64,000 nt of DNA from Rhodospirillales bacterium. Lineage in GTDB: Bacteria; Pseudomonadota; Alphaproteobacteria; Rhodospirillales; UBA2165. The notes beneath the pieces are model-generated. The model had not been told where the DNA came from. It saw only the letters and a program-made list of their open reading frames with translations, and did no database searches. The stretch covers positions 186,001 through 250,000 of the forward strand of contig JAJDXO010000030.1 of NCBI GenBank assembly GCA_022823235.1. The letters are read 5' to 3'. A program made the translations under genes and the position numbers. Of this stretch, positions 1 to 64,000 are shown in pieces; the first letter of the stretch is position 1, and every line of letters begins with the position of its first letter.

Positions 1-887
1 AAGGAATCAAGAAGACCGGCAAGCGGGTCGAAGGTTTCGCCATCGAACAGAACGGCGACATCAGCACGATCGCCGCAGCCTCCCGCGTCGCCAAGGAGTA
101 CGTACAGTGGGCGAGCGAACTGTCCCGCGAGGAATGCGACGTCAGCGAACTATGGATGTCCATGAAATGCGGTGAATCCGACACCACATCAGGCCTCGCC
201 TCCAATCCGACCGTGGGCAATTTGACCGACAAGATGGGCGAGTGGGGCGCAAACCTGTGCTTCGGCGAGACGTCGGAACTTACCGGTGCCGAGCAGGATT
301 GCGCGGCGCGCGGTGCCGACGATATGGCCGGCAAGAAGTTCCTCGATACTTGGCAGGCCTATATGGATGAGGTGATCGAGCCCCATAAGACGTCCGATCT
401 GTCGGACAGTCAGCCGACCAAGGGAAACATCGAGGGCGGGTTGTCGACCATCGAAGAGAAAGCTTTTGGGAACCTCCAGAAAATCGGCAAGAAGACCAAA
501 TTCATCGATGTTCTCAAGCCGGCTGAAGAGCCCACCAAGGGCCCGGGCCTTTACTTCATGGATACGTCGTCGGCCGCGGCCGAGTGCGTAACATTGCAGG
601 CGGCCGCCGGATACGTGGTTCACCTGTTTCCCACCGGTCAGGGCAATATCATCGGCAACCCAATCGAGCCGGTGATCAAGCTGACGGCCAACCCGCGGAC
701 TGTCCGCACCATGGGTGAGCACGTGGACCTGGACGTCTCGGGCATTCTCCGCCGTGAGATGAATCTCGATGAGGCGGGGGACGCCCTCATCGACATCACC
801 ATACGGACGGCGAACGGGCGGATGACGGCAGCCGAAGCGCTTGGCCACCGCGAGTTCGTGATGACCAAGCTCTACCGCAGCGCCTAA
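1..887 (+). CDS. UxaA-family hydrolase/dehydratase, C-terminal part (5' truncated by window)
   Basis: The reading frame is open from the window edge (codons begin at base 3) to TAA at 885-887, giving about 294 visible residues, so the gene starts upstream; the ATG at 156 in the ORF track is internal. The segment [10 protein letters not shown] followed by NPTVG and later GLYFMDT is typical of the C-terminal domain of the D-galactarate dehydratase/altronate hydrolase (UxaA/GarD) family, which dehydrates sugar acids or related hydroxy acids using iron. The substrate cannot be read from this fragment; many UxaA paralogues in alphaproteobacteria sit next to TRAP transporters and act on unknown hydroxy acids. 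The gene is followed by a strong hairpin. Family assignment is confident, substrate unknown. Confidence 0.85.
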
Positions 888-1290
888 TTCGGTCGACCCC
901 GAAAGACGGTCTCCAGCTACTTTCGGGGTCAAGTTCCCGGGGCCGCGATTAAGCGAGGTCCATGTACAAGATGATCCTCATCCCCTGACCCTGGACCAGG
1001 ACAAGGTTCCAATGAGCCTGCTCGAATCATTCTATCGAAGCCGGTCTACCGGCGGTGCCGATTTACGGTCGGCTATCCGTCACGAGGTCATAATCGACGC
1101 CTCTCGCGAACGAGGGACAGTGCCGGAACGGGCCGCCGGCAGCCGATACGGGACCCATGGTACGAACGCCGCAGGTGAGAGATTCATCGCCGACCGCGGG
1201 TTCTTGCCGTGATAACCAAATTTGCACAGAATGCCGGTGACTGGCCGAATTCTTGTACCTCTTCTTGCACCTTGGGGGAGACAGCGGCAA
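888..1290. other. 403-bp gene-poor intergenic region
   Basis: Holds the hairpin at 895-930, a short dyad GCCGGT-ct-ACCGGC (1040-1053), and a 8-codon ORF MYKMILIP (962-988) behind an AAGCGAGG-like Shine-Dalgarno. ORFs 1012-1212 (+), 1063-1389 (-) and 1080-1379 (-) have no recognisable protein features and are treated as chance. The last 20 bp carry GGGGGAG, the likely ribosome binding site for the VOC gene at 1291. Confidence 0.5.
895..930. terminator. Hairpin after the UxaA gene, terminator-like
   Basis: Perfect 11-bp inverted repeat GACCCCGAAAG (895-905) and CTTTCGGGGTC (920-930) with a 14-nt loop, starting 7 bp after the stop codon. No T-run follows, so it may be a Rho-assisted terminator or an mRNA 3'-end stabiliser rather than a classical intrinsic terminator. 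Confidence 0.55.
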
Positions 1291-2256
1291 ATGATAAAGG
1301 TCGCCGATGTTGCGTATGCGCGCTTTGCGGAGCCGGATCTCGACCGAATGGAATCGTTTCTCGTCGATTTCGGCCTCACCCGGCAGCACCGGGATGAAAA
1401 ATCACTCTACATGCGCGGGACCGGCCGTGATCATCATCTCCACGTCACGCACCTCGCCGACGAGCCGGGGTTTATCGGCATGGCGTTCAATGCGCAAAGC
1501 ATGGCCGATCTCGAGAAGCTCTCGGCGGCCGACGGGGCGTCCGCGGTCGAGGAAATCGATGAACCGGGCGGCGGCTACCGGGTCCGGATGACCGACCCGG
1601 ACGGCTTTCAGGTCGAAGCCATCTTCGGACAGGCGACGCTCGACCCGTTGCCGCTCAACGAATTAATCGGCGCGGATCACGGCCCCGGGCGCCCACGGGG
1701 CGACGAAATTCAACGCGCCCGGAACATCGCCTGTCCGGTGATGCGGCTCGGCCACGTGGTCCTGGACGTTCCGGACTGCGGCGTCATGGACGAATTTTAT
1801 CGCCGCCATTTCGGATTTCTGCAATCCGACATCGCCTTCGTGCCTGGCGGCGATGACGAGCTGGCTCTGACTTTTCTTCGCTGCGACAAGGGCAAGGAAT
1901 ATGTCGACCAGCACGCGCTCCTGTTTACCAAGTCCAAAGAGCCAGGCCTCGCCCATATCGCGTTCGAGGTGGAAGACGTCAACGCCTTGTTCGTCGGGCA
2001 TGAATATCTTCATTCAAAAGGGTATGAGCATTCATGGGGCGTCGGCCGTCATACGCCGGCGGCGAACATTTTCGATTACTGGTTCGACAACTACGGCAAT
2101 CGGGTGGAGCACTTTTTCGGCGGCGATCTGTTGAACGAAGATGACGCGACGATAACCCACGACTCCATAGGCGAGATTCTGGAATCCCAGTGGGGTGCGC
2201 CGATGTCCGAACGCCGCGCTTCCCTCGAAACCGACTACGACCCGCTGAGAGGGTGA
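1291..2256 (+). CDS. Two-domain VOC protein, type I extradiol ring-cleavage dioxygenase-like
   Basis: The 321-aa product has two vicinal-oxygen-chelate halves. The C-terminal half carries the expected metal triad of type I extradiol dioxygenases (BphC/catechol 2,3-dioxygenase family): H155 in LGHVVLDV, H222 in LAHIAFEV and E273 in NRVEHF. The N-terminal half (about 1-115) has no complete triad, as in BphC enzymes. The family cleaves catechol rings next to the hydroxyls using Fe(II). I chose ATG 1291 rather than the track start 1222 because GGGGGAG lies 10 nt upstream and homologous proteins begin at the first beta strand. Neighbours are a UxaA enzyme, an aminotransferase and a TRAP transporter, suggesting catabolism of an imported compound; the real substrate is unknown. 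A similar enzyme ends the window (63145). Confidence 0.8.
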   Translation: MIKVADVAYARFAEPDLDRMESFLVDFGLTRQHRDEKSLYMRGTGRDHHLHVTHLADEPGFIGMAFNAQSMADLEKLSAADGASAVEEIDEPGGGYRVRMTDPDGFQVEAIFGQATLDPLPLNELIGADHGPGRPRGDEIQRARNIACPVMRLGHVVLDVPDCGVMDEFYRRHFGFLQSDIAFVPGGDDELALTFLRCDKGKEYVDQHALLFTKSKEPGLAHIAFEVEDVNALFVGHEYLHSKGYEHSWGVGRHTPAANIFDYWFDNYGNRVEHFFGGDLLNEDDATITHDSIGEILESQWGAPMSERRASLETDYDPLRG

Positions 2257-2266
2257 TGCCCGTCCC

Positions 2267-2292
2267 GAGTCTGGCCCCGACTCAATTTCTTT
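2267..2292 (+). terminator. Weak intrinsic terminator candidate after VOC gene
   Basis: GAGTC (2267-2271) and GACTC (2279-2283) form a 5-bp stem with loop TGGCCCC, followed by the T-rich stretch AATTTCTTT. The stem is short, so efficiency is doubtful. Confidence 0.35.
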
Positions 2293-2296
2293 GTGG

Positions 2297-2316
2297 ATTG
2301 TTTCCCGTGAAACAAT
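2297..2316. other. parS: Candidate parS centromere site (ParB binding)
   Basis: ATTGTTTCCCGTGAAACAAT is a 20-bp inverted repeat (8-bp arms, 4-nt centre). Its 16-bp core at 2299-2314 differs at a single position (A to C at position 7) from TGTTTCACGTGAAACA, the widely conserved chromosomal parS consensus. It is intergenic, between the VOC gene and the aminotransferase. ParB loads at such sites, which generally lie near oriC. The alternative is an operator of a local regulator; no regulator gene is adjacent. Confidence 0.6.
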
Positions 2317-2407
2317 GATCGGAATTGCGGACCCGCAATAAATTTGGGCAAGATCAAGCCCGGCGGCTCAATCCAGGCCGAATCGGCCGAATATTACCGG
2401 GGGAGAC

Positions 2408-3640
2408 ATGACCAGCAAATTTCAGCCCAGGTTCCGTAGCGATCTTCCCGCGCCGGCAAAACGTTGGAACGGGTTTCCCCGGTACAACTTCGTCGGCGGC
2501 CACAACGATGCCTCGGAGGTGCCGGTCGATGAACTGATCGCGGCTGCCGGTTCGGTTCTCGCCCGGGAGGGACGGACCTTGGCGTATTACGGATTGGAGA
2601 GCGGCGCGCAGGGCTATCTTCCCCTTCGGCGGCTTGTCTCGGCCCAGCTGACCGACCGGGCAAAAATGCGGGTCGGGGAGGACGACATCCTGTTGACGTC
2701 GGGCTCTCTCCAGGCTCTTGATTTGGTATTCGAGGCGTTTCTCGAACCGGGAGACACGGTGATCATCGAAGAGGCCTGCTACGGCGGGACGCTCAGCCGT
2801 CTTCAGCGGCTTGGGGCGACATATATAGGGATTGAAGTCGATCAGGACGGAATGAAGACCGGCCAGCTTACCGAAGTGCTGGGTGAATTGGCGGCCAAGG
2901 GACAAATTCCAAAGCTCATTTATACCATACCCACGGTTCAAAACCCCACCGGTACGGTGATGAGCGAAGCCCGCCGGATCGAGCTTCTGGCACTCGCCGA
3001 GAATTACGATCTGCCGATCTTCGAAGATGATTGCTACGCGGATTTGCTATGGGAAGGAGAGCGCCCGCCCTCCATCCGGGCGTTGGAGCAACAGGGAGCC
3101 GACAGCGGGCGGGTAATTTACTGCGGTTCCTTTTCCAAGACAGTCGCCCCCGCCTTGCGGGTCGGCTATCTGGTCGCCGACTGGCCGGTGCTCAGCCGCC
3201 TGCTGCCGCTCAAAACGGATGCGGGCAGCGGTGCGCTCGAGCAGATGGTCTTGGCGGAATACGGCGCGGAGCGGTTCGATGACCATGTCACCGACCTTTC
3301 GGCCGTCCTCAGGGAGAAAGCGGAACTCATGGCCGCGTCGCTGGCCGAACAATTCGGTACTCAGGTGGAGTTCACGGCGCCCAAGGGCGGAATCTTCATG
3401 TGGGTGACCTTTCCGGAGGAGGTCGACACGACCAGCCTTGCCGCGGCCGCTTTGGAAGAGGGAGTGGAGATCAATCCCGGCGTTGAATGGTCGGTCGACC
3501 CAGGCTACGGCCGTCGGCGTGTGCGCTTGTGTTTCGGCAGCGCGACCAAGCAGGAGATTTCCGAGGGCATCGCGCGGCTGGCCGATATTTGCCACAGGCA
3601 TACCGGCATCCCCACGCGAAGCGGCAATGTGGAACGTTAG
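2408..3640 (+). CDS. PLP-dependent aminotransferase, class I/II fold (2-aminoadipate aminotransferase-like)
   Basis: 410-aa fold-type I aminotransferase with GGGGGAG four bases before ATG 2408. Visible signatures: YGLESGAQGYLPLR near the N-terminus, NPTGTVMS (substrate/PLP contact), FEDDCYADLLWEG with the PLP-ring aspartate, the Schiff-base lysine in GSFSKTVAPALRVGY, and the distal RRRVRLCF arginine region. The sequence pattern is that of LysN/alpha-aminoadipate or aromatic aminotransferases also found as the catalytic half of MocR proteins; there is no N-terminal GntR domain here. It probably transaminates a substrate or product of the adjacent TRAP/VOC catabolic block. Exact amino donor and acceptor cannot be assigned. 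Confidence 0.85.
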   Translation: MTSKFQPRFRSDLPAPAKRWNGFPRYNFVGGHNDASEVPVDELIAAAGSVLAREGRTLAYYGLESGAQGYLPLRRLVSAQLTDRAKMRVGEDDILLTSGSLQALDLVFEAFLEPGDTVIIEEACYGGTLSRLQRLGATYIGIEVDQDGMKTGQLTEVLGELAAKGQIPKLIYTIPTVQNPTGTVMSEARRIELLALAENYDLPIFEDDCYADLLWEGERPPSIRALEQQGADSGRVIYCGSFSKTVAPALRVGYLVADWPVLSRLLPLKTDAGSGALEQMVLAEYGAERFDDHVTDLSAVLREKAELMAASLAEQFGTQVEFTAPKGGIFMWVTFPEEVDTTSLAAAALEEGVEINPGVEWSVDPGYGRRRVRLCFGSATKQEISEGIARLADICHRHTGIPTRSGNVER

Positions 3641-3976
3641 CGCCGGCCGGCCGGGAATCATTCGATGTCCAGGTTTACCTATAACGGGCGCTCGGCGCTT
3701 TGAACCCATCCGGAATGTCCGCTATAAAATGGGTTGTAGCGTTTGGAAAAATACCTCAGCATTTCAGTTACATAAAAAAAACCTCTTCCAAGCGCCGGGA
3801 GCTTCGACCGTCGGCGATATCGGCGAAAGGAATTGGATAGCGTTCGGAGTTGCGGGACCGATTGGCTCAAACGAAACTGCTTCGTGGGCCGGTTGCCGAA
3901 GTTGACCGTCCGCATGATCGCGGGCGGATTGAAAAACGGCCTAACCTATAGGCCATCAAGCAAGGAGGAAGACCAG
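3641..3976. other. 336-bp upstream region of the first TRAP operon
   Basis: AT-richer than its neighbours. It contains an inverted repeat CGCTA (3720-3724)/TAGCG (3737-3741) around TATAAAAT, and a second, GGCCTA (3938-3943)/TAGGCC (3949-3954), just ahead of the dctP ribosome binding site AAGGAGGAAG. Either could be an operator, but no regulator gene is adjacent and I cannot place the promoter firmly. The upstream in-frame start at 3833 in the ORF track is rejected because the signal peptide begins at 3977. Confidence 0.45.
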
Positions 3977-4978
3977 ATGAGATCATTATTCAAAGGCGTG
4001 GCGGCGATCGCCCTGGCGGCGGGTGTTGGTTTCGCCGGACAGGCGTCGGCGGCGGAGCTCAAGCTCGGCCACTTCATGTCCCCCAAGCACCCGATGCATG
4101 TCGGTGTATTTACGCCGCTGGCGAAGAAAATCGCCGAGGAATCGGGCGGCAGCCTGACGATCAAGATCTTTGACAGCGGCAAATTGGGCCGGGGCCCGGC
4201 TGCCCAGTACAAACGGACGAAAGAAGGTGCGTTCGATATCGGATTCGTGATCCTGGGTCTCGAGTCGGAGAGCTTCCCGAGGACGCTGTTGGCGGGCAAA
4301 CCCGGCGTCGGCAAAACGGCCGCGGAGGTTGCCGCCAATGTTTGGAACGTCTACGACAAGCACCTGAAAGAAGAGTTCAAGGACGTCGAGGTCCTCGGAA
4401 TTTGGGCGAACTACCCCAGTACCATTATTTCCAAAAAGCCGATCCGCAAACCCTCGGATATGAAGAACCTCGTCGTGCGGGCGCCTTCGAAGACCGACAT
4501 TCCGACGATCGAGGGGTGGGGCGCAAAGGCGTCGCAGATTCCGATCACGCAAACCTACGATGCATTCCAAAAGGGCACGGTGGATGTCGTCTATATCGCG
4601 CCGGCGGCGCTATACAGGCCCTGGAACCTGCATCAGCCGGCGACGCACGTGACGTTCGGGATCAAGGGATCGGCGGCCTTGTTCCTGCTCGGGTTGAACA
4701 AGGACAGCTGGAACAAGCTTTCCAAGGAGCACCAAGCTCTCCTCAAGAAACACACCGGCCGTGACTTTTCGATCAACGCGTCAAAGTATTGGCAAAGGAC
4801 CGACGAATTCGCGTTCAAACAGGTCGGCAAGCAAAAAGGTCTGGAAGTCATCAATCTGACGCCGGCCGAAGCGAAGGCGTTCGATGATTTGACGGATGCC
4901 GTCGTCAAACGTGAGTTGGACGAGGCCGCGAAGGGCGGTGTGCCGGCCCACGCCATCTTCAACAGCCTGATCAATTAG
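3977..4978 (+). CDS. dctP: TRAP transporter substrate-binding protein (DctP family)
   Basis: 333-aa periplasmic binding protein. The start at 3977 follows AAGGAGGAAGACCAG and yields a clean Sec signal peptide (MRSLFKGVAAIALAAGVG..., AXA site at ASAAE near residue 26). The body has the DctP pattern, with GKLGRGPAAQYKRTKEGAFDIGF and the conserved arginine region KNLVVRAPS that in this family grips a substrate carboxylate. It delivers an organic-acid-type ligand to the DctQM membrane complex encoded next, driven by a sodium gradient. Separated from dctQ by a 33-bp spacer that folds into a strong hairpin. Substrate unknown. Confidence 0.9.
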   Translation: MRSLFKGVAAIALAAGVGFAGQASAAELKLGHFMSPKHPMHVGVFTPLAKKIAEESGGSLTIKIFDSGKLGRGPAAQYKRTKEGAFDIGFVILGLESESFPRTLLAGKPGVGKTAAEVAANVWNVYDKHLKEEFKDVEVLGIWANYPSTIISKKPIRKPSDMKNLVVRAPSKTDIPTIEGWGAKASQIPITQTYDAFQKGTVDVVYIAPAALYRPWNLHQPATHVTFGIKGSAALFLLGLNKDSWNKLSKEHQALLKKHTGRDFSINASKYWQRTDEFAFKQVGKQKGLEVINLTPAEAKAFDDLTDAVVKRELDEAAKGGVPAHAIFNSLIN

Positions 4979-4989
4979 AGCGGTCAGGA

Positions 4990-5035
4990 GCCCGCGGGAG
5001 CTTCGAATATCATGAGCCACGACGCTCCCGCGGGC
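4990..5035 (+). promoter_or_regulatory. dctP-dctQ stem-loop that traps the dctQ start region
   Basis: Perfect 12-bp arms GCCCGCGGGAGC (4990-5001) and GCTCCCGCGGGC (5024-5035). The dctQ ribosome binding site GGGAG (4996-5000) is inside the left arm and its ATG (5012) is in the 22-nt loop; the right arm is inside the dctQ coding region. Predicted effects are reduced dctQM translation relative to dctP and protection of the dctP mRNA 3' end. Confidence 0.65.
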
Positions 5036-5593
5036 GACAATTCCGCCGAACAGGAAGACCCCGGTTTCCTGGGGAATTTCGATAAATTCTTGAGAGTCGT
5101 GGCGCTTTGGCTCGGCGGGGTGCTTCTCGCCGCCATGGTCATCCTCACATTCACGCATGTCGTGCGTCGCTATGTCTTCAGTGATCCGATCCATGGCTTC
5201 GTGGACATGGGGCAGATCATATTGGTCCTCGTGGTTGCCTTGACGGTCGCCTACAGCGGACGAACCGGGGGGCAGATAGCCGTCGAACTCATCGACGGCA
5301 TGGTGAGCAAAACAAAGCTTCGAATGGTAGAGATATTCGTCCGTCTCGTCGGATTCTTGATGATCGCGGCCCTCGCCTGTCAAATCGCGCTCGACGGACC
5401 AAAGGCCGAAGAGAACGGCGAGTTCACGGGCACCATCGACATATCATTTGAACCGTTCATGTACGTCCTCGCATTCGGCCTGGGGCTTTATGCCATTGTC
5501 CTTCTTCTGGAGGCGGTGAGGCTGATGCAGGATAAGGATATCGGACAAGAGCAGGCCCGGCTATTCGGTGGAGATGTGGATGGAACTATCTGA
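5012..5593 (+). CDS. dctQ: TRAP transporter small permease (DctQ family)
   Basis: 193-aa membrane protein with four hydrophobic segments (roughly residues 30-55, 65-85, 105-130, 145-170), the first preceded by a hydrophilic acidic N-terminus. The TRAP small-subunit pattern VVRRYVFSDPIHG is present. It pairs with the large permease DctM to form the sodium-driven inner-membrane translocator for the DctP-bound substrate. It overlaps dctM by 14 bp when the preferred dctM start is used, indicating translational coupling. Its own start codon lies in the loop of the 4990-5035 hairpin. Confidence 0.9.
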   Translation: MSHDAPAGDNSAEQEDPGFLGNFDKFLRVVALWLGGVLLAAMVILTFTHVVRRYVFSDPIHGFVDMGQIILVLVVALTVAYSGRTGGQIAVELIDGMVSKTKLRMVEIFVRLVGFLMIAALACQIALDGPKAEENGEFTGTIDISFEPFMYVLAFGLGLYAIVLLLEAVRLMQDKDIGQEQARLFGGDVDGTI

Positions 5594-7070
5594 CGCCCAT
5601 ATCGGCTTCATCGGCCTGATCGCCATGTTCGCGCTGCTGTTCCTGCGCATGCCCGTGGCGCTATCGATGATGGTGGTCGGATTCCTCGGCGCCTGGGCCA
5701 TCGAGGGGCCCCATCGGGCTTTCATCTACCTCAGTACGGAGACATTCGACATCGCGACGTTTCAAACGCTGTCGATTGTCCCGATGTTTATTCTGATGGG
5801 TAATCTGGCCGGCATATCGGGCATGAGCCGCGACCTCTATCGCGCCGCCTATGCATGGTTCGGACATTTTCGGGGCGGCCTTGCATCGGCCACCATATTG
5901 GGGTGTGCCGGATTTGCCGCGGTGAGCGGGTCATCGGTTGCCGGTGCGGTCACCATGGGCCGTGTGGCCCTGCCGGAGATGGAGCGCTACAAATACAGCC
6001 CGAGCCTGGCGACGGGCAGCGTCGCCGCCGGCGGAACGTTGGGAATCCTGATCCCTCCGTCAACCGGGATGATCATTTACGCCATTCTGACGGAGACATC
6101 CATTGGCGAGCTGTTCGTCGCCGGCGTACTCCCGGGCATATTGCTGACGGGGCTATTTCTTATCGCAATCGCAATCGTCACCCGGCTGAACCCGGCCGCC
6201 GGCCCGGCAGGCGCCAAGTCGTCCTGGCATGAGCGGTTCGTCTCCCTCTATGGGGCCTTCGCCCTCATCGGCATCGTCATCATTACCATCGGCGGAATCT
6301 ACGCCGGTCTGTTCACGCCGGTTGAAGCGGCCGGGATCGGCGCCTTCATCACTTTCCTGGTTGCGCTGGCCAAAGGGGCGATAAACGCGGTTCAAGCGCC
6401 GATGCCGGCCGCTGTCGGCGCGGCTGCCAGTGCCGATACCCCATCGCCGGCCTATGTGCTGCGGGCGGCCGTCGACAGCTTGAAACTGCGTCAGACCATC
6501 CTCCATACGCTGCGCACCACCGCCACGGTTTTCATGATCCTGATCGGAGCGCATGTCTTTATTCCGTTCATGGCGCTTTCGGGTGTGCCGGAAATCATCG
6601 TCGGCTTCCTGACCGGCCTCGACGTCGGCAAGATCGGTATCATCATCATTATTCTGCTTACCTACGTTGCCCTCGGAACCTTCCTCGAAGGCCTGGCGAT
6701 GCTGGTTCTCACCCTTCCGATCGTATTCCCGCTGATCCAGGAACTCGGCATGGGGCTGATCTGGTTTGGCGTGATCATCGTGATCGTGCTGGAGATGGGT
6801 CTGATCTCGCCCCCGGTTGGCGTGAACGTATTCATCGTGAAGGGCATTGCGCCCCATGTCCCGATGACGACGATTTTTGCAGGTATTTGGCCGTTCTGGT
6901 TCGCCATGGGAGTTTGCCTTGCCATCCTCGTGGCGTTTCCGGTGATCGCGACGCAGCTGCCGTGTTTGGCCTTCGACGCAATGAGTTTCGGAGAATGTTG
7001 GGAGGCCGCACCCTCGGTGCTTGACCCGCCGCCCGAGGATCTGGGCCCCGATCTCGGTCCTCCCACATAG
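5580..7070 (+). CDS. dctM: TRAP transporter large permease (DctM family)
   Basis: About 496-aa polytopic membrane protein, the transport subunit of the TRAP system. Family features include PMFILMGNLAGISGMSRDLY, GCAGFAAVSGSSVAGAVTMG and TLGILIPPSTGMIIYAILT, the conserved helical-hairpin motifs of the DctM/IT superfamily. The track start is a GTG at 5568; I prefer ATG 5580 because GGTGGAG (5567-5573) is then 6 nt upstream. Two oddities: a hydrophilic Ala/Pro-rich loop of about 50 residues in the middle (around KGAINAVQAPMP to SPAYVLR), and a C-terminal tail of about 30 residues ending in EDLGPDLGPPT that ordinary DctM proteins lack. A GC-rich palindrome GCTGCCCGGGCAGC follows at 7072-7085. Confidence 0.9.
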   Translation: MELSDAHIGFIGLIAMFALLFLRMPVALSMMVVGFLGAWAIEGPHRAFIYLSTETFDIATFQTLSIVPMFILMGNLAGISGMSRDLYRAAYAWFGHFRGGLASATILGCAGFAAVSGSSVAGAVTMGRVALPEMERYKYSPSLATGSVAAGGTLGILIPPSTGMIIYAILTETSIGELFVAGVLPGILLTGLFLIAIAIVTRLNPAAGPAGAKSSWHERFVSLYGAFALIGIVIITIGGIYAGLFTPVEAAGIGAFITFLVALAKGAINAVQAPMPAAVGAAASADTPSPAYVLRAAVDSLKLRQTILHTLRTTATVFMILIGAHVFIPFMALSGVPEIIVGFLTGLDVGKIGIIIIILLTYVALGTFLEGLAMLVLTLPIVFPLIQELGMGLIWFGVIIVIVLEMGLISPPVGVNVFIVKGIAPHVPMTTIFAGIWPFWFAMGVCLAILVAFPVIATQLPCLAFDAMSFGECWEAAPSVLDPPPEDLGPDLGPPT

Positions 7071-7193
7071 GGCTGCCCGGGCAGCGATTTGCCGGTTGAG
7101 CGAATGCCCGGTCAGCGACCTCGCCTGTTTCCCGGTATTGCCGCCCGCGGCGCCATCCCGCCGCTTTGCCGTCCCGTTCAGGAGCTTTGAAAG

Positions 7194-7808
7194 ATGATCC
7201 TAATTGGCCGCTATCTCTCGCCCTTCGTCCGCCGCGTCGCCGCGACGATGCATCTCTACGAACTGCCCTTCGAGCACCGGCCGTTTTCCGTCGTGGGGGA
7301 GGATCGGCCGAAAATTCGCGACGCCAATCCCTTGAGCCGCGTTCCCGCGCTGATCCTGGATGGCGGCGAGACCCTGATCGACAGCGGAGCCATCCTCGAC
7401 TATCTGGATGAGCAGGTCGGCCCGGAGCGGGCGCTCACGCCGGCGTCCGGAGGCGAACGCAGACGGGTTCTGAAACTCATCGCCGTGGCCACGGGCGCGG
7501 TCGAGAAAGCTATTCTGGTTGCGTACGAGGAACGCTATCGCCCCGAGGAAATGCGGCATCCGCCATGGGTCGAGATGATCTCCGAGCAGAGCCGCAGCGG
7601 CTTCCAGTGGCTGGACGGCGAGGCCCGCTCACCCTGGCTGGGCGGCTCCCGGCTTACCCAGGCGGACCTGACCGCCGTATCGGCCTATGAGTTCGCGCGC
7701 ATCGCCACCCCGGAACTGTTCGCCACCTTCGAAACGCCGAAGCTCGAGGCCCTGAGCCGGGAACTCGGCGAACTGGAGGCGTTCCGCAAGACCGCGCCAC
7801 CGGTTTGA
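7194..7808 (+). CDS. Glutathione S-transferase family protein
   Basis: 204-aa protein with the GST layout: an N-terminal thioredoxin-like domain (about 1-78) with the glutathione-contact motif RVPALILDGGETLIDSGAILDYL (cis-Pro then E/D-S), and an all-helical C-terminal domain with the N-capping box region LTQADLTAV. The N-terminal SPFVRR replaces the more usual catalytic Ser/Cys site; S9 is the candidate glutathione-activating residue. AGGAGC lies upstream of ATG 7194. It probably conjugates or isomerises an electrophilic metabolite. It is followed by glyoxalase I, another glutathione enzyme. Confidence 0.85.
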   Translation: MILIGRYLSPFVRRVAATMHLYELPFEHRPFSVVGEDRPKIRDANPLSRVPALILDGGETLIDSGAILDYLDEQVGPERALTPASGGERRRVLKLIAVATGAVEKAILVAYEERYRPEEMRHPPWVEMISEQSRSGFQWLDGEARSPWLGGSRLTQADLTAVSAYEFARIATPELFATFETPKLEALSRELGELEAFRKTAPPV

Positions 7809-7900
7809 GCGTAGGGCCGGGATGAATCGTATAGGCTGCAATTCAACCGAAACCAAACCATGGAAAAAGCGCCGCGATCGAAACAGGGGACGAACGGAAC

Positions 7901-8296
7901 ATGGCCAAAGTGATCCATTCGATGATCCGGGTGACGGACGAAGAGCGATCGCTCGATTTCTACAAAAAGGCTTTCGACCTTGATATCGCCGATCGTTTCG
8001 AGTTTGACGATTTCACGCTTGTCTACCTGCGGAATTCCGAGGCTGATTTCGAAGTCGAGTTTACGGTGAATCATGGGCAATCCGAACCCTATTCACATGG
8101 GTCGGGATACGGGCATCTGGGGGTCGCCGTGGAAAACGTCGACGAAGAGCATGCCCGTTTCAAAAGCCTCGGATTCGAGCCGACGGATGTCAAGGAGTTC
8201 CATCGGGATGGATCGCTCATGGCGAAATTCTTCTTCGTGCAGGATCCCGACGGCTACAAGATCGAAGTGCTTCAGAACCACGGGCGGTATCGATAG
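7901..8296 (+). CDS. gloA: Lactoylglutathione lyase (glyoxalase I)
   Basis: 131-aa single-domain VOC enzyme converting the methylglyoxal-glutathione hemithioacetal to S-lactoylglutathione in the cytosol. All four metal ligands of GloA can be placed: His in KVIHSMIRV, Glu in FEVEFTVNHG, His in GYGHLGVAV and Glu in GYKIEVLQN. The short length, lacking the insertion of the zinc-dependent human form, matches nickel/cobalt-type bacterial enzymes. It lies just after a GST gene in the same direction, a plausible detoxification pair, though the 92-bp gap leaves room for a separate promoter. Confidence 0.9.
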   Translation: MAKVIHSMIRVTDEERSLDFYKKAFDLDIADRFEFDDFTLVYLRNSEADFEVEFTVNHGQSEPYSHGSGYGHLGVAVENVDEEHARFKSLGFEPTDVKEFHRDGSLMAKFFFVQDPDGYKIEVLQNHGRYR

Positions 8297-8455
8297 TCGC
8301 CGCCAGCATCGGACCGGCTGATCCCTTTCAGCCCATGGCCGGCTTACGGTCTGCCGGCGGCCAGACCATATCCAGCGATTTCCTTGTAGCGATTTGAGAT
8401 TGCCCTCGCGTCTCCGCAAAATGTCCTAAGGTCGAAAAGGCAGGTTGCCGCTCCA

Positions 8456-9340
8456 ATGAACTATGTACTTCTGGCCAAGTTCCTGGCCGCATTTTCGTCG
8501 CTGAGCGCCGGGTTCTCCATTGTTGCGACCAGGTTCGTCATTCCGGACACCGACCCGCAATCGATGGCGGTCATTCGTTTCGGGATCGGCGCCCTCTGTC
8601 TGACGCCGTTTCTGATCGTCGGATTCAGGCGGGCGCCAATCGCGCTCGCCGATTGGCCGAGGATAATTCTCTTGGGCGCCCTGTTGTTTGGCCTGTTCAC
8701 GTACCTGTTCAATGCGTCGCTCACCTACACCACGGCGGCCCATGGCGCCGTAGGCCTCGCCACCTCGCCGATCATCACCCTCGTCCTGGCATGGCTCCTT
8801 GGCCGGGAAAGCATGACCGGTCTGAAGATGACCTGTGTCGTAATGGCGTTCCTGGGTGTCGGAGTGGCGGTTAGCGATTCACTCTTCGACAGCGGTACCG
8901 GCAGGGATATTTTGATCGGCGACAGCCTGATGCTGTTGGCCGCCTTGACGGTTTCGATCTACAGCATCTACGCCAAGCCGTACATCATGAAATACGGCGG
9001 CGTGTACTTTACCTCGATCGTCATGTTGGTCGGGGTGCTCTCGCTCCTGGCCGTGTCGCAGGTGGTCGGAGAACCGGTCCGGATGCCCTCGTTCTCGGTG
9101 TTCGATTGGTGGATCCTGGTGTTCCTGGGGGTGGTTGGCGCCGCCGTTCAATTTGCCGCTTACATCTGGGCGTTGGGGCGGATTTCCCCGGCGACGGCCG
9201 GCATTTCATTGACGCTGGCGCCCATCTCGGCCTTCATTTTCGCTTGGCCGATCCTCGGCGAGGCCATCAGTATTCAGGCCGTCATCGGCCTGGTGTTGGT
9301 CGTGGGATCAATCGTGATCATGAACAGACAGCCCCATTAG
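8456..9340 (+). CDS. EamA/DMT-family transporter
   Basis: 294-aa integral membrane protein with two tandem EamA repeats (about 1-140 and 150-290), ten predicted hydrophobic helices, and the typical repeat endings LGRESMTGLKMTCVVMAFLGV and LGEAISIQAVIGLVLVVGS. The family exports amino acids, nucleobases or other small metabolites; specificity cannot be read from sequence. Stand-alone gene with no strong operon link. Confidence 0.88.
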   Translation: MNYVLLAKFLAAFSSLSAGFSIVATRFVIPDTDPQSMAVIRFGIGALCLTPFLIVGFRRAPIALADWPRIILLGALLFGLFTYLFNASLTYTTAAHGAVGLATSPIITLVLAWLLGRESMTGLKMTCVVMAFLGVGVAVSDSLFDSGTGRDILIGDSLMLLAALTVSIYSIYAKPYIMKYGGVYFTSIVMLVGVLSLLAVSQVVGEPVRMPSFSVFDWWILVFLGVVGAAVQFAAYIWALGRISPATAGISLTLAPISAFIFAWPILGEAISIQAVIGLVLVVGSIVIMNRQPH

Positions 9341-9482
9341 ATCGCTTCCGGTGAGACCATAAGGCCCTTGGATGGGGTCTGCCGCGGGCCGGGAGCGGAC
9401 GAATGTATCGACCTGACGATCGGTTTCCTTTTCGGTCAATTTCATGCGACAACCAGCGACGTTCCAATAGCTTGCGGTTCCG

Positions 9483-10127
9483 ATGCAGACTCTCTCCGGT
9501 ATGGATTTCCTCATCGCCGTCGACCATCTGGCGGTTGCCGTGTTCGCCATATCCGGTGCGCTGGTGGCCAGCCGCAAGCAGATGGACATCTTCGGCTTCG
9601 TGCTTCTGGGGACGGTGACCGGCGTGGGCGGCGGCACGGTCCGCGACCTGCTGCTGGGGGACGGGGCGGTCAACTGGGTGCAGCAGCCATCCTACGTCGC
9701 CGTTTGCATCGCCGCCGCCGCCGTCACGTATTTCGCCGCCCATTTGTTTCAGTCCCGCTACCGGCTGATCCTGTGGCTGGATGCCCTCGGGCTCTCCCTG
9801 TTCTGCATTCTGGGCGCGGAGAAGGCCCTGGCGGTCGGCGCCCATCCTTTGGTGGCGATCATCATGGGGATCGTTACCGGCACGTTCGGCGGGATCATCC
9901 GTGACGTGCTCGGCGGCGAGGTGCCCCTGATCCTCCGGAAGGAGATCTACGTCACCGCCGCGTTGGCCGGCGCCTTGGTGTTCGTCGGGCTGTCGCTGGC
10001 CGGGGCCGGCGGTCTTTTGGCCTTTGGATTGGGTTTCTTGTGTTGCTTCACGGTTCGCGCCCTGGCAATCAGATTTGGCTGGTCTCTTCCGGCCTACAAG
10101 GCCCGGGAAGGCCGGGACGTTTCCTGA
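9483..10127 (+). CDS. Trimeric intracellular cation channel-like protein (UPF0126, YicG/YadS family)
   Basis: 214-aa membrane protein with seven hydrophobic helices arranged as two three-helix repeats. Both repeats carry the family glycine-rich motif: TVTGVGGGTVRDLLLG and IVTGTFGGIIRDVLGGEVP, each with the GG...RD signature. Prokaryotic TRIC homologues form potassium-permeable homotrimers; the bacterial YicG members have also been linked to glycine transport. ATG 9483 is used; ATG 9501 (MDFLIAV) is an alternative because no clear ribosome binding site precedes either. Confidence 0.85.
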   Translation: MQTLSGMDFLIAVDHLAVAVFAISGALVASRKQMDIFGFVLLGTVTGVGGGTVRDLLLGDGAVNWVQQPSYVAVCIAAAAVTYFAAHLFQSRYRLILWLDALGLSLFCILGAEKALAVGAHPLVAIIMGIVTGTFGGIIRDVLGGEVPLILRKEIYVTAALAGALVFVGLSLAGAGGLLAFGLGFLCCFTVRALAIRFGWSLPAYKAREGRDVS

Positions 10128-10161
10128 AAGTGCCGACGCGGATGAACCGGAGGATTGGAAA

Positions 10162-10875
10162 ATGACGACTGTGGATGAAGCGCGCCGGCAGGTGGCCGTC
10201 GCCAACCGGATCCTGGCCCGCGAGGATGTGGTGGATGCGTACGGACATGTGAGTCTGAGGCACCCCGACGATCCCGAGCGATTTCTGCTCGCCCGGTCGG
10301 TGAGCCCGGCCCTGGTGACGCCCGCCGACATCATGGAGTTCGACCTCGACTGCAACCCGATAGACGATGATCGGCGGCCCTACGGGGAACGGCCGATCCA
10401 CGGCGCCGCCTATCAGGCCCGGCCCGACGTCAATGCCGTGGTCCACAACCATTCCCACGCCGTGATCCCGTTCGGCGTCACCAATACGCCGATCCGGCCG
10501 TTGGTCCACGTCGGCAGCGGCATCGGCCCGGAAGTTCCCGTATGGGATATCGCCGACAATTTCGGCGATACCAACATGTTGGTCCTGACCATGGAGCAGG
10601 GCCGCGATCTCGCGAAATGTCTCGGGGCGGGACGGGTGGCGCTGATGCGGGGTCACGGATGCGTGGTTGTCGGTCCCAACCTCAAAGAGGCGGTCATGGT
10701 GTCGATCTATCTCCAGGTCAATGCCCAGCTGCAAATAGCCTCCATGCAGATGGGCGAGGTCAAATATCTGTCGCCCGAGGAAGAACGGCTTTATCAGGAA
10801 ATCCAATTCTCGCCGCTTTCCATGGACCGGGCCTGGGAGTATTTCGAGGAGCGCGCCGATCTCAGCGGCATTTGA
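10162..10875 (+). CDS. Class II aldolase/adducin-family protein
   Basis: 237-aa enzyme starting at ATG 10162 behind CCGGAGGATTGGAAA; the longer track ORF from 10024 overlaps the upstream gene and is rejected. The zinc ligands of the class II aldolase family are visible as HNHSHAV (two His) and GHGCVVVG (third His), with the glycine-rich YGHVSLRHPDDP near the N-terminus. Family members split or decarboxylate phosphorylated or hydroxy-keto acids, including the HCOMODA decarboxylase of phthalate-type pathways. The neighbouring FAH-family hydrolase and HpaR-like regulator favour a role in aromatic or keto-acid catabolism; the actual reaction is inference. Confidence 0.82.
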   Translation: MTTVDEARRQVAVANRILAREDVVDAYGHVSLRHPDDPERFLLARSVSPALVTPADIMEFDLDCNPIDDDRRPYGERPIHGAAYQARPDVNAVVHNHSHAVIPFGVTNTPIRPLVHVGSGIGPEVPVWDIADNFGDTNMLVLTMEQGRDLAKCLGAGRVALMRGHGCVVVGPNLKEAVMVSIYLQVNAQLQIASMQMGEVKYLSPEEERLYQEIQFSPLSMDRAWEYFEERADLSGI

Positions 10876-10890
10876 GCCGGTTACGCCTAT

Positions 10891-10930
10891 TTCCCATTTG
10901 CGCCGAACCGCCGTATAATTAACAAGTTAA
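10891..10930 (+). promoter_or_regulatory. sigma70-type promoter with overlapping MarR-type operator
   Basis: -35-like TTCCCA (10891-10896), 17-bp spacer, consensus -10 TATAAT (10914-10919), immediately followed and overlapped by the perfect dyad TTAAC-AA-GTTAA (10919-10930), which covers the expected start point near 10926. The position fits repression by the HpaR-like protein encoded two genes downstream. The spacer of 25 bp to ATG 10956 leaves a short leader. Confidence 0.6.
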
Positions 10931-10955
10931 ATAATTCAGGGCAGGGGACCGGCGG

Positions 10956-11819
10956 ATGAAACTCGTCACCTATGAGCTAGAGGGCAAACAATCGTTCGGC
11001 GCCGTCATCGGCAACGGAATATTCGATGTCGGCGCGCGGAACGAAGCCGGCTGCGGCAGCGTTCTCGAAGTGCTGCAAACGGGCAGCCTCTCCAAGGTCG
11101 ATAAAATGACGTCCGGCGCCGGGACCGATGCGGATCTCGCCGACATCAAATATCTCCTGCCCATCCCGCGGCCGCCGAAACTTCTGTGTATCGGGGTCAA
11201 CTACGCCAACCGCAACGAGGAATATAAGGACGGTTCCGACCTCCCCCGGTTTCCATCGATGTTCTTCCGCACGCCAGGGTCCTTCGTCGGCCACGGGGAG
11301 GACATCATTCGCCCTCCGGAGTCCGGTCAGTTGGACTACGAAGGCGAGATCGTGCTGATCATCGGCAAGGGCGGACGGCGGATCCCCAGGGAGAACGCGC
11401 TCGATCACATTGCGGGCATGACGCTGATGAACGAGGGCACCCTCAGGGATTGGATTCGGCACGCCAAGTTCAACGTCACCCAGGGCAAGAACTTCGAAAA
11501 AAGCGGCGCCATCGGACCCTGGATGGTCACGCCCGACGAGACCGGCGGTTTCGATGGGCTCCATCTGACCACCCGGGTCAACGGCGAGGTGCGTCAGGAC
11601 GATACCACCGACAGCATCATTTTCGACTTCCCCTACCTGATCAATTACATCTCCACCTTTGCCGAACTGGAGCCGGGGGACGTCATCTCGACCGGCACGC
11701 CGACCGGGGCGGGTGTCCGCTTCGATCCGCCGAAATGGCTGGTGCCGGGCGATACGGTAGAGATCGAAGTGCCGGGCATCGGTGTCTTGTCCAACGGTGT
11801 GGCGGACGAGAAAGTCTGA
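10956..11819 (+). CDS. Fumarylacetoacetate hydrolase family protein
   Basis: 287-aa FAH-fold enzyme. Visible metal-site elements are DYEGEIVLIIGK with two acidic ligands and the downstream FDFPYLINYISTFAELEPGDVISTGTPTGAG signature, with the catalytic loop region NYANRNEEYK near residue 85. Such enzymes cleave acyl-pyruvates or hydrate 2-oxo-hept-dienoates in homoprotocatechuate and related meta-cleavage pathways. It sits directly behind the promoter/operator at 10891-10930 and 6 bp ahead of the MarR gene, so the two are co-transcribed. The substrate is unknown. Confidence 0.88.
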   Translation: MKLVTYELEGKQSFGAVIGNGIFDVGARNEAGCGSVLEVLQTGSLSKVDKMTSGAGTDADLADIKYLLPIPRPPKLLCIGVNYANRNEEYKDGSDLPRFPSMFFRTPGSFVGHGEDIIRPPESGQLDYEGEIVLIIGKGGRRIPRENALDHIAGMTLMNEGTLRDWIRHAKFNVTQGKNFEKSGAIGPWMVTPDETGGFDGLHLTTRVNGEVRQDDTTDSIIFDFPYLINYISTFAELEPGDVISTGTPTGAGVRFDPPKWLVPGDTVEIEVPGIGVLSNGVADEKV

Positions 11820-11825
11820 GCGCCG

Positions 11826-12278
11826 ATGAGCCGCGCACCGCTCCGGGATTTCTCTCACTCGTTGCCGATGGCGCTGTTGCGGGCGCGCGAAGCGGTGATG
11901 AGCCGTTTCCGGCCGATGCTCAGGGCCCACGGCGTGACCGAACAGCAGTGGCGGGTCCTGCGCGCCTTGGAGGATTCCGGTGAGATCGAGATCAGTCGCC
12001 TGGCGGAACGGAGCTTTATCCTCATGCCCAGCCTGTCGCGCATTCTCCGGAATCTCGAGGGCCGGGACTTGATCACCCGGAGGGCTGCCGCGGCCGATCA
12101 GCGGCGGGTGTTGGCCGCCATCTCGCCGAAGGGCCGCGAACTGGTCGGTGAGGTCGCGCCCCATTCGGAGGCCAATTATGCGGCCATCGCCGAAGCGGCC
12201 GGAGAGGACAATATCGCCCAGCTCTACGGCCTGCTCGACCAGGTCACCAAATCCCTGGAGCCGCCGTCCAAGGACTGA
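11826..12278 (+). CDS. MarR-family repressor, HpaR-like
   Basis: 150-aa winged helix-turn-helix regulator. The N-terminal segment FSHSLPMALLRAREAVMSRFRP and the HTH MLRAHGVTEQQWRVLRALEDSGEIEISRLAER strongly resemble HpaR, the homoprotocatechuate operon repressor; the wing is DLITRRAAAADQRRVLAAI. It lies 6 bp after the FAH gene, and the dyad TTAACAAGTTAA upstream of that gene is the obvious candidate autoregulatory operator. Its ligand is probably an aromatic or keto-acid intermediate (inference). Confidence 0.85.
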   Translation: MSRAPLRDFSHSLPMALLRAREAVMSRFRPMLRAHGVTEQQWRVLRALEDSGEIEISRLAERSFILMPSLSRILRNLEGRDLITRRAAAADQRRVLAAISPKGRELVGEVAPHSEANYAAIAEAAGEDNIAQLYGLLDQVTKSLEPPSKD

Positions 12279-12484
12279 GCGCGGGTTCACGAGTCGTTCG
12301 CAGAACTCTCACGGGCGGTTGATTTCACCTGCCCGGTTGTCCCGGGGTACAGGCGCCGGGCTTGTCCGGCGATTGGCGGAGTGGCAGGTTAGGGGCCGTC
12401 GTCATTTGCGAGCGGGCGGAGTTCGTTGCGCGGTCCCAGGCCCCAAACATTTCATAGCGGAGTCAAATTGCCGGTCCCAGGGTC

Positions 12485-14464
12485 ATGTGCGGCATAGCGG
12501 GAATCATTCACTACGGCCTTTCCGACGGCGTTCCCGAACCCGTACTCCGGGACATGAACGATGCGTTGTCGCACCGCGGTCCGGATGGCGAAGGGACATG
12601 GTTGTCCGATGACCGGCGGGTCGGCCTGGCCCATCGCCGGCTGTCGATTATCGACCTGACGGCCGAAGCCGATCAGCCCATGCGCAACGAGGATGGTTCG
12701 GTCTGGATCACGTTCAACGGGGAAATTTACAACCACCTCGAACTCAGACGGGAGCTCGTGGCCGCGGGCCACACGTTCGCAACCGACCATGCCGATACCG
12801 AAGTTCTCATCCACGGCTATGAGGAGTGGGGGATCGAACGGCTGCTCGGGCGTCTCCAGGGCATGTTCGCTTTCGCCATTTGGGATGAGAATGCAAAGCG
12901 CATGACCCTGGCCCGGGACCGCGTGGGCATCAAACCGGTCTATTTCACGAAGGCGGGCGGGCGGTTTCTCTTCGCCTCCGAGATAAAATCCCTGGTCCGC
13001 CATCCGGCGGTTACGCCCGAACTGTCCGGGACCGCGTTTTACCACTACCTGAGCTATCTGACGCCGCCCGCGCCGCTCACCATGTTCCGCGGCATCTACA
13101 AACTGCCGGCGGCCCACTATCTTGAGGTGGCCGATGGGGGAACCATGCGGGCGGTCCGGTACTGGGATGCCGTGCCTCGCGGCGGGGGTGACAGCGGGGA
13201 GGATTATGAAGCCGGCGTCCTCGATCGGCTGGAACGGTCGGTGGAGCGCCGGATGATGTCCGATGTCCCGTTCGGCGCCTTTCTGTCCGGCGGCATGGAT
13301 TCGTCGGTGAATACGGCTCTGATGAGCCGCCACTCGGCGGAGCCGGTCAAGACATTTTCCGTCGGATTCAGCGATCACCGGCATCTCAACGAGTTGGACT
13401 ACGCCCGGCGGGTGGCCGATCACCTGGGCACCGAGCACCACGAAGTGCTGGTAAATGAAAGCGACATGACCGGATACCTGGCTCAGTTGGTGCGGGACCA
13501 GGATGAGCCGCTGGCCGACTGGGTTTGTATTCCGCTCCACTTCGTCTCGAAGCTGGCTCGCGAGAACGGGGTGAAAGTGGTTCAGGTCGGCGAGGGATCC
13601 GACGAGCAGTTCTGCGGCTACCGCTCCTACATGATGTATCTGCGGCTTCACCAAAGGTATTTCGCCGCCTTTCGGAAGTTTCTGCCGGGCTCGATGCGGC
13701 GGGGTGTCGCGGCCGGTGCGCGGGCTGTCGCCGGTATGTTTCCCGGTTTCGAGATTTACGCGGATGCCGTCGGCCGCGCCGCCCGCGGCGGCGAGGCCTT
13801 TTGGAGCGGCGCCGTGGCCTATTGGGAATCCCAGAAGGCGCCGTTGATGAATGGCGCCGATCCGGCCGAGCCGGAAGACTTCGAGGAGCTCATCGGTATG
13901 GGACTGTTGCCGCCGCGATTCCGGGCGCGGGACAGCGAGCAGGTAGCGCTCGCCTATCTGGATGGGTTCGATGAGCGTTTTCCCGAGAGCGATCAATTGA
14001 TGAGAATGATCCACAACGAATTCCGGCTTCGTCTCCCGGAGCTGCTGCTGATGCGGGTGGACAAGATCACCATGGCGTCCTCTCTTGAAGGCCGGGTGCC
14101 GTTTCTCGATCACGAACTTGTCGACTACACCATGGGCATCCCGATGGACGCCAAAATCAGGGGCGGAGAGGCCAAGGCGCTGCTCAAATCGGCGGTCCGC
14201 GGGATCATCCCCGACGAAATAATCGATCGCCCGAAGATGGGTTTCTCGGCGCCCATGGCGGAATGGCTGCGGGGCGATTTCGGGCGTCAGGCGGAAGCAC
14301 AGATCACCGCCTCGTCCCTGCTGGACGCGGCGGGGCTGAACAAGGCGCATGTGCGGAATTTGATCTCGGACCATCGCAATGGCCGCCGCGATGCGGCGCT
14401 GTTGGTCTGGGTGCTTTATAACGCGGCGGCATGGTTCGACCATTGGGTGGACGACGGCGAGTGA
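12485..14464 (+). CDS. asnB: Asparagine synthase (glutamine-hydrolysing), exopolysaccharide-type
   Basis: 659-aa protein beginning MCGIAGI, so after Met removal Cys2 is the glutaminase nucleophile (class II amidotransferase domain, about 1-210; SHRGPDGEGT, ITFNGEIYN). The synthetase domain has the ATP pyrophosphatase loop FLSGGMDSS near residue 270 and EGSDEQFCGY further on. It normally makes asparagine, but AsnB paralogues of this length beside glycosyltransferases are common in polysaccharide loci, where they may amidate uronic acid sugars. The following GT4 gene and nearby wecB/wecC support that. It starts at ATG 12485 after a 206-bp intergenic region. Confidence 0.9.
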   Translation: MCGIAGIIHYGLSDGVPEPVLRDMNDALSHRGPDGEGTWLSDDRRVGLAHRRLSIIDLTAEADQPMRNEDGSVWITFNGEIYNHLELRRELVAAGHTFATDHADTEVLIHGYEEWGIERLLGRLQGMFAFAIWDENAKRMTLARDRVGIKPVYFTKAGGRFLFASEIKSLVRHPAVTPELSGTAFYHYLSYLTPPAPLTMFRGIYKLPAAHYLEVADGGTMRAVRYWDAVPRGGGDSGEDYEAGVLDRLERSVERRMMSDVPFGAFLSGGMDSSVNTALMSRHSAEPVKTFSVGFSDHRHLNELDYARRVADHLGTEHHEVLVNESDMTGYLAQLVRDQDEPLADWVCIPLHFVSKLARENGVKVVQVGEGSDEQFCGYRSYMMYLRLHQRYFAAFRKFLPGSMRRGVAAGARAVAGMFPGFEIYADAVGRAARGGEAFWSGAVAYWESQKAPLMNGADPAEPEDFEELIGMGLLPPRFRARDSEQVALAYLDGFDERFPESDQLMRMIHNEFRLRLPELLLMRVDKITMASSLEGRVPFLDHELVDYTMGIPMDAKIRGGEAKALLKSAVRGIIPDEIIDRPKMGFSAPMAEWLRGDFGRQAEAQITASSLLDAAGLNKAHVRNLISDHRNGRRDAALLVWVLYNAAAWFDHWVDDGE

Positions 14465-14593
14465 TCGCCGTTTTGCGGACGCTGGCCTTGCCGGGGCCGC
14501 ATGCGCCATAGGTCATGTCCCCGGACGTTGGTGGACTGCCGGGCATAAATGATATAATCCACTGCTTCCGCTTGGATAACTTCGAGACCGGTT

Positions 14594-15757
14594 GTGGGCC
14601 ACAAACTTCCGCGCAGCAACAAGATCCGCGTGCTGGTCAACGGAATTCATGCAAAGAGCGGTGGCGGGGTCACCTACCTGAGAAACATCCTGCCGATCCT
14701 TGCGGAAGATGACGATCTCGAAACCCATCTTCTCCTTCATCGCGATCAATCCGAGCTTTTTGGATTATTGAGCGAGAAGGTACGCGTCCATCTGCTCGAA
14801 TTCGACAACCGGTTCTTCTCCGCCCTGGTGTGGGAGCAGCTGGCCTTGCCGTTTCTGGCCAGATCGATGTCCGCCGATGTCACCTTCTCGCCGGCCAACT
14901 ACGGACCGCTGTTCGCGCCGAACCGGGTGATCGTACTGAGAAACTCCCTCGCGGTCGTTGGCCGGGAAACACGGATCTCGCGCCGTCTCTACTGGATTGG
15001 ACTGTCCCTGATGACGGGTCTGTCGCTGCTGACCTGTATGAAGGCGATCGCGGTCTCGCGGTACGCCAGGAATGCCTTGACCTTCGGTTTCGGCGGCCGC
15101 CTCCGGGACAGGGTTACGATCGTCAATCACGGGGTAAACCCGGTGTTTTCGCCGGATGATACCGTGGACCGCGAACCTTACTTGTTGGCGGTATCTGATA
15201 TTTATATTCAGAAGAATATCCATACCCTTATCGAGGCGATGGCAACGGTTCATCGCAGGCGTCCGGAGATCAAATTGAAGATTGCCGGGCGATCCATCGA
15301 TTCCGGTTATATGAGGGAGCTTCAGGAGAGGATTGCCGAGCTCGACCTCGCCGAGGTCGTCGAGTTCCTGGGGGAGAGACGGACCGACGAGCTGCTCGAA
15401 CTGTACCGCCGTTGTTTGGTGTTCGTGTTTCCTTCGACGGTGGAGACATTCGGCAATCCGCTGGTTGAGGCGATGGCCTGCGGCGCGCCGATCGCCTGCT
15501 CGAACACGGCAGCCATGCCTGAAATCGTGGGCGATGCAGCGGAGTTCTTTTCACCCTTGGATGCCGAGGAGATGGCTGCCAGGATTCTCGCGATTGCCGG
15601 TGATCCGGCGTTGCGGCGCGAGCTGGGACTCCGCGCACAGAAGCAGGCCGCCGGATATTCGTGGTCCAGAGCCGCCTCGGAAACGGCCGATGTCATCAAG
15701 AGCGCCGCCCGCCGGCCATTGCCGAGCGGAAATTCCACCGGATACGCGCCATCCTGA
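14594..15757 (+). CDS. Glycosyltransferase family 4 protein
   Basis: 387-aa GT-B fold protein. N-terminal KIRVLVNGIHAKSGGGVTYLRNI with the glycine-rich acceptor loop, and C-terminal domain with the GT4 nucleotide-sugar motif ETFGNPLVEAMACGAPIACSN (E-x7-E). It transfers a sugar from an activated donor to a growing surface glycan on the cytoplasmic side. The first usable start is GTG 14594; an upstream ribosome binding site is not obvious, so the N-terminus is uncertain by some residues. It follows asnB in the same direction and ends in an intrinsic terminator. Confidence 0.87.
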   Translation: MGHKLPRSNKIRVLVNGIHAKSGGGVTYLRNILPILAEDDDLETHLLLHRDQSELFGLLSEKVRVHLLEFDNRFFSALVWEQLALPFLARSMSADVTFSPANYGPLFAPNRVIVLRNSLAVVGRETRISRRLYWIGLSLMTGLSLLTCMKAIAVSRYARNALTFGFGGRLRDRVTIVNHGVNPVFSPDDTVDREPYLLAVSDIYIQKNIHTLIEAMATVHRRRPEIKLKIAGRSIDSGYMRELQERIAELDLAEVVEFLGERRTDELLELYRRCLVFVFPSTVETFGNPLVEAMACGAPIACSNTAAMPEIVGDAAEFFSPLDAEEMAARILAIAGDPALRRELGLRAQKQAAGYSWSRAASETADVIKSAARRPLPSGNSTGYAPS

Positions 15758-15765
15758 CCGGTCAC

Positions 15766-15791
15766 GCCGGATATGAGTCCGGCTGGTTTTT
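15766..15791 (+). terminator. Intrinsic terminator of the asnB-GT4 unit
   Basis: GCCGGA (15766-15771) and TCCGGC (15778-15783) form a perfect 6-bp stem with a 6-nt loop, followed after TGG by TTTTT (15787-15791). It lies between the convergent GT4 and wecC genes. Confidence 0.7.
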
Positions 15792-15836
15792 CGATGAGCG
15801 GTGTTCGTGCCGCCGACCCGCTTGGGGTTGCGCCTT

Positions 15837-17084
15837 CTATCGCCAGATGCCGCGGGTGTCGATGACGGTTTTCCCGGCGAGGCGCTCCCGTTCCAGGGAG
15901 CGGAACTCATTGTGATCGGTGAGCAGGACGACGATATCGGCGGCGTCTAGGGCATCGTCGAGTGCGCAAAGTGTCGCGTCCGGCAGGGCGAGGCCGTCCG
16001 GCAGGGATTTAATGTTCGGTTCGACGATCAGCATCGGCACCGGGGTTTCCGCCGCCAACAAACGGATCACGTCGAGCGCCGGGCTTTCGCGAAGGTCGTC
16101 GATGTCGGCCTTGTATGCCAGGCCGAGACAGGCCACCGGCCCTCCCGGTTGCTCACCGAGGGCGGCCTTGATTCGCCGCACCACGCGCGCCGGCATGCCG
16201 TCATTGACGTCCCGGGCGGTTTTGATCAGCGGTGTCGAATCCGGCGCCGTCTGGACGATGAACCAGGGGTCGACGGCGATACAATGGCCGCCGACGCCGG
16301 GCCCGGGCCGCAGGATATCGACCCGGGGATGGCGGTTGGCCAGCTCGACCAACGACCAGACATCAATGCCGAGTTCCTCGCACACATTCGCCATCTCGTT
16401 GGCGAACGCGATGTTGGTGTCCCGGTAGGCATTCTCGGCAAGCTTGACCAACTCGGCGGTCCGGGCGTCCGTGACGTGGCAGTCGCCCTTGACGAAGGCG
16501 GCGTAAAACGCCTTTGCCTTTTCGCCGCACGCCGGCGTCAAGCCGCCGATCACCCGCTCGTTGCCGACCAGCTCCAACAGGACCCGGCCCGGCAATACGC
16601 GCTCCGGACTATGGGCCACATGCACGTCGCAGGTCCCGCCCCCGTCGGCCGGAAAGGAAAGATCGTCCCGCTCCTCGGCCAGCCAGTCCGCCAGCTTTTC
16701 GGTGGTACCGACGGGCGAGGTGGATTCGAGCACCACCAGGTCGCCGGATTTCAGCACGGATGCGAGGTCGCGGGCGGCGGCCTTCAAATGCTCGAGGTCC
16801 GCGGTTCGCCGGTCGGTGAACGGGGTGGGGACGGCAATGACGAAGACATCCGCCTCCACCGGTTTGGCGCGGATAGTGAGGTTTCCCGACGCGATCGCGC
16901 TCCGCACCAGGATATCGAGATCGGGCTCGACAATATGGGTTTCGCCCCGGCCGAGTTCCTCGATCACGTCGTCATTGGTGTCGACGCCGACCACTTTGAT
17001 GCCCCGATTGGCGATGACCGCCGCCGTCGGCAAGCCCACGTAGCCGAGCCCGATCACGCAAACGGTGCCGGATCCGCCGCTCAT
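15837..17084 (-). CDS. wecC: UDP-N-acetyl-D-mannosamine dehydrogenase
   Basis: 415-aa cytosolic NAD-dependent sugar-nucleotide dehydrogenase, oxidising UDP-ManNAc to UDP-ManNAcA. N-terminal Rossmann motif [16 protein letters not shown], catalytic cysteine in [16 protein letters not shown], and the C-terminal [15 protein letters not shown] element, all typical of the UDP-Glc/GDP-Man dehydrogenase family; the PWFIV context after the catalytic site is WecC-like. Its ATG overlaps the stop of wecB (ATGA at 17081-17084), giving tight translational coupling. Part of the surface-glycan precursor pathway. Confidence 0.9.
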
Positions 17085-18193
17085 GAGCCGATCACGCCGG
17101 CTATTCGCGAGGCCGCCTTGCCGTCGCCGTAAGGGTTGATGGCTTTGCTCATCTCATCGTATGCCGCCGCGTCATCCAACAGCCGCTCGGTCTCCGAAAC
17201 GATTTTCGCCCGGTCGGTGCCGACCAGACGCACCGTGCCGGCATCGACGGCCTCCGGCCGCTCGGTGACGTCCCGCATGACCAGAACCGGCTTGCCGAGC
17301 GACGGGGCTTCCTCCTGTATGCCGCCGGAATCGGTGATGATCAACCGCGCCCGGTCCATCAAGGCGACGAAGGGCAGGTAGGCGACGGGTTCGACCAGGT
17401 GCACATTGTCCCGGCCGCCGAGGATGTCGTGAACCGGCGCCTGGACGTTGGGATTGAGGTGGACCGGATAAACGATCTCCACATCGGGCCGCGTGCCGAG
17501 TTCGGCGAGGGCGCCGCAGATTCGCTGAAATCCGTCACCGAAGTTTTCCCGCCGGTGGCCGGTCACCAGGATCAATTGACGTTCCGGGTTCAGCGCGGGC
17601 AGTCCGGATAGGACGGAGTCGGCGAGGCCGCCGTCTTCGGCCAGACGATCGCGGGCGGTGAACAGCGCATCGATCACCGTATTTCCGGTGACCGTAATGC
17701 CGTTCTCGCCGATACCCTCGCGCAGCAGGTTTTGACGCGCCGACTGGGTGGGAGCGAAGTGCAGATCGCACAGCGTGTCGGTCACCCGGCGGTTCATTTC
17801 CTCCGGCCACGGCGCCATCATGTTTCCGCTGCGAAGCCCCGCCTCCACATGTCCGACCGGGATGTCCTCGTAGAACGCCGCCAGCGAGGCGGCCATTGTC
17901 GTCGTGGTATCGCCATGAACCAGTATCCGGTCGGGCGCCAGTTCCCTGAAGATCGGCGGCAGGCCGCGAAGCACCGCGGTCGTGATGTCCTCGAGGGTCT
18001 GTCCGTGGGTCATGATGTCGAGATCGAACTCGGGATCGATTTCGAACACGGCAAGAACCTGGTCGAGCATGTCCCGGTGCTGCGCGCTGACGCAGACAAA
18101 CGACTCGATGCCGTCGCGCACCGCCAATTCGGTGACGACGGGCGCCATCTTGATGGCTTCGGGCCGGGTGCCGAAGACGGAAAGAACGCGCAT
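17081..18193 (-). CDS. wecB: UDP-N-acetylglucosamine 2-epimerase (non-hydrolysing)
   Basis: 370-aa enzyme interconverting UDP-GlcNAc and UDP-ManNAc, the substrate of WecC. Family landmarks: [13 protein letters not shown] at the N-terminus, [38 protein letters not shown] and [28 protein letters not shown]. First gene of the leftward wecB-wecC pair, overlapping wecC by 4 bp. No clear Shine-Dalgarno is present ahead of its ATG. The pair plus the convergent asnB-GT4 suggest part of an ECA/capsule-like locus, without the rest of the assembly genes in this window. Confidence 0.92.
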
Positions 18194-18289
18194 GGAAGGA
18201 GTGCCCCCGTTAGACGTGGCACCGGTATAACAGAAGCAGGGCCTTGAAACGAATACTGAAAATACCGCGCGGGCGGGAGTTGGAGGGCC

Positions 18290-19060
18290 TCAGGAACGTT
18301 CCCGGAGTTCCTTGATCATTTGCCGCATGGTCCGGAGGTCGATCGCGCCCGGCACCACCTGATCGCCGATGACGAAGCCCGGGGTTCCGCTAATCCCCAA
18401 GCGCTCGGCGAGCCGAGAGTTGCGTTGCAGCGCCTGCTCCACCGCCGGATCATTCAAGCTGGCCTTGATCGCTTCCGGATCGAGGCCGACGTTCCCGGCC
18501 ATGCGCAAAATGTTGCGCTCGGATAGGCCGCCCTGGGATTCCATCAGCGCGATATGGAAATCCATATACTTGTCCCGATCCTGATTCCAGGCGGCCAGCG
18601 CAGCCTTGGCGGCGAGCCGAGATTCCGGCGACAGGATGGGGAACTCCTTGAACACCCAACGAATGTCGCCGTCGGTCCTGAGCAGCTCCTGGATGGCCGG
18701 GAGCACCTGTTTGCAGAAGCCGCACCGGTAGTCGAAAAACTCGACGACGGTGATATCGCCCTTCGGGTTCCCGCCGACCGGCGAGGTGGGGTCGCGTTCC
18801 AGTTCGCGGCGGTTCGAGGCCAGATTGGAGCGCTGTTGCTCGTTTTGCCGCGCCTGTTCGCGCTGCTGAAGGATCTGAATCGCCTCGAGAATGATCTCGG
18901 GATTGCCGCGGAGGTGTTCGCCGATAAGCTCCCGGACCTCTTCCTTCTGCCGGTCCGTAAGTCCGTCCGGCAATGACCGGGGGCCGCTTTGCGCGGCGGC
19001 ATCACCCGGGAGGGCGAGGATCGCGGCGGCGAGCGCCAACAGGACGGCGAGGCTTTTCAT
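18290..19060 (-). CDS. DsbA-family thiol:disulfide oxidoreductase (Com1/ScsC-like)
   Basis: 256-aa periplasmic protein. I use ATG 19060, which gives the signal peptide MKSLAVLLALAAAILALPGDAAAQ; the track start at 19144 adds 28 unlikely residues. An N-terminal helical segment rich in Gln/Arg (EAIQILQQREQARQNEQQ) may drive oligomerisation, as in ScsC/Com1-type proteins. The thioredoxin domain has the CGFC active site in FFDYRCGFCKQ and the cis-Pro loop GTPGFVIGDQVV. It probably oxidises or isomerises envelope protein disulfides. It lies 138 bp downstream of the M48 protease gene on the same strand. Confidence 0.87.
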   Translation of the reverse strand: MKSLAVLLALAAAILALPGDAAAQSGPRSLPDGLTDRQKEEVRELIGEHLRGNPEIILEAIQILQQREQARQNEQQRSNLASNRRELERDPTSPVGGNPKGDITVVEFFDYRCGFCKQVLPAIQELLRTDGDIRWVFKEFPILSPESRLAAKAALAAWNQDRDKYMDFHIALMESQGGLSERNILRMAGNVGLDPEAIKASLNDPAVEQALQRNSRLAERLGISGTPGFVIGDQVVPGAIDLRTMRQMIKELRERS

Positions 19061-19198
19061 CAAACGGGATACCAAGCGGTTGCGACGCCGGGATGATGAC
19101 CCAGCCCCCGCCGGGGAACAAGTGGGGACGGCCGAAACCCCCATGGTCTCACGAAAAAATGACCCACAGCGGTGAAGCCGGAGATTGGTGGGCCGCGG

Positions 19199-20560
19199 CT
19201 ACCGATTGCGGCGCTGCCGGACCAGACCGGTCTCGGCGGCGGAAAGCACGTCCTGGGCTCGTATCCACGCAGGTGAGCCTGCCGGGAGCAGATTGATCGC
19301 CCGGTCTGCGAGCCCCTTGGCATCGCGATAGCGGCGTTGCAGCAGAGCCTGCTCGGCGAGGGCATGAGACATGCGTCCCCGCTCACCCTTCCGGCCATAG
19401 GCGATGCCCAGTTGACGCCACACCGATGCCCGGTTCGGCTCCCGGCTCAGCGATGCGGACAGGTTTTCGATGGCCGCGTCGAGCAGGGCCGGGTCCTGGG
19501 TCGACACCTGGACGCGGCCCATGTCGGCCCGCAGCACGGCCGAGTCCGGAACCAGACGGATGGCCTCCTCGTAGTAGGGCAGGGCCTCCCGCGCGCGGCC
19601 GCTCTCGAACAGAATCTGGCCCTTTAGTTCCCGGAAATAGCCATCTTCCGGAAATTCGGCGATCAACCCGCTGATGCCGTCCAGCGCCTGTTCAATGTCG
19701 GCGCCCCGGTAATGCGCGATGGAACGGGCATAGCGGGCGGCCAGGGATCGATCGCTATCGGGAAAGGCCCGGAAGGTGCGCGGCGGCGGCTCGATGAAGG
19801 CAATCAGCTTGGCCCGCATGCGGTTATGCAATTTTACCAATTCCGGATCGGGGGGGACGTCGGAATAGGGAGATTGCCGCACATGTTCTTCCAGAAACGA
19901 TATTCGGTCCGAGGACAGGGGGTGGGTCCGCACATAGGGGTCCTGCGAGGCCGTACTCAAGGCTTCCTGTCCCCGGAGAACGTCCATGAAGCGCAGCAGC
20001 CCGCGGGCGGATTGCTTGGTGGCGTCGAGCAGCCGTACCGCCGCCTGATCGGCGGCGTTTTCCTGGGTTCTGGAGAACTGGAGGAAGCTTCGCTGCGCGA
20101 CCCCTTGTTGGCCGGCGACGACGGCCGCACCCACATCCGGCCGGCCGCCGATGGCGGCGACGCCGCCCAGAATATAACCGAGAATGGCATGAGCGGTTGC
20201 GTTCCGGGCCGCGCCTGGAATTCGCGACAAATGTCCCCCTGAAATATGGCCGGTTTCGTGCGCAATCACTCCGATCACCTCTCCCGGGGTCCGGGCCCGC
20301 ATGATCAGACCGGTATTGATGAACAGGTTCAGCCCGCCGGCCACGAACGCGTTGAGCGCCCGATCATTGATCAAAAAGATTCTGATCGCCGTTGGTTCAA
20401 GGTTTGCCGCTTCGAAAAGTGGTGTGGCATAAATGCGGATGATACGTTCTGTTTCCGCATCCCGGATGAACGAGGTTTTCTGTGCGGCCGCCTTGTCTGC
20501 GGGCAGGGCGAAGGAGCCGCCAACAGCGAGGACGGCCACGAGCAAAATGCGACACGCCAT
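19199..20560 (-). CDS. M48-family periplasmic metalloprotease with TPR domain (BepA-like)
   Basis: 453-aa protein when started at ATG 20560, giving the signal peptide MACRILLVAVLAVGGSFALPADKAAAQ; the track start at 20590 is a TTG. The zinc motif HETGH sits in VIAHETGHISGGH, with the third ligand region ENAADQAAVRLL downstream. The C-terminal half (about 290-450) has alpha-helical TPR-like repeats. BepA/YfgC-type proteases degrade misfolded outer-membrane proteins such as LptD and help their assembly. It is divergent from the GGT-like gene, whose preferred ATG lies 14 bp inside it. Confidence 0.88.
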   Translation of the reverse strand: MACRILLVAVLAVGGSFALPADKAAAQKTSFIRDAETERIIRIYATPLFEAANLEPTAIRIFLINDRALNAFVAGGLNLFINTGLIMRARTPGEVIGVIAHETGHISGGHLSRIPGAARNATAHAILGYILGGVAAIGGRPDVGAAVVAGQQGVAQRSFLQFSRTQENAADQAAVRLLDATKQSARGLLRFMDVLRGQEALSTASQDPYVRTHPLSSDRISFLEEHVRQSPYSDVPPDPELVKLHNRMRAKLIAFIEPPPRTFRAFPDSDRSLAARYARSIAHYRGADIEQALDGISGLIAEFPEDGYFRELKGQILFESGRAREALPYYEEAIRLVPDSAVLRADMGRVQVSTQDPALLDAAIENLSASLSREPNRASVWRQLGIAYGRKGERGRMSHALAEQALLQRRYRDAKGLADRAINLLPAGSPAWIRAQDVLSAAETGLVRQRRNR

Positions 20561-22211
20561 TCGACGACAAGACAAGTGGGGGGTCTCCAAATATTTCCGC
20601 GAGCGTAGACACCGCGGTTACCACCGTCAATTGACGTTGGCGTTGATGGCGTTCGGGCTTGCTGCGTGCGCCGAGGAGAAGCCGCTGGAGGGCGTCGAGG
20701 GCAGTGTCCTCGGCTTTGTCGGCGGTGTCGCGGCCGAAGAGCCCCGGGCCGCGCTGGTGGGCCGCCAAGTGCTCGCCTCGGGCGGGTCGGCGGCGGATGC
20801 CGCCACGGCGATGTATTTCACCCTGTCGGTGACCTATCCGTCCGCGGCCGGTCTCGGCGGCGGCGGCGTGTGCCTGGTCCATGATGTCGAAAGCGGGAAA
20901 ATCGAGACCCTGCGATTTCTTCCGGGCCAGCCGGCCGATCCCGCGCCGTCCGGTACCGTCCGGACCGCCGTCCCCGGCAATCCCGCCGGTTTTTTTGCCC
21001 TGCATGCCCGTTTCGGCAATCAGCCCTGGGCCACGCATGTTTCGCGCGCGGAACAGCTGGCGCGGTTTGGAACGCGGGCTTCGCGGGCGCTCGCCTGGGA
21101 CATCGCTTGGGCGCGGGCTTGGCTGCAGCCCCATCCGCAATCGTGGAGTATTTTCGCCCCTGATGGCCAGCCATTGAAGGAGGGCCAATTTCTGCGCCAG
21201 ATCGATCTGGCGGGAATTCTGTCCAGTCTGCGGGCGCGGGGGCCCGGAGAGTTCTATCGGGGCAGGTTAAGCGGCGAGTTCGCCCACGCCGTGCGGCTCG
21301 CCGGCGGCTCCATGACGTTGGAGGATCTCCGGGCCTACAAACCGTCCTGGGGGACGACAATCGAGGTGGAGTCGGGCAACCACTCGGCACACTTCGCCGA
21401 TGCGCCGTCGGCAGGGCGGGCCGCCGCCATCTTATACGCATTGCTCGCGGCCGACGACGCATTCGAGGATTTGGGCGGCGATGCACGCCTGCATCTGATC
21501 GCCGAGGCTTCATCTTCCGCCGCCGGCGAGTTACTCGCCGATCCTCAAGCGCCGCCCATCGGCGGAACCAAGAAGCGTCCGCGGCTGATCTCCGAATCCT
21601 ACGTTAATCGCTTGGCGCGAAACCTGGCCTCGGGCCGACACCGGCCCGCTTCCATCGGCATCGGCCAAGCGCCCGGCGGCATTGGCGCTTCTTCTTCGAC
21701 CGGGTTCGTCGCGGCCGACAGGGCGGGATCGGCCGTTGCATGCAGCCTGACCATGAACGCGCCCTTTGGCTCGGGGAGAATGGCTCGGGGAACCGGCGTG
21801 TTCATGGCGGCGGCGCCGACGCGTCCCGCGCCGCTCGGCCCGGTTATCGTTCTTAATCCCAACACCAAGCAGGTGCACTTCGCCGCCGCCGGCGGCGGTA
21901 CGCCGACAACACCCGAGGCGGTCCCCGCCGTTGCCGCCGCGACGATGCTCGCGGGAATTCCGCTGAAGGAGGCGCTGGCGCTAAGGCGCGTGAGCCGGCC
22001 GGGAAATGGCGATACCACCTATTTTGAAGCGGGCATGGATGGAGAGTCGCTGCGGTTTCTTCGGGACAGGGGCCATCGCCTCCGCGAGGCGGCGGTTCTC
22101 GGACGTGTCAGTGCGCTTCATTGCCGGGCGGGCCTTCAGCGCGAGCCGGAGCAATGCCGGTTTGCCGTGGACTCGAGGTCTCACGGCCTGGCGGCGACGG
22201 CCGAGCAGTAG
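20547..22211 (+). CDS. Gamma-glutamyltransferase-family lipoprotein, atypical active site
   Basis: About 554-aa protein of the Ntn-hydrolase GGT family. The N-terminus has a lipobox (ALMAFGLAAC), so it is probably a lipoprotein facing the periplasm. The large-subunit region (SGGSAADAATAMYFTLSVTYPSAAGLGGGG) is normal. The small-subunit start, where classical GGTs autocleave before TTHYSVVD, reads SSSTGFVAAD; my alignment puts Ser at the nucleophile position and Gly instead of His. The oxyanion region is GGGTPTTPEA rather than the usual SPGGS type. Autoprocessing and activity are therefore uncertain. Start is uncertain: ATG 20547 (overlaps M48 5' end by 14 bp) or TTG 20631. Four bases separate it from the next aminotransferase gene. 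Confidence 0.7.
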   Translation: MRHAIRRQDKWGVSKYFRERRHRGYHRQLTLALMAFGLAACAEEKPLEGVEGSVLGFVGGVAAEEPRAALVGRQVLASGGSAADAATAMYFTLSVTYPSAAGLGGGGVCLVHDVESGKIETLRFLPGQPADPAPSGTVRTAVPGNPAGFFALHARFGNQPWATHVSRAEQLARFGTRASRALAWDIAWARAWLQPHPQSWSIFAPDGQPLKEGQFLRQIDLAGILSSLRARGPGEFYRGRLSGEFAHAVRLAGGSMTLEDLRAYKPSWGTTIEVESGNHSAHFADAPSAGRAAAILYALLAADDAFEDLGGDARLHLIAEASSSAAGELLADPQAPPIGGTKKRPRLISESYVNRLARNLASGRHRPASIGIGQAPGGIGASSSTGFVAADRAGSAVACSLTMNAPFGSGRMARGTGVFMAAAPTRPAPLGPVIVLNPNTKQVHFAAAGGGTPTTPEAVPAVAAATMLAGIPLKEALALRRVSRPGNGDTTYFEAGMDGESLRFLRDRGHRLREAAVLGRVSALHCRAGLQREPEQCRFAVDSRSHGLAATAEQ

Positions 22212-22214
22212 TAA

Positions 22215-23363
22215 ATGGCGCTCAAGGTTTCATCCCGGGGGCTGATCTCGCCGTTCATTGTCATGGACGTGATGCGCGCCGCGAACGAGCGCGCGGCGTC
22301 CGGCAAGGATGTCCTGCATCTCGAAGTCGGACAGCCGGGAACACCGGCGCCCGCGGCGGTTCTGGACCGCGCCAAATCAGCCCTTGACGAGGATTTGATC
22401 GGATATACCGATGCCCTTGGCATTCCCGCCCTCCGAAATCTGATCGCCGAGCAGTACAAGATCAGGTACGGCGCCGATGTCGACCCCGGCCGGGTGATGA
22501 TCACCACCGGTTCATCGGGCGGATTTTTGCTGTCGTTTCTGGCCGCGTTCGACGCGGGGGACAGAGTCGCTCTCGCCGCGCCCGGGTACCCGGCGTACCG
22601 CAACATCCTGACGGCCCTGGGCATCGAAGCGGTGACGATCGAAGTGGGACCGGAAACGCATTTCCAACCGACGCCGGACGTGTTGGAAAAGGCAGGCCGG
22701 GCCATCGACGGGTTGATTGTCGCCAGCCCGTCCAATCCAACCGGTTCAATGATCATGGAGCCGGAGATGCGGCAATTGACGGACTGGTGCCGGGACAACG
22801 GCGTCCGGTTGATCTCGGACGAGATCTATCACGGCATCACCTTCGGGCCGGACCCGGTGACCGCGCTTGCCTTCGACCCGGACGCTATCGTCATCAACAG
22901 CTTTTCGAAATACTGCTCGATGACCGGATGGCGGCTGGGCTGGATGGTGGTTCCCGAGCCGCTTCTGCGGTCCGTCGAGTGTCTGACCCAGAACCTGTTT
23001 ATTTCGCCGCCGACGCTTTCCCAGATCGCGGCCACGGCGGTGTTCGATTGCCGGGACGAACTGGACCGGTATGTCAGGCAGTATGCGGAGAACCGGGAAC
23101 TGTTGCTTCGCCAGTTGCCGCGCGCCGGTTTCCGGGAATTCGCGCCGGCCGACGGCGCGTTCTACCTGTATGCCGATGTCTCTCACCTGACCAACGACAG
23201 TGACGCGTTCTGCCGCAAAATGTTGGCGGAGACCGGGGTGGCCGCGACACCCGGGATCGATTTCGATCCCGGGCGGGGGCACCGGTATCTGAGGTTTTCC
23301 TTCGCCGGCGCCAACGATGTGATGGCGGGCGCCGCCGAACGCCTTATCGGCTGGCTGGCCTGA
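22215..23363 (+). CDS. PLP-dependent aminotransferase, class I/II (aspartate aminotransferase superfamily)
   Basis: 382-aa fold-type I aminotransferase. Motifs in order: LEVGQPGTPAP (substrate-binding N-terminal loop), GYTDALGIPALR, SPSNPTGSM, ISDEIYHGITFG (PLP aspartate and tyrosine), Schiff-base Lys in NSFSKYCSMTGWRLGW, and RYLRFSFA with the carboxylate-binding Arg. The substrate cannot be specified. It begins 4 bp after the GGT-like gene, so they are likely co-transcribed, a hint that the pair handles amino-acid or peptide nitrogen. It converges on rne, leaving 7 bp. Confidence 0.88.
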   Translation: MALKVSSRGLISPFIVMDVMRAANERAASGKDVLHLEVGQPGTPAPAAVLDRAKSALDEDLIGYTDALGIPALRNLIAEQYKIRYGADVDPGRVMITTGSSGGFLLSFLAAFDAGDRVALAAPGYPAYRNILTALGIEAVTIEVGPETHFQPTPDVLEKAGRAIDGLIVASPSNPTGSMIMEPEMRQLTDWCRDNGVRLISDEIYHGITFGPDPVTALAFDPDAIVINSFSKYCSMTGWRLGWMVVPEPLLRSVECLTQNLFISPPTLSQIAATAVFDCRDELDRYVRQYAENRELLLRQLPRAGFREFAPADGAFYLYADVSHLTNDSDAFCRKMLAETGVAATPGIDFDPGRGHRYLRFSFAGANDVMAGAAERLIGWLA

Positions 23364-23370
23364 TACCGCT

Positions 23371-25818
23371 CTAACGGCTCCACCATCCCCGCTTGGGCGG
23401 TTCGCCGGGATCGGGTTCGGCGGGGACGCCGTCACCTTTCTGAACGATTACCGGCGTCGATGCGGGTGGTTCGGGCTCGGTCGCCGGTGCGCTTTCTTCA
23501 ACCGAGGCCGGTTGTTCTCCGGGCGGGTCCATGTCCGGCTCCGGCGCGGCAGCCAACGGCTTCGGCGCCTCAACCGGTTCGGCCTCCGGTTCGGTTGACG
23601 GCTCGGCGAGGGCCGCCGGTTCCGGTGACTCCGTGGGCTCTGCGCCGGCTTCGGGGGCCGGATCCTCTGATTTACCGTCCTCGTTGGCGGCCGCCGCATC
23701 GCCGGTATCGGAACTCGCGGTCCGCCGGCGAACCCGGCGTCGGCGGCGCGGCTTGGGTTTTTCTTCGGCGTTTTCCGACGTTTCCTCTGCCGCCTCCCCG
23801 TGTTCAGGCGCCGCCGCAGCCGCATCGCCTTCTTCGGCGGTTTCGGCCGCTTCGTTGCTTTCCTCGGCGCCCTCGGTTTCCGTGTTCCGTGACCGTCGCC
23901 GGCCGCCGCGGCGGCCCCGGCGGCGGCGGGGCTTCTTCTGCTCGCCGTCGTCTTCATCCGAGCCGGCGACGGTTTCGGCACTCTCCTCGGGTTCGGTCTC
24001 GTCGCCGGACGGCTTCAATTCCTCGTTTTCGCCGGCCTCGTTGTCCGCCTGCGTCTCGGCCTGATCATCGCCGCGCCGACGCCGGCGCCGGCGTTTCTTC
24101 TTTTTGCCCTCATCCGAGGATTGATCGTCACCCTTGGCCGAGGCTTCGTCCTGATCGTCGTCCCCGGCACCCTCGGCAAGCTTGGTCCGCTTGATGTCGT
24201 AGTCCGGCGGGATCAATTCGTCATCCTGGGAGACGATGATCCCGAAGCCAAATTTTTCCTCCAGCTGCGCAATGGTTTCGCGTTTGTGGTTCAGGGTATA
24301 GAGCGCCACCGAGGGCGGCATGGCGACCTCGATTTCCGTCGCGCGGCCCCGCACGCCTTCTTCCTCGATACCACGGAGCACGTGGACCGCGGTGGATTCG
24401 ACGGACCGCATGATTCCCGTTCCGCCGCAATGGGGGCATGGATCCGAGTAGGTCTCGACCAAACTCGGGCGAAGCCGCTGACGGGACAGTTCCAAAAGGC
24501 CGAACGGACTAATCCGACCGATTTGAATGCGCGCCCGGTCGTGGCGCATGGCTTCCTTCAGTTTACGCTCCACCGCCGTCTGGTTCTTGTTGACGTCCAT
24601 GTCGATGAAATCGATGACAATCAATCCGGCGAGATCGCGGAGCTTTAGCTGCCGGGCGATTTCGGAGGCGGCCTCCAGGTTTGTCTTGAGCGCGGTTTCC
24701 TCGATATTGCGTCCGCGGGTGGCCCGGCCCGAGTTGACGTCGATGGCGACCAGCGCCTCGGTCGGGTTGAGCACGATGTAGCCGCCGGACTTCAGCTGCA
24801 CGTCCTGATTGTGCATGGTTTCGAGCTGGCTCTCGACGTGATAGCGCTGGAATAGGGGTACGGCGGGATCGCGATAGGGCTGCACCTTCTTCGCATGGCT
24901 GGGGACCAGCATCTTCATCAGATCCTTGGCCGCCCGGTAGCCGCCGTCACCTTCCACGAGGATTTCATCAATATCGCGGGTGTATTGATCCCGGATGGAG
25001 CGGTTGATGAGGTTCGCTTCCTCGTGAATCAGCGCGGGCGCCGTCGATTCCAAAGTGCGCGTCCGAACGTTATCCCAAAGCTTGATGAGGTATTCGTAGT
25101 CCCGCTTGATTTCGGCCTTGCCCCGGTCCGATCCGGCGGTCCTGACGATGACCGCGATCCCCTTCGGGATATCGAGCTCCGAGATGATGGATTTCAGCCG
25201 CTTGCGGTCCTTGGCATTGGAAATCTTGCGGGAGATGCCCCCGCCGCGCGCCGTATTCGGCATCAGCACACAATAGCGGCCGGCGAGAGACAAATAGGTG
25301 GTGAGCGCCGCGCCCTTGTTGCCCCGCTCCTCCTTGACGACTTGGATCAGCAGGATCTGGCGCCGTTTGATGACTTCCTGGATTTTGTAGCGGCGGACCG
25401 GCCGGTTGGCGCGTCGCTCCTCGACATCGTCGATGTCGCCGCCGCCAATGGTCTCGACCCCCTTGGCATCCGGCTTACCGTCATCCGCGGCATCGGTTTC
25501 GTCCGCTTCCGCCTCTGCTTCCGCCGCTTCGGCGGCTTCGTCCTCGGCGATAAGCGCTTCGCGGTCGGCGACCGGGATTTGGTAGTAGTCGGGATGAATT
25601 TCACTAAAGGCCAGGAAACCGTGGCGGTTGCCGCCGTAGTCGACAAAGGCAGCTTGGAGCGAGGGCTCGACCCGCGTCACCTTTGCTAAATATATGTTTC
25701 CCTTGAGTTGCCGCCTGGCGGCTGATTCTACGTCTAGCTCTTCAAGCCGATTTCCGTCGACGGTGGCCACACGGGTCTCTTCCGGGTGGGCCGCGTCGAT
25801 CAACATTCTCTTGGTCAT
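23371..25818 (-). CDS. rne: Ribonuclease E/G
   Basis: 815-aa endoribonuclease, the core of the RNA degradosome. I use ATG 25818 (MTKRMLIDAAHPEETRV), the normal family start. The N-terminal S1 domain is interrupted by an acidic Ala/Glu-rich insert (about 90-150), as in many alphaproteobacteria. The catalytic DNase I-like region has IDVNSGRATRGRNIEETALKTN and GLIVIDFIDMD with the metal-binding aspartates, and the Zn-link CPHCGGTG. The tail (about 570-815) is low-complexity, with Arg-rich patches such as KKKRRRRRRRGDD and [14 protein letters not shown] alternating with Glu/Ala/Pro segments, suited to RNA and partner binding. Confidence 0.95.
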   Translation of the reverse strand: MTKRMLIDAAHPEETRVATVDGNRLEELDVESAARRQLKGNIYLAKVTRVEPSLQAAFVDYGGNRHGFLAFSEIHPDYYQIPVADREALIAEDEAAEAAEAEAEADETDAADDGKPDAKGVETIGGGDIDDVEERRANRPVRRYKIQEVIKRRQILLIQVVKEERGNKGAALTTYLSLAGRYCVLMPNTARGGGISRKISNAKDRKRLKSIISELDIPKGIAVIVRTAGSDRGKAEIKRDYEYLIKLWDNVRTRTLESTAPALIHEEANLINRSIRDQYTRDIDEILVEGDGGYRAAKDLMKMLVPSHAKKVQPYRDPAVPLFQRYHVESQLETMHNQDVQLKSGGYIVLNPTEALVAIDVNSGRATRGRNIEETALKTNLEAASEIARQLKLRDLAGLIVIDFIDMDVNKNQTAVERKLKEAMRHDRARIQIGRISPFGLLELSRQRLRPSLVETYSDPCPHCGGTGIMRSVESTAVHVLRGIEEEGVRGRATEIEVAMPPSVALYTLNHKRETIAQLEEKFGFGIIVSQDDELIPPDYDIKRTKLAEGAGDDDQDEASAKGDDQSSDEGKKKKRRRRRRRGDDQAETQADNEAGENEELKPSGDETEPEESAETVAGSDEDDGEQKKPRRRRGRRGGRRRSRNTETEGAEESNEAAETAEEGDAAAAAPEHGEAAEETSENAEEKPKPRRRRRVRRRTASSDTGDAAAANEDGKSEDPAPEAGAEPTESPEPAALAEPSTEPEAEPVEAPKPLAAAPEPDMDPPGEQPASVEESAPATEPEPPASTPVIVQKGDGVPAEPDPGEPPKRGWWSR

Positions 25819-26256
25819 TTGATCTAAAACTCCGGGACCAGGCCGGGCCGCGGGCATCAAAGCCGCGTGCCGCCTTGGTCGTATTTGCAACATTGCCGGC
25901 GGCGCCCCGCATCGAATCGGTCCGCACCAGATGGCCGGCGTCCGCGATTCGCGGGGCCGGGCCGGTCGGATGATTGATTTGGGCTGCCATTACCGGCATC
26001 GAATAATCTACTTTCACTGGTTTGGAAGTTTTCATGTGGTGGGACTTTAGGGCCGGCGGTAAGGCGTCGGCGCTGGGCCTGTCCGGCCAATTCGCCGTAC
26101 GCGCGTGCCTTCCCTTCAACAAGTCCCGCCACGCTTCACGCCGTTAACATAACGGTAGGATTAGTGTTCGACAATCACCTTATGTACAGGAATCCGGCGG
26201 GACTTGTCGCATTTCGCGAATTTCCGCCGGTGGATGGTGTATGCGTGCCCACGGAT
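25819..26256. other. 438-bp divergent region between rne and amiC
   Basis: Must contain the rne leader (in other bacteria the rne 5' UTR is a feedback target of RNase E) and the amiC promoter. A dyad CCGTTA-aca-TAACGG (26141-26155) lies on the amiC side. I could not place either promoter with confidence. ORFs 25742-26122 and 25857-26132 (-) show no protein features and overlap the leader; they are treated as chance. Confidence 0.4.
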
Positions 26257-27555
26257 ATGGTTTCAATCCAGAAGAGTTTCAACGCCGTGTGTCTGCCGCT
26301 CTCGCGGGTGATACGGACGCTGATTCTTGCGTCGGTGCTCGGTGCGTTGCTGGCCACTGACGCCCGGGCTCGGGACGTCGTTGTGGCCAATGATCTCCGG
26401 GCGGGCGTCAGCGGTGATCGGACCCGGTTCGTCATGGATCTGACCGGACCGGTCAAGTTCTCCTACTTCGCGCTGGTCGATCCCTATCGTCTGGTCATCG
26501 ACTTGCCGGAGCTCCGCTGGCAGCTGCCGGCCCGGCCGCTGCCCAGGAACGTCGGCCTGATCAAGAGCCTGCGCTACGGACTGTTCAAGGCCGGCGCGTC
26601 GCGGGTGGTGCTCGACATGGGCGGACCCATGCAGATCACCGCGGCGTTTCTGGTGCCGCCCTCCGGAAATCGCGGCCATCGGCTGGTGGTGGATATGAAA
26701 CCCGGCGACCGCGCAAGCTTTATGGCCAAACTGGTTGAGCCCCGCCGCGCCAGAGGACGCGCCCGAGACCGGGACCGGGCCCGGCCCCCGGCGCCCGCTC
26801 GGGAGACGGCTGGGGCGGCCCCGGGTCTGCCGATCCCGAACCGCAAACCGGGCGTCCGGGGAAACCGCCGGGTTATCGTTATCGATCCCGGACACGGCGG
26901 CGTCGACCCCGGCGCCATCGGGCGTAGCGGGGTACTGGAGAAGGATATTACGCTCCGGACGGCGCGTACCCTGAAGCGCCGCCTCGAAAGAAACCGGCGC
27001 TACAGGGTGATCCTGACCCGCGACCGGGACGTTTTCATCCGGCTTCGCGACCGCATCGCCGTCGCCCGCAGGCACGACGCGGATCTGTTCGTCTCCCTGC
27101 ATGCCGATTCCATTCGCCGGGCCGCCGTCCGTGGACTGTCGGTCTATACCCTGTCGGAAAAGGCATCGGACAAGGAAGCGGCGGAACTGGCCGAAAAGGA
27201 GAACAAGGCCGACCTCATCGCGGGCATCGACCTCTCGACCGAAACCCCCGAGGTAACGGATATCCTGATCGATCTGGCCCAGCGGGAGACCATGAACGAT
27301 TCCGTCCGGTTCGCGGCGGAGCTGGTTCACGAGTTGCGCCGGGTCACCACGCTGCTCCGAAAAACTCATCGATTCGCGGGATTTGCCGTCCTCAAGGCGC
27401 CCGATGTCCCCTCGGTGCTGATTGAGATGGGTTTCCTGTCCAACCGCCAGGATGAGCGGGCGCTCCGCCGGAAAGGCTACCGGGCGCGGATCGCCGATTC
27501 GGTCGCCCAGGCCATCGACCGCTATTTCGAGCGGATCGAACAGGCGGAGCGTTAA
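26257..27555 (+). CDS. amiC: N-acetylmuramoyl-L-alanine amidase with AMIN domain
   Basis: 432-aa periplasmic cell-division amidase that cuts the bond between MurNAc and the stem peptide. ATG 26257 gives a hydrophobic signal segment (PLSRVIRTLILASVLGALLATDARA). The AMIN domain follows (about 40-150, VVVANDLRAGVSGDRTRFVMDLTG), then an Arg/Pro linker and the Amidase_3 domain with zinc ligands His in DPGHGGVDPGA, Glu in GVLEKDITL and His in SLHADSI, plus the catalytic Glu in LIEMGFLSN. The upstream frame to 26164 is open but less likely. It precedes the PBP1A gene, a common pairing of division amidase and peptidoglycan synthase. Confidence 0.9.
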   Translation: MVSIQKSFNAVCLPLSRVIRTLILASVLGALLATDARARDVVVANDLRAGVSGDRTRFVMDLTGPVKFSYFALVDPYRLVIDLPELRWQLPARPLPRNVGLIKSLRYGLFKAGASRVVLDMGGPMQITAAFLVPPSGNRGHRLVVDMKPGDRASFMAKLVEPRRARGRARDRDRARPPAPARETAGAAPGLPIPNRKPGVRGNRRVIVIDPGHGGVDPGAIGRSGVLEKDITLRTARTLKRRLERNRRYRVILTRDRDVFIRLRDRIAVARRHDADLFVSLHADSIRRAAVRGLSVYTLSEKASDKEAAELAEKENKADLIAGIDLSTETPEVTDILIDLAQRETMNDSVRFAAELVHELRRVTTLLRKTHRFAGFAVLKAPDVPSVLIEMGFLSNRQDERALRRKGYRARIADSVAQAIDRYFERIEQAER

Positions 27556-27694
27556 GGAGCGAAGTGCCGAATTGCGCCACAAAGCCGCCACAATTCCACG
27601 TTAACTCCCGGCGTCGGGCCATTGCGCCCGGGCGCACGTTGGATGAAGATGGGCCGCTTCGGCGGCGCAAATTGCCACGTTGGATTAGCCGGAC

Positions 27695-30109
27695 ATGCTT
27701 AAGACGTTTATCGCCATTGTCAGCTTTCTGTTGATCGTCGTTCTCGCGGGCGCCGGCGGCGGCATCTACATCTTCTACAAGTACGGGCGGGGGCTGCCCG
27801 ATTACCGGCAACTGGCCGACTACGAACCGCCGGTGATGACCCGGGTGCAGGCCGGCGACGGACGGCTGCTGGCCGAATTCGCCGTCGAACGCAGGGTGTT
27901 CATTCCCGTCGGCGCCATGCCCAAGCGGGTGATCAACGCGTTCCTGTCGGCCGAAGACAAGAACTTCTTCAGCCATCCCGGGGTCGATCCCATCGGCGTC
28001 GGCCGCGCGGTGATCACCAATCTCAGGAACATCTCCACCAACCGGCGGCTGGTGGGCGCTTCGACCATCACTCAGCAGGTGGCGAAGAATTTCCTGCTGA
28101 CCTCCGATGTTACGGTCGAACGCAAGATCAAGGAGGCGATCCTTGCCTTCCGGATCGAGCGGGCGCTCGCCAAGGAGCGTATCCTCGAGCTTTACCTGAA
28201 CGAGATTTATCTCGGCTTCGGCTCGTTCGGCGTCGCCGCCGCGGCGCTCAATTACTTCAACAAGTCGCTCGACGCGCTGACCGTTGCCGAGGCCGCCCTC
28301 CTGGCCGCGCTGCCCAAGGCCCCCAACAACTACAACCCGCTGACAAAGCCGCGCGCCGCCAAGGGCCGCCGGGACTGGGTGGTCGACCGGATGCTCGAGG
28401 ACGGTGTGATTACGCCCGAGGCGGCGGCGGCCGCGAAGGCCCGGCCGCTGATCGTCCGCAAGCGGGACGTCACCGAATTCGTCAACGCCGACTACTTCGC
28501 CGAGGAGGTCCGGCGCGAACTGGTGCAGCGTTACGGCGAGGATGAGCTCTATAAGGGCGGTCTCTCGGTACGCACCACCTTGAGCCCGCGGCTTCAGGGC
28601 ATCGCCGACCGCGCGCTGCGTGCCGGGTTGGAGGCATACGACCGGCGTCATGGCTGGCGGGGACCCATCGCCCGGGTCGGGCCGGTGACCGACTGGCTGG
28701 CGCAGCTGGCCGAGGTCGAGGAGCCCAAGGGCCTCAGCCCCTGGCGGTTGGCCATCGTGCTGTCGGCGGACGATAAATCGGCGGGCATCGGCGTCGATGA
28801 CGGCCGCACCGGGATCATTCCGTTCGACGAGTTGAAGTGGGCGCGGGCGTGGAAGAAAAAGCAGCGGCTCGGCCCGCGGGTGAAAGCGGCGAGCGACGTA
28901 CTGGCCGCCGGCGACGTGGTCGCGGTCCGGCAGGTCTTCGAGACCGGGGAGGGGAAACCCTATCCGGACAACACCTTCGCCCTCAGGCAGATCCCCGAGA
29001 TCGACGGCGCGGTGGTGGCGCTCGATCCCCATACGGGGCGCGTGCTGGCCATGTCGGGCGGCTATTCCTTCGAGCGCAGCCAGTTCAACCGCGCGGTCCA
29101 GGCGCAGCGCCAGCCGGGCTCGGCCTTCAAGCCGATCGTCTATCTGGCGGCCCTGGACGCCGGCTTTACGCCCTCCACCCTGATCCTGGATGCGCCGTTC
29201 GTCATCGACCAGGGGCCCGGCCTGCCCAAATGGCGGCCGGCCAACTACACCAAGAAGTTCTATGGGCCGAGCACCATGCGCCTCGGCATCGAGAAGTCGC
29301 GCAACCTGATGACCGTGCGCCTCGCCCAAACCATCGGCATCGACCGCGTCGCCCAATTTGCCCGGCGTCTCGGCGTCGCCGATGACCTGCCGCGCCGGCT
29401 CTCCATGTCGCTCGGCGCCGGCGAGACCACGCTGATGCGGCTGACCGCGTCCTACGCAATGATGGTCAACGGCGGAAAACGGATCAAACCGACCCTCATC
29501 GACCGCATCCAGGACCGTCACGGCAGGAATGTCTTCCGTCACGACAACCGGGTGTGCCGGGGCTGCCGCGCGGCCTTCTGGACCAATCAGCCGGTCCCCG
29601 ACATTCCGGACACCCGGGAGCGGGTCGCCGATCCCGCCAGCGCCTACCAGATGGTCTCCATGCTCCAGGGCGCGGTGGAGCGGGGCACGGGCCGCCGGAT
29701 CAAGTCCATCGGCAAGCCCCTGGCCGGCAAGACCGGCACCACCAACGATGCATTGGATACCTGGTTCGTCGGCTTCTCGCCGGACCTCGCCGTCGGCGTC
29801 TTCGTCGGCTTCGACACGCCCCGGTCCCTCGGCGCGCGGGAGCAGGGCGCCAGCGCGGCGGCGCCGATCTTCAAGCGGTTCATGGCCGAGGCCCTCGAAG
29901 GCGAGGCCGCCATCCCGTTCCGGATTCCGGAGGGCATCAGGCTGGTACGGGTCAACGCCACGTCCGGCAAGCCGGCCCGGGGCGGCGACCGCAACGTAAT
30001 TCTCGAAGCGTTCAAGCCGGGCAGGATTCCGTCGGGCGAGGAGAACGTGCTCGACGGCCTGACGGTGACCACCCGGGCGCCCACGTCCGGCACCGGCGGG
30101 CTTTATTGA
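27695..30109 (+). CDS. mrcA: Penicillin-binding protein 1A (bifunctional peptidoglycan synthase)
   Basis: 804-aa class A PBP. An N-terminal membrane anchor (about 3-28), then the GT51 glycosyltransferase domain with AEDKNFFSHPGVDP, GASTITQQVAKNF and KIKEAILAFRIERALAKERILELYLNEIYLG, then an OB-like insert, and the transpeptidase domain with SxxK in QPGSAFKP, SxN in KSRNLM and KTG in LAGKTGTTNDA. It polymerises and cross-links peptidoglycan in the periplasm. The long antisense ORF 27392-30178 (928 aa) is a GC-codon shadow. It follows amiC by 139 bp and precedes prfB. Confidence 0.95.
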   Translation: MLKTFIAIVSFLLIVVLAGAGGGIYIFYKYGRGLPDYRQLADYEPPVMTRVQAGDGRLLAEFAVERRVFIPVGAMPKRVINAFLSAEDKNFFSHPGVDPIGVGRAVITNLRNISTNRRLVGASTITQQVAKNFLLTSDVTVERKIKEAILAFRIERALAKERILELYLNEIYLGFGSFGVAAAALNYFNKSLDALTVAEAALLAALPKAPNNYNPLTKPRAAKGRRDWVVDRMLEDGVITPEAAAAAKARPLIVRKRDVTEFVNADYFAEEVRRELVQRYGEDELYKGGLSVRTTLSPRLQGIADRALRAGLEAYDRRHGWRGPIARVGPVTDWLAQLAEVEEPKGLSPWRLAIVLSADDKSAGIGVDDGRTGIIPFDELKWARAWKKKQRLGPRVKAASDVLAAGDVVAVRQVFETGEGKPYPDNTFALRQIPEIDGAVVALDPHTGRVLAMSGGYSFERSQFNRAVQAQRQPGSAFKPIVYLAALDAGFTPSTLILDAPFVIDQGPGLPKWRPANYTKKFYGPSTMRLGIEKSRNLMTVRLAQTIGIDRVAQFARRLGVADDLPRRLSMSLGAGETTLMRLTASYAMMVNGGKRIKPTLIDRIQDRHGRNVFRHDNRVCRGCRAAFWTNQPVPDIPDTRERVADPASAYQMVSMLQGAVERGTGRRIKSIGKPLAGKTGTTNDALDTWFVGFSPDLAVGVFVGFDTPRSLGAREQGASAAAPIFKRFMAEALEGEAAIPFRIPEGIRLVRVNATSGKPARGGDRNVILEAFKPGRIPSGEENVLDGLTVTTRAPTSGTGGLY

Positions 30110-30189
30110 CGACGGTTGTTGTACCCGTCTCCCGAACCCTCTAAGACACTCCGCCGAGACCCTCCCAACGCCGATCACCGAGACCTCCC

Positions 30190-31309
30190 GTGCGCGCCGA
30201 AATCGAGACCCTCTCCGAGCAGATCAAGCAGTCCCTCGAACTGCTGAGGAGGCGGCTTTGACTATGACGCCGCCGTCAAACGCCTCGCCGAGCTGAACGT
30301 TCTCGCCGAAGACCCCGGCCTGTGGAGCGACCGGGCCCGCGCTCAGACGGTGATGCGCGAGCGCACCCGCCTGGAGGGCGGCATCAGGGCCCTCGACGAG
30401 TTGGAACGGGAACTCGCCGACAATCTGGAGCTGATCGAACTCGGCGAGGCCGAGGACGACGGCGACGTGGTCGACGAGGCGGAATCGGCGCTCAAGGCGC
30501 TGGCGGCCCGGGCCGGGAAAGAGCGGGTCCGCGCCCTGTTGTCGGGGGAGGCCGACGGCAACGATTGCTATCTCGAGGTCCATGCCGGCGCCGGCGGCAC
30601 CGAGGCGCAGGACTGGGCGCAGATGCTGCTGCGCATGTACGCCCGCTGGGCGGAAAGCCGCGGCTACAAGCTCGAATGGCTGGAGGAGAGCGCGGGCGAG
30701 GAAGCCGGCATCAAATCGTCGACGGTGCGGGTTCTGGGCGCCGACGCCTATGGATGGCTGAAGACGGAAAGCGGCGTCCACCGGCTGGTGCGCATCTCGC
30801 CCTATGACGCGAGCGCCCGGCGCCACACCAGTTTCGCGTCCGTCTGGGTGTTTCCGGTGATCGACGACGACATCGAAGTGGAGATCAACGACAAGGACAT
30901 CCGGGTGGACACCTACCGGGCGTCCGGGGCCGGCGGCCAGCACGTCAACAAGACGGATTCCGCCATCCGCATTACCCATATTCCGACGGGCATCGTCGTC
31001 CAGTGCCAGAACGACCGCTCTCAGCACCGCAACCGGGCGGCCGCGTTCGGCATGCTGCGCGCCCGGCTCTACGAGGCGGAATTGCAGAAGCGGGAGGAGG
31101 AGGCCCAGGCCGCGCACGACGCCAAGACCGATATCGGCTGGGGGCACCAGATCCGCTCCTATGTGCTGCAGCCCTACCAGATGGTGAAGGATCTCAGGAC
31201 CGATATGGAGACGTCCAACACCCAGGCCGTGCTGGACGGCGATCTGGACGGGTTCATGGCCGCGGCGCTTGCCGCCCGCATCGAAGCATCAGGCGAGGGG
31301 GGGGACTAG
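30190..31309 (+). CDS. prfB: Peptide chain release factor 2, expressed by programmed +1 frameshift
   Basis: The gene starts at GTG 30190 and reads 23 codons to CTT (30256-30258), where an in-frame TGA (30259-30261) is bypassed by a +1 shift so that GAC (30260-30262) is decoded next; the remaining frame ends at TAG 31307-31309. The joined product is 372 aa, close to E. coli RF2 (365), and begins [32 protein letters not shown] across the join. The ORF track only lists the downstream part (30350). It carries GGQ in [19 protein letters not shown] and SPY at the stop-recognition tripeptide (SPF in E. coli). It releases nascent chains at UGA/UAA, and the frameshift senses its own level. Confidence 0.93.
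30247..30262 (+). promoter_or_regulatory. RF2 programmed +1 frameshift site
   Basis: AGGAGG (30247-30252), 3-nt spacer CGG, slippery CTT (30256-30258), stop TGA (30259-30261) and the following C. This is the classical prfB autoregulatory arrangement: the internal Shine-Dalgarno-like sequence pulls the ribosome forward at CTT-TGA-C when RF2 is scarce. Confidence 0.93.
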
Positions 31310-32121
31310 GCGCCCGCCGCCAGCGGTTCGTAATAGGATTTGGGAAAGCCCGCGCGTTCCCGTGCGGCCTCGGCGAACGGCGGTTTCAGCGCGCCCTTGA
31401 ACCGTGATCTCACCAGCTCCCGGAAGGTGTCCGCCGGATCGAGCCCCCGCTCCGCGCACAAGCGGTCGAACCACTTGACCCCGAACCCCACATGGGTCTC
31501 CTCGTCCCGGGCGATGATTTCCAGAACCCGGACGGACGCCTCGTCGCCGGCCCTGCCGAGCCGCTCGATGGCGTCCGGCGCGGTGTCGAGGCCGCGGGCC
31601 TCCAATACCATGGGCACGATGGCGATACGGGCCAGGATATCGTCGGCGGTTTCGGTCGCCGCCTCCCACAGGCCGTCGTGCGCGGGCAGGTCGCCGTAGG
31701 CCGCGCCCGCGTCGTCCAGGAGGCCGGCGAGGAGGCTGAAATGCCTGGCTTCCTCGTCCGCGACCCGCACCCAGTCGTCGTGGAATTCGCGGGGCAGGGC
31801 CGGGTCGGCGAAGCGGGCAATCAGATCCCAGGCCAGGTCGATGGCGTTCAGCTCGATATGGGCGAGGGCATGGAGAAAGGCGATGCGCTTCGCGGGTCCC
31901 GCGCCGCGTCGCCTGGGCATGTCGCGGGGCATCAGCAACCGGGGCCGCGCCGGACGCGCGGGCCGGTCGGGGGGACGAACCGCGCCGATGCCGGTGATTT
32001 CGCCGTCCCGCCACAGGGCGGCGATGGCGCGGCTGAGGTCCGCCTTGGCGTCCGCGGGCGCGGTTTCAAGCACCGCCACCGCCGCTTCGGTGAGGCTTTC
32101 GAAGGTTCGGCGAGGGCTCAC
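31306..32121 (-). CDS. DUF455 family ferritin-like protein
   Basis: 271-aa protein of the DUF455 (COG2833) family. The ferritin-like four-helix core shows repeated Glu/ExxH motifs: [28 protein letters not shown] and [11 protein letters not shown], consistent with a di-metal site. The biochemical role of the family is not established; a diiron oxidase or hydroxylase activity is possible. Its stop shares the palindromic CTAG (31306-31309) with the convergent prfB stop, so both genes end in overlapping TAG codons. Its ATG overlaps the glnE stop (32118-32121). Confidence 0.82.
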
Positions 32122-35111
32122 GGGGCTTCCTTCCCGGCGGCCTCCGCCGGGGCATCGATCAGCCGGCGGTAAATCTCCCGGACCGTCCCGGCGGTCTCGT
32201 CCATCCGCGCCAGCAGGGCGTCCACCGTCTCCGATCCCGTCGCGCCCGCCAGGATGCGCTCCAGACTGGCCGGCATGCTGTCGGTGATGACGTCATCCAG
32301 GAACCCTTCGATGGTCAGCCGGAACACCCCTTGAACGGCCTGCCACAGACCGAGCGCCTCCCCGAGCGCCCGGTAATCGGCTTCCGGGACCACCTGTTCG
32401 TCGTGCAGATTCTCCAGCGCCCGGCGGGTATTGGCGGCCAGCACGGCGGGGTGCGCGTGACCGTGGCGCAACTGGAGATACTGGATAATGAACTCCACAT
32501 CGACCAGGCCGCCCCGCCGGTGCTTCACTTCCCACGGCACTTCGGCGGCGTGTTCCCCGGCGATCCGCCGGCGCATGGCCGCCACGTCCCGGACCAGACT
32601 TTTCCCGTCGCGCTTTCGGGTGAGGGTTTCGCGGATCACGTCCTCGATCTTCCGGCGGATGGTCCCGGAGCCGCTCAACACCCGCGCCCGGGAGATGGCG
32701 AGGTTTTCCCACGTCCAGGCCGAGTCCATGTGATACTGCCGGAAGGCTTCGAGGCTGGAGGCGATGGGCCCGGCGGTGCCCGACGGCCGGAGCCGCATGT
32801 CCACTTCGTACAATTTGCCTTCGGCGGTGGGCGCGGTGATGGCGGTGATCAGCCGCTGGGCGTAGCGGGCGAAATACGGTCCCGGCGACAATGACCGTTC
32901 GCCGTCCGATCCTTCGCCGCCGGGATCGAAATCATAGACGAACACAAGATCGAGATCGGAGGTCGGGGTCATCTCCCGCCCCCCCAGCTTGCCGAGCGCG
33001 ACAATCGCCAGCTCGCCGCCGGCGATCCGGCCGTGGCTTTTGGCGAACTCCTCTTCGACGGCCGATTGCAGAACCCGCAGCGATACATCGGCGGCCGCCG
33101 CGAGGTCGTCGCCGGCCCGGTCCCAGGTCGTCAGGTTGAGCAGGCATCGCACACCGATCTGAAACTTGCGGTCATTGCTCCACCGCTGGATCGCGTCGAG
33201 GGCGTCCTCGAAATTGTCCAGCGGGCCGACGGCCGCGCGGAGATCCGCTTCGAGCCATGTTTCCTCCGGCAGTTGATCGTGGAAGTCGGCTTCCAGGACG
33301 CTTTCAAGCAGGGCCGGGTGACGGCCCAAGTGACCGGCGAGCCGGGGCGCCGTTCCGGTGATCTCGCCGATCAAATCGATCAGGGTCGGATTGGCCCACA
33401 GCATGGAAAACAATTGGATGCCCGCCGGCAGGCCGCGCAGAATGTCGTCGAATCCGGCGAACGCCGTATCCGGATCCGGGGTCTTGCCGAACGAGGTAAG
33501 AAGCAGGGGGACCAGTTCGGTCAGAATCTGGCGCGCGCGTTCGCTGCGGGTCGCCCGGTAGCGCGCATGGTGCCAGGCCCGGATGGAGGCCGCGACCCGG
33601 CCGGGGTCGGTGTAGCCCAGCGATTTCAGGGTCTCCATGGTATCCGGGTCGTCCTCGGTTCCCGTGAAAATCAAGTTGCCGCTCACCTCGGCATCGACGG
33701 AAAGGGCCGGTTCGTCTTCGAACAGCTCGGCATAGCGGCTTTCAACCGTCCGCAGAATTCTCAGCAGCTCGGACTTGAACGCGCCGATATTCCCGAACCC
33801 CATGAAGGTGGCGATCTCGGCGATGCCTTCATCGTCGTCCGGCAAATCATGGGTCTGGCGGTCCTCGACCATCTGCAGGCGATGCTCCAGCCGGCGAAGG
33901 AATACATACGCCTCGGTCAACTCCTCCGCGACGCCGGCTTCAACCTGACCCGCGGCGACCAAACCCTGCAGCGCGCCGAGGGTGGTCGGCGTCCGCAGGC
34001 TCGGGTCGCGCCCGCCCCAGATCAGTTGCTGGGTCTGGACGAAAAACTCGATCTCGCGGATGCCGCCGCGTCCCAGCTTCACGTTGTGGCCCGGCACCTT
34101 GATTGTCGCGCCCCCCCGGTGGGCATTGATCTGGCGTTTGATGGAATGAATATCCTGGATGGCGGCGAAATCCAGGTTGCGCCGCCAGATGAACGGCTGA
34201 AGGTGATGGAGGAACCGGCCGCCCGGTTCTTTGTCGCCGGCAACCTGGCGCGCCTTGATCATGGCCGCCCGCTCCCAGTTCTGGCCGACGCTCTCGTAAT
34301 AGGTCTCGGCGGCGGTCACCGATATGGCGGTCGGGGTGGAGCCCGGGTCCGGCCGCAGGCGCAGATCGGCGCGGAACACGTATCCGTCCCTGGTCGGCTC
34401 GGACAGCATCCTCACCAGATCGCGGCTCAAGCGGACGAAGAACCGCTGGAGCTCGTCCGGCCTGTCGGTCTCGATCACCGCCGGGTCGTACAAGACGATC
34501 AGGTCGACGTCGCTCGAATAGTTCAGCTCGTTGGCGCCGAGCTTGCCCACGCCGAGGACGATCAGCCCGGACCCGGGTTCCGGATCGGACGGTTCCAGGC
34601 CGTTTAGAATGTCGGCGCCCGGCGCATGGATCAGCAGGTACCTACAGGCCGCCGATACGGCCCTGTCGGCGAATTCGCTGAGGACGCGGGTGACGCGTTC
34701 GAGCGGCCACTCGCCCGAAATGTCCGCGACCGCCGTCAGCAACGCGATGCGCCGCTTGGCCTTGCGAAGCGCCGCCATGAGGTCGGCCTCGGTCGTCCCG
34801 GCGGGGAAGCGGGGCGGCAGCGCTCCCGCCTGCCCGAGCATGGCGTCCGGCCCCCGGGTCATCAGTTCGGTGAAAAACACCGGTTCGGCGGCGGCCGAAC
34901 GGGCGAGGAAGGTGCTATTGCCGAACAGCGCGGCCATCGCCTCGCCGACGCGCGTGTCCTCCAACACCGCGGCGCACGCGGCGGGCGCCTCGTCGGCGTC
35001 CAGAAGCCGCCGCAGCGAGTCATTCAAGTGGTCAATGCCGAGCGTCACCCGATCCGGATCGGCGGGAGCCGGAAAAACCGCTTCTTGTGACCAAATTGTC
35101 AATTGTTGCAT
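32118..35111 (-). CDS. glnE: Bifunctional glutamine synthetase adenylyltransferase/adenylyl-removing enzyme
   Basis: About 997-aa enzyme that adenylylates and deadenylylates glutamine synthetase in response to PII. Two nucleotidyltransferase domains are visible, each with the paired signature: GKLGANELNYSSDVDLIVLYD in the N-terminal removase half and GKLGGREMTPTSDLDLVFVYD in the C-terminal transferase half; RLRPDPGSTP and RLRPSGTAG follow each. E. coli GlnE is 946 aa. I prefer ATG 35111 (MQQLTIWSQEA); the track start at 35138 is GTG and neither has a strong ribosome binding site. It is coupled to DUF455 by a 4-bp overlap. Confidence 0.94.
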   Translation of the reverse strand: MQQLTIWSQEAVFPAPADPDRVTLGIDHLNDSLRRLLDADEAPAACAAVLEDTRVGEAMAALFGNSTFLARSAAAEPVFFTELMTRGPDAMLGQAGALPPRFPAGTTEADLMAALRKAKRRIALLTAVADISGEWPLERVTRVLSEFADRAVSAACRYLLIHAPGADILNGLEPSDPEPGSGLIVLGVGKLGANELNYSSDVDLIVLYDPAVIETDRPDELQRFFVRLSRDLVRMLSEPTRDGYVFRADLRLRPDPGSTPTAISVTAAETYYESVGQNWERAAMIKARQVAGDKEPGGRFLHHLQPFIWRRNLDFAAIQDIHSIKRQINAHRGGATIKVPGHNVKLGRGGIREIEFFVQTQQLIWGGRDPSLRTPTTLGALQGLVAAGQVEAGVAEELTEAYVFLRRLEHRLQMVEDRQTHDLPDDDEGIAEIATFMGFGNIGAFKSELLRILRTVESRYAELFEDEPALSVDAEVSGNLIFTGTEDDPDTMETLKSLGYTDPGRVAASIRAWHHARYRATRSERARQILTELVPLLLTSFGKTPDPDTAFAGFDDILRGLPAGIQLFSMLWANPTLIDLIGEITGTAPRLAGHLGRHPALLESVLEADFHDQLPEETWLEADLRAAVGPLDNFEDALDAIQRWSNDRKFQIGVRCLLNLTTWDRAGDDLAAAADVSLRVLQSAVEEEFAKSHGRIAGGELAIVALGKLGGREMTPTSDLDLVFVYDFDPGGEGSDGERSLSPGPYFARYAQRLITAITAPTAEGKLYEVDMRLRPSGTAGPIASSLEAFRQYHMDSAWTWENLAISRARVLSGSGTIRRKIEDVIRETLTRKRDGKSLVRDVAAMRRRIAGEHAAEVPWEVKHRRGGLVDVEFIIQYLQLRHGHAHPAVLAANTRRALENLHDEQVVPEADYRALGEALGLWQAVQGVFRLTIEGFLDDVITDSMPASLERILAGATGSETVDALLARMDETAGTVREIYRRLIDAPAEAAGKEAP

Positions 35112-35188
35112 TTCAAAATGCCCGGAATTGCCGCACACTGCTGTAACTGAATCTTGTGGTCAAGCCGCGTTAAAGGTATCGAAACGAC

Positions 35189-38100
35189 GTGATTATTCAC
35201 ACCTTTCGCGGATTTATGCAGCTGATCGGCGTGCTCGCCGTCGGCTTGGCGATCATCTTCGGTTTACTGGCTTGGCGGCTGTCGGCCGGACCCATTTCGC
35301 TCGCCTTCTTCTCGCCCTATTTCGAAGCCGCGCTGAAGTCTGACGACGGTGCGTTCGCGGTCAAACTCGATGACACCGTCCTGACCTGGTCGGGCGAGAC
35401 CGGCACGCTTGAAATCCGTATCCGGGGGGCAAAGGCCATCGGGGAATCCGGCGCGGTCATAGCCGAGATACCGGATCTCAGCGTCACGCTGAGCGGTGGG
35501 GCCCTGTTGCAGGGGAAACTCGCCCCTCGGTCCATCTCGATCCGCAACCCGGCCCTCAATCTGACACGGCAAGTCCACGGCGGGATTGAACTCGACCTGC
35601 CGGAGGCGAAGGGCGCGAGAGGCGGGGCGGCGGTCGCCGGCATGATCGTACAGCAGTTCCTGGCGCCCGCGGACACGGCGGGGCCGCTCAGTCATCTGCG
35701 GCGGGTGCGAATCATCAATGGTGATCTGACGATCAACGACCGGCTCACCAACACGGTCTGGCGATCCGATACCGCGAATATCGACCTGTCCCGCGAGTTT
35801 GGCACCATCGTCGGCGAGGCGGACCTGGATTTCGATGTCGGGGAAGAGAAGGCCGCCTTCGCCATTGGCGGGACGTTCGACATCAGTGAAGAGAGACTAA
35901 AACTGGATGTCGGGTTCGCCAATCTCAATCCCCGGCTGTTCGCCCGGATTCATCCGCGGCTCGATCTCGGGAGCTTCGTCGATGCGCCGGTGAGCGGCAC
36001 GGTCACCGCGACGGCGCTGGCCGGCGATGAAATTTCCGAAGCCGAGTTCGTGCTCTCCACCGGCGCGGGGCATATTCTGGTGAGCGGCATCGCCGATTTT
36101 GAGCTTCCCATAGAATCCGCCGGCCTGAGAGGACGCTTCGACCAGGCGCGGGCAACCGCCTTGATCGAGGAATTGTCCGTCGAGTTTCCGAAAGAGGGCG
36201 TGATCCGGCTTCCCGACCCGGTAAATCACGGCTTCCCCCTGCGCGGATTGAAACTGACCGGCCGGTACTTCCAGGACTTCGACCGGCTGGATATCGCCAA
36301 GCTGTCCCTGGAGTTGGACGGCCCGACGGCCACCGTAGCCGGTTCCGTTCAGGAAATCGGCGGCGATATCGAGTTCGAGCTTCACGGCGATATCAACGAT
36401 GTGCCCTTCGACCGGCTCACGGAGTTCTGGCCCGCGCACTGGGGCGAGAATCCGCGAAACTGGATTTTCGCCAACATGGCCGGCGGCACGCTCAGCGAAG
36501 CGACGGTTCGCGTGTTCGGTACGTACAATGAAGCCAACGGGTTTTCCGTATCGGCGATCAACGGCGGTATCGCCATCGATGACACTCAGGTGACCTATCT
36601 CGAGGGCCTGCCGCCGGCGGTCGGGGTCAGCGGCCGGGCCAAATACAATGCCAAGCGATTCGACATCACCGTTACCGGCGGCACCTCCAATGGGCTCAGC
36701 GTCCGCGGCGGGACCGTTGTGTTCACCGGCCTCGACGAGTTCGACCAAATCGCCGACATCGATGTCATCGTCGATGGACCGCTGCAAAACGCCCTGTCGC
36801 TGATCGAAATGGAACCGCTGAAATTTGCCTCTGCCGCCGGCGTTGACCCGGCGGCGATGGACGGCGCGACCAGTACACGCCTCAGGCTGCGGTTCCTGAC
36901 CGAGCGCGATCTCACCTTCGACAAGGTCGAGATCGAAGCCAAATCGACCCTCCGGGATGTCCGGGCGGGCGGCCTGTTCTATGGCTTCGACCTGTTGAAT
37001 GGGCAGCTTGATCTGGAGGTTGACCGGGACGGTATGAACCTGACGGGCCGCGTCCAGGTGGCGGGCGCCGACACCCAGGTCGGTTGGCGGATGAACTTCG
37101 CCGGCGACCCCGCCGTGCGCAGCCGTCAGACCATCAAGGCGCGCCTCGACGCGGAGCAGCGCCGGCGGGTCTTTGGTCTTGAGCCAGAGATGTTTGGACA
37201 GATTTTCCTCGAAGGACCGACGGATATCGAAGCCGTGCTGGTGCGAGACCCGGAGGGCATCGGCGAGCTTTCCATCGAGGTGGGATTGAACGCCGTGGAG
37301 CTGGCGATCCCCCGTTTCGGCTGGCGCAAGAAGGCCGGCACCCAAGCCCGGGGCAACATTACCGCCCGCCTCGACGGCGGCACCCTGCTGGATATCCCGT
37401 CCTTTTCCATTGGCGGCGGCGGACTGGAGATCACGGGCTCCGCCGGCATCCGCGACGGCGATGTGCAGCGCGTCACCATCGACCGGCTGGCGTTCGGTGA
37501 GACCGACCTGTCCGGCATCGTTACCCCGGGCGACGATGCATGGGACATGGATGTCCGGGGTCCGAAGCTCGATCTGACCGCATGGCTGGACACCGACGAC
37601 AAGGCCGGCGAGGAACAGGAGCGAACGGCATCGATGACCATTTCGCTCAATGTCGACACGGTCCGGCTCCAGCCGGAACGCACCCTCGCCGATGTCGCCG
37701 GCGCCTTGGTTTTCGATGGCGGGCTGTGGCGCCGGATGGAGCTTCAGGCGGTGCTTGCCGGCGGCGGTTCCCTGAAGCTCGACCTGCGGACCGAGAGCGG
37801 GCGCCGGTCACTGAAAATCCGGTCCGATGACGCGGGCGCGGTGCTGCGGACGTTCGATCTTTATGACGAGGTCGTCGGCGGCAATTTGCTCGTCGAAGGG
37901 ATTTACCAAGATGATGAACCCAAGCAGCCGCTGGCCGGCCGGGCGACGATCCGTGATTTCCGGGTAACCAATACGCCGGTTCTAGCGCGCCTGCTGTCCG
38001 TTGCGTCGCTGACCGGCTTTCTCAAACTGTTGACCGGCGAAGGCCTCGCCTTCACGACGCTGAATGTCCCGTTCGTCGACCGCGACGGCGTCATCGCGGT

Positions 38101-38383
38101 CACCGATGCCCTGGCCATCGGGCCGCTGGGTTTCACGGCGTCCGGCTCCATCGATACCGACGCCTCGACCATGGATCTTTCCGGCACCATTGTGCCGGCC
38201 TACGTCCTCAACAGTGTGCTCGGCCGGCTGCCGATCATCGGGCAGGTGCTCACCGGCGGTGAGGAAGGGGGCGGGGTGGTCGCCGTCGACTATTCGGTTC
38301 GCGGCATGATCGAAGAGCCCGACGTCAAAATCAATCCGCTGTCCGCGTTGACGCCCGGTTTCTTCAGAAAATTTCTTAAGTAA
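35189..38383 (+). CDS. AsmA-like/DUF3971 protein (YhdP/TamB-type envelope protein)
   Basis: 1064-aa protein with one N-terminal membrane helix (about 10-32) and a very long periplasmic region of beta-strand repeats. The ending, with VDYSVRGMIEEPDVKINPLSALTPGFFRKFLK, is typical of the DUF3971/AsmA-2 C-terminal domain. Proteins of this group (YhdP, TamB, AsmA) are thought to form hydrophobic grooves moving phospholipids between the inner and outer membranes. It starts at GTG 35189 with AAAGG 12 nt upstream, divergent from glnE. No terminator is evident in the 78 bp before the convergent tyrS. Confidence 0.85.
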   Translation: MIIHTFRGFMQLIGVLAVGLAIIFGLLAWRLSAGPISLAFFSPYFEAALKSDDGAFAVKLDDTVLTWSGETGTLEIRIRGAKAIGESGAVIAEIPDLSVTLSGGALLQGKLAPRSISIRNPALNLTRQVHGGIELDLPEAKGARGGAAVAGMIVQQFLAPADTAGPLSHLRRVRIINGDLTINDRLTNTVWRSDTANIDLSREFGTIVGEADLDFDVGEEKAAFAIGGTFDISEERLKLDVGFANLNPRLFARIHPRLDLGSFVDAPVSGTVTATALAGDEISEAEFVLSTGAGHILVSGIADFELPIESAGLRGRFDQARATALIEELSVEFPKEGVIRLPDPVNHGFPLRGLKLTGRYFQDFDRLDIAKLSLELDGPTATVAGSVQEIGGDIEFELHGDINDVPFDRLTEFWPAHWGENPRNWIFANMAGGTLSEATVRVFGTYNEANGFSVSAINGGIAIDDTQVTYLEGLPPAVGVSGRAKYNAKRFDITVTGGTSNGLSVRGGTVVFTGLDEFDQIADIDVIVDGPLQNALSLIEMEPLKFASAAGVDPAAMDGATSTRLRLRFLTERDLTFDKVEIEAKSTLRDVRAGGLFYGFDLLNGQLDLEVDRDGMNLTGRVQVAGADTQVGWRMNFAGDPAVRSRQTIKARLDAEQRRRVFGLEPEMFGQIFLEGPTDIEAVLVRDPEGIGELSIEVGLNAVELAIPRFGWRKKAGTQARGNITARLDGGTLLDIPSFSIGGGGLEITGSAGIRDGDVQRVTIDRLAFGETDLSGIVTPGDDAWDMDVRGPKLDLTAWLDTDDKAGEEQERTASMTISLNVDTVRLQPERTLADVAGALVFDGGLWRRMELQAVLAGGGSLKLDLRTESGRRSLKIRSDDAGAVLRTFDLYDEVVGGNLLVEGIYQDDEPKQPLAGRATIRDFRVTNTPVLARLLSVASLTGFLKLLTGEGLAFTTLNVPFVDRDGVIAVTDALAIGPLGFTASGSIDTDASTMDLSGTIVPAYVLNSVLGRLPIIGQVLTGGEEGGGVVAVDYSVRGMIEEPDVKINPLSALTPGFFRKFLK

Positions 38384-38461
38384 TTGGAACGGAAATCCGA
38401 AGCGCCGCCGGCCGGGACGGATGCGCCCAAGGTCGAAGCGAACTGAGCCCGATCGGCTGCT

Positions 38462-39718
38462 TTAGCCGGCCACCAGTTTCACCAAAGCGTGCCGTTTCTT
38501 GCCCGCCGAGAGTTTAAGTGTCCGGCCGGAAAACGCGGAGGCCTCGACGGTCTCCGTTTCGCTCGCCACCGGCCGGCCGTTGATGCGGGCGCCGCCGCCC
38601 TTGATCAGGCGGCGCGCCTCGCCGTTGGAGTTGGCGAGGCCGGCGCGCCTGAACAGCTCGAAGGCCTGAAGACCGCCGCCGAAATCGGCCTCGCTGATCT
38701 CGATACCGGGCAGGCCCTCGTCCGCCGCCCCTTCCTCGAAGGTGCGCCGGGAGGTCTCCTCGGCTTCCCGCGCGGCTTCGGCGCCGTGGCAGAGGGCGGT
38801 GACCTCGGTGGCCAGGATCTTCTTGGCGTCGTTGAGTTCGGCGCCCTCGAGCGCCGCCAGACGGTTCACTTCGTCCATCGGGAGTTCAGTGAACAGACCG
38901 AGGAACCGGCCCACGTCGGCATCTTCGGCGTTGCGCCAGTACTGCCAGAACTCGTAGGCGCTGAACATCTCCGCATCCAGCCAGACGGCGCCGTCCACGG
39001 ACTTGCCCATCTTGGCGCCCGACGAGGTGGTGATCAGCGGCGAGGTCAGCCCGTAGAGCGACAATCCACCGACCCGGCGGCCAAGCTCGATGCCGTTGAC
39101 GATGTTGCCCCACTGGTCCGACCCGCCCATCTGCATCACGCAGTCATGGCGCCTGGCGAGTTCGACGAAGTCATAGGCCTGGAGAATCATGTAGTTGAAT
39201 TCCAGGAAGGTCAGCGGCTGTTCGCGCTCGAGCCGGAGCCTGACGCTATCGAAGGTCAGCATCCGGTTGATGGTGAAGTGCGGGCCGTAATCCCTGAGCA
39301 GGGAAATGTAGTTGAGCTCGTCCAGCCATTCGGCATTGTCGGCCATGATGGCGCCGGTGGGGCCGTCGTCGAAACTCAGATATTTTTCGAAAGCGCGGCG
39401 AATGCCCCGCTTGTTCTCCTCGATCTGCTCGTAGGTGAGGATTCCGCGGCTTTCATCCTTGCCGCTGGGATCGCCGACCTTGGTGGTGCCGCCGCCAAGC
39501 AGCACGATGGGACGATGCCCGGTCTTTTGCAGCAGGCGCAGCATCATGATCTGAACCAGCGAGCCCACATGGAGGCTCGGGGCGGTGCAGTCGAAACCGA
39601 TGTACGCGACCACGGACTTCTCGCCGGCGAACGCATCCAGCCCCGCATCGTCCGTGCACTGATGGACATAGCCCCGCTCGTGGACCGCATTCATGAAATC
39701 TGATTTAAAGGTGGGCAT
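38462..39718 (-). CDS. tyrS: Tyrosyl-tRNA synthetase
   Basis: 418-aa class I aminoacyl-tRNA synthetase. ATG 39718 ([23 protein letters not shown]) is the normal family start; the track start at 39784 adds 22 residues. The HIGH-equivalent motif is PSLHVGSLV, the KMSKS loop appears as [14 protein letters not shown], and the C-terminal S4-like RNA-binding domain (about 350-418) includes [18 protein letters not shown]. It charges tRNA-Tyr. Divergent from anmK. Confidence 0.95.
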
Positions 39719-39820
39719 GAGATTGATGCCTTGCCGTCTCGCGAATCTTCGCCTTGCCGCCGGAATGGGGCGTCGCTTTAGCACACTCGGGTGCGGCGAA
39801 CAACGGCCCCGGCCGGCGCG

Positions 39821-40948
39821 GTGACGACAATCCGTACCGCACTCGGCCTGATGAGCGGCACGTCGCTGGACGGCATCGACGCGGCCATCATCAAGACCGA
39901 CGGCGTCGGCGTGTTCGAGCGCGGCGCCTCATTGCCCGGAACCTACGATGCCGCGTTCCGCGGCCGTTTGCGGGACTGCCTGCGCCGGACCACGGCCGAT
40001 CCGGCCGTGGAGGAGGAGTTGACCCGCCGCCACGCGGACCAGGTCTCGGCACTGCTCGCGAAGGCCGGCTTGGCGCCGCCGGACATCGACGTCATCGGCT
40101 TTCATGGCCAGACCATCAACCATTTGCCCGAGGCGGCAACCACGCTGCAGCTCGGCGATGGAGAGCGGCTGGCCCGGCTTACCGGCATCGATGTGGTGAA
40201 TGATTTCCGCAGCAACGACATGGCGCACGGCGGACAGGGGGCGCCGTTTGCGCCGCTCTATCACTGGGCGCTCGCCCGCGGCCTCGAAAAACCGCTGGCG
40301 GTGCTCAATCTGGGCGGCGTCGCGAACGTGACCTGGATCGGCGAGGGCGGGCCCGAGGCGCCCGGCACATTGCTTGCCTTCGATACCGGTCCGGCCAATG
40401 CCCTGCTGGATGATTGGGTGGCCGGGCGGCGGGGCGCCGCCATGGATGAGGATGGGCGGCTGGCCGCCTCGGGTACGGTGAATCGGGACGTGCTGGCGGA
40501 ACTGATGGATCACCCCTACTTCGGTCTCGCGCCGCCGAAGTCCCTCGACCGGCTGGATTTTTCGGCCGGGCCCGCCGAACACCTTGACGACGCGGACGGC
40601 GCGGCGACCCTGTTGGCGTTTACCGCCGCCTCGGTGGCCGCCGCCGCGCCGCATCTTCCGGAAACGCCGCGACGATGGCTGGTTACCGGCGGCGGGCGGC
40701 ACAACCCGGTGATCATGGCGGAATTGGCCGATTCCCTGGGTACGGGGATCGAGCCCGTCGAGGCGGTCGGATGGGACGGCAATATGCTGGAGGCGCAGGC
40801 ATTCGCCTATCTGGCGGTCCGGTCGCTGAGGGGCCTGCCGCTCAGCGTCCCCGGCACCACGGGTGTTTCATCTCCGGTGCCGGGCGGGGTCCATCACCGG
40901 GCTCAGGCGTCGGCGTCTTCGGCCGGCTTCAGCGCCTCGTCGAGATAG
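39821..40948 (+). CDS. anmK: Anhydro-N-acetylmuramic acid kinase
   Basis: About 375-aa ASKHA-fold kinase that opens and phosphorylates 1,6-anhydroMurNAc in peptidoglycan recycling. Motifs: [15 protein letters not shown] (phosphate loop), [51 protein letters not shown] and [12 protein letters not shown] use GTG 39821; GTG 39791 is the in-frame alternative. The family usually ends soon after PGTTGV...GG; here about 17 extra Ala/Ser-rich residues follow, produced by reading 46 bp into the convergent hydrolase gene, so the last part is unlikely to be functional. Confidence 0.92.
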
Positions 40949-41562
40949 GCGCCGACTTCGCCATCCAGCTTGTCCAGCTTGTCCTGATAGAAATGATCGC
41001 CGCCCTGGATGACGCTGAGCCCGACCGAAATGTTCTTCTGATTGTCGAGTTTGGTCGCCAGCCTGTTTACCGCGTCCAGGGGCACCTGCTCGTCCTTATC
41101 GCCGTGGACGATCAGCCCCGACGAGGGGCAAGGGGCGAGGAACGTGAAGTCCTCGGTGCTGGCCGGCGGCGACACCGAGATGAAGCCTCCGATTTCCGGG
41201 CGCCGCATCATCAACTGCATGGCGATCAGCGCCCCGAAGGAATAGCCGCCGATCCAGCAGAACCGGCTGTTCTGGTTGATCTGCTGCATCCAGTCGAAGG
41301 CGTAGGCCGCGTCGCTCAACTCGCCGATCCCGGCATCGAAGGCGCCCTGCGATTTGCCGACGCCCCTGAAATTGAACCTGAGCACCGAGAACCCCCGGTC
41401 GGCAAACGCGTTGAACACCGTGTAGACGACGCGATTGTTCATGTTGCCGCCGTGGAGGGGGTGCGGATGCAGCACGATCGCGATGGGCGCGTTGGGCGTT
41501 TTACTCTGATGATAGCGGCCTTCGAGGCGGCCGTCGGGACCGTTGAAGATAACTTCGGGCAT
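40903..41562 (-). CDS. Alpha/beta hydrolase (COG2945-like)
   Basis: 219-aa serine hydrolase fold. ATG 41562 is chosen because AGGAACC lies upstream and the protein then begins MPEVIFNGPDGRLEGRYH; the track start is 13 residues earlier. Landmarks: HPHPLHGGNMNNRVV (oxyanion region typical of COG2945), nucleophile elbow GGYSFGALIA with Ser, HGDKDEQVP with the acid, and the catalytic His in GGDHFYQ. The substrate is unknown; members are small esterases or dienelactone-hydrolase relatives. It overlaps the anmK 3' end by 46 bp, and is divergent from cysE across a 252-bp regulatory region. Confidence 0.85.
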   Translation of the reverse strand: MPEVIFNGPDGRLEGRYHQSKTPNAPIAIVLHPHPLHGGNMNNRVVYTVFNAFADRGFSVLRFNFRGVGKSQGAFDAGIGELSDAAYAFDWMQQINQNSRFCWIGGYSFGALIAMQLMMRRPEIGGFISVSPPASTEDFTFLAPCPSSGLIVHGDKDEQVPLDAVNRLATKLDNQKNISVGLSVIQGGDHFYQDKLDKLDGEVGAYLDEALKPAEDADA

Positions 41563-41677
41563 TGGTATTGACGGGTTCCTGGTAGCGGGACGTGATTGCA
41601 AAAGCAGTTTAAGTGGTTAATTCAGACCCATGATTTTGATCGATTTTCCTAAATTTTTCCCAAAAAAGCGGGCTTTT

Positions 41678-41732
41678 TTACTTGACCAAATTAGTCGGAT
41701 AATCTATATACCCGACTAAATTACCCGGGATT
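41678..41732 (+). promoter_or_regulatory. cysE-iscR-suf promoter with two tandem IscR type 1-like sites
   Basis: -35 TTGACC (41682-41687), exactly 17 bp, -10 TATATA (41705-41710); the start point should be near 41717, giving a leader of about 98 nt to cysE. Site 1 (41678-41702, core CTTGACCAAATTAGTCGG) and site 2 (41708-41732, core CCCGACTAAATTACCCGGG) each match about 21 of 25 positions of the E. coli type 1 IscR consensus by my count. They are spaced 30 bp apart, one on the -35 and one on the -10/start. The expected logic is repression by [2Fe-2S]-IscR and derepression under Fe-S demand. Confidence 0.78.
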
Positions 41733-41814
41733 AGACTTTGCGACATCATTTGGACGGCGGGACTCCGTTTCCACGGCCGTCCCTCCGGACGAACGGGCGG
41801 CGGATACTAGCACA

Positions 41815-42594
41815 ATGAAGCAACGCTTTTTCAAGAGACTTCACGAAGATATTCGGTCGTTCATGGACCGGGACCCGGCGGCGCGGTCCAAGCTCGAAGT
41901 ATTTCTGTGCTATCCCGGCTATCACGCCATTCTGTATTACCGGTTTTCCAACCTTTTCTGGCGCAAGGGCCTTCATCTTATCGCCCGTTTCGTTTCCAAC
42001 TTCGCCAAGGTGGTCACCGGCATCGAAATTCATCCCGGCGCGACGATCGGGCGCCGGATGTTCATCGACCACGGCACCGGCGTGGTGATCGGCGAGACCT
42101 CAGAGATCGGCGACGACGTGACCCTCTACCAGGGCGTGACGCTCGGCGGGACGTCGCTGGAGAAGGGCAAGCGCCACCCGACGGTGCGCGACCGGGTTAT
42201 TGTCGGCTCCGGCGCGCAGGTATTGGGGCCCATCACTGTCGGTGAAGGCGCACGCATCGGCGCCAACGCCGTGGTGCTGAAGGACGTGCCCGAAGGCGCC
42301 ACCATGGTCGGCATCCCGGCCAAGATGGTCATGGCCAAGGGCAGGTCCCAGGATGACGACTTCACCGCCTACGGCACCCCGACCGATGACCTGCCCGATC
42401 CGGTGGCCAAGAGTTTCGAGAGCCTGCGCAGCCAATTGCAGGCACTGACGACGCGTATCGACGACCTCGAGCGCGAAAACCAAGAGCTGAAGCGCCGGGG
42501 CAACGGCGCCCGCGAAACAATGAACAATCAAGAAGACAGCGACCGCGGCCAAGGCGGGGAGGAAGACCCGCTAACCCGCACCGGGAATGACTGA
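41815..42594 (+). CDS. cysE: Serine O-acetyltransferase
   Basis: 259-aa hexapeptide-repeat (left-handed beta-helix) enzyme making O-acetylserine, the precursor of cysteine. The catalytic core reads [44 protein letters not shown], with the His/Asp dyad (IDHGTG) of CysE, followed by [15 protein letters not shown] and GIPAKMV. The C-terminus is unusually long and polar, ending in a coiled-coil-like stretch ([25 protein letters not shown]). As first gene of the iscR-suf operon it links cysteine supply to the desulfurases downstream. Confidence 0.93.
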
Positions 42595-42645
42595 TCGTCC
42601 CCGGCCAAGGGCCGCGGCGATCGCAGCAATTGAAGGAGACAGCTA

Positions 42646-43158
42646 GTGAAGCTGAGCACCAAGGGCCGTTACGCCGTCATGGCAATGGTTGATCTGGCCC
42701 GTCAAAGCCGAGAGGGCCAGCCCGTCGCGTTGGCCGACATCGCCGAGCGTCAGGATATTTCGCTTTCCTATCTGGAGCAGCTGTTCGGCAAGCTCCGCAA
42801 AGGGTCCCAGGTCAAGAGCGTCCGGGGCCCGGGCGGCGGCTATCAGTTGGCCCGCGCCGCCAACGAGATGCGGATTTCCGACATCATCCTGGCCGTCGAT
42901 GAGCCGATCAAGGCCACCCGTTGCACCCCGGGTTCGCCGGAGGGATGCCATACCGACCGCAGCCGCTGCCTGACCCACGATTTGTGGGAGGAACTGGGCA
43001 ACCAGATCTACCTCTACCTGAGCTCGGTCAGCCTCGAGGACGTGATCGAGAACCGGGTTCTGGGGACCAGCGGTCTGCTGAGCGCGCCGGAGGTGGTGAT
43101 CGGGCAGCCGGTTCCCGTGGCGCCGCAGCCGCAGCCCGCGCAGGTGCCCGCGGAATAG
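42646..43158 (+). CDS. iscR: Fe-S cluster regulator IscR (Rrf2 family)
   Basis: 170-aa winged-helix repressor starting at GTG 42646 behind GAAGGAGA. The HTH region MKLSTKGRYAVMAMVDLARQ is canonical. The [2Fe-2S] ligands are C-x7-C-x6-C-x2-H in RCTPGSPEGCHTDRSRCLTHDLW, spacing slightly wider than the E. coli protein (x5/x5/x2). The C-terminal tail is Pro/Gln-rich. It senses cluster status and should act on the two sites in its own operon promoter at 41678-41732. Confidence 0.94.
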   Translation: MKLSTKGRYAVMAMVDLARQSREGQPVALADIAERQDISLSYLEQLFGKLRKGSQVKSVRGPGGGYQLARAANEMRISDIILAVDEPIKATRCTPGSPEGCHTDRSRCLTHDLWEELGNQIYLYLSSVSLEDVIENRVLGTSGLLSAPEVVIGQPVPVAPQPQPAQVPAE

Positions 43159-43228
43159 CCGGGCCGGATTCGGCCGGCATCGGTCCGGCCGCCGCCAATT
43201 GACAACGGATAGCCAACGGAACCAGCTT

Positions 43229-44350
43229 GTGAGCGCTTATCTCGACTATAACGCGACGGCCCCGCTTCGGCCCGAAGCCGCCGAGATCATGACCCGCCTG
43301 CTTGCCGAGACAGGCAACGGGTCCTCGGTGCATAGGGCCGGGCGCCGGGCGCGCGCGCATGTGGAGACGGCGCGGGAACAAGTGGCCGGGGCGCTCGGCG
43401 CGGCGCCTGCCGGGGTGGTGTTCACCAGCGGCGGCACGGAAGCCAATAATCTGGCGATCAAGGGTGCCGGACGGAAACGCCTGCTGGTGTCGGCGATCGA
43501 GCATCCATCCGTCCTGGAAGCCGCCCCGGGGGCCGAAATCATCCCGGCGGACGGGGACGGCGTCGTCGATCTTGCCGCCCTCGAGACCCTGCTGGCCGAA
43601 AATGATGCGCCGGCGCTGGTTTCCGTCATGCTGGCGAACAACGAAACCGGCGTGGTCCAGCCGGTGGCGGCGGCGGCCGAGATCGTCCGCCGGCATGGGG
43701 CGCTGCTGCACACCGATGCGATTCAGGCAGCGGGCAAACTGCCCGTGGACATGGCCTGGCTCGGTGCGGATATGATGACCGTGTCGTCCCATAAACTGGG
43801 CGGGCCACAGGGCGTTGGCGCCTTGATCGTTCGTGACGGCCTCGACATCGAACCCCAGATACGGGGCGGCGGTCAGGAGCGGGGACACCGGGCGGGGACC
43901 GAGAACGTTCCCGGGATCGCCGCCTTCGGCGCGGCCCTCGACGCGGCCTGCACCTCGATGGCTTGCTACGATGCCATCGAGGAACTGCGCGACCATATGG
44001 AACTGCGGATCGGCGCGGCCGCGCCCGAAGCGGTTTTCTTCGGCGCGCGCGCCGAGCGGCTGCCCAACACCCTGTGTTTCGGTGTCCCGGGCTTGCCCAG
44101 TGAGACCCAGGTCATTTCCCTCGACTTGGCCGGGGTCATGGTCAGCGCCGGGTCGGCCTGCTCGTCGGGCAAGGTTGAGCCGTCCCATGTGCTTACCGCC
44201 ATGGGGGCGCCCGACGATCTCGCCCAGTCATCCATCCGGGTGAGCCTGGGTTGGGACTCGACGGAGGACGATGTCCGGGCCTTCGTTTCGGCCTGGTCGG
44301 AACTTCACGGCCGGACCCGGGGCGCCGCCGCCCAGGCAAGCGCGGCGTGA
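43229..44350 (+). CDS. Cysteine desulfurase, NifS/IscS type (first copy)
   Basis: 373-aa PLP enzyme releasing sulfur from cysteine as a persulfide. GTG 43229 (MSAYLDYNATAPLRPEA) matches the family start; the TTG at 43199 is less likely. PLP-binding lysine in VSSHKLGGPQGVGAL, PLP His in SAIEHPSVLE, and the catalytic Cys on the mobile loop SAGSACSSGKVEPSHVL, a group I (IscS/NifS) signature. It is more divergent than the next gene product and shorter by 20 residues. Second desulfurase of the group follows 13 bp later. Confidence 0.9.
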   Translation: MSAYLDYNATAPLRPEAAEIMTRLLAETGNGSSVHRAGRRARAHVETAREQVAGALGAAPAGVVFTSGGTEANNLAIKGAGRKRLLVSAIEHPSVLEAAPGAEIIPADGDGVVDLAALETLLAENDAPALVSVMLANNETGVVQPVAAAAEIVRRHGALLHTDAIQAAGKLPVDMAWLGADMMTVSSHKLGGPQGVGALIVRDGLDIEPQIRGGGQERGHRAGTENVPGIAAFGAALDAACTSMACYDAIEELRDHMELRIGAAAPEAVFFGARAERLPNTLCFGVPGLPSETQVISLDLAGVMVSAGSACSSGKVEPSHVLTAMGAPDDLAQSSIRVSLGWDSTEDDVRAFVSAWSELHGRTRGAAAQASAA

Positions 44351-44363
44351 GGAGGTTTCCCGG

Positions 44364-45545
44364 ATGAACCAGCAGCAGCGCATCTATCTGGACAATCAGG
44401 CGACCACGCCCACCGATCCGCGGGTGGTCGAGGCCATGCTGCCGTATTTTTCCGACAAGTTCGGCAATCCCCATTCGGACAGCCATGCCTTCGGCGCCGA
44501 GGCGAGCGAGGCCGTCGAGGCGGCCCGCGCGCAGGTCGCCGGGCTGATCGGCGCCCGGCCGCGGGAGATCTTTTTCACGTCGGGCGCCACGGAATCCAAC
44601 AACATCGCCATCAAGGGCGCGGCGGCGGAGCGCCGCAACACCCGGCGTCATGTGGTCACCTGCGTGACCGAGCACCTGTGCGTGTTGAACTCGGTGCTGG
44701 AACTCGACGATCAGGGTTTCGACATAACCTATCTGCCGGTGGACGCGGACGGCATGATCGATCTCGACGAGCTTCGGGCCGCGGTCACCGGGGACACGCT
44801 GCTGGTCTCCGTCATGGCGGTGCAGAACGAGGTCGGCGTGATTCAGCCGATGGCCGAGATCGGCGCCATCTGCCGGGAGGCGGGCGCCTGCCTGCATACC
44901 GACGCGGCCCAGGCCGCCGGCAAGATCCCGCTCGATGTGCGGGAGATGAACATCGATCTGCTGAGCATTTCCGGCCACAAGCTGTATGGGCCGATGGGTG
45001 TGGGCGCGCTTTACAAGCGTGAAGATTCCGGGGTCCGGGTGGCGCCCATCTTCAGCGGCGGCGGTCAGGAGCAGGGGGTGCGTCCGGGTACCGTCCCGGC
45101 GCCGCTGGCTGTCGGTATCGGCGCCGCCTGCGCGATCGCGGCCGAGGAGATGGCCGGCGAGGCGAACCGCCTCCGCATGCTCCGCGACGGCCTGCTTCAG
45201 CGGATTACCGAAGCGGTGCCGGGTATCAAGCTCAATGGTCACGCCGAAAAACGGATTGCCGGAAACCTCAATATCAGCGTCGAGGGACTGTTGGCCGATG
45301 CGATGATGGCCGCCATGCCGGACATCGCCGTATCGTCGGGGTCGGCGTGCTCGTCGGCGGAGTCCGAATCCTCGCACGTTCTCCGCTCCCTTGGCCTCAC
45401 CGACGAACAGGCGGAGGGCAGCCTGCGCATCGGGCTCGGGCGCTTCACCACCACCGACGAAATAAATGTTGCCGGCGATCGATTGATCGAAGCGATCACG
45501 CAACTACGTATGAAGGGCGCCGCGAATTCCGTGGCGGCCGAATAA
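44364..45545 (+). CDS. iscS: Cysteine desulfurase IscS (second copy)
   Basis: 393-aa group I desulfurase, starting at ATG 44364 behind GAGGAGG. It is closer to canonical Isc[35 protein letters not shown] Lys in [16 protein letters not shown] and active Cys in [18 protein letters not shown]. It probably feeds the SUF scaffold and thiolation partners such as MnmA. The track ORF from 44271 is an N-terminal over-extension into the upstream gene. Tandem IscS-type genes plus SufS downstream make three desulfurases in the operon. Confidence 0.93.
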
Positions 45546-45585
45546 CCGGAACCCTAGTCAGGCCCGGAGGGAAACGAGAGAAACA

Positions 45586-47046
45586 ATGGCAGTCACTCAA
45601 GAAACCGTCCAAACGGTCCAGGAAGTCGAAAAGTACAAATACGGCTTCGTCACCGATATCGATACGGATACGGCGCCCAAGGGCCTGAACGAGGATATCA
45701 TCCGGTTCATCTCGGCCAAGAAGGAGGAGCCCCAATGGCTGCTCGACTGGCGCCTCAAGGCCTATGAGCACTGGCTGACCATGGAGGAGCCGGACTGGGC
45801 CAAGGTCGGCTATCCGCCCATCGACTATCAGGACGCTTATTATTATTCGGCGCCCAAGTCGGCGGAAGAGGGGCCGGAAAGCCTCGACGACGTGGACCCG
45901 GAACTGCTGGCCACGTACGAGAAGCTCGGCATTCCCCTGCACGAACAGGAGGTGCTCGCCGGCGTGAAGAACGTTGCCGTGGACGCGGTGTTCGACAGCG
46001 TCTCGGTGGCGACGACGTTCAAGGAGACCCTCGCCGCCCACGGGGTGATCTTTTGCTCGATCTCCGAAGCGGTGAAGGACCATCCGGAGCTGGTGAGGGA
46101 ATATCTCGGCTCCGTCGTTCCCTATTCGGACAATTTTTTCGCGACGCTCAATTGCGCGGTATTCACGGACGGGTCGTTCGTCTACATCCCGAAAGGGGTG
46201 CGCTGCCCGATGGAGCTCTCCACCTACTTCCGGATCAACGCGGCCAATACGGGCCAGTTCGAGCGGACGCTGATCATCGCCGATGAGGGCTCCTACGTGA
46301 GTTACCTCGAAGGCTGCACCGCGCCGATGCGGGACGAGAACCAGCTCCACGCGGCGGTTGTCGAACTGGTCGCCCACAAGGACGCGGAAATCAAATACTC
46401 GACGGTCCAGAACTGGTATCCCGGCGACGAAAACGGTGTCGGCGGCATCTACAACTTCGTCACCAAGCGGGGCGCCTGCCGCGGCGACGATTCCAAGATT
46501 TCCTGGACCCAGGTCGAGACCGGCTCGGCGATTACCTGGAAGTATCCGAGTTGCATCCTGCAGGGCGATCGGTCGGTGGGCGAGTTCTATTCCATCGCCA
46601 TCACCAACAACTTCCAGCAGGCCGATACGGGCACCAAGATGATCCATCTCGGCAAGGACACCAGGTCGAGGATCATTTCCAAGGGTATCTCGGCGGGCAA
46701 ATCCCAGGCCACCTACCGCGGGCTGGTGAAGATGATGCCCAATGCCTCGGATGCGCGGAATTATTCCCAGTGCGATTCACTGCTCATCGGATCGGAGTGC
46801 GGCGCCCATACGGTGCCCTATATCGAGAGCCGCAACCGCTCCGCCCAGGTCGAGCACGAAGCGACGACCTCGAAGATCAGCGACGACCAGTTGTTCTATT
46901 GCCGCCAGCGGGGAATCGGCGAGGAGGAAGCCGTTGCCCTGATCGTCAACGGATTCTGCCGCGAGGTGCTGCAGGAACTGCCCATGGAATTCGCCGTCGA
47001 GGCACAGAAGCTGGTCGGAATCAGCCTCGAGGGAAGCGTCGGATAA
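45586..47046 (+). CDS. sufB: Fe-S cluster assembly scaffold SufB
   Basis: 486-aa subunit of the SufBCD complex, on which clusters are built in the cytosol. Typical segments: [84 protein letters not shown] and the C-terminal [26 protein letters not shown] with conserved Cys. It lies 40 bp behind iscS with GGAGGGAAACG upstream, and is separated from sufC by 93 bp carrying a decamer repeat. Confidence 0.96.
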
Positions 47047-47077
47047 GGCGCGAATTGGAACGAAAAGAAGTCATCAA

Positions 47078-47117
47078 ATGTCCATGAATGTCCATGAATG
47101 TCCATGAATGTCCATTA
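47078..47117 (+). repeat. Four tandem decamers ATGTCCATGA between sufB and sufC
   Basis: ATGTCCATGA occurs perfectly at 47078-47087, 47088-47097 and 47098-47107, and once more as ATGTCCATTA (47108-47117). Each unit contains two ATGs, and three units (30 nt) read MSMNVHECP-stop. It lies just ahead of the sufC ribosome binding site GGAAGAG (47121-47127). Copy number could vary by slippage and change sufB-sufC spacing. Confidence 0.95.
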
Positions 47118-47139
47118 GCCGGAAGAGTTCGTAAGAATT

Positions 47140-47889
47140 ATGTTGGAAATTAAAAATCTGCACGCCAGTGTCGACGGAAAGACGATCCTCAAGGGCCTCG
47201 ACCTGGCCATGGGGCCGGGCGAGGTCCATGCCATCATGGGGCCGAACGGCTCGGGCAAGAGCACGTTGTCCTATGTGATCGCCGGCCGTGACGGCTACGA
47301 GGTGACCGAAGGATCGATCCTGTTCAACGGCAGGGACCTGATGGAGATGGAGCCGGACGAGCGCGCCGGTGAAGGCCTGTTTCTCGCCTTCCAGTATCCG
47401 GTGGAAATTCCCGGCGTTTCGACCATGAACTTCCTCAAGACTTCGCTCAACGCGATACGCGCCTACCGGGGCGAGGACGAGCTGGATGCCATGGATTTCC
47501 TCAAGTTCGTCCGTGAACAGACCGCGACCCTGAACATCACGGACGAATTGCTGAAGCGCGCCGTCAATGTCGGCTTCTCCGGCGGTGAGAAGAAGCGCAA
47601 CGAGGTGTTGCAGATGGCGGTGCTCCGCCCCTCGCTCGCGGTGCTCGACGAGACCGACAGCGGCCTCGATGTTGATGCCCTGAAAATCGTCGGCGAGGGC
47701 GTCACCAGCCTGCGGTCGCCGGAGCGGTCGATGCTGGTGATCACCCACTATCAGCGTTTGCTGGACTACGTCGTCCCCGACCGCGTCCATGTTCTGGCCG
47801 ACGGCAAAATCGTTGCCTCGGGCGACGCCGGTTTGGCGCGCGAGCTCGAGGAGAAGGGTTACGCCGAATTTTCAAAGGCGGCCGCATAG
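47140..47889 (+). CDS. sufC: Fe-S cluster assembly ATPase SufC
   Basis: 249-aa ABC-type ATPase powering the SufBCD scaffold. Walker A GPNGSGKST, signature-type VGFSGGEKKRNEVLQM (SGGE instead of SGGQ as usual for SufC), Walker B SLAVLDETDSGLDVD, and H-loop ITHYQRLL. The start at ATG 47140 is preceded by GGAAGAG 12 nt upstream. sufD begins directly after its stop codon. Confidence 0.96.
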   Translation: MLEIKNLHASVDGKTILKGLDLAMGPGEVHAIMGPNGSGKSTLSYVIAGRDGYEVTEGSILFNGRDLMEMEPDERAGEGLFLAFQYPVEIPGVSTMNFLKTSLNAIRAYRGEDELDAMDFLKFVREQTATLNITDELLKRAVNVGFSGGEKKRNEVLQMAVLRPSLAVLDETDSGLDVDALKIVGEGVTSLRSPERSMLVITHYQRLLDYVVPDRVHVLADGKIVASGDAGLARELEEKGYAEFSKAAA

Positions 47890-49203
47890 ATGAGTATTAC
47901 GTCAGCAAGCCGGGCGATGCTCGACCGTTACGAAGCGGTGCGCGAGACGCTGCCCGGACAGCGGATCGAATGGCTCGCCGATCTCCGCGAGGCGGCCGTC
48001 CAATCGTTCGGCAAGACCGGCCTGCCGACGCCGAAGGTGGAGGAGTGGAAGTACACCAATCTTCGCGCCCTCGACGGTTTCGATTTTTCCGAAACCCCCG
48101 GCAATGCGGACGCCGCCGTCGATCTGCCGGATGCCGTCGGCGCCGGGCCGCGCCTGGTGTTCGTCGACGGCGTTTTCCGGGATGATCTGTCGCAGCTTCG
48201 GGATTTCGACGGCGTCCGGTTCACGCCGCTCGCCGACCGTCTGGAAAGCGGTGCGGACCTGATCCAGCCGCGTCTTGGCGACCTCGGCAACGATCAGCCG
48301 CTGCTGGCGCTCAACGGGGCGTTCCTCGAAGACGGCTATGTGGTCGAGGTGGCGGAGAAGGCGGAAATCGCCGCGCCCCTGGAAGTCGTCTTTGCCGATA
48401 CCGGCGGCGATGCCCCGACGGTCCGCCAGCCCCGCAACATGATCATCGCCGGCGCCGGCAGCCGGGTGCAGGTCATCGAGACCCATCTGGGTGCTGCTCC
48501 CTCGCAGCAGTTTTTCAACGGCGCGACCATGGTCACCGTTGCCGAGGGCGCCACCGTCGAGCACCGGCGGGTTCAGCGGCAGGGGGCTGGCAGCGTCCAC
48601 GTCAATACGGTCCGCGCGAGGATCGATAGCGGCGGGATCTATGACAGTTTCGTCCTTCAGCAGGGGGCGGCGGTTGCCCGGGACGAGGTTCAGGTCGGCC
48701 TGACCGCCGGCGAGTCCGTTGCCCGGCTCAATGGCGTGTATCTCGGTGACGGATCGCAGGTCCTCGACAACACCACCGTCGTCCGCCACGCGACCAAGAA
48801 TTCCATCTCCGAACAGCTCTACAAGGGCGCCCTGACCGGCTCGGCGCGGGCCGTATTCCAGGGCAACATCCGGGTCGAGGCCGGCGCCGACGGCACCGAT
48901 GGTCGGATGACCAACAAGACCCTGTTGTTGTCGGACAAGGCCGAGATAGATACCAAGCCGCAGCTCGAAATCTTCGCCGACGACGTCAAATGCTCCCACG
49001 GCGCGACCGCCGGCGAACTTGACGACGACGCACTGTTCTATCTCCGCGCCCGCGGTATCCCCGAGGCGCAGGCCCGCGGCATGCTGGTCGAGGCATTTCT
49101 CGGCGAAGTGATAGACGGTGTCGAGGAGGAGCCGATCGAGCCGCTGCTTCGGGATGCGGTCGGCAACTGGCTCGCCCATGCACAGGAAACGGACGAAGGA
49201 TGA
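47890..49203 (+). CDS. sufD: Fe-S cluster assembly protein SufD
   Basis: 437-aa paralogue of SufB and partner in the SufBC2D complex, implicated in iron entry. N-terminal helical domain (TPKVEEWKYTNLRALDGFDF) followed by the right-handed beta-helix core and the C-terminal DDVKCSHGATAGELDDDALFYLRARGIPEAQARGMLVEAFLGEV, the conserved SufD/SufB tail. Its ATG follows the sufC stop with no gap and its end overlaps sufS by 4 bp. Confidence 0.94.
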   Translation: MSITSASRAMLDRYEAVRETLPGQRIEWLADLREAAVQSFGKTGLPTPKVEEWKYTNLRALDGFDFSETPGNADAAVDLPDAVGAGPRLVFVDGVFRDDLSQLRDFDGVRFTPLADRLESGADLIQPRLGDLGNDQPLLALNGAFLEDGYVVEVAEKAEIAAPLEVVFADTGGDAPTVRQPRNMIIAGAGSRVQVIETHLGAAPSQQFFNGATMVTVAEGATVEHRRVQRQGAGSVHVNTVRARIDSGGIYDSFVLQQGAAVARDEVQVGLTAGESVARLNGVYLGDGSQVLDNTTVVRHATKNSISEQLYKGALTGSARAVFQGNIRVEAGADGTDGRMTNKTLLLSDKAEIDTKPQLEIFADDVKCSHGATAGELDDDALFYLRARGIPEAQARGMLVEAFLGEVIDGVEEEPIEPLLRDAVGNWLAHAQETDEG

Positions 49204-50456
49204 CCAACGTCGTGAACCTTACCGAACCAATCGGCGCCGGCGCCTTCGACGTCGAGGCGATCCGCCGCGACTTTCCGGCCTTGTCGCTGGAGGTCAACGG
49301 CAAGCCGCTGGTATTCCTGGATAGCGCCGCCAGCGCCCAGAAGCCGCGGGCGGTCATCGACGCCATGACCCGGGCCTACGAGAGCCAGTACGCCAACGTG
49401 CACCGGGGCACCTACCATCTCAGCCAGGTGGCGACCGAGAACTACGAAAACGCCCGGGCGAAGGTGGCTCAATTCATGAACGCCAAAAGCCCGGATGAAA
49501 TCATCTTCACCCATAGCGCCACCGCGGGCTTCAATCTGGTGGCCCATTCCTTCGGCTCGATGCTGGAGGCGGGTGACGAAATCATCGTCTCGGTGATGGA
49601 GCACCATGCCAACATCGTCCCCTGGCAGTTGTTGCGCGACCGCACGGGCATCGAAATCAAGGTGGCGCCCATCGACGATGCCGGCAATTTCCTGATCGGC
49701 GAGTTCGAGAAACTACTCGGCCCCAGGACCAAGCTGGTCGCCGTTACCCACGTCTCCAATGTGCTGGGGACCGTCACGCCGGTGAAGGAAATCGTCCGGC
49801 TAGCCCATGACAACGGCACCCCTGTCCTGTTCGACGGGGCCCAGGGCATTGTCCACGAAGGGGTCGATGTGCAGGACCTGGACTGCGACTTCTACGTCTG
49901 GACCGGCCACAAGCTCTATGGGCCGACCGGCATCGGCGTGCTGTGGGGCAAGTCGGAATGGCTGGAGAAGATGCCGCCCTTCGAAGGCGGCGGCGACATG
50001 ATCTCCCTGGTCACGTTCGAAAAGACCACCTATCGGGAGCCGCCGGCGCGGTTCGAGGCCGGCACGCCGCCGATCGTCGAAGCCGTCGGGCTTGGCGCCG
50101 CCATCGACTACGTCACCGCCGTCGGCCCCGACAGGATTGCCGCCCATGAAAAGGAGCTGCTGGATTACGCCATGCTGCGTCTCGCCGACGTGGAAGGGCT
50201 CAGGATTCTCGGCCGGGCGCAGCAAAAGGCCGGGATCGTGTCGTTCGAGTTTGGTGACGTGCACTCCCATGACGTGGCGACGATCATCGACAGCGCCGGG
50301 GTGGCGGTTCGCGCCGGACACCACTGCGCACAGCCGCTGATGGAGCGTTTCGGCGTGACCTCGACCTCCCGGGCGTCGTTCGGTATGTACACCACCCGCG
50401 CGGAAGTGGATGCGCTGGCCGAGGCCTTGGAAAAGGTCAGAGAGATATTCGGATGA
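49200..50456 (+). CDS. sufS: Cysteine desulfurase SufS (group II)
   Basis: 418-aa PLP desulfurase dedicated to the SUF system. Family pattern: FDVEAIRRDFPALS, YHLSQVATENYENAR, PLP Lys in VWTGHKLYGPTGIGVLW, and the catalytic Cys in VAVRAGHHCAQPLMERFGV, the group II loop. It needs a sulfur acceptor such as SufU, encoded 4 bp overlapping downstream. Third cysteine desulfurase in this operon. Confidence 0.95.
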   Translation: MTNVVNLTEPIGAGAFDVEAIRRDFPALSLEVNGKPLVFLDSAASAQKPRAVIDAMTRAYESQYANVHRGTYHLSQVATENYENARAKVAQFMNAKSPDEIIFTHSATAGFNLVAHSFGSMLEAGDEIIVSVMEHHANIVPWQLLRDRTGIEIKVAPIDDAGNFLIGEFEKLLGPRTKLVAVTHVSNVLGTVTPVKEIVRLAHDNGTPVLFDGAQGIVHEGVDVQDLDCDFYVWTGHKLYGPTGIGVLWGKSEWLEKMPPFEGGGDMISLVTFEKTTYREPPARFEAGTPPIVEAVGLGAAIDYVTAVGPDRIAAHEKELLDYAMLRLADVEGLRILGRAQQKAGIVSFEFGDVHSHDVATIIDSAGVAVRAGHHCAQPLMERFGVTSTSRASFGMYTTRAEVDALAEALEKVREIFG

Positions 50457-50920
50457 TCGACGACGATTTGAGAGATCTGTACCAGGAGGTGATCCTGGAC
50501 CACGGGAAGAATCCCCGGAACTTCCGCCATCCGGAGGATGCCAGCCATAAGGCGCTTGGCAACAATCCCCTGTGCGGCGACCGGTTGACCGTCTACCTGC
50601 GGCTCGATGAAAATCAGAACATCCGGGATGCCGCCTTTGAAGGGAAGGGCTGCGCCATTTCCATCGCGTCGGCCTCGATGATGACGGACATGGTCAAGGG
50701 CAAGCCCCTCGCCGAGGCACAGGCGCTTTTCGAACGGTTCCACAGGATGTGCACCGGGGACGATGACGGCGGGGTCGCCGACGGGTTCGAAGACGAATTG
50801 GAGAAGTTGAAGGTGATGTCGGGCGTTCGCCAGTTCCCCATGCGGGTGAAGTGCGCGACGCTCGCCTGGCACACCATGAACGCCGCCGCCGAGGGTGAGG
50901 ACGCGGCGACCACGGAGTGA
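50453..50920 (+). CDS. sufU: Sulfur-transfer/scaffold protein SufU
   Basis: 155-aa IscU-fold protein. The three conserved cysteines lie in NNPLCGDRLTVY, FEGKGCAISIASASMM and PMRVKCATLAW, with an Asp after the first. It lacks the LPPVK chaperone motif of IscU and has the extra segment between the second and third Cys that marks SufU, the zinc-dependent acceptor of SufS persulfide best known from Firmicutes and Actinobacteria. Overlapping ATGA with sufS supports direct partnership. Confidence 0.9.
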   Translation: MIDDDLRDLYQEVILDHGKNPRNFRHPEDASHKALGNNPLCGDRLTVYLRLDENQNIRDAAFEGKGCAISIASASMMTDMVKGKPLAEAQALFERFHRMCTGDDDGGVADGFEDELEKLKVMSGVRQFPMRVKCATLAWHTMNAAAEGEDAATTE

Positions 50921-50941
50921 GCACGAAGAAGGCTGATCAAG

Positions 50942-51370
50942 ATGGATGAGAACATGGACAATTACCCGATGGGGCCGACCCAGCCCTGGGAAACCGCAAT
51001 GGGCGGCGAGGTGCCCGAGGGCATCGTCGGCCGGGCCGGCGCGCCCCTGGACGACGGCGTGTCCGTTGCCGGTCTGTCGGCGGTCGCCGAGGCGCTGCGC
51101 ACCGTCTACGATCCTGAAATCCCGGTGAATATCTATGAGTTGGGGCTCATCTATACCATCGACATCAGCGAAGAGACCGGCAACGCCATGATCGAGATGA
51201 CCCTGACCGCGCCCGGCTGTCCGGTTGCCGGCATCCTGCCCCAGCAGGTGGCCGACGCGGCGGCCTCGGTGCCCGGTATCGCCGAAGTGGAGGTCAAGCT
51301 GGTCTGGGACCCGCCCTGGGACATGGACAAGATGTCCGACGAAGCCAAAGTCGCCCTGGGCATGTTCTAG
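50942..51370 (+). CDS. sufT: SufT-like Fe-S maturation protein (DUF59/MIP18 family)
   Basis: 142-aa protein with a DUF59 domain (about 45-140): LRTVYDPEIPVNIYELGLIYTIDI and MTLTAPGCPVAGILPQQV with the conserved Cys. Family members (SufT, PaaD, eukaryotic CIAO2) help load clusters on target proteins. The N-terminal 40 residues are Pro/Gly-rich and probably disordered. Located between sufU and sufA in the same operon. Confidence 0.88.
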   Translation: MDENMDNYPMGPTQPWETAMGGEVPEGIVGRAGAPLDDGVSVAGLSAVAEALRTVYDPEIPVNIYELGLIYTIDISEETGNAMIEMTLTAPGCPVAGILPQQVADAAASVPGIAEVEVKLVWDPPWDMDKMSDEAKVALGMF

Positions 51371-51386
51371 AGCGGGGGAAAAGAGA

Positions 51387-51734
51387 ATGATGATGAACCA
51401 AGGACAACAAGCCGTCACCCTGACCGACAACGCGGTTTCGCGCGTGCGCTCGCTGATGGACCGCGCCGACAAGCCGGTGCTCGGCCTGCGGGTCGGGGTC
51501 AGCAACACCGGCTGTTCCGGCCACTCCTACGTGGTCGAATATGCCGAGGACAAGCGCCCGTTCGAGGAGGAGATCGAGCAGGACGGGGTCCGGGTGTTTA
51601 TCGATCCGGTCGCCGTCATGTTCCTGGTCGGCAGCAAGATGGATTACGTCGAGGGCAAGCTGCAGTCGGGCTTCGTGTTCGACAATCCCAACGAAAAGGG
51701 CCGCTGCGGCTGCGGCGAATCTTTCCACGTTTAA
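51387..51734 (+). CDS. sufA: A-type Fe-S carrier SufA/IscA
   Basis: 115-aa HesB/IscA-fold protein. The three cluster cysteines are in VSNTGCSGHSYVVEY and the C-terminal GRCGCGESF. It carries Fe-S clusters from the SufBCD scaffold to apoproteins. The start is one of three consecutive ATGs (51387, 51390, 51393) behind GGGGGAAAAGAG; the longer track ORF from 51225 runs back through sufT and is rejected. Confidence 0.92.
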   Translation: MMMNQGQQAVTLTDNAVSRVRSLMDRADKPVLGLRVGVSNTGCSGHSYVVEYAEDKRPFEEEIEQDGVRVFIDPVAVMFLVGSKMDYVEGKLQSGFVFDNPNEKGRCGCGESFHV

Positions 51735-51769
51735 CCTCGTGCGGAGCCGGTGCCGGCGGAGGGCGGCTG

Positions 51770-52099
51770 ATGCCTCGGATCACTTTTATCGAGCCCAACG
51801 GAAACCACCGCGAGGTCGAGGCCGACATCGGCGACACCTTGCTGACCGTGGCCCACAAGAACGACATCGATATCGAGGGCGCCTGCGAAGGCGTGCTGGC
51901 ATGCTCCACCTGCCATTTGATCGTCGATCCGGACTGGTACGCGAAGCTCATGCCGGCCGATGACGATGAGGATGACATGCTCGACCTCGCCTTCGGCCTC
52001 ACCCAGACCTCGCGCCTCGGCTGCCAGATCGAAGTTACCGACGAGCTGGACGGGCTGGTGGTGTCGCTGCCGGTGGAAACCCGCAACATGATGGTCTGA
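51770..52099 (+). CDS. fdx: 2Fe-2S ferredoxin, adrenodoxin/Fdx type
   Basis: 109-aa electron carrier. Cluster ligands follow C-x5-C-x2-C in GACEGVLACSTCHLIV plus a distal Cys in SRLGCQIEV; the acidic helix PADDDEDDMLDLAFG is the partner-binding region typical of isc-type and adrenodoxin-type ferredoxins. It likely supplies electrons for cluster assembly. It follows sufA by 35 bp. Confidence 0.92.
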   Translation: MPRITFIEPNGNHREVEADIGDTLLTVAHKNDIDIEGACEGVLACSTCHLIVDPDWYAKLMPADDDEDDMLDLAFGLTQTSRLGCQIEVTDELDGLVVSLPVETRNMMV

Positions 52100-52103
52100 G
52101 GCC

Positions 52104-52757
52104 ATGTCTCTGTTTCAGCGTCTCAAGGACGGGGCGGCCCGGGACTGGCGGGCCTATATCGAGCATGACTTCGTCAGGCGGTTGGCCGACGGCGCGCTTC
52201 CCGAAGCCTGCTTCCGGCACTACCTGATTCAGGATTATCTGTTCCTGATCCAGTTCGCCCGCGCCTATGGCCTCGCCGCCTACAAGGCATCCGACCTGGA
52301 GGATATCCGCGCCGCCTCGGCGGCCCTCGGGGCGATCGTCGATACGGAGATAAAGCTCCACATCGAGTTCTGCGCCGGCTGGGGCTTGTCGGAAGCCGAC
52401 ATGGCGTCGGCCCCGGAGGCCCCCGAGACCATGGCCTATACCCGCTATGTGCTGGACCGCGGCATGGCGGGGGACCTGCTCGACCTGCATGTGGCGCTGG
52501 CGCCGTGCATCGTCGGCTACGCGGAGATCGGCGCCGCAATGGGGACGGCGGCGGACGATCATCCCTACAGGGCGTGGATCGAGATGTACGCCTCAGAGGA
52601 TTACCAGCAGGTGGCGGCGGATGAGATAGGCCTGCTCGATTCCCTGTTCGAGCGGACCGGTTCCGAGGCCCGGGTGCCGGATCTGCAACGGACGTTCGGC
52701 AAGGCGACTCGCCTGGAGGCCGGCTTCTGGCAGATGGGCCTCGATGCCGCGGCGTAG
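52104..52757 (+). CDS. tenA: TenA-family thiaminase II / aminopyrimidine aminohydrolase
   Basis: 217-aa all-helical protein of the TENA/THI-4 family, which salvages the pyrimidine of degraded thiamin. Features: ACFRHYLIQDYLFLIQFARAYGLA near residue 40, the active-site Cys in ALAPCIVGYAEIG, and YASEDYQQV near the C-terminus. It begins 4 bp after the ferredoxin stop, so it is in the suf operon; the link may be that thiazole synthesis also consumes IscS sulfur (inference). No TPP riboswitch precedes it. Confidence 0.9.
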   Translation: MSLFQRLKDGAARDWRAYIEHDFVRRLADGALPEACFRHYLIQDYLFLIQFARAYGLAAYKASDLEDIRAASAALGAIVDTEIKLHIEFCAGWGLSEADMASAPEAPETMAYTRYVLDRGMAGDLLDLHVALAPCIVGYAEIGAAMGTAADDHPYRAWIEMYASEDYQQVAADEIGLLDSLFERTGSEARVPDLQRTFGKATRLEAGFWQMGLDAAA

Positions 52758-52793
52758 GTTGCGCCCCATGCGTTCGGAGATATATTTCGCGTC

Positions 52794-53951
52794 ATGAACT
52801 CACTGGGATTGGATAAGGCACCGGCCGAGACCCGCGTGGTTGCCGCCATGTCGGGCGGCGTCGACAGTTCGGTGACCGCCGCGCTGCTGGCCGAGCAGGG
52901 CTACGACGTCATTGGCATTACGCTGCAACTCTACGATTACGGCGCGGCGACGGCGCGGCCCGGCACGTGCTGCGCGGGCCAGGACATCCATGACGCCCGC
53001 CGGGTGGCCGAGCAGATGGACATTCCGCACTACGTCCTCGATTTCGAAGACCGGTTCCGCGACGAAGTCATGGACGAATTCGCCGATTCCTATCTTGCCG
53101 GGGAGACCCCGATCCCCTGCGTCCGCTGTAACCAGACGGTGAAGTTCCGCGATCTCGTCTCCCGCGCCCGGGACCTGCAGGCCGACGTGCTGGCCACCGG
53201 CCATTATGTGCGCCGGGTCGAGGGGGCCCGGGGCGCCGAGCTTCATCGGGCCGTCGACGGCAGCCGGGACCAAAGCTATTTCCTGTTCGCCACGACCCGG
53301 GACCAGCTGGAATTTCTCCGGTTTCCGCTGGGCGAGATGCCGAAATCGGAAACCCGGGCCCATGCCGGGCGCTTCGGCCTCGTCGTCGCCGACAAGCCGG
53401 ACAGTCAGGATATCTGCTTCGTCCCGGGCGGGAACTACGCCGAGGTGGTGAAGAAGATGCGGCCCGGCGCCGCCGAGCCCGGCGACATCGTCGATCTCGA
53501 CGGCGCCGTCCTGGGCCGGCACGAGGGGATACTCCACTACACGGTCGGGCAGCGCCGCGGCCTCGGCATCGGCGGCGGCGGCGCGCTCTATGTGCTGCGC
53601 CTCGACCCCGGGACCCGGCGGGTGATCGTCGGGCCCAGGGAGTCGCTGATGGAAACCGAGGTGACCGTCCGCGACCTCAACTGGCTGGGTGCACCCCTCG
53701 ACGGCAAGCCGCAAGAGGTCACGGTGAAGCTTCGCTCCATGCAGGAGGCGGTACCGGCGAGCATTCGTTCGGACGGCGGCGGCGGCGCCCTGGTGACGCT
53801 GTTCGCCGCCCAGGCCGGGGTGGCGCCGGGACAGGCCTGCGTCGCTTATGGCGGGGACCGGGTGCTCGGCGGCGGCTGGATTTCGAGGCCGTCCGAAATC
53901 GCGCCGGCGGCCGGCCAGTCGGAACTTGACAGTCTGCCGGCATCGGCATAA
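52794..53951 (+). CDS. mnmA: tRNA-specific 2-thiouridylase MnmA
   Basis: 385-aa ATP-dependent enzyme that puts sulfur on U34 of tRNA-Lys/Glu/Gln. PP-loop [19 protein letters not shown], catalytic cysteines in [13 protein letters not shown] and the distal [12 protein letters not shown], and the C-terminal beta-barrel with [14 protein letters not shown]. The sulfur comes from IscS, encoded in the same directional run, so placement right behind the operon is functionally sensible. A 36-bp gap separates it from tenA. Confidence 0.95.
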
Positions 53952-53995
53952 ATCCCCTGTCTTCGCGGTGCCCGACGGCGCCGGCGAAATCGTGT

Positions 53996-54072
53996 GCCGG
54001 GGTAGCTCAGCTGGTTAGAGCAGCGGAATCATAATCCGCGTGTCGGGGGTTCAAGTCCCTCCCCCGGTACCA
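53996..54072 (+). tRNA. tRNA-Met (anticodon CAT); tRNA-Ile2 cannot be fully excluded
   Basis: 77-nt cloverleaf with encoded CCA. Acceptor GCCGGGG/CCCCGGT (G1-U72 wobble), D arm GCTC...GAGC, anticodon stem GCGGA/TCCGC with loop ATCATAA (anticodon CAT), variable GTGTC, T arm GGGGG-TTCAAGT-CCCTC, discriminator A, then CCA. Standard D and T loops and Watson-Crick 1-7 pairing rule against initiator tRNA-fMet. The elongator Met call rests on recollection of similar alphaproteobacterial tRNAs; a lysidine-modified Ile2 has the same unmodified anticodon. Confidence 0.9.
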
Positions 54073-54089
54073 TTTTCTCGTGTGTCAAA

Positions 54090-55067
54090 TTAGTTCATCT
54101 CCTTCACCGCGTCGCGCAGCATGGTGCGGACGAGTTCCTCGGTGGCGGTCGGCGTCCGGGCCTCGCGGACGGTGATGCCGACCGGCATGGGATCGATTTT
54201 GAGCTCGACGGGAAGCGCGCCGAGGTTGCCGTGTTCCTCGAGGCCGAGAAAATACCTCGGCATGATCATCAGCATGTCGGTCCGTCCCAGCAGCGACCGG
54301 GCCACCAGACCGGAACTGCATTCGATCGCCGCCTGGGGCAGCTCCAGGCCATGCTCGTTGAATATGTATTGAACCACGGGCCGGATGGTGGCGTTGGGGA
54401 GCGGCAGGATCCATTGGGCGTCGGCGAGATCCTCCAGCTCCGGCGGCGTGTCCCCCTTGAGCAGCGGATGATCGCCGCGGGCAATCACCACCCAGGGTTC
54501 GTGGTAAAGGATTTCCTGGGTCAGACCGCCCCGCTCGCCGTCCTCGATCATCCGGCCCACGACCATGTCCAGCTCGCCGGTCCTGAGCGAGGGAAGCAGT
54601 TGAGTGTGGACCCCCTCGTGAATGGTGATGCTGATGCCCGGGCGCTCCCGATGGAGATCGGCCAGCGCCTGCATCAGCGGCCCGCCCGAGACGCTCGGCA
54701 GGATGCCGAGCTCCAGCTTGCCGACGTACGCGTCCCGCAGGTCGGCGAGCTCGTTCCAGGCGGTGCGCATTTCCGCCAGGACCGACCGCACGTGATCGAC
54801 GAACGCCGCCCCGTACTCGGTGGGCGTGACGCCGCGGGTCGAGCGCTTGAACAGCGCGACACCGAGGGTGGCTTCCATCTCCTTGATGCTCTTGGAGACC
54901 GCCGGCTGCGTCATGTTGAGGAGCTCGGAGGCCTTGAGGATGTTGCGGTGCTCTGCGACGGTCACCAAAGTCTGCATCTGCCGCAGGGTCATCCGGGACA
55001 GCAACAGGCGATCGAAGCCGGGCGACGATGGCCGGCCGGAAACCGATGGCGTTTGTTCAGACGGCAT
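54090..55067 (-). CDS. LysR-family transcriptional regulator (GbpR/PcaQ-like)
   Basis: 325-aa LTTR. The HTH is RMTLRQMQTLVTVAEHRNILKASELLNMTQPAVSKSIKEME, followed by the type 2 periplasmic-binding-like effector domain (about 115-320), with the GbpR-group pattern RSTRGVTPTEYGAAFVDHVRSVLAEM. It faces the MetE-like gene and the TRAP/Rieske cluster. A box TATAAC-N6-GAATAA lies 8 bp before its ATG, suggesting autoregulation, and the same box recurs at the promoters of the TRAP and Rieske operons. Its inducer is probably the imported compound or an early product. Confidence 0.9.
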   Translation of the reverse strand: MPSEQTPSVSGRPSSPGFDRLLLSRMTLRQMQTLVTVAEHRNILKASELLNMTQPAVSKSIKEMEATLGVALFKRSTRGVTPTEYGAAFVDHVRSVLAEMRTAWNELADLRDAYVGKLELGILPSVSGGPLMQALADLHRERPGISITIHEGVHTQLLPSLRTGELDMVVGRMIEDGERGGLTQEILYHEPWVVIARGDHPLLKGDTPPELEDLADAQWILPLPNATIRPVVQYIFNEHGLELPQAAIECSSGLVARSLLGRTDMLMIMPRYFLGLEEHGNLGALPVELKIDPMPVGITVREARTPTATEELVRTMLRDAVKEMN

Positions 55068-55092
55068 ATGTCAGTATAACCGTTTGGAATAA
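55053..55092 (+). promoter_or_regulatory. LysR box copy A with overlapping promoter for the MetE-like gene
   Basis: TATAACCGTTTGGAATAA (55075-55092) fits TATAAC-N6-GAATAW, shared with two other sites at 59188-59204 and 59325-59342, and its ATAACC-N4-GG half resembles the PcaQ-type LTTR box. A rightward promoter TTGTTC (55053-55058)-16 bp-TATAAC (55075-55080) overlaps it. The position, on top of both divergent starts, suggests repression or autoregulation here rather than activation. Confidence 0.6.
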
Positions 55093-55108
55093 CCAAAGAG
55101 AGAAAATC

Positions 55109-56158
55109 ATGGCTGCCGAAACCGCGCCCCTCCGTTATCCGGTTCATCTCGTCGGTTCGGTTCCGCTCGAAAATGCTGGCGCGGTTCTCGACCTGACGGG
55201 GAAAATTCTCGGCGGCCGCTGCCAGAGATATCCGGACGGCGAAACCGGCGAGCGGCGAAACTGGATCGGCTGGCAGCTACGTGTATTCGAAGGTCAGGCA
55301 GCGCTTCGGCAGGCCGCCCGGCGGGAACGGGACTACCAGCTCCATCCGCCCTTCGAGTTCTCACCGGGCAAAGGCGCGGCCGACCTGGCCTTTGGGGAGT
55401 TGGGATTTGCCCGCGAAGCGATCGCCGGCTTCGCATTGTTCGAGTCGAAACAATCCGCCGGCGTCATCCCCGCCGAGGCCCGGTTTCTGGTCGCCATTCC
55501 GACGCCCTTCGCGCCGGTTTATTCATTTACCGCCTATGCCGTCCAAAGCGACGTATTTCCGGTCTATGAGGCGGCGATCCTCCGCGAACTCGATGAAATC
55601 TGCGCCTCGCTGCCCCATGAGGCGCTCGCCATACAATGGGACGTGGCGACGGAAATGAGCATATTCGAGGGGGTCTACGGCGTCCCGTTCGACGATGCCT
55701 GGGAGGTGCTCAACGGCCGTCTGGCTAAATTGGGGAATGCGGTGCCGAATAGCGTCGAGCTCGGATTCCACCTTTGCTACGGCAGCATGAACAACAGGCA
55801 TTGGAAGGAGCCGGATGATCTCGGCATGTGCGTCCGGGTCGCCAACGAGGTGTTGTCCCGGCTCGGCCGGCCGATGGATTTCCTCCATATGCCGGTTCCG
55901 GTCGATCGGAGCGATGACGGCTTCTTCGCGCCGCTCGGCGATTTAAGGCTCGCCCATGAGACGGAACTCTACCTCGGACTGGTTCACGACGACGGCCCGG
56001 ACGGCAACCGCACCCGGCTCCAGACCGCGGCGCGGCACTGGGACCGTTTCGGAATTTCGGCGGAATGCGGTCTGGGCCGCTGGGAGCCGGAAGACGTTCC
56101 ACGATTGATCCAGGCCCATGCGGACCTTGTAGACGCCCGAATCAGAACATCAGGCTGA
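55109..56158 (+). CDS. MetE-like/UROD-superfamily protein (cobalamin-independent methionine synthase II-like)
   Basis: 349-aa protein from ATG 55109 (AAAGAGAGAAAATC upstream); the track start at 55028 lies inside lysR. It resembles the C-terminal catalytic barrel of cobalamin-independent methionine synthase, with a candidate zinc site H221-x-C223 in FHLCYGSMNNRHW and C320 in SAECGLGRW; E247 could be a further ligand. The full two-domain MetE is about 750 aa, so this is a stand-alone barrel likely acting in methyl transfer from a substrate of the cluster, not in methionine synthesis (inference). Also visible: ARYPDGETGERRNWIGWQ at the N-terminal barrel mouth (as RYPDGETGERRNWIGWQ). Its 3' end overlaps the convergent dctM by 17 bp. 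Confidence 0.7.
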   Translation: MAAETAPLRYPVHLVGSVPLENAGAVLDLTGKILGGRCQRYPDGETGERRNWIGWQLRVFEGQAALRQAARRERDYQLHPPFEFSPGKGAADLAFGELGFAREAIAGFALFESKQSAGVIPAEARFLVAIPTPFAPVYSFTAYAVQSDVFPVYEAAILRELDEICASLPHEALAIQWDVATEMSIFEGVYGVPFDDAWEVLNGRLAKLGNAVPNSVELGFHLCYGSMNNRHWKEPDDLGMCVRVANEVLSRLGRPMDFLHMPVPVDRSDDGFFAPLGDLRLAHETELYLGLVHDDGPDGNRTRLQTAARHWDRFGISAECGLGRWEPEDVPRLIQAHADLVDARIRTSG

Positions 56159-57455
56159 TCGGCCAGGAAACGATGGCCGGGATGAACAGCACGATCAAAA
56201 TCGCCAGCACGTCGCAGATGAGAAAGGGGACCGCGGCCCGGTAAATCTCGTTCATACCCGTCCCCCTCGGCGCGACGCCCTTCATCACGAACAGGCCCGC
56301 CCCGAACGGCGGCGAGGTCGACCCGGTTTCGATCGCGATCAGGTAGAGCACCGCGAACCAGATGGGATCGAAGCCCAATTGCTGCACCACCGGAATGAAC
56401 ACCGGCAGGGTCACCAACATGATCGGCACCGGGCTCATCACCATGCCGAGCAGGATCACCAGCACCACCATCAGGCCGACCACGGTGATCGGGCTCGCTT
56501 CGATGCCGAGGATCACTTCGACGAGACCGGACGTCGCGCCGGTGAAGGCCAGCATCTGGGTGAAGGCGAGGGCGCCGGAGATGATCAGCAGCAGCATGAC
56601 CGATATTTCGAGGCTGCCGACGATCGCTTTCTTGAACACCGTCCAGGACATCCGGCGCTGGAAAACGGCGAGGAGGAAGGTGGCGAATGCGCCGGACGCC
56701 GCCGACTCGGAGGGCGTCGCAAACCCGGCGAAGATAACCCCGACGACCATGAAGATGATGAAGCCGACCGGCACGATATGAACGGCCGCGACCTTGAGCT
56801 TTTCCGGCCACGGGATCGGTTCCACCTTGAACGACGGCGCAACATCCGGATCCACGAAGCAGCGTCCGATGATGTAGAGCGCGTAGAGAACCGCCATGAT
56901 GATGCCGGGCAGGATGATGGCGATCAGAATTTTGCCGATGGACAACTCGGCCACCACGCCCAGCAGGACGGCCAGTCCGCTGGGCGGGATCATGATTGCG
57001 AGACCGCCGCTGCCGAGGATCGGTCCCAGCGACATGGGCTTTTTGTAGCCCCGCTTCTCCATCTCCGGCACCAGCGTGGAACCGAGCAGCGCGATACTGC
57101 CCATGCTGTTGCCGGTCAATGCGGAGAACAATACGCCGCCGCCGACGGCCATGAGGGCGAGCCGCCCGCGGAGACTGCCGAACCATTTGTCCAGCGCATC
57201 CATCAGGCTGAGCCCGATTCCCGAATGGAACATGATCTCGCCCATCACCAGAAACAGGGCGACGGGAACCAGGGTGAATGTGGTGATGGCTTCGGAGACC
57301 TGGGTCACGAGCTGTATCAGCCCGGTGAAGCCGCCGAAAAACAGAAAGGAGCCGACGAAATTCACCACAAGAAAGGCAAAAGCGACCGGCATCCCCAGGA
57401 ACATGAGGACGAACAGAGGCCCCATGATCGCGATGAAGGCTTGCCACCACTCCAT
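56142..57455 (-). CDS. dctM: TRAP transporter large permease (DctM family), second system
   Basis: 437-aa membrane protein, a standard DctM length without the tail seen in the first system. Typical segments: FLVMGEIMFHSGIGLSLMDAL, VGGGVLFSALTGNSMGSIALLG, LGSGGLAIMIPPSGLAVLLG and GSTSPPFGAGLFVMKGVAP. It translocates the DctP-bound substrate with sodium. Last gene of the leftward dctP-dctQ-dctM operon; 13 bp separate it from dctQ. Convergent with the MetE-like gene. Confidence 0.93.
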   Translation of the reverse strand: MEWWQAFIAIMGPLFVLMFLGMPVAFAFLVVNFVGSFLFFGGFTGLIQLVTQVSEAITTFTLVPVALFLVMGEIMFHSGIGLSLMDALDKWFGSLRGRLALMAVGGGVLFSALTGNSMGSIALLGSTLVPEMEKRGYKKPMSLGPILGSGGLAIMIPPSGLAVLLGVVAELSIGKILIAIILPGIIMAVLYALYIIGRCFVDPDVAPSFKVEPIPWPEKLKVAAVHIVPVGFIIFMVVGVIFAGFATPSESAASGAFATFLLAVFQRRMSWTVFKKAIVGSLEISVMLLLIISGALAFTQMLAFTGATSGLVEVILGIEASPITVVGLMVVLVILLGMVMSPVPIMLVTLPVFIPVVQQLGFDPIWFAVLYLIAIETGSTSPPFGAGLFVMKGVAPRGTGMNEIYRAAVPFLICDVLAILIVLFIPAIVSWPISLMF

Positions 57456-57468
57456 GCGTCCCGCCCCT

Positions 57469-57984
57469 CTAGTCCTCGCTGAGCGACAGGGGCCGGCCGG
57501 TGAGCGCCCGCACGCCCCGGCGCAGGAATTGGCAGCCGAGGAGGAACAGGCCGAACGGCACCACGGCGGTGATCCAGAAGGTGGCCGGCGCCATGACCGT
57601 CGGTTCGCGAATGTCGCTCACGAACTGATCGATGACGGTGAGAATTCCAAACCAGGTGATGACGAAGCAGACGATTGCGGCAACCAGGGACAGCACCAGA
57701 TGAAGGTACTTGGCCCGGCTGGGGTCCATGCGTTCGAGGATCAGGTCGATGGAAACATGCTTGTCGTTGCCGAGCACCCAGGCGGCCGCGAGGAATGTTA
57801 TGTAGAGCAGCGTGATTTCGCTGAGTTCAACCAGCCACAAATTGGAAATGTCGAAGAACGACCGGCTGACGATCTCGACGCAGATGGCGGCGGTGAGAGC
57901 GACAAGGAGCGCACAGGCAATAAACGCGAGCCCGCGGTTGAACCAGTCGAACCATCTGGTCAACGTTGTCAGCACGTCTTGCAT
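57469..57984 (-). CDS. dctQ: TRAP transporter small permease (DctQ family), second system
   Basis: 171-aa four-helix membrane protein from ATG 57984 (MQDVLTTLTRWFDWFNRGLAF); the track start at 58020 is a TTG and adds 12 residues. Contains the small-permease pattern CVEIVSRSFFDISNLWLVELSEITLLYITFLAAAWVLGNDKHVSID, where the DKHVSID stretch is a hallmark of the family. It forms the membrane complex with DctM. A strong hairpin separates it from dctP. Confidence 0.92.
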   Translation of the reverse strand: MQDVLTTLTRWFDWFNRGLAFIACALLVALTAAICVEIVSRSFFDISNLWLVELSEITLLYITFLAAAWVLGNDKHVSIDLILERMDPSRAKYLHLVLSLVAAIVCFVITWFGILTVIDQFVSDIREPTVMAPATFWITAVVPFGLFLLGCQFLRRGVRALTGRPLSLSED

Positions 57985-58027
57985 CTGCGTGTCCGGCGCC
58001 CCTCGAATGCGGGGAGGCAAATAGCCG

Positions 58028-58061
58028 CCCGGCCGGAAACGGCATGCCGCTACCGGCCGGG
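58028..58061 (-). promoter_or_regulatory. Intercistronic stem-loop between second dctP and dctQ
   Basis: CCCGGCCGG (58028-58036) pairs perfectly with CCGGCCGGG (58053-58061); the loop itself holds the palindrome CGGCATGCCG (58040-58049). There is no T-run. Probably a transcript stabiliser or attenuator that keeps the binding protein more abundant than the permease, parallel to the hairpin at 4990-5035. Confidence 0.6.
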
Positions 58062-58096
58062 TCCATGCTACCCGAGAATGACGGAAATAGCCGGGG

Positions 58097-59077
58097 CTAT
58101 TTCATCAGCATCATTTTAAGCTTTTCGGCCTCCATGGGCGCCTTCTTCTTGATGTCCATCCACGGCGCCTCATTCACCAGCTGCAGGAACTTCTCGCGTT
58201 CCGCGCCGGTGAACTCGACCTTTTTGATGCCCTCCTTCATGATCGTTTCGTAACCCGCCTTCAGGTTGGCGTTCCAGCTGGCTTCGTAGGTGGCCGCATC
58301 GGCGGTACGCACAAAGTTGATTACCTTGGCCTGGGTTGCCGCGGGAACCTTGGCCCAGGATTTCGGATTGGCCAGGAAGTGGAAGGTGGCGCGGTAGAAA
58401 CCGGGCTCCACATAGGCGCCGACGACGCCCTTGTACTGCTCGGCGACACCCGAAACGCCGGTGACGAAGCCTTGCACCACGCCCCGCTCCATGGAGGTGT
58501 AGATTGCGGGCATCGGCAGCACCACCGGGTTGGCGCCGAGGGCGGCCATCGCCGGGCGGATCGCCGGGAAGACGCGAATCTTCAGACCCTTGAAATCTTC
58601 GAGCTTTTTAATCGGCTCCTTCAAGAAGATGTGGAACCGAAGCTGAGAGACCGGCAGCTCGCCGATATAGACCAGGCCCTTAGCCTTGTGCAGTTCGGTC
58701 ATGTAGTCGTGATAGCCGGTCGCCTTGATCTCCGCGTACTGCTTGTTGGAGTAGTTGGCGGTGCCGGACACGTTCAGGATGCCGTTGGCGTAGCTGGGGC
58801 TGGTGAGGGTCATATCGACCGAGCCCAGGCGCACGGCGTTGGGTTGCTTGAACTGCTTGATAACTTCCGGACCGCCGCGGTGATCGATTTGGAACTCGCC
58901 CTTCATCTCCGCGTTCAGGCGTTTCATGAAGGCGTCGAATGTCCTCCCGATCGGCGTCGAAAGCGGCAGCATGGTGACGAGCTTCAACGTCACTTCGGCT
59001 GCGTTGGCTACCGGCGCCGTAAATACCGTCGCTCCCATGGCGATGGCGGCAGTCGTGGCAATAAGTGTTTTCTTCAT
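58097..59077 (-). CDS. dctP: TRAP transporter substrate-binding protein (DctP family), second system
   Basis: 326-aa periplasmic binding protein. ATG 59077 has GGGAGGAAAC upstream and gives the signal peptide MKKTLIATTAAIAMGATVFTAPVANAAE; the track start at 59167 is too long. It has the DctP core, with LEDFKGLKIRVFPAIRPAMAALGANPVVLP containing the conserved substrate Arg and YTSMERGVVQGFVTGV. The hydrophobic-polar mix around PAIRP differs from dicarboxylate binders, so the ligand may be an aromatic or other carboxylate. Transcribed leftward from the mirror-image LysR-box promoter at 59138-59204. Confidence 0.92.
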   Translation of the reverse strand: MKKTLIATTAAIAMGATVFTAPVANAAEVTLKLVTMLPLSTPIGRTFDAFMKRLNAEMKGEFQIDHRGGPEVIKQFKQPNAVRLGSVDMTLTSPSYANGILNVSGTANYSNKQYAEIKATGYHDYMTELHKAKGLVYIGELPVSQLRFHIFLKEPIKKLEDFKGLKIRVFPAIRPAMAALGANPVVLPMPAIYTSMERGVVQGFVTGVSGVAEQYKGVVGAYVEPGFYRATFHFLANPKSWAKVPAATQAKVINFVRTADAATYEASWNANLKAGYETIMKEGIKKVEFTGAEREKFLQLVNEAPWMDIKKKAPMEAEKLKMMLMK

Positions 59078-59137
59078 GGTGGGTTTCCTCCCTATCCCGA
59101 GGTCATGTGTTGATGTTGGCTTTGATGAGACGCGGCA

Positions 59138-59204
59138 GATTTTAAAAATCATTGTCATAAAAGGCATATGAATTTATCCGCCGCCGATATTCGATTCCGT
59201 TATA
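59138..59204 (-). promoter_or_regulatory. LysR-box promoter module for the second TRAP operon
   Basis: Reading leftward: box TATAACGGAATCGAATAT (59204-59187), then, 32 bp after the box start, the element TTCATATGCCTTTTATGACA (from 59172) ending in the -10-like TAAAAT (59144-59139). The box centre lies about 64 bp ahead of the predicted start point, typical for a LysR activator. It matches the plus-strand module at 31 of 35 positions in the promoter-proximal element. Confidence 0.7.
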
Positions 59205-59324
59205 TCAAATCCGGATTAAACAATTCGGTTCGAACGAACCGCCGTCAAACTCTCAGCTTCTTGCTCTTAAATCAAGGGGTTGGCCCGGGGTTGAGCCGGC
59301 CGCCCCAGGAATCAGGGCATCTAA

Positions 59325-59391
59325 TATAACGATCGGGAATAATCAGAGCCCCTTTTTTCATAAGCCTTTTATGACAATCATTCTTAATATC
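59325..59391 (+). promoter_or_regulatory. LysR-box promoter module for the Rieske operon
   Basis: Box TATAACGATCGGGAATAA (59325-59342), then, 32 bp after the box start, TTCATAAGCCTTTTATGACA (from 59357), which contains the dyad TCATAA-gcctt-TTATGA (59358-59374), and the -10-like TAATAT (59385-59390). There is no good -35, as expected for an activator-dependent promoter. Geometry is identical to the minus-strand TRAP module. Confidence 0.7.
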
Positions 59392-59524
59392 GTCGCAATC
59401 GGGGAGGCGGTGAACGCCGGGCAACATAAGAAGATTGGCGCTTCTAGCGCCCGGGAGCGGCGGCATGCCGCGGTGAACGGACGATGCCCCGCCGCAATCC
59501 CGGACAACAGCGGCCCGAACAACA

Positions 59525-60595
59525 ATGGATGGGAAAACGATGTCGACATCTAGCGCGCTTCAGGATGGGCCGACCAGTGCCGAGGCGCTGGTCAACAGCG
59601 GCCTGAGAAATCTTTGGTACCCGGTCGCCCCGAGTTGGATGGTGCGGGAAGCACCGATCGGCGTCACCCGCCTCGGTGAGCGAATCGCCCTCTGGCGCGA
59701 CCAAAACGGCGATGTGCACGCGGTCGAGGATCGCTGCCCCCACCGCGGCGCCCGGTTGTCTCTGGGCTGGAACGTCGGCGACCGGCTGCAATGCTGGTAC
59801 CACGGCGTGCAGGTAGGAACCGACGGCACCGTTCTCGAGGTGCCCGCGCTGCCCGATTGCCCCATGAAGGGCCGGAAACTGAACCGGTCCTATGCGGTCA
59901 GGGAAATCCGCGGCGGCATCTTTCTTTATTTCGGCGATGCGGCACATCCGGAGCCCTGTGAACTCGAGCTTCCGGAAGAACTGACCGACGAAGACAAACA
60001 CGGGGCCATTCTCTGCACCGCAACCTGGAACACCAACTATCGCTATGCCATCGAAAATGTCATGGATCCCATGCACGGCGCCTACCTGCACCGGGAATCC
60101 CACTCCATGTCGGAAGGCTCCGAGATCGCCAAGTTTACCGCCCGCAATACGGACCAGGGCTATGTTTTCGAGAAAGAAGGCCAGACGGGGGTCAACTTCG
60201 ACTGGGTCGAGTTCGGCCAATCCGGTGCCGACTGGTTCCGGTTGACCATCCCGTATCCCCCAAAGTCGGGCCCGGGCGGCCATTTCGGCATCATCGGGTT
60301 TGCGACACCCGTGGACGAAACCCACACTCAGGTGTTTTTCTGGCGGACCCGCGAGGTGTCCGGGTGGCTTCGGGATATGTGGCACTTCCTCTATCGGATG
60401 CGGTTCGAGAAACGCCACTGGGATGTGTTGGAGCAGGATCGCGTTGTCCTCGAAGCGATGTCCGATGACGCGCGGGAACACGAAAACCTTTATCAGCACG
60501 ACGGCGGAGTGACCCGCCTCCGGCAGATTTTGCACCGGGCCGCCGAGGCACAGGTCAAGGAACTGGCGGAAGCGCACGCCCAAGCGGCCGAGTAG
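59525..60595 (+). CDS. Rieske non-heme iron oxygenase, alpha subunit
   Basis: 356-aa ring-hydroxylating or demethylating oxygenase. The N-terminal Rieske domain binds [2Fe-2S] through CPHRGA and CWYHG; the C-terminal catalytic domain has the mononuclear iron motif D-x2-H-x4-H in NVMDPMHGAYLHRES. Length and single-subunit look resemble vanillate O-demethylase or carbazole/oxoquinoline-type enzymes (group I RHOs). No reductase gene is in the visible cluster, so electrons must come from elsewhere or from beyond the window. ATG 59540 is an alternative start. First gene of a rightward operon from the LysR-box promoter. Confidence 0.9.
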   Translation: MDGKTMSTSSALQDGPTSAEALVNSGLRNLWYPVAPSWMVREAPIGVTRLGERIALWRDQNGDVHAVEDRCPHRGARLSLGWNVGDRLQCWYHGVQVGTDGTVLEVPALPDCPMKGRKLNRSYAVREIRGGIFLYFGDAAHPEPCELELPEELTDEDKHGAILCTATWNTNYRYAIENVMDPMHGAYLHRESHSMSEGSEIAKFTARNTDQGYVFEKEGQTGVNFDWVEFGQSGADWFRLTIPYPPKSGPGGHFGIIGFATPVDETHTQVFFWRTREVSGWLRDMWHFLYRMRFEKRHWDVLEQDRVVLEAMSDDAREHENLYQHDGGVTRLRQILHRAAEAQVKELAEAHAQAAE

Positions 60596-60605
60596 GGAGA
60601 GGATC

Positions 60606-60905
60606 ATGTCCGACGCATTCAATCCATGGCTGGCCGCCAAGCGGCGCAACAAGGGCGACGAAGGCACGGTTCTGCCTGTCGACAGCTCGCAAAACGTCCT
60701 ACATCAGACGCGCAGCCGGGTTCCCACCGACTATGAGGAATCGCTCGCCGATGCCCTCGAGGACATTTTTGCCGCGGGACATCACGAACTCCCGGAGATC
60801 GTCGCCAAGCTGAACGAATCCACTGTTCCGGCGCCGGGCGGCGTTGCGTGGACCGAGGGTTCGTTCAAACAGGAGATGAGCCGGCTCGCGACCGATACCA
60901 ATTGA
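60606..60905 (+). CDS. Small recombinase-like helix-turn-helix protein
   Basis: 99-aa protein. The C-terminal part, IVAKLNESTVPAPGGVAWTEGSFKQEMSRLA, strongly resembles the HTH linker of large serine recombinases (LN..G.P.P.G..W....), but no catalytic resolvase domain is present. I recall such short 'recombinase-like HTH' proteins beside Rieske oxygenase genes in other proteobacteria; their function is unknown to me. It lies 10 bp after the Rieske gene and 47 bp before the SDR gene, so it is an operon member. It could be a DNA-binding modulator or a repurposed fold serving the oxygenase. Confidence 0.7.
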   Translation: MSDAFNPWLAAKRRNKGDEGTVLPVDSSQNVLHQTRSRVPTDYEESLADALEDIFAAGHHELPEIVAKLNESTVPAPGGVAWTEGSFKQEMSRLATDTN

Positions 60906-60952
60906 GGGGATGCCCCCGGGCTCCCGCAACCCATGGCGGAACATGACCGGCA

Positions 60953-61705
60953 ATGACGGCGATCGTCGATCTTTCGGACAAACGCATCCTGATCACGGGC
61001 GGTGCGCGGGGCCTTGGCCGGGCCTTCGCGGAGGCCGCCCATGGGGCTGGCGCCAATTTGGTGATTGCCGATATTCTGGAAGACCAGGGGCGGGCCGCGG
61101 CATCGGAACTCTCGGGAGCCAATTTCTCGACGCTCGACCTTGCCGATCCGAATTCGGTGATCCGTTGCATGGAAGACGCCATATCGGCGCTGGGCGGACT
61201 GGACGGCTTGGTCAATTGCGGGGCCGTCGCGACGGGAATCGGCGGACCGTCGATGACCGAGATCGACATCGAAACATGGGACCGCGTCATGAGCGTCAAC
61301 GTTCGCGGGACCTGGCTGATGAGCCGTGCCGCGGTGCCCCATCTGGAAGCGGCGGGCGGCGGCAAAATCGTCAACATCGCGTCGGACACGGCGCTCTGGG
61401 GCGCGCCGGCCCTCATGCACTACGTGGCGTCGAAGGGCGCGGTCATCTCAATGACCCGTTCCATGGCCCGGGAGCTGGGCAACAAGGGGATCGCGGTCAA
61501 CTCGGTGGCGCCCGGGCTCACGTTGGTCGAGGCCACCGAATATGTGCCGGACGAGCGGAAACGGAATTACATCGATGGACGGGCGATGAACCGGCCGCAG
61601 CACCCGGACGATGTGACCGGTGCGGTTCTGTTCCTGCTATCCGACGGCGCCAGCTTCATAACCGGCCAGTGCCTGCCGGTAAACGGCGGATACGTCCTGA
61701 ACTAG
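60953..61705 (+). CDS. Short-chain dehydrogenase/reductase (SDR)
   Basis: 250-aa classical SDR. NAD(P) motif TGGARGLGRAFAEAA, structural NCGAVATG (variant of NNAG), catalytic Ser region IVNIASDTALWG and YVASKGA with the Tyr/Lys pair. The acidic residue after the second beta strand (VIADILED) favours NAD over NADP. It probably oxidises a cis-dihydrodiol or alcohol made by the Rieske enzyme (inference). Cytosolic, part of the Rieske operon. Confidence 0.9.
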   Translation: MTAIVDLSDKRILITGGARGLGRAFAEAAHGAGANLVIADILEDQGRAAASELSGANFSTLDLADPNSVIRCMEDAISALGGLDGLVNCGAVATGIGGPSMTEIDIETWDRVMSVNVRGTWLMSRAAVPHLEAAGGGKIVNIASDTALWGAPALMHYVASKGAVISMTRSMARELGNKGIAVNSVAPGLTLVEATEYVPDERKRNYIDGRAMNRPQHPDDVTGAVLFLLSDGASFITGQCLPVNGGYVLN

Positions 61706-61736
61706 CGAACGCACTTTTCCGGAGGAGACAAGAACA

Positions 61737-62282
61737 ATGCCTGACGCAACCGAAGTGATGACCGACGATGTGTCGGTCCCCCGTCCCGAGGGGGCGAGCC
61801 TGGAAGAATGGCTGACCACGCGGATTGCCCGTTACGCGACCCGCACCCTCGATTGGGACGCGCTCAAGTTCCAAGCCGACTATGATCCCAAGTACCGGCG
61901 CTCCCAGATGCGCTATGTGGGCACGGGCGGAACCGGTATCGAGAATGACGAAAATACCGTGCCGGCGGAGCATTTCACCTTCTCGACCATGGTGCTGCCG
62001 GCGGGCTGCGAAGGGCCTCTTCACATTCACCGGGATGTGGAGGAGGTGTTCTTCATCCTCAGGGGCAGCAAGATCAAGCTGATGTTCCATACCGAAGACA
62101 AGTCGGAACAATGGGAGACCCACCTCGGCGAACGGGACCTGATCTCCGTTCCGGCCGGCGTCTACCGCGGTCTGGTCAATGAGGGCCAGGAAGAGGCGCT
62201 GATGTGCGTCATGCTGGGCGCCAAGATACCGGCCACGCCCACCTATCCCGACGATCACCCGGTCTCGAAGCTCAAACGCTAA
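61737..62282 (+). CDS. Cupin-domain protein
   Basis: 181-aa protein with one cupin barrel (about 75-160). Motif 1 reads GPLHIHRDVEEVFFILRGS with two His and a Glu metal ligands; motif 2 is less regular (LISVPAGVYRGLVNEGQ, where the expected final His is not evident). It could be a dioxygenase, isomerase or decarboxylase of an aromatic/keto-acid pathway. GGAGGAGA precedes the start, in operon with the SDR and aspartate dehydrogenase. Confidence 0.85.
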   Translation: MPDATEVMTDDVSVPRPEGASLEEWLTTRIARYATRTLDWDALKFQADYDPKYRRSQMRYVGTGGTGIENDENTVPAEHFTFSTMVLPAGCEGPLHIHRDVEEVFFILRGSKIKLMFHTEDKSEQWETHLGERDLISVPAGVYRGLVNEGQEEALMCVMLGAKIPATPTYPDDHPVSKLKR

Positions 62283-62312
62283 CCGGGTTCCAAGGGGAAC
62301 GAGGGGAAGTCC

Positions 62313-63125
62313 ATGAAGGAAGTCCGGGTGGGACTGATCGGCTACGGCGGCATCGTTCGCAAGGTGCTTGCCGAACTGCCGCGAGTCGCGGGGCGCGGTA
62401 TCGGCGTTACGGGCGTACTCGTGCGGCCGGGGCGTTGTGACGCCGCCCGCCAGGCATTGGGCGACGGGGTGCCGCTCTACGAAACCCTGGACTCCTTTGT
62501 CGCCGCCGGGCCCACCATCGTTGCGGAATGCGCGGGGCACACGGCGGTCGACGATTACGGTGAGGCCATCCTCCGGGCGGGCATCGATCTGATGGTGGTG
62601 TCGATCGGCTCGCTTTCCGACCGGGATCGCCATGAGCGTTTGGTGCGCGCCGCCCGGGAGGGAGGTGCACACCTGATCCTGCCCTCGGGCGCCATCGGGG
62701 CCGTCGACGCGCTTTCGGCGGCGCGGATCGCGGGTCTGACCAGCGTCACCTACCGGTCCCGCAAACCGCCGGCGGCCTGGATGGGAACGCCCGCGGAATC
62801 GTTATGCGACCTCGGCAATCTCAGTTCGGCGACGACCTTCTATCAGGGCGACGCCCGGGACGCGGCGCGGCTGTATCCAAAGAACGCCAATGTGGCGGCT
62901 ACGGTTGCGCTGGCCGGCATCGGGTTCGACGATACGCAGGTCGAGCTGTGCGCCGATCCGACCACCGACTGCAATATCCATGAGATCGAAGCGGAAGGCG
63001 TGGCCGGTTCGTTCAGGATCGAGCTCAAGGGCAATCCGATCCCCGAAAACCTGAAGACATCCATGTTGACCGCCCTCAGCGTTGCCCGCGGATTGGCCAA
63101 CATGGCGGCGACGACGGTTATCTGA
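62313..63125 (+). CDS. L-aspartate dehydrogenase-family protein
   Basis: 270-aa NAD(P)-dependent enzyme of the AspDH/NadX family (COG1712). Rossmann motif RVGLIGYGGIVRKVL, central LPSGAIGAVDALSAARIAGL, YPKNANVAATVALAGIGFDDTQV and the catalytic His in CNIHEIEAEG. The family interconverts aspartate and iminoaspartate/oxaloacetate with ammonia. Within a Rieske/SDR/cupin operon it may act on an amino- or imino-acid intermediate rather than in NAD synthesis, and no nadA/nadC is nearby. GGGGAAG-like ribosome binding site upstream. Confidence 0.88.
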   Translation: MKEVRVGLIGYGGIVRKVLAELPRVAGRGIGVTGVLVRPGRCDAARQALGDGVPLYETLDSFVAAGPTIVAECAGHTAVDDYGEAILRAGIDLMVVSIGSLSDRDRHERLVRAAREGGAHLILPSGAIGAVDALSAARIAGLTSVTYRSRKPPAAWMGTPAESLCDLGNLSSATTFYQGDARDAARLYPKNANVAATVALAGIGFDDTQVELCADPTTDCNIHEIEAEGVAGSFRIELKGNPIPENLKTSMLTALSVARGLANMAATTVI

Positions 63126-63144
63126 ATTCTTGGAGTACAAATCA

Positions 63145-64000
63145 GTGGCCATCACCGGAATAGACGCCATCACCTACGGCGTCACCAACATGGACAAATG
63201 CCGGCGGTTCCTTGCCGACTGGGGTCTGAAACGGCTGCGCGCAAGCGATGCCGGCGCGGCCTACGAGACCCTGGACGGCAGTCAGGTGATCATCAAACCG
63301 CTGGGCGACAAATCGTTGCCCAAGGCCATTTGCCGGGGCGCCACGGCCCGCGAGGTTGTCTGGGGCGTCTCCTCCAGGGCCGAACTCGATCGCCTGCGGC
63401 GGTCATTGGCGGCCAATGGAATCGAGTTTGCCGAGAAGGCCGGGACCTTGCGGTGCGCGGACCCGGCGGGCCTGGGGCTCGGCTTTCGCCTGAGCAGGAA
63501 ACGCAAAGTCAAGGTGCGCGGCACGCCGATGAACATGGTCGGTGACCGGGCGCGAATCGACAGGGCGAGCACGTTCTATGACCGGGCCCGGCCGGTTTCG
63601 CTGGGCCACGCGGTCTTCAATGTCCCCGCCCTCGAACCGGCGGAGCGCTTCTACCGGGAAGTGCTGGGGTTTCACCTGTCCGACCGATATCCGGGAGATG
63701 CGGTGTTTCTCCGCTGCAGGCCGGAAGGTGAGCACCACAATCTCTTTCTGCTCGAGACGAAGGACGGCAGCGCCAGCCTCAATCATGTGGCATTCGAGGT
63801 GCGCGACCTTCATGAGATTTTCGGCGGCGGTCTCCATATCGCGAGGAAAGGCTGGAAGACCGCCATAGGACCCGGACGGCATCCCATTTCGTCGGCCTAC
63901 TTCTGGTACGTGGAAAATCCGTGCGGCGGGCTGATCGAATACTACTCCGACGTCGATTACGTCACCGAAAGGTGGAAGCCCCGCGACTGCGCCCGGACGC
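63145..64000 (+). CDS. Two-domain VOC protein, extradiol dioxygenase-like (3' truncated by window)
   Basis: Starts at GTG 63145 behind GGAGTACAAATCA and stays open to the window end, 285 codons visible; it is absent from the ORF track because it lacks a stop. The C-terminal VOC half carries the triad H155 (LGHAVFNV), H214 (LNHVAFEV) and E265 (GGLIEYYSD), as in type I extradiol dioxygenases; the N-terminal half is degenerate. The placement of the first His matches the enzyme at 1291. It would cleave a catecholic product of the Rieske/SDR steps (inference). The ORFs 63198-63545 and 63542-63868 are shadows. Confidence 0.82.
   Translation, partial: MAITGIDAITYGVTNMDKCRRFLADWGLKRLRASDAGAAYETLDGSQVIIKPLGDKSLPKAICRGATAREVVWGVSSRAELDRLRRSLAANGIEFAEKAGTLRCADPAGLGLGFRLSRKRKVKVRGTPMNMVGDRARIDRASTFYDRARPVSLGHAVFNVPALEPAERFYREVLGFHLSDRYPGDAVFLRCRPEGEHHNLFLLETKDGSASLNHVAFEVRDLHEIFGGGLHIARKGWKTAIGPGRHPISSAYFWYVENPCGGLIEYYSDVDYVTERWKPRDCART

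Follow-up and report, generated by a model that had tools for sequence, protein, structure and literature searches.

A putative LysR-type regulon linking a TRAP importer with a Rieske-oxygenase operon in a Rhodospirillales bacterium

Related systems, the regulator and its neighbouring genes

ThnR, the LysR-type regulator (LTTR) of the tetralin genes in Sphingopyxis granuli TFA, has a primary site centred at -64 that is followed by a conserved secondary region (PMC4834489). PcaQ of Sinorhizobium meliloti and Agrobacterium is described as having the site ATAACC-N4-GGTTAT and as governing a degradation operon together with the importer pcaMNVWX (PMC3557286; PMC5002191). For OccR at occQ of Agrobacterium, the dyads IR1 and IR3 are placed at -64 and -33 (PMC5002191). 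Because PcaQ controls an importer along with a degradation operon, and ThnR two close divergent promoters, the mechanism considered here is already established, and the present case is well conserved but ordinary.

The locus lies in a window of 64,000 nucleotides (positions 186,001 to 250,000 of contig JAJDXO010000030.1, assembly GCA_022823235.1) from a Rhodospirillales bacterium; its features are collected in Table 1. It has in common with the ThnR regulon a LysR-type regulator, a pathway of apparently aromatic type and two close divergent promoters that would be activated, and the ThnR sites, a primary one at -64 and then a secondary region that is kept from promoter to promoter (PMC4834489), correspond to those at -63.5 and about -31 here. 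The two systems differ in regulator, site sequence and pathway, and in the putative inclusion of an importer among the targets here; moreover, ThnR requires ThnY and activates its own transcription (PMC4834489). Cooperation of the ThnR promoters via a DNA loop has been shown (PMC4834489), whereas a loop at the present locus is hypothetical. As with PcaQ, one regulator would preside over a degradation operon and an importer, but the importer is of the TRAP type here and an ABC transporter there, and the operon is not a pca operon. The OccR dyads at -64 and -33 are close to the positions of -63.5 and about -31 found here; OccR differs in having a single target promoter, octopine as inducer and an overlapping third dyad (PMC5002191).

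Table 1. Genes and putative regulatory sites at the locus (coordinates of the window)
Feature	Position	Strand	Basis or remark
lysR, LysR-type regulator, PcaQ-like, 325 aa	54090..55067	-	Pfam + NCBIfam
Lone LysR box beside lysR, TATAACCGTTTGGAATAA	55075-55092	+	Exact match; kept in G001, G002
dctM, TRAP large permease	56142..57455	-	Pfam DctM; NCBIfam dctM
dctQ, TRAP small permease	57469..58020	-	Pfam DctQ
dctP, TRAP solute-binding protein	58097..59077	-	Pfam DctP
Shared element, dctPQM promoter: palindrome-like TCATATGCCTTTTATGA (59171-59155) + -10 TAAAAT (59144-59139)	59138..59172	-	
Putative primary LysR box, dctPQM promoter, TATAACGGAATCGAATAT	59204-59187	-	Exact match; kept in G001, G002, G008
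Putative primary LysR box, oxygenase-operon promoter, TATAACGATCGGGAATAA	59325-59342	+	Exact match; kept in G001, G002
Shared element, oxygenase-operon promoter: palindrome TCATAAGCCTTTTATGA (59358-59374) + -10 TAATAT (59385-59390)	59357..59391	+	
Rieske oxygenase (VanA_C type), first degradation-operon gene	59525..60595	+	Pfam Rieske + VanA_C
HTH_62 small protein, SDR, cupin, aspartate-dehydrogenase-like protein	60606..63125	+	Operon genes

The lysR product contains the HTH_1 (PF00126) and LysR_substrate (PF03466) domains of an LTTR, both above the Pfam cut-off. Its top NCBIfam model is TF_pcaQ (TIGR02424) with 221.8 bits against the PcaQ equivalog cut-off of 303.8; the protein is thus an LTTR closest to PcaQ, yet under the PcaQ cut-off. 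TsaR, an LTTR, controls a Rieske-oxygenase operon for p-toluenesulfonate. The structure of TsaR, regulator of tsaMBCD, is the solved structure nearest in sequence to the lysR product (PDB 3fxq, E 2.8e-31), as a distant match only. Orthologues were found in three genomes only, G002 (98% identity), G001 (95%) and G008 (73%), with no further close one among 385 genomes of the class; a GTDB scan returned the same three as close relatives and otherwise unrelated LysR proteins. Plasmid-borne relatives were distant, below 45% identity among the matches listed, and were left out of the footprinting; no similar box was found near the PcaQ-like paralogues in the same genome. This PcaQ-like branch has so far been seen only in uncultured Rhodospirillales-like bacteria, and for it the locus offers a sharply defined candidate recognition sequence with a conserved putative secondary site.

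The start of dctP is likely at 59077 and not at that of a longer reading frame from 59167; a start at 59077 gives a signal peptide and is preceded by GGGAGG (GGAGG) before ATGAAGAA. With this start, element and box would both lie upstream of dctP. The operon on the other strand runs on beyond the window with genes for a VOC/glyoxalase-fold dioxygenase, an alpha/beta hydrolase, an SDR and a TPP enzyme, and looks like a degradation pathway for an aromatic-type compound. Its HTH_62 protein (60606-60905, plus strand), which has a recombinase-like helix-turn-helix, is encoded between the oxygenase and SDR genes, and it may be a regulator of the operon or a partner in DNA binding. Beyond the window, at 3335-6945 (minus strand) of L019 and facing the end of the operon, are genes that by eye resemble those for xanthine-dehydrogenase/CO-dehydrogenase-type large and FAD-binding subunits.

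Boxes, shared element and promoter geometry

The preliminary description had claimed three boxes of the form TATAAC-N6-GAATAW, and all three were found to be exact at the positions and on the strands given. The genome search that it proposed for the motif returned 3 and only 3 exact hits across the assembled genome (G000, 3,775,704 bases), all at this cluster within 4.3 kb, against about 0.06-0.14 expected from base composition. At all three places the box reads TAT-N11-ATA. It agrees with the LysR consensus, both as T-N11-A and as the longer CTATA-n9-TATAG (PMC5002191). To the PcaQ site quoted above it is similar in its ATAAC and a dyad-related right half, although that half is GAATA here and GGTTAT in PcaQ. 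The canonical PcaQ box ATAACC-N4-GGTTAW was tried at the lysR box, where the left half fitted and the right half did not; the whole genome contains no exact PcaQ box. When one mismatch was allowed in TATAAC-N6-GAATAW, the genome gave 10 matches and a reversed control 8, and no wider regulon is therefore claimed.

At the two divergent promoters, an element TTCATAWGCCTTTTATGACA begins 32 nt from the start of the box (a 14-nt gap after its end) and is followed by a TANNAT -10. That the two 35-base elements agree in 31 of 35 bases when one is inverted, as had been reported, was confirmed on both strands, and the -10-like hexamers were likewise as described. The element TTCATAWGCNTTTTATGACA has just these two matches in the genome at two or fewer mismatches, the next match having three; outside these two places its 20-base core has no match with two or fewer mismatches. 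Chance similarity in AT-rich promoter sequence would be favoured by the composition of the intergenic region, 51% GC in a window of 64% GC. It is nevertheless a negligible prospect, as the observed 31 identities exceed those in all 300 dinucleotide shuffles of the region (best inverted 35-mer match 28, mean 22.2), box and element are unique in the genome, and their combination is kept in four genomes, another genus included, and absent from 293.

The preliminary description had further spoken of duplicated, inverted copies of one promoter. A recent inverted duplication, in which the similarity would reflect common descent and not function, might account for the 31 identical bases in inverted orientation. 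Only the box, the element and the -10 are common to both promoters, however, and the remainder stands at background (identity 3/14 in the gap, 1/6 in N6, 9/30 upstream and 11/43 downstream); both kinds of block are also kept in another genus in which the promoters are not adjacent. Such a duplication is accordingly very improbable. What stands, on comparative genomic grounds, is the proposal of a LysR-linked regulon joining import and degradation genes by one promoter design; the wording of duplicated copies does not.

All promoter-relative positions given here depend on a predicted transcription start set about 7 nt after the -10. Measured from it, the box is centred at -63.5, near -64 as had been proposed and near the -65 expected of an LTTR. 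The dyad TCATAA-N5-TTATGA within the element, perfect in the plus copy, is centred at about -31, 32.5 bp downstream of the box centre, and the element keeps its distance of 32 nt in eight promoters (see below), the kind of constant spacing expected of a secondary site near -35. No -35-like hexamer is present 17 bp from the -10, where AAGCCT is found (59362-59367). The element was also considered as an ordinary -35 and rejected: a spacing of 16-18 bp from the -10 yields no -35-like hexamer, and ATGACA and TTCATA stand at 8 bp and 22 bp. A recognisable -35 is usually missing in activator-dependent promoters. Given this lack and a geometry like that of OccR and ThnR, the element is best read as an activation site that is at once part of the core promoter and stands in for a -35. 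Across the eight promoters the element is better conserved than the box, which counts against its reading as a secondary site; secondary LysR sites are usually the weaker ones.

Distribution of the composite promoter

A composite of box, 14 nt and element was searched with up to three mismatches in 297 genomes of the order. It was found in four of them, in two copies each, and these are precisely the genomes with the LysR orthologue; none of the 293 others had it, and a reversed control gave no match among the 297. Two further members of the family, G007 and G015, possess dctP orthologues (67% and 61%) with no composite upstream of dctP, and no LysR orthologue was found in them in the search. 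This distribution is expected if box and element belong to LysR. Exact boxes elsewhere in G003, G006, G008 and G015 are without the element (the one in G015 is inside a coding frame) and are therefore taken as chance occurrences.

The eight promoters, from two genera, share the blocks TATAAC...GAATA, TTCATAWGC.TTTTRTGRC and TANNATC at fixed spacing, with a variable gap and N6. The four genomes make up one family and three of them one genus (LysR 95-98% identical), so that independent support comes chiefly from G008. In G008 the composites lie on either side of lysR, one ahead of dctP and the other facing away from lysR; that the mirror-image pairing in the preliminary description is essential to the design is thus not supported. 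By eye, positions 1204-5946 of its contig L016 carry lysR, dctPQM, a FAD monooxygenase-like gene and the start of a Rieske-type gene, and it appears that the same regulator and importer are coupled there to a different oxygenase set.

The divergent boxes are 138 bp apart from centre to centre, equally in G001 and G002, and are not adjacent in G008. As in the ThnR pair, there are two close divergent promoters, each with a putative primary and secondary site. The 120 bp between the boxes show 7-13 substitutions and no indels among the three species of the genus; the constant distance is compatible with looping but is not evidence for it.

It might be argued that the palindrome serves a second regulator as its operator, for example the HTH_62 protein or a GntR/MarR-type repressor, which would block RNA polymerase while LysR acts at the box only. 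This would fit the perfect symmetry of the plus copy, a conservation above that of the box, and a position across the -35 region like that of repressor operators. On the other hand, every occurrence of the palindrome in the genome is accompanied by the LysR box. All eight promoters, from two genera, place it 32 nt from the box, as would be expected of a secondary LysR site, and no other regulator has been shown to travel with it. We consider a second regulator unlikely.

Proposed regulation and the lysR promoter

The reading preferred here, and which we hold to be quite probable, is that the adjacent LysR protein activates the dctPQM and Rieske-operon promoters through box and palindrome, the box beside lysR being most likely a site of autorepression. 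The regulator would bind the TAT-N11-ATA box as its primary site at all three places, and at the two divergent promoters a second dimer would contact TCATAA-N5-TTATGA near -31. With its inducer bound (the probable candidates are the imported compound and a pathway product), it would recruit RNA polymerase to the TANNAT -10, and import and degradation would thus be switched on together. One regulator would in this way couple a TRAP importer and a Rieske/ring-cleavage-type operon, both uncharacterised, suggesting that the substrate of the importer feeds the pathway.

Just 7 bp separate the lysR ATG from the third box, which is oriented away from lysR and sits in the 41-bp gap to a divergent gene. 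This box has no element downstream and no fitting promoter geometry, a lack on which the preliminary description was silent, and the notion of three boxes working alike was not upheld. G008 has a box with one mismatch 8 bp away from its lysR ATG, likewise oriented (L016: box 149-166, ATG 175); this box does have the element after it and points towards a gene past the end of the contig. Where the element would stand, the divergent gene begins in the genus of the window (ATG 55109). The lysR box therefore cannot drive this gene by the same geometry, which makes autoregulation its likely role. As the box is without the element and overlaps the lysR start region, it most likely serves autorepression of lysR, and the box 7 bp upstream would mediate this negative control.

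On the lysR strand, a -10-like TATACT (TATATT in G008) that overlaps the box ends 5-6 nt ahead of the start codon (55067-55092, minus strand), and no ribosome-binding site is evident ahead of the ATG. As a hypothesis, the lysR promoter is possibly leaderless and self-occluded. A more elaborate model, in which LysR joins the two composites in a loop (138 bp, about 13 helical turns), lysR is leaderless with its -10 in the third box occluded, and the secondary palindrome is a high-affinity site, unlike the usual weak activation sites, is speculative and rather doubtful.

The divergent neighbour of lysR (55109-56158, plus strand) encodes 349 aa without a Pfam match at E values up to 10 or an NCBIfam match at 0.001; by eye the protein looks MetE/UroD-like. 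A relative is apparently located upstream of dctP in G007 (L024).
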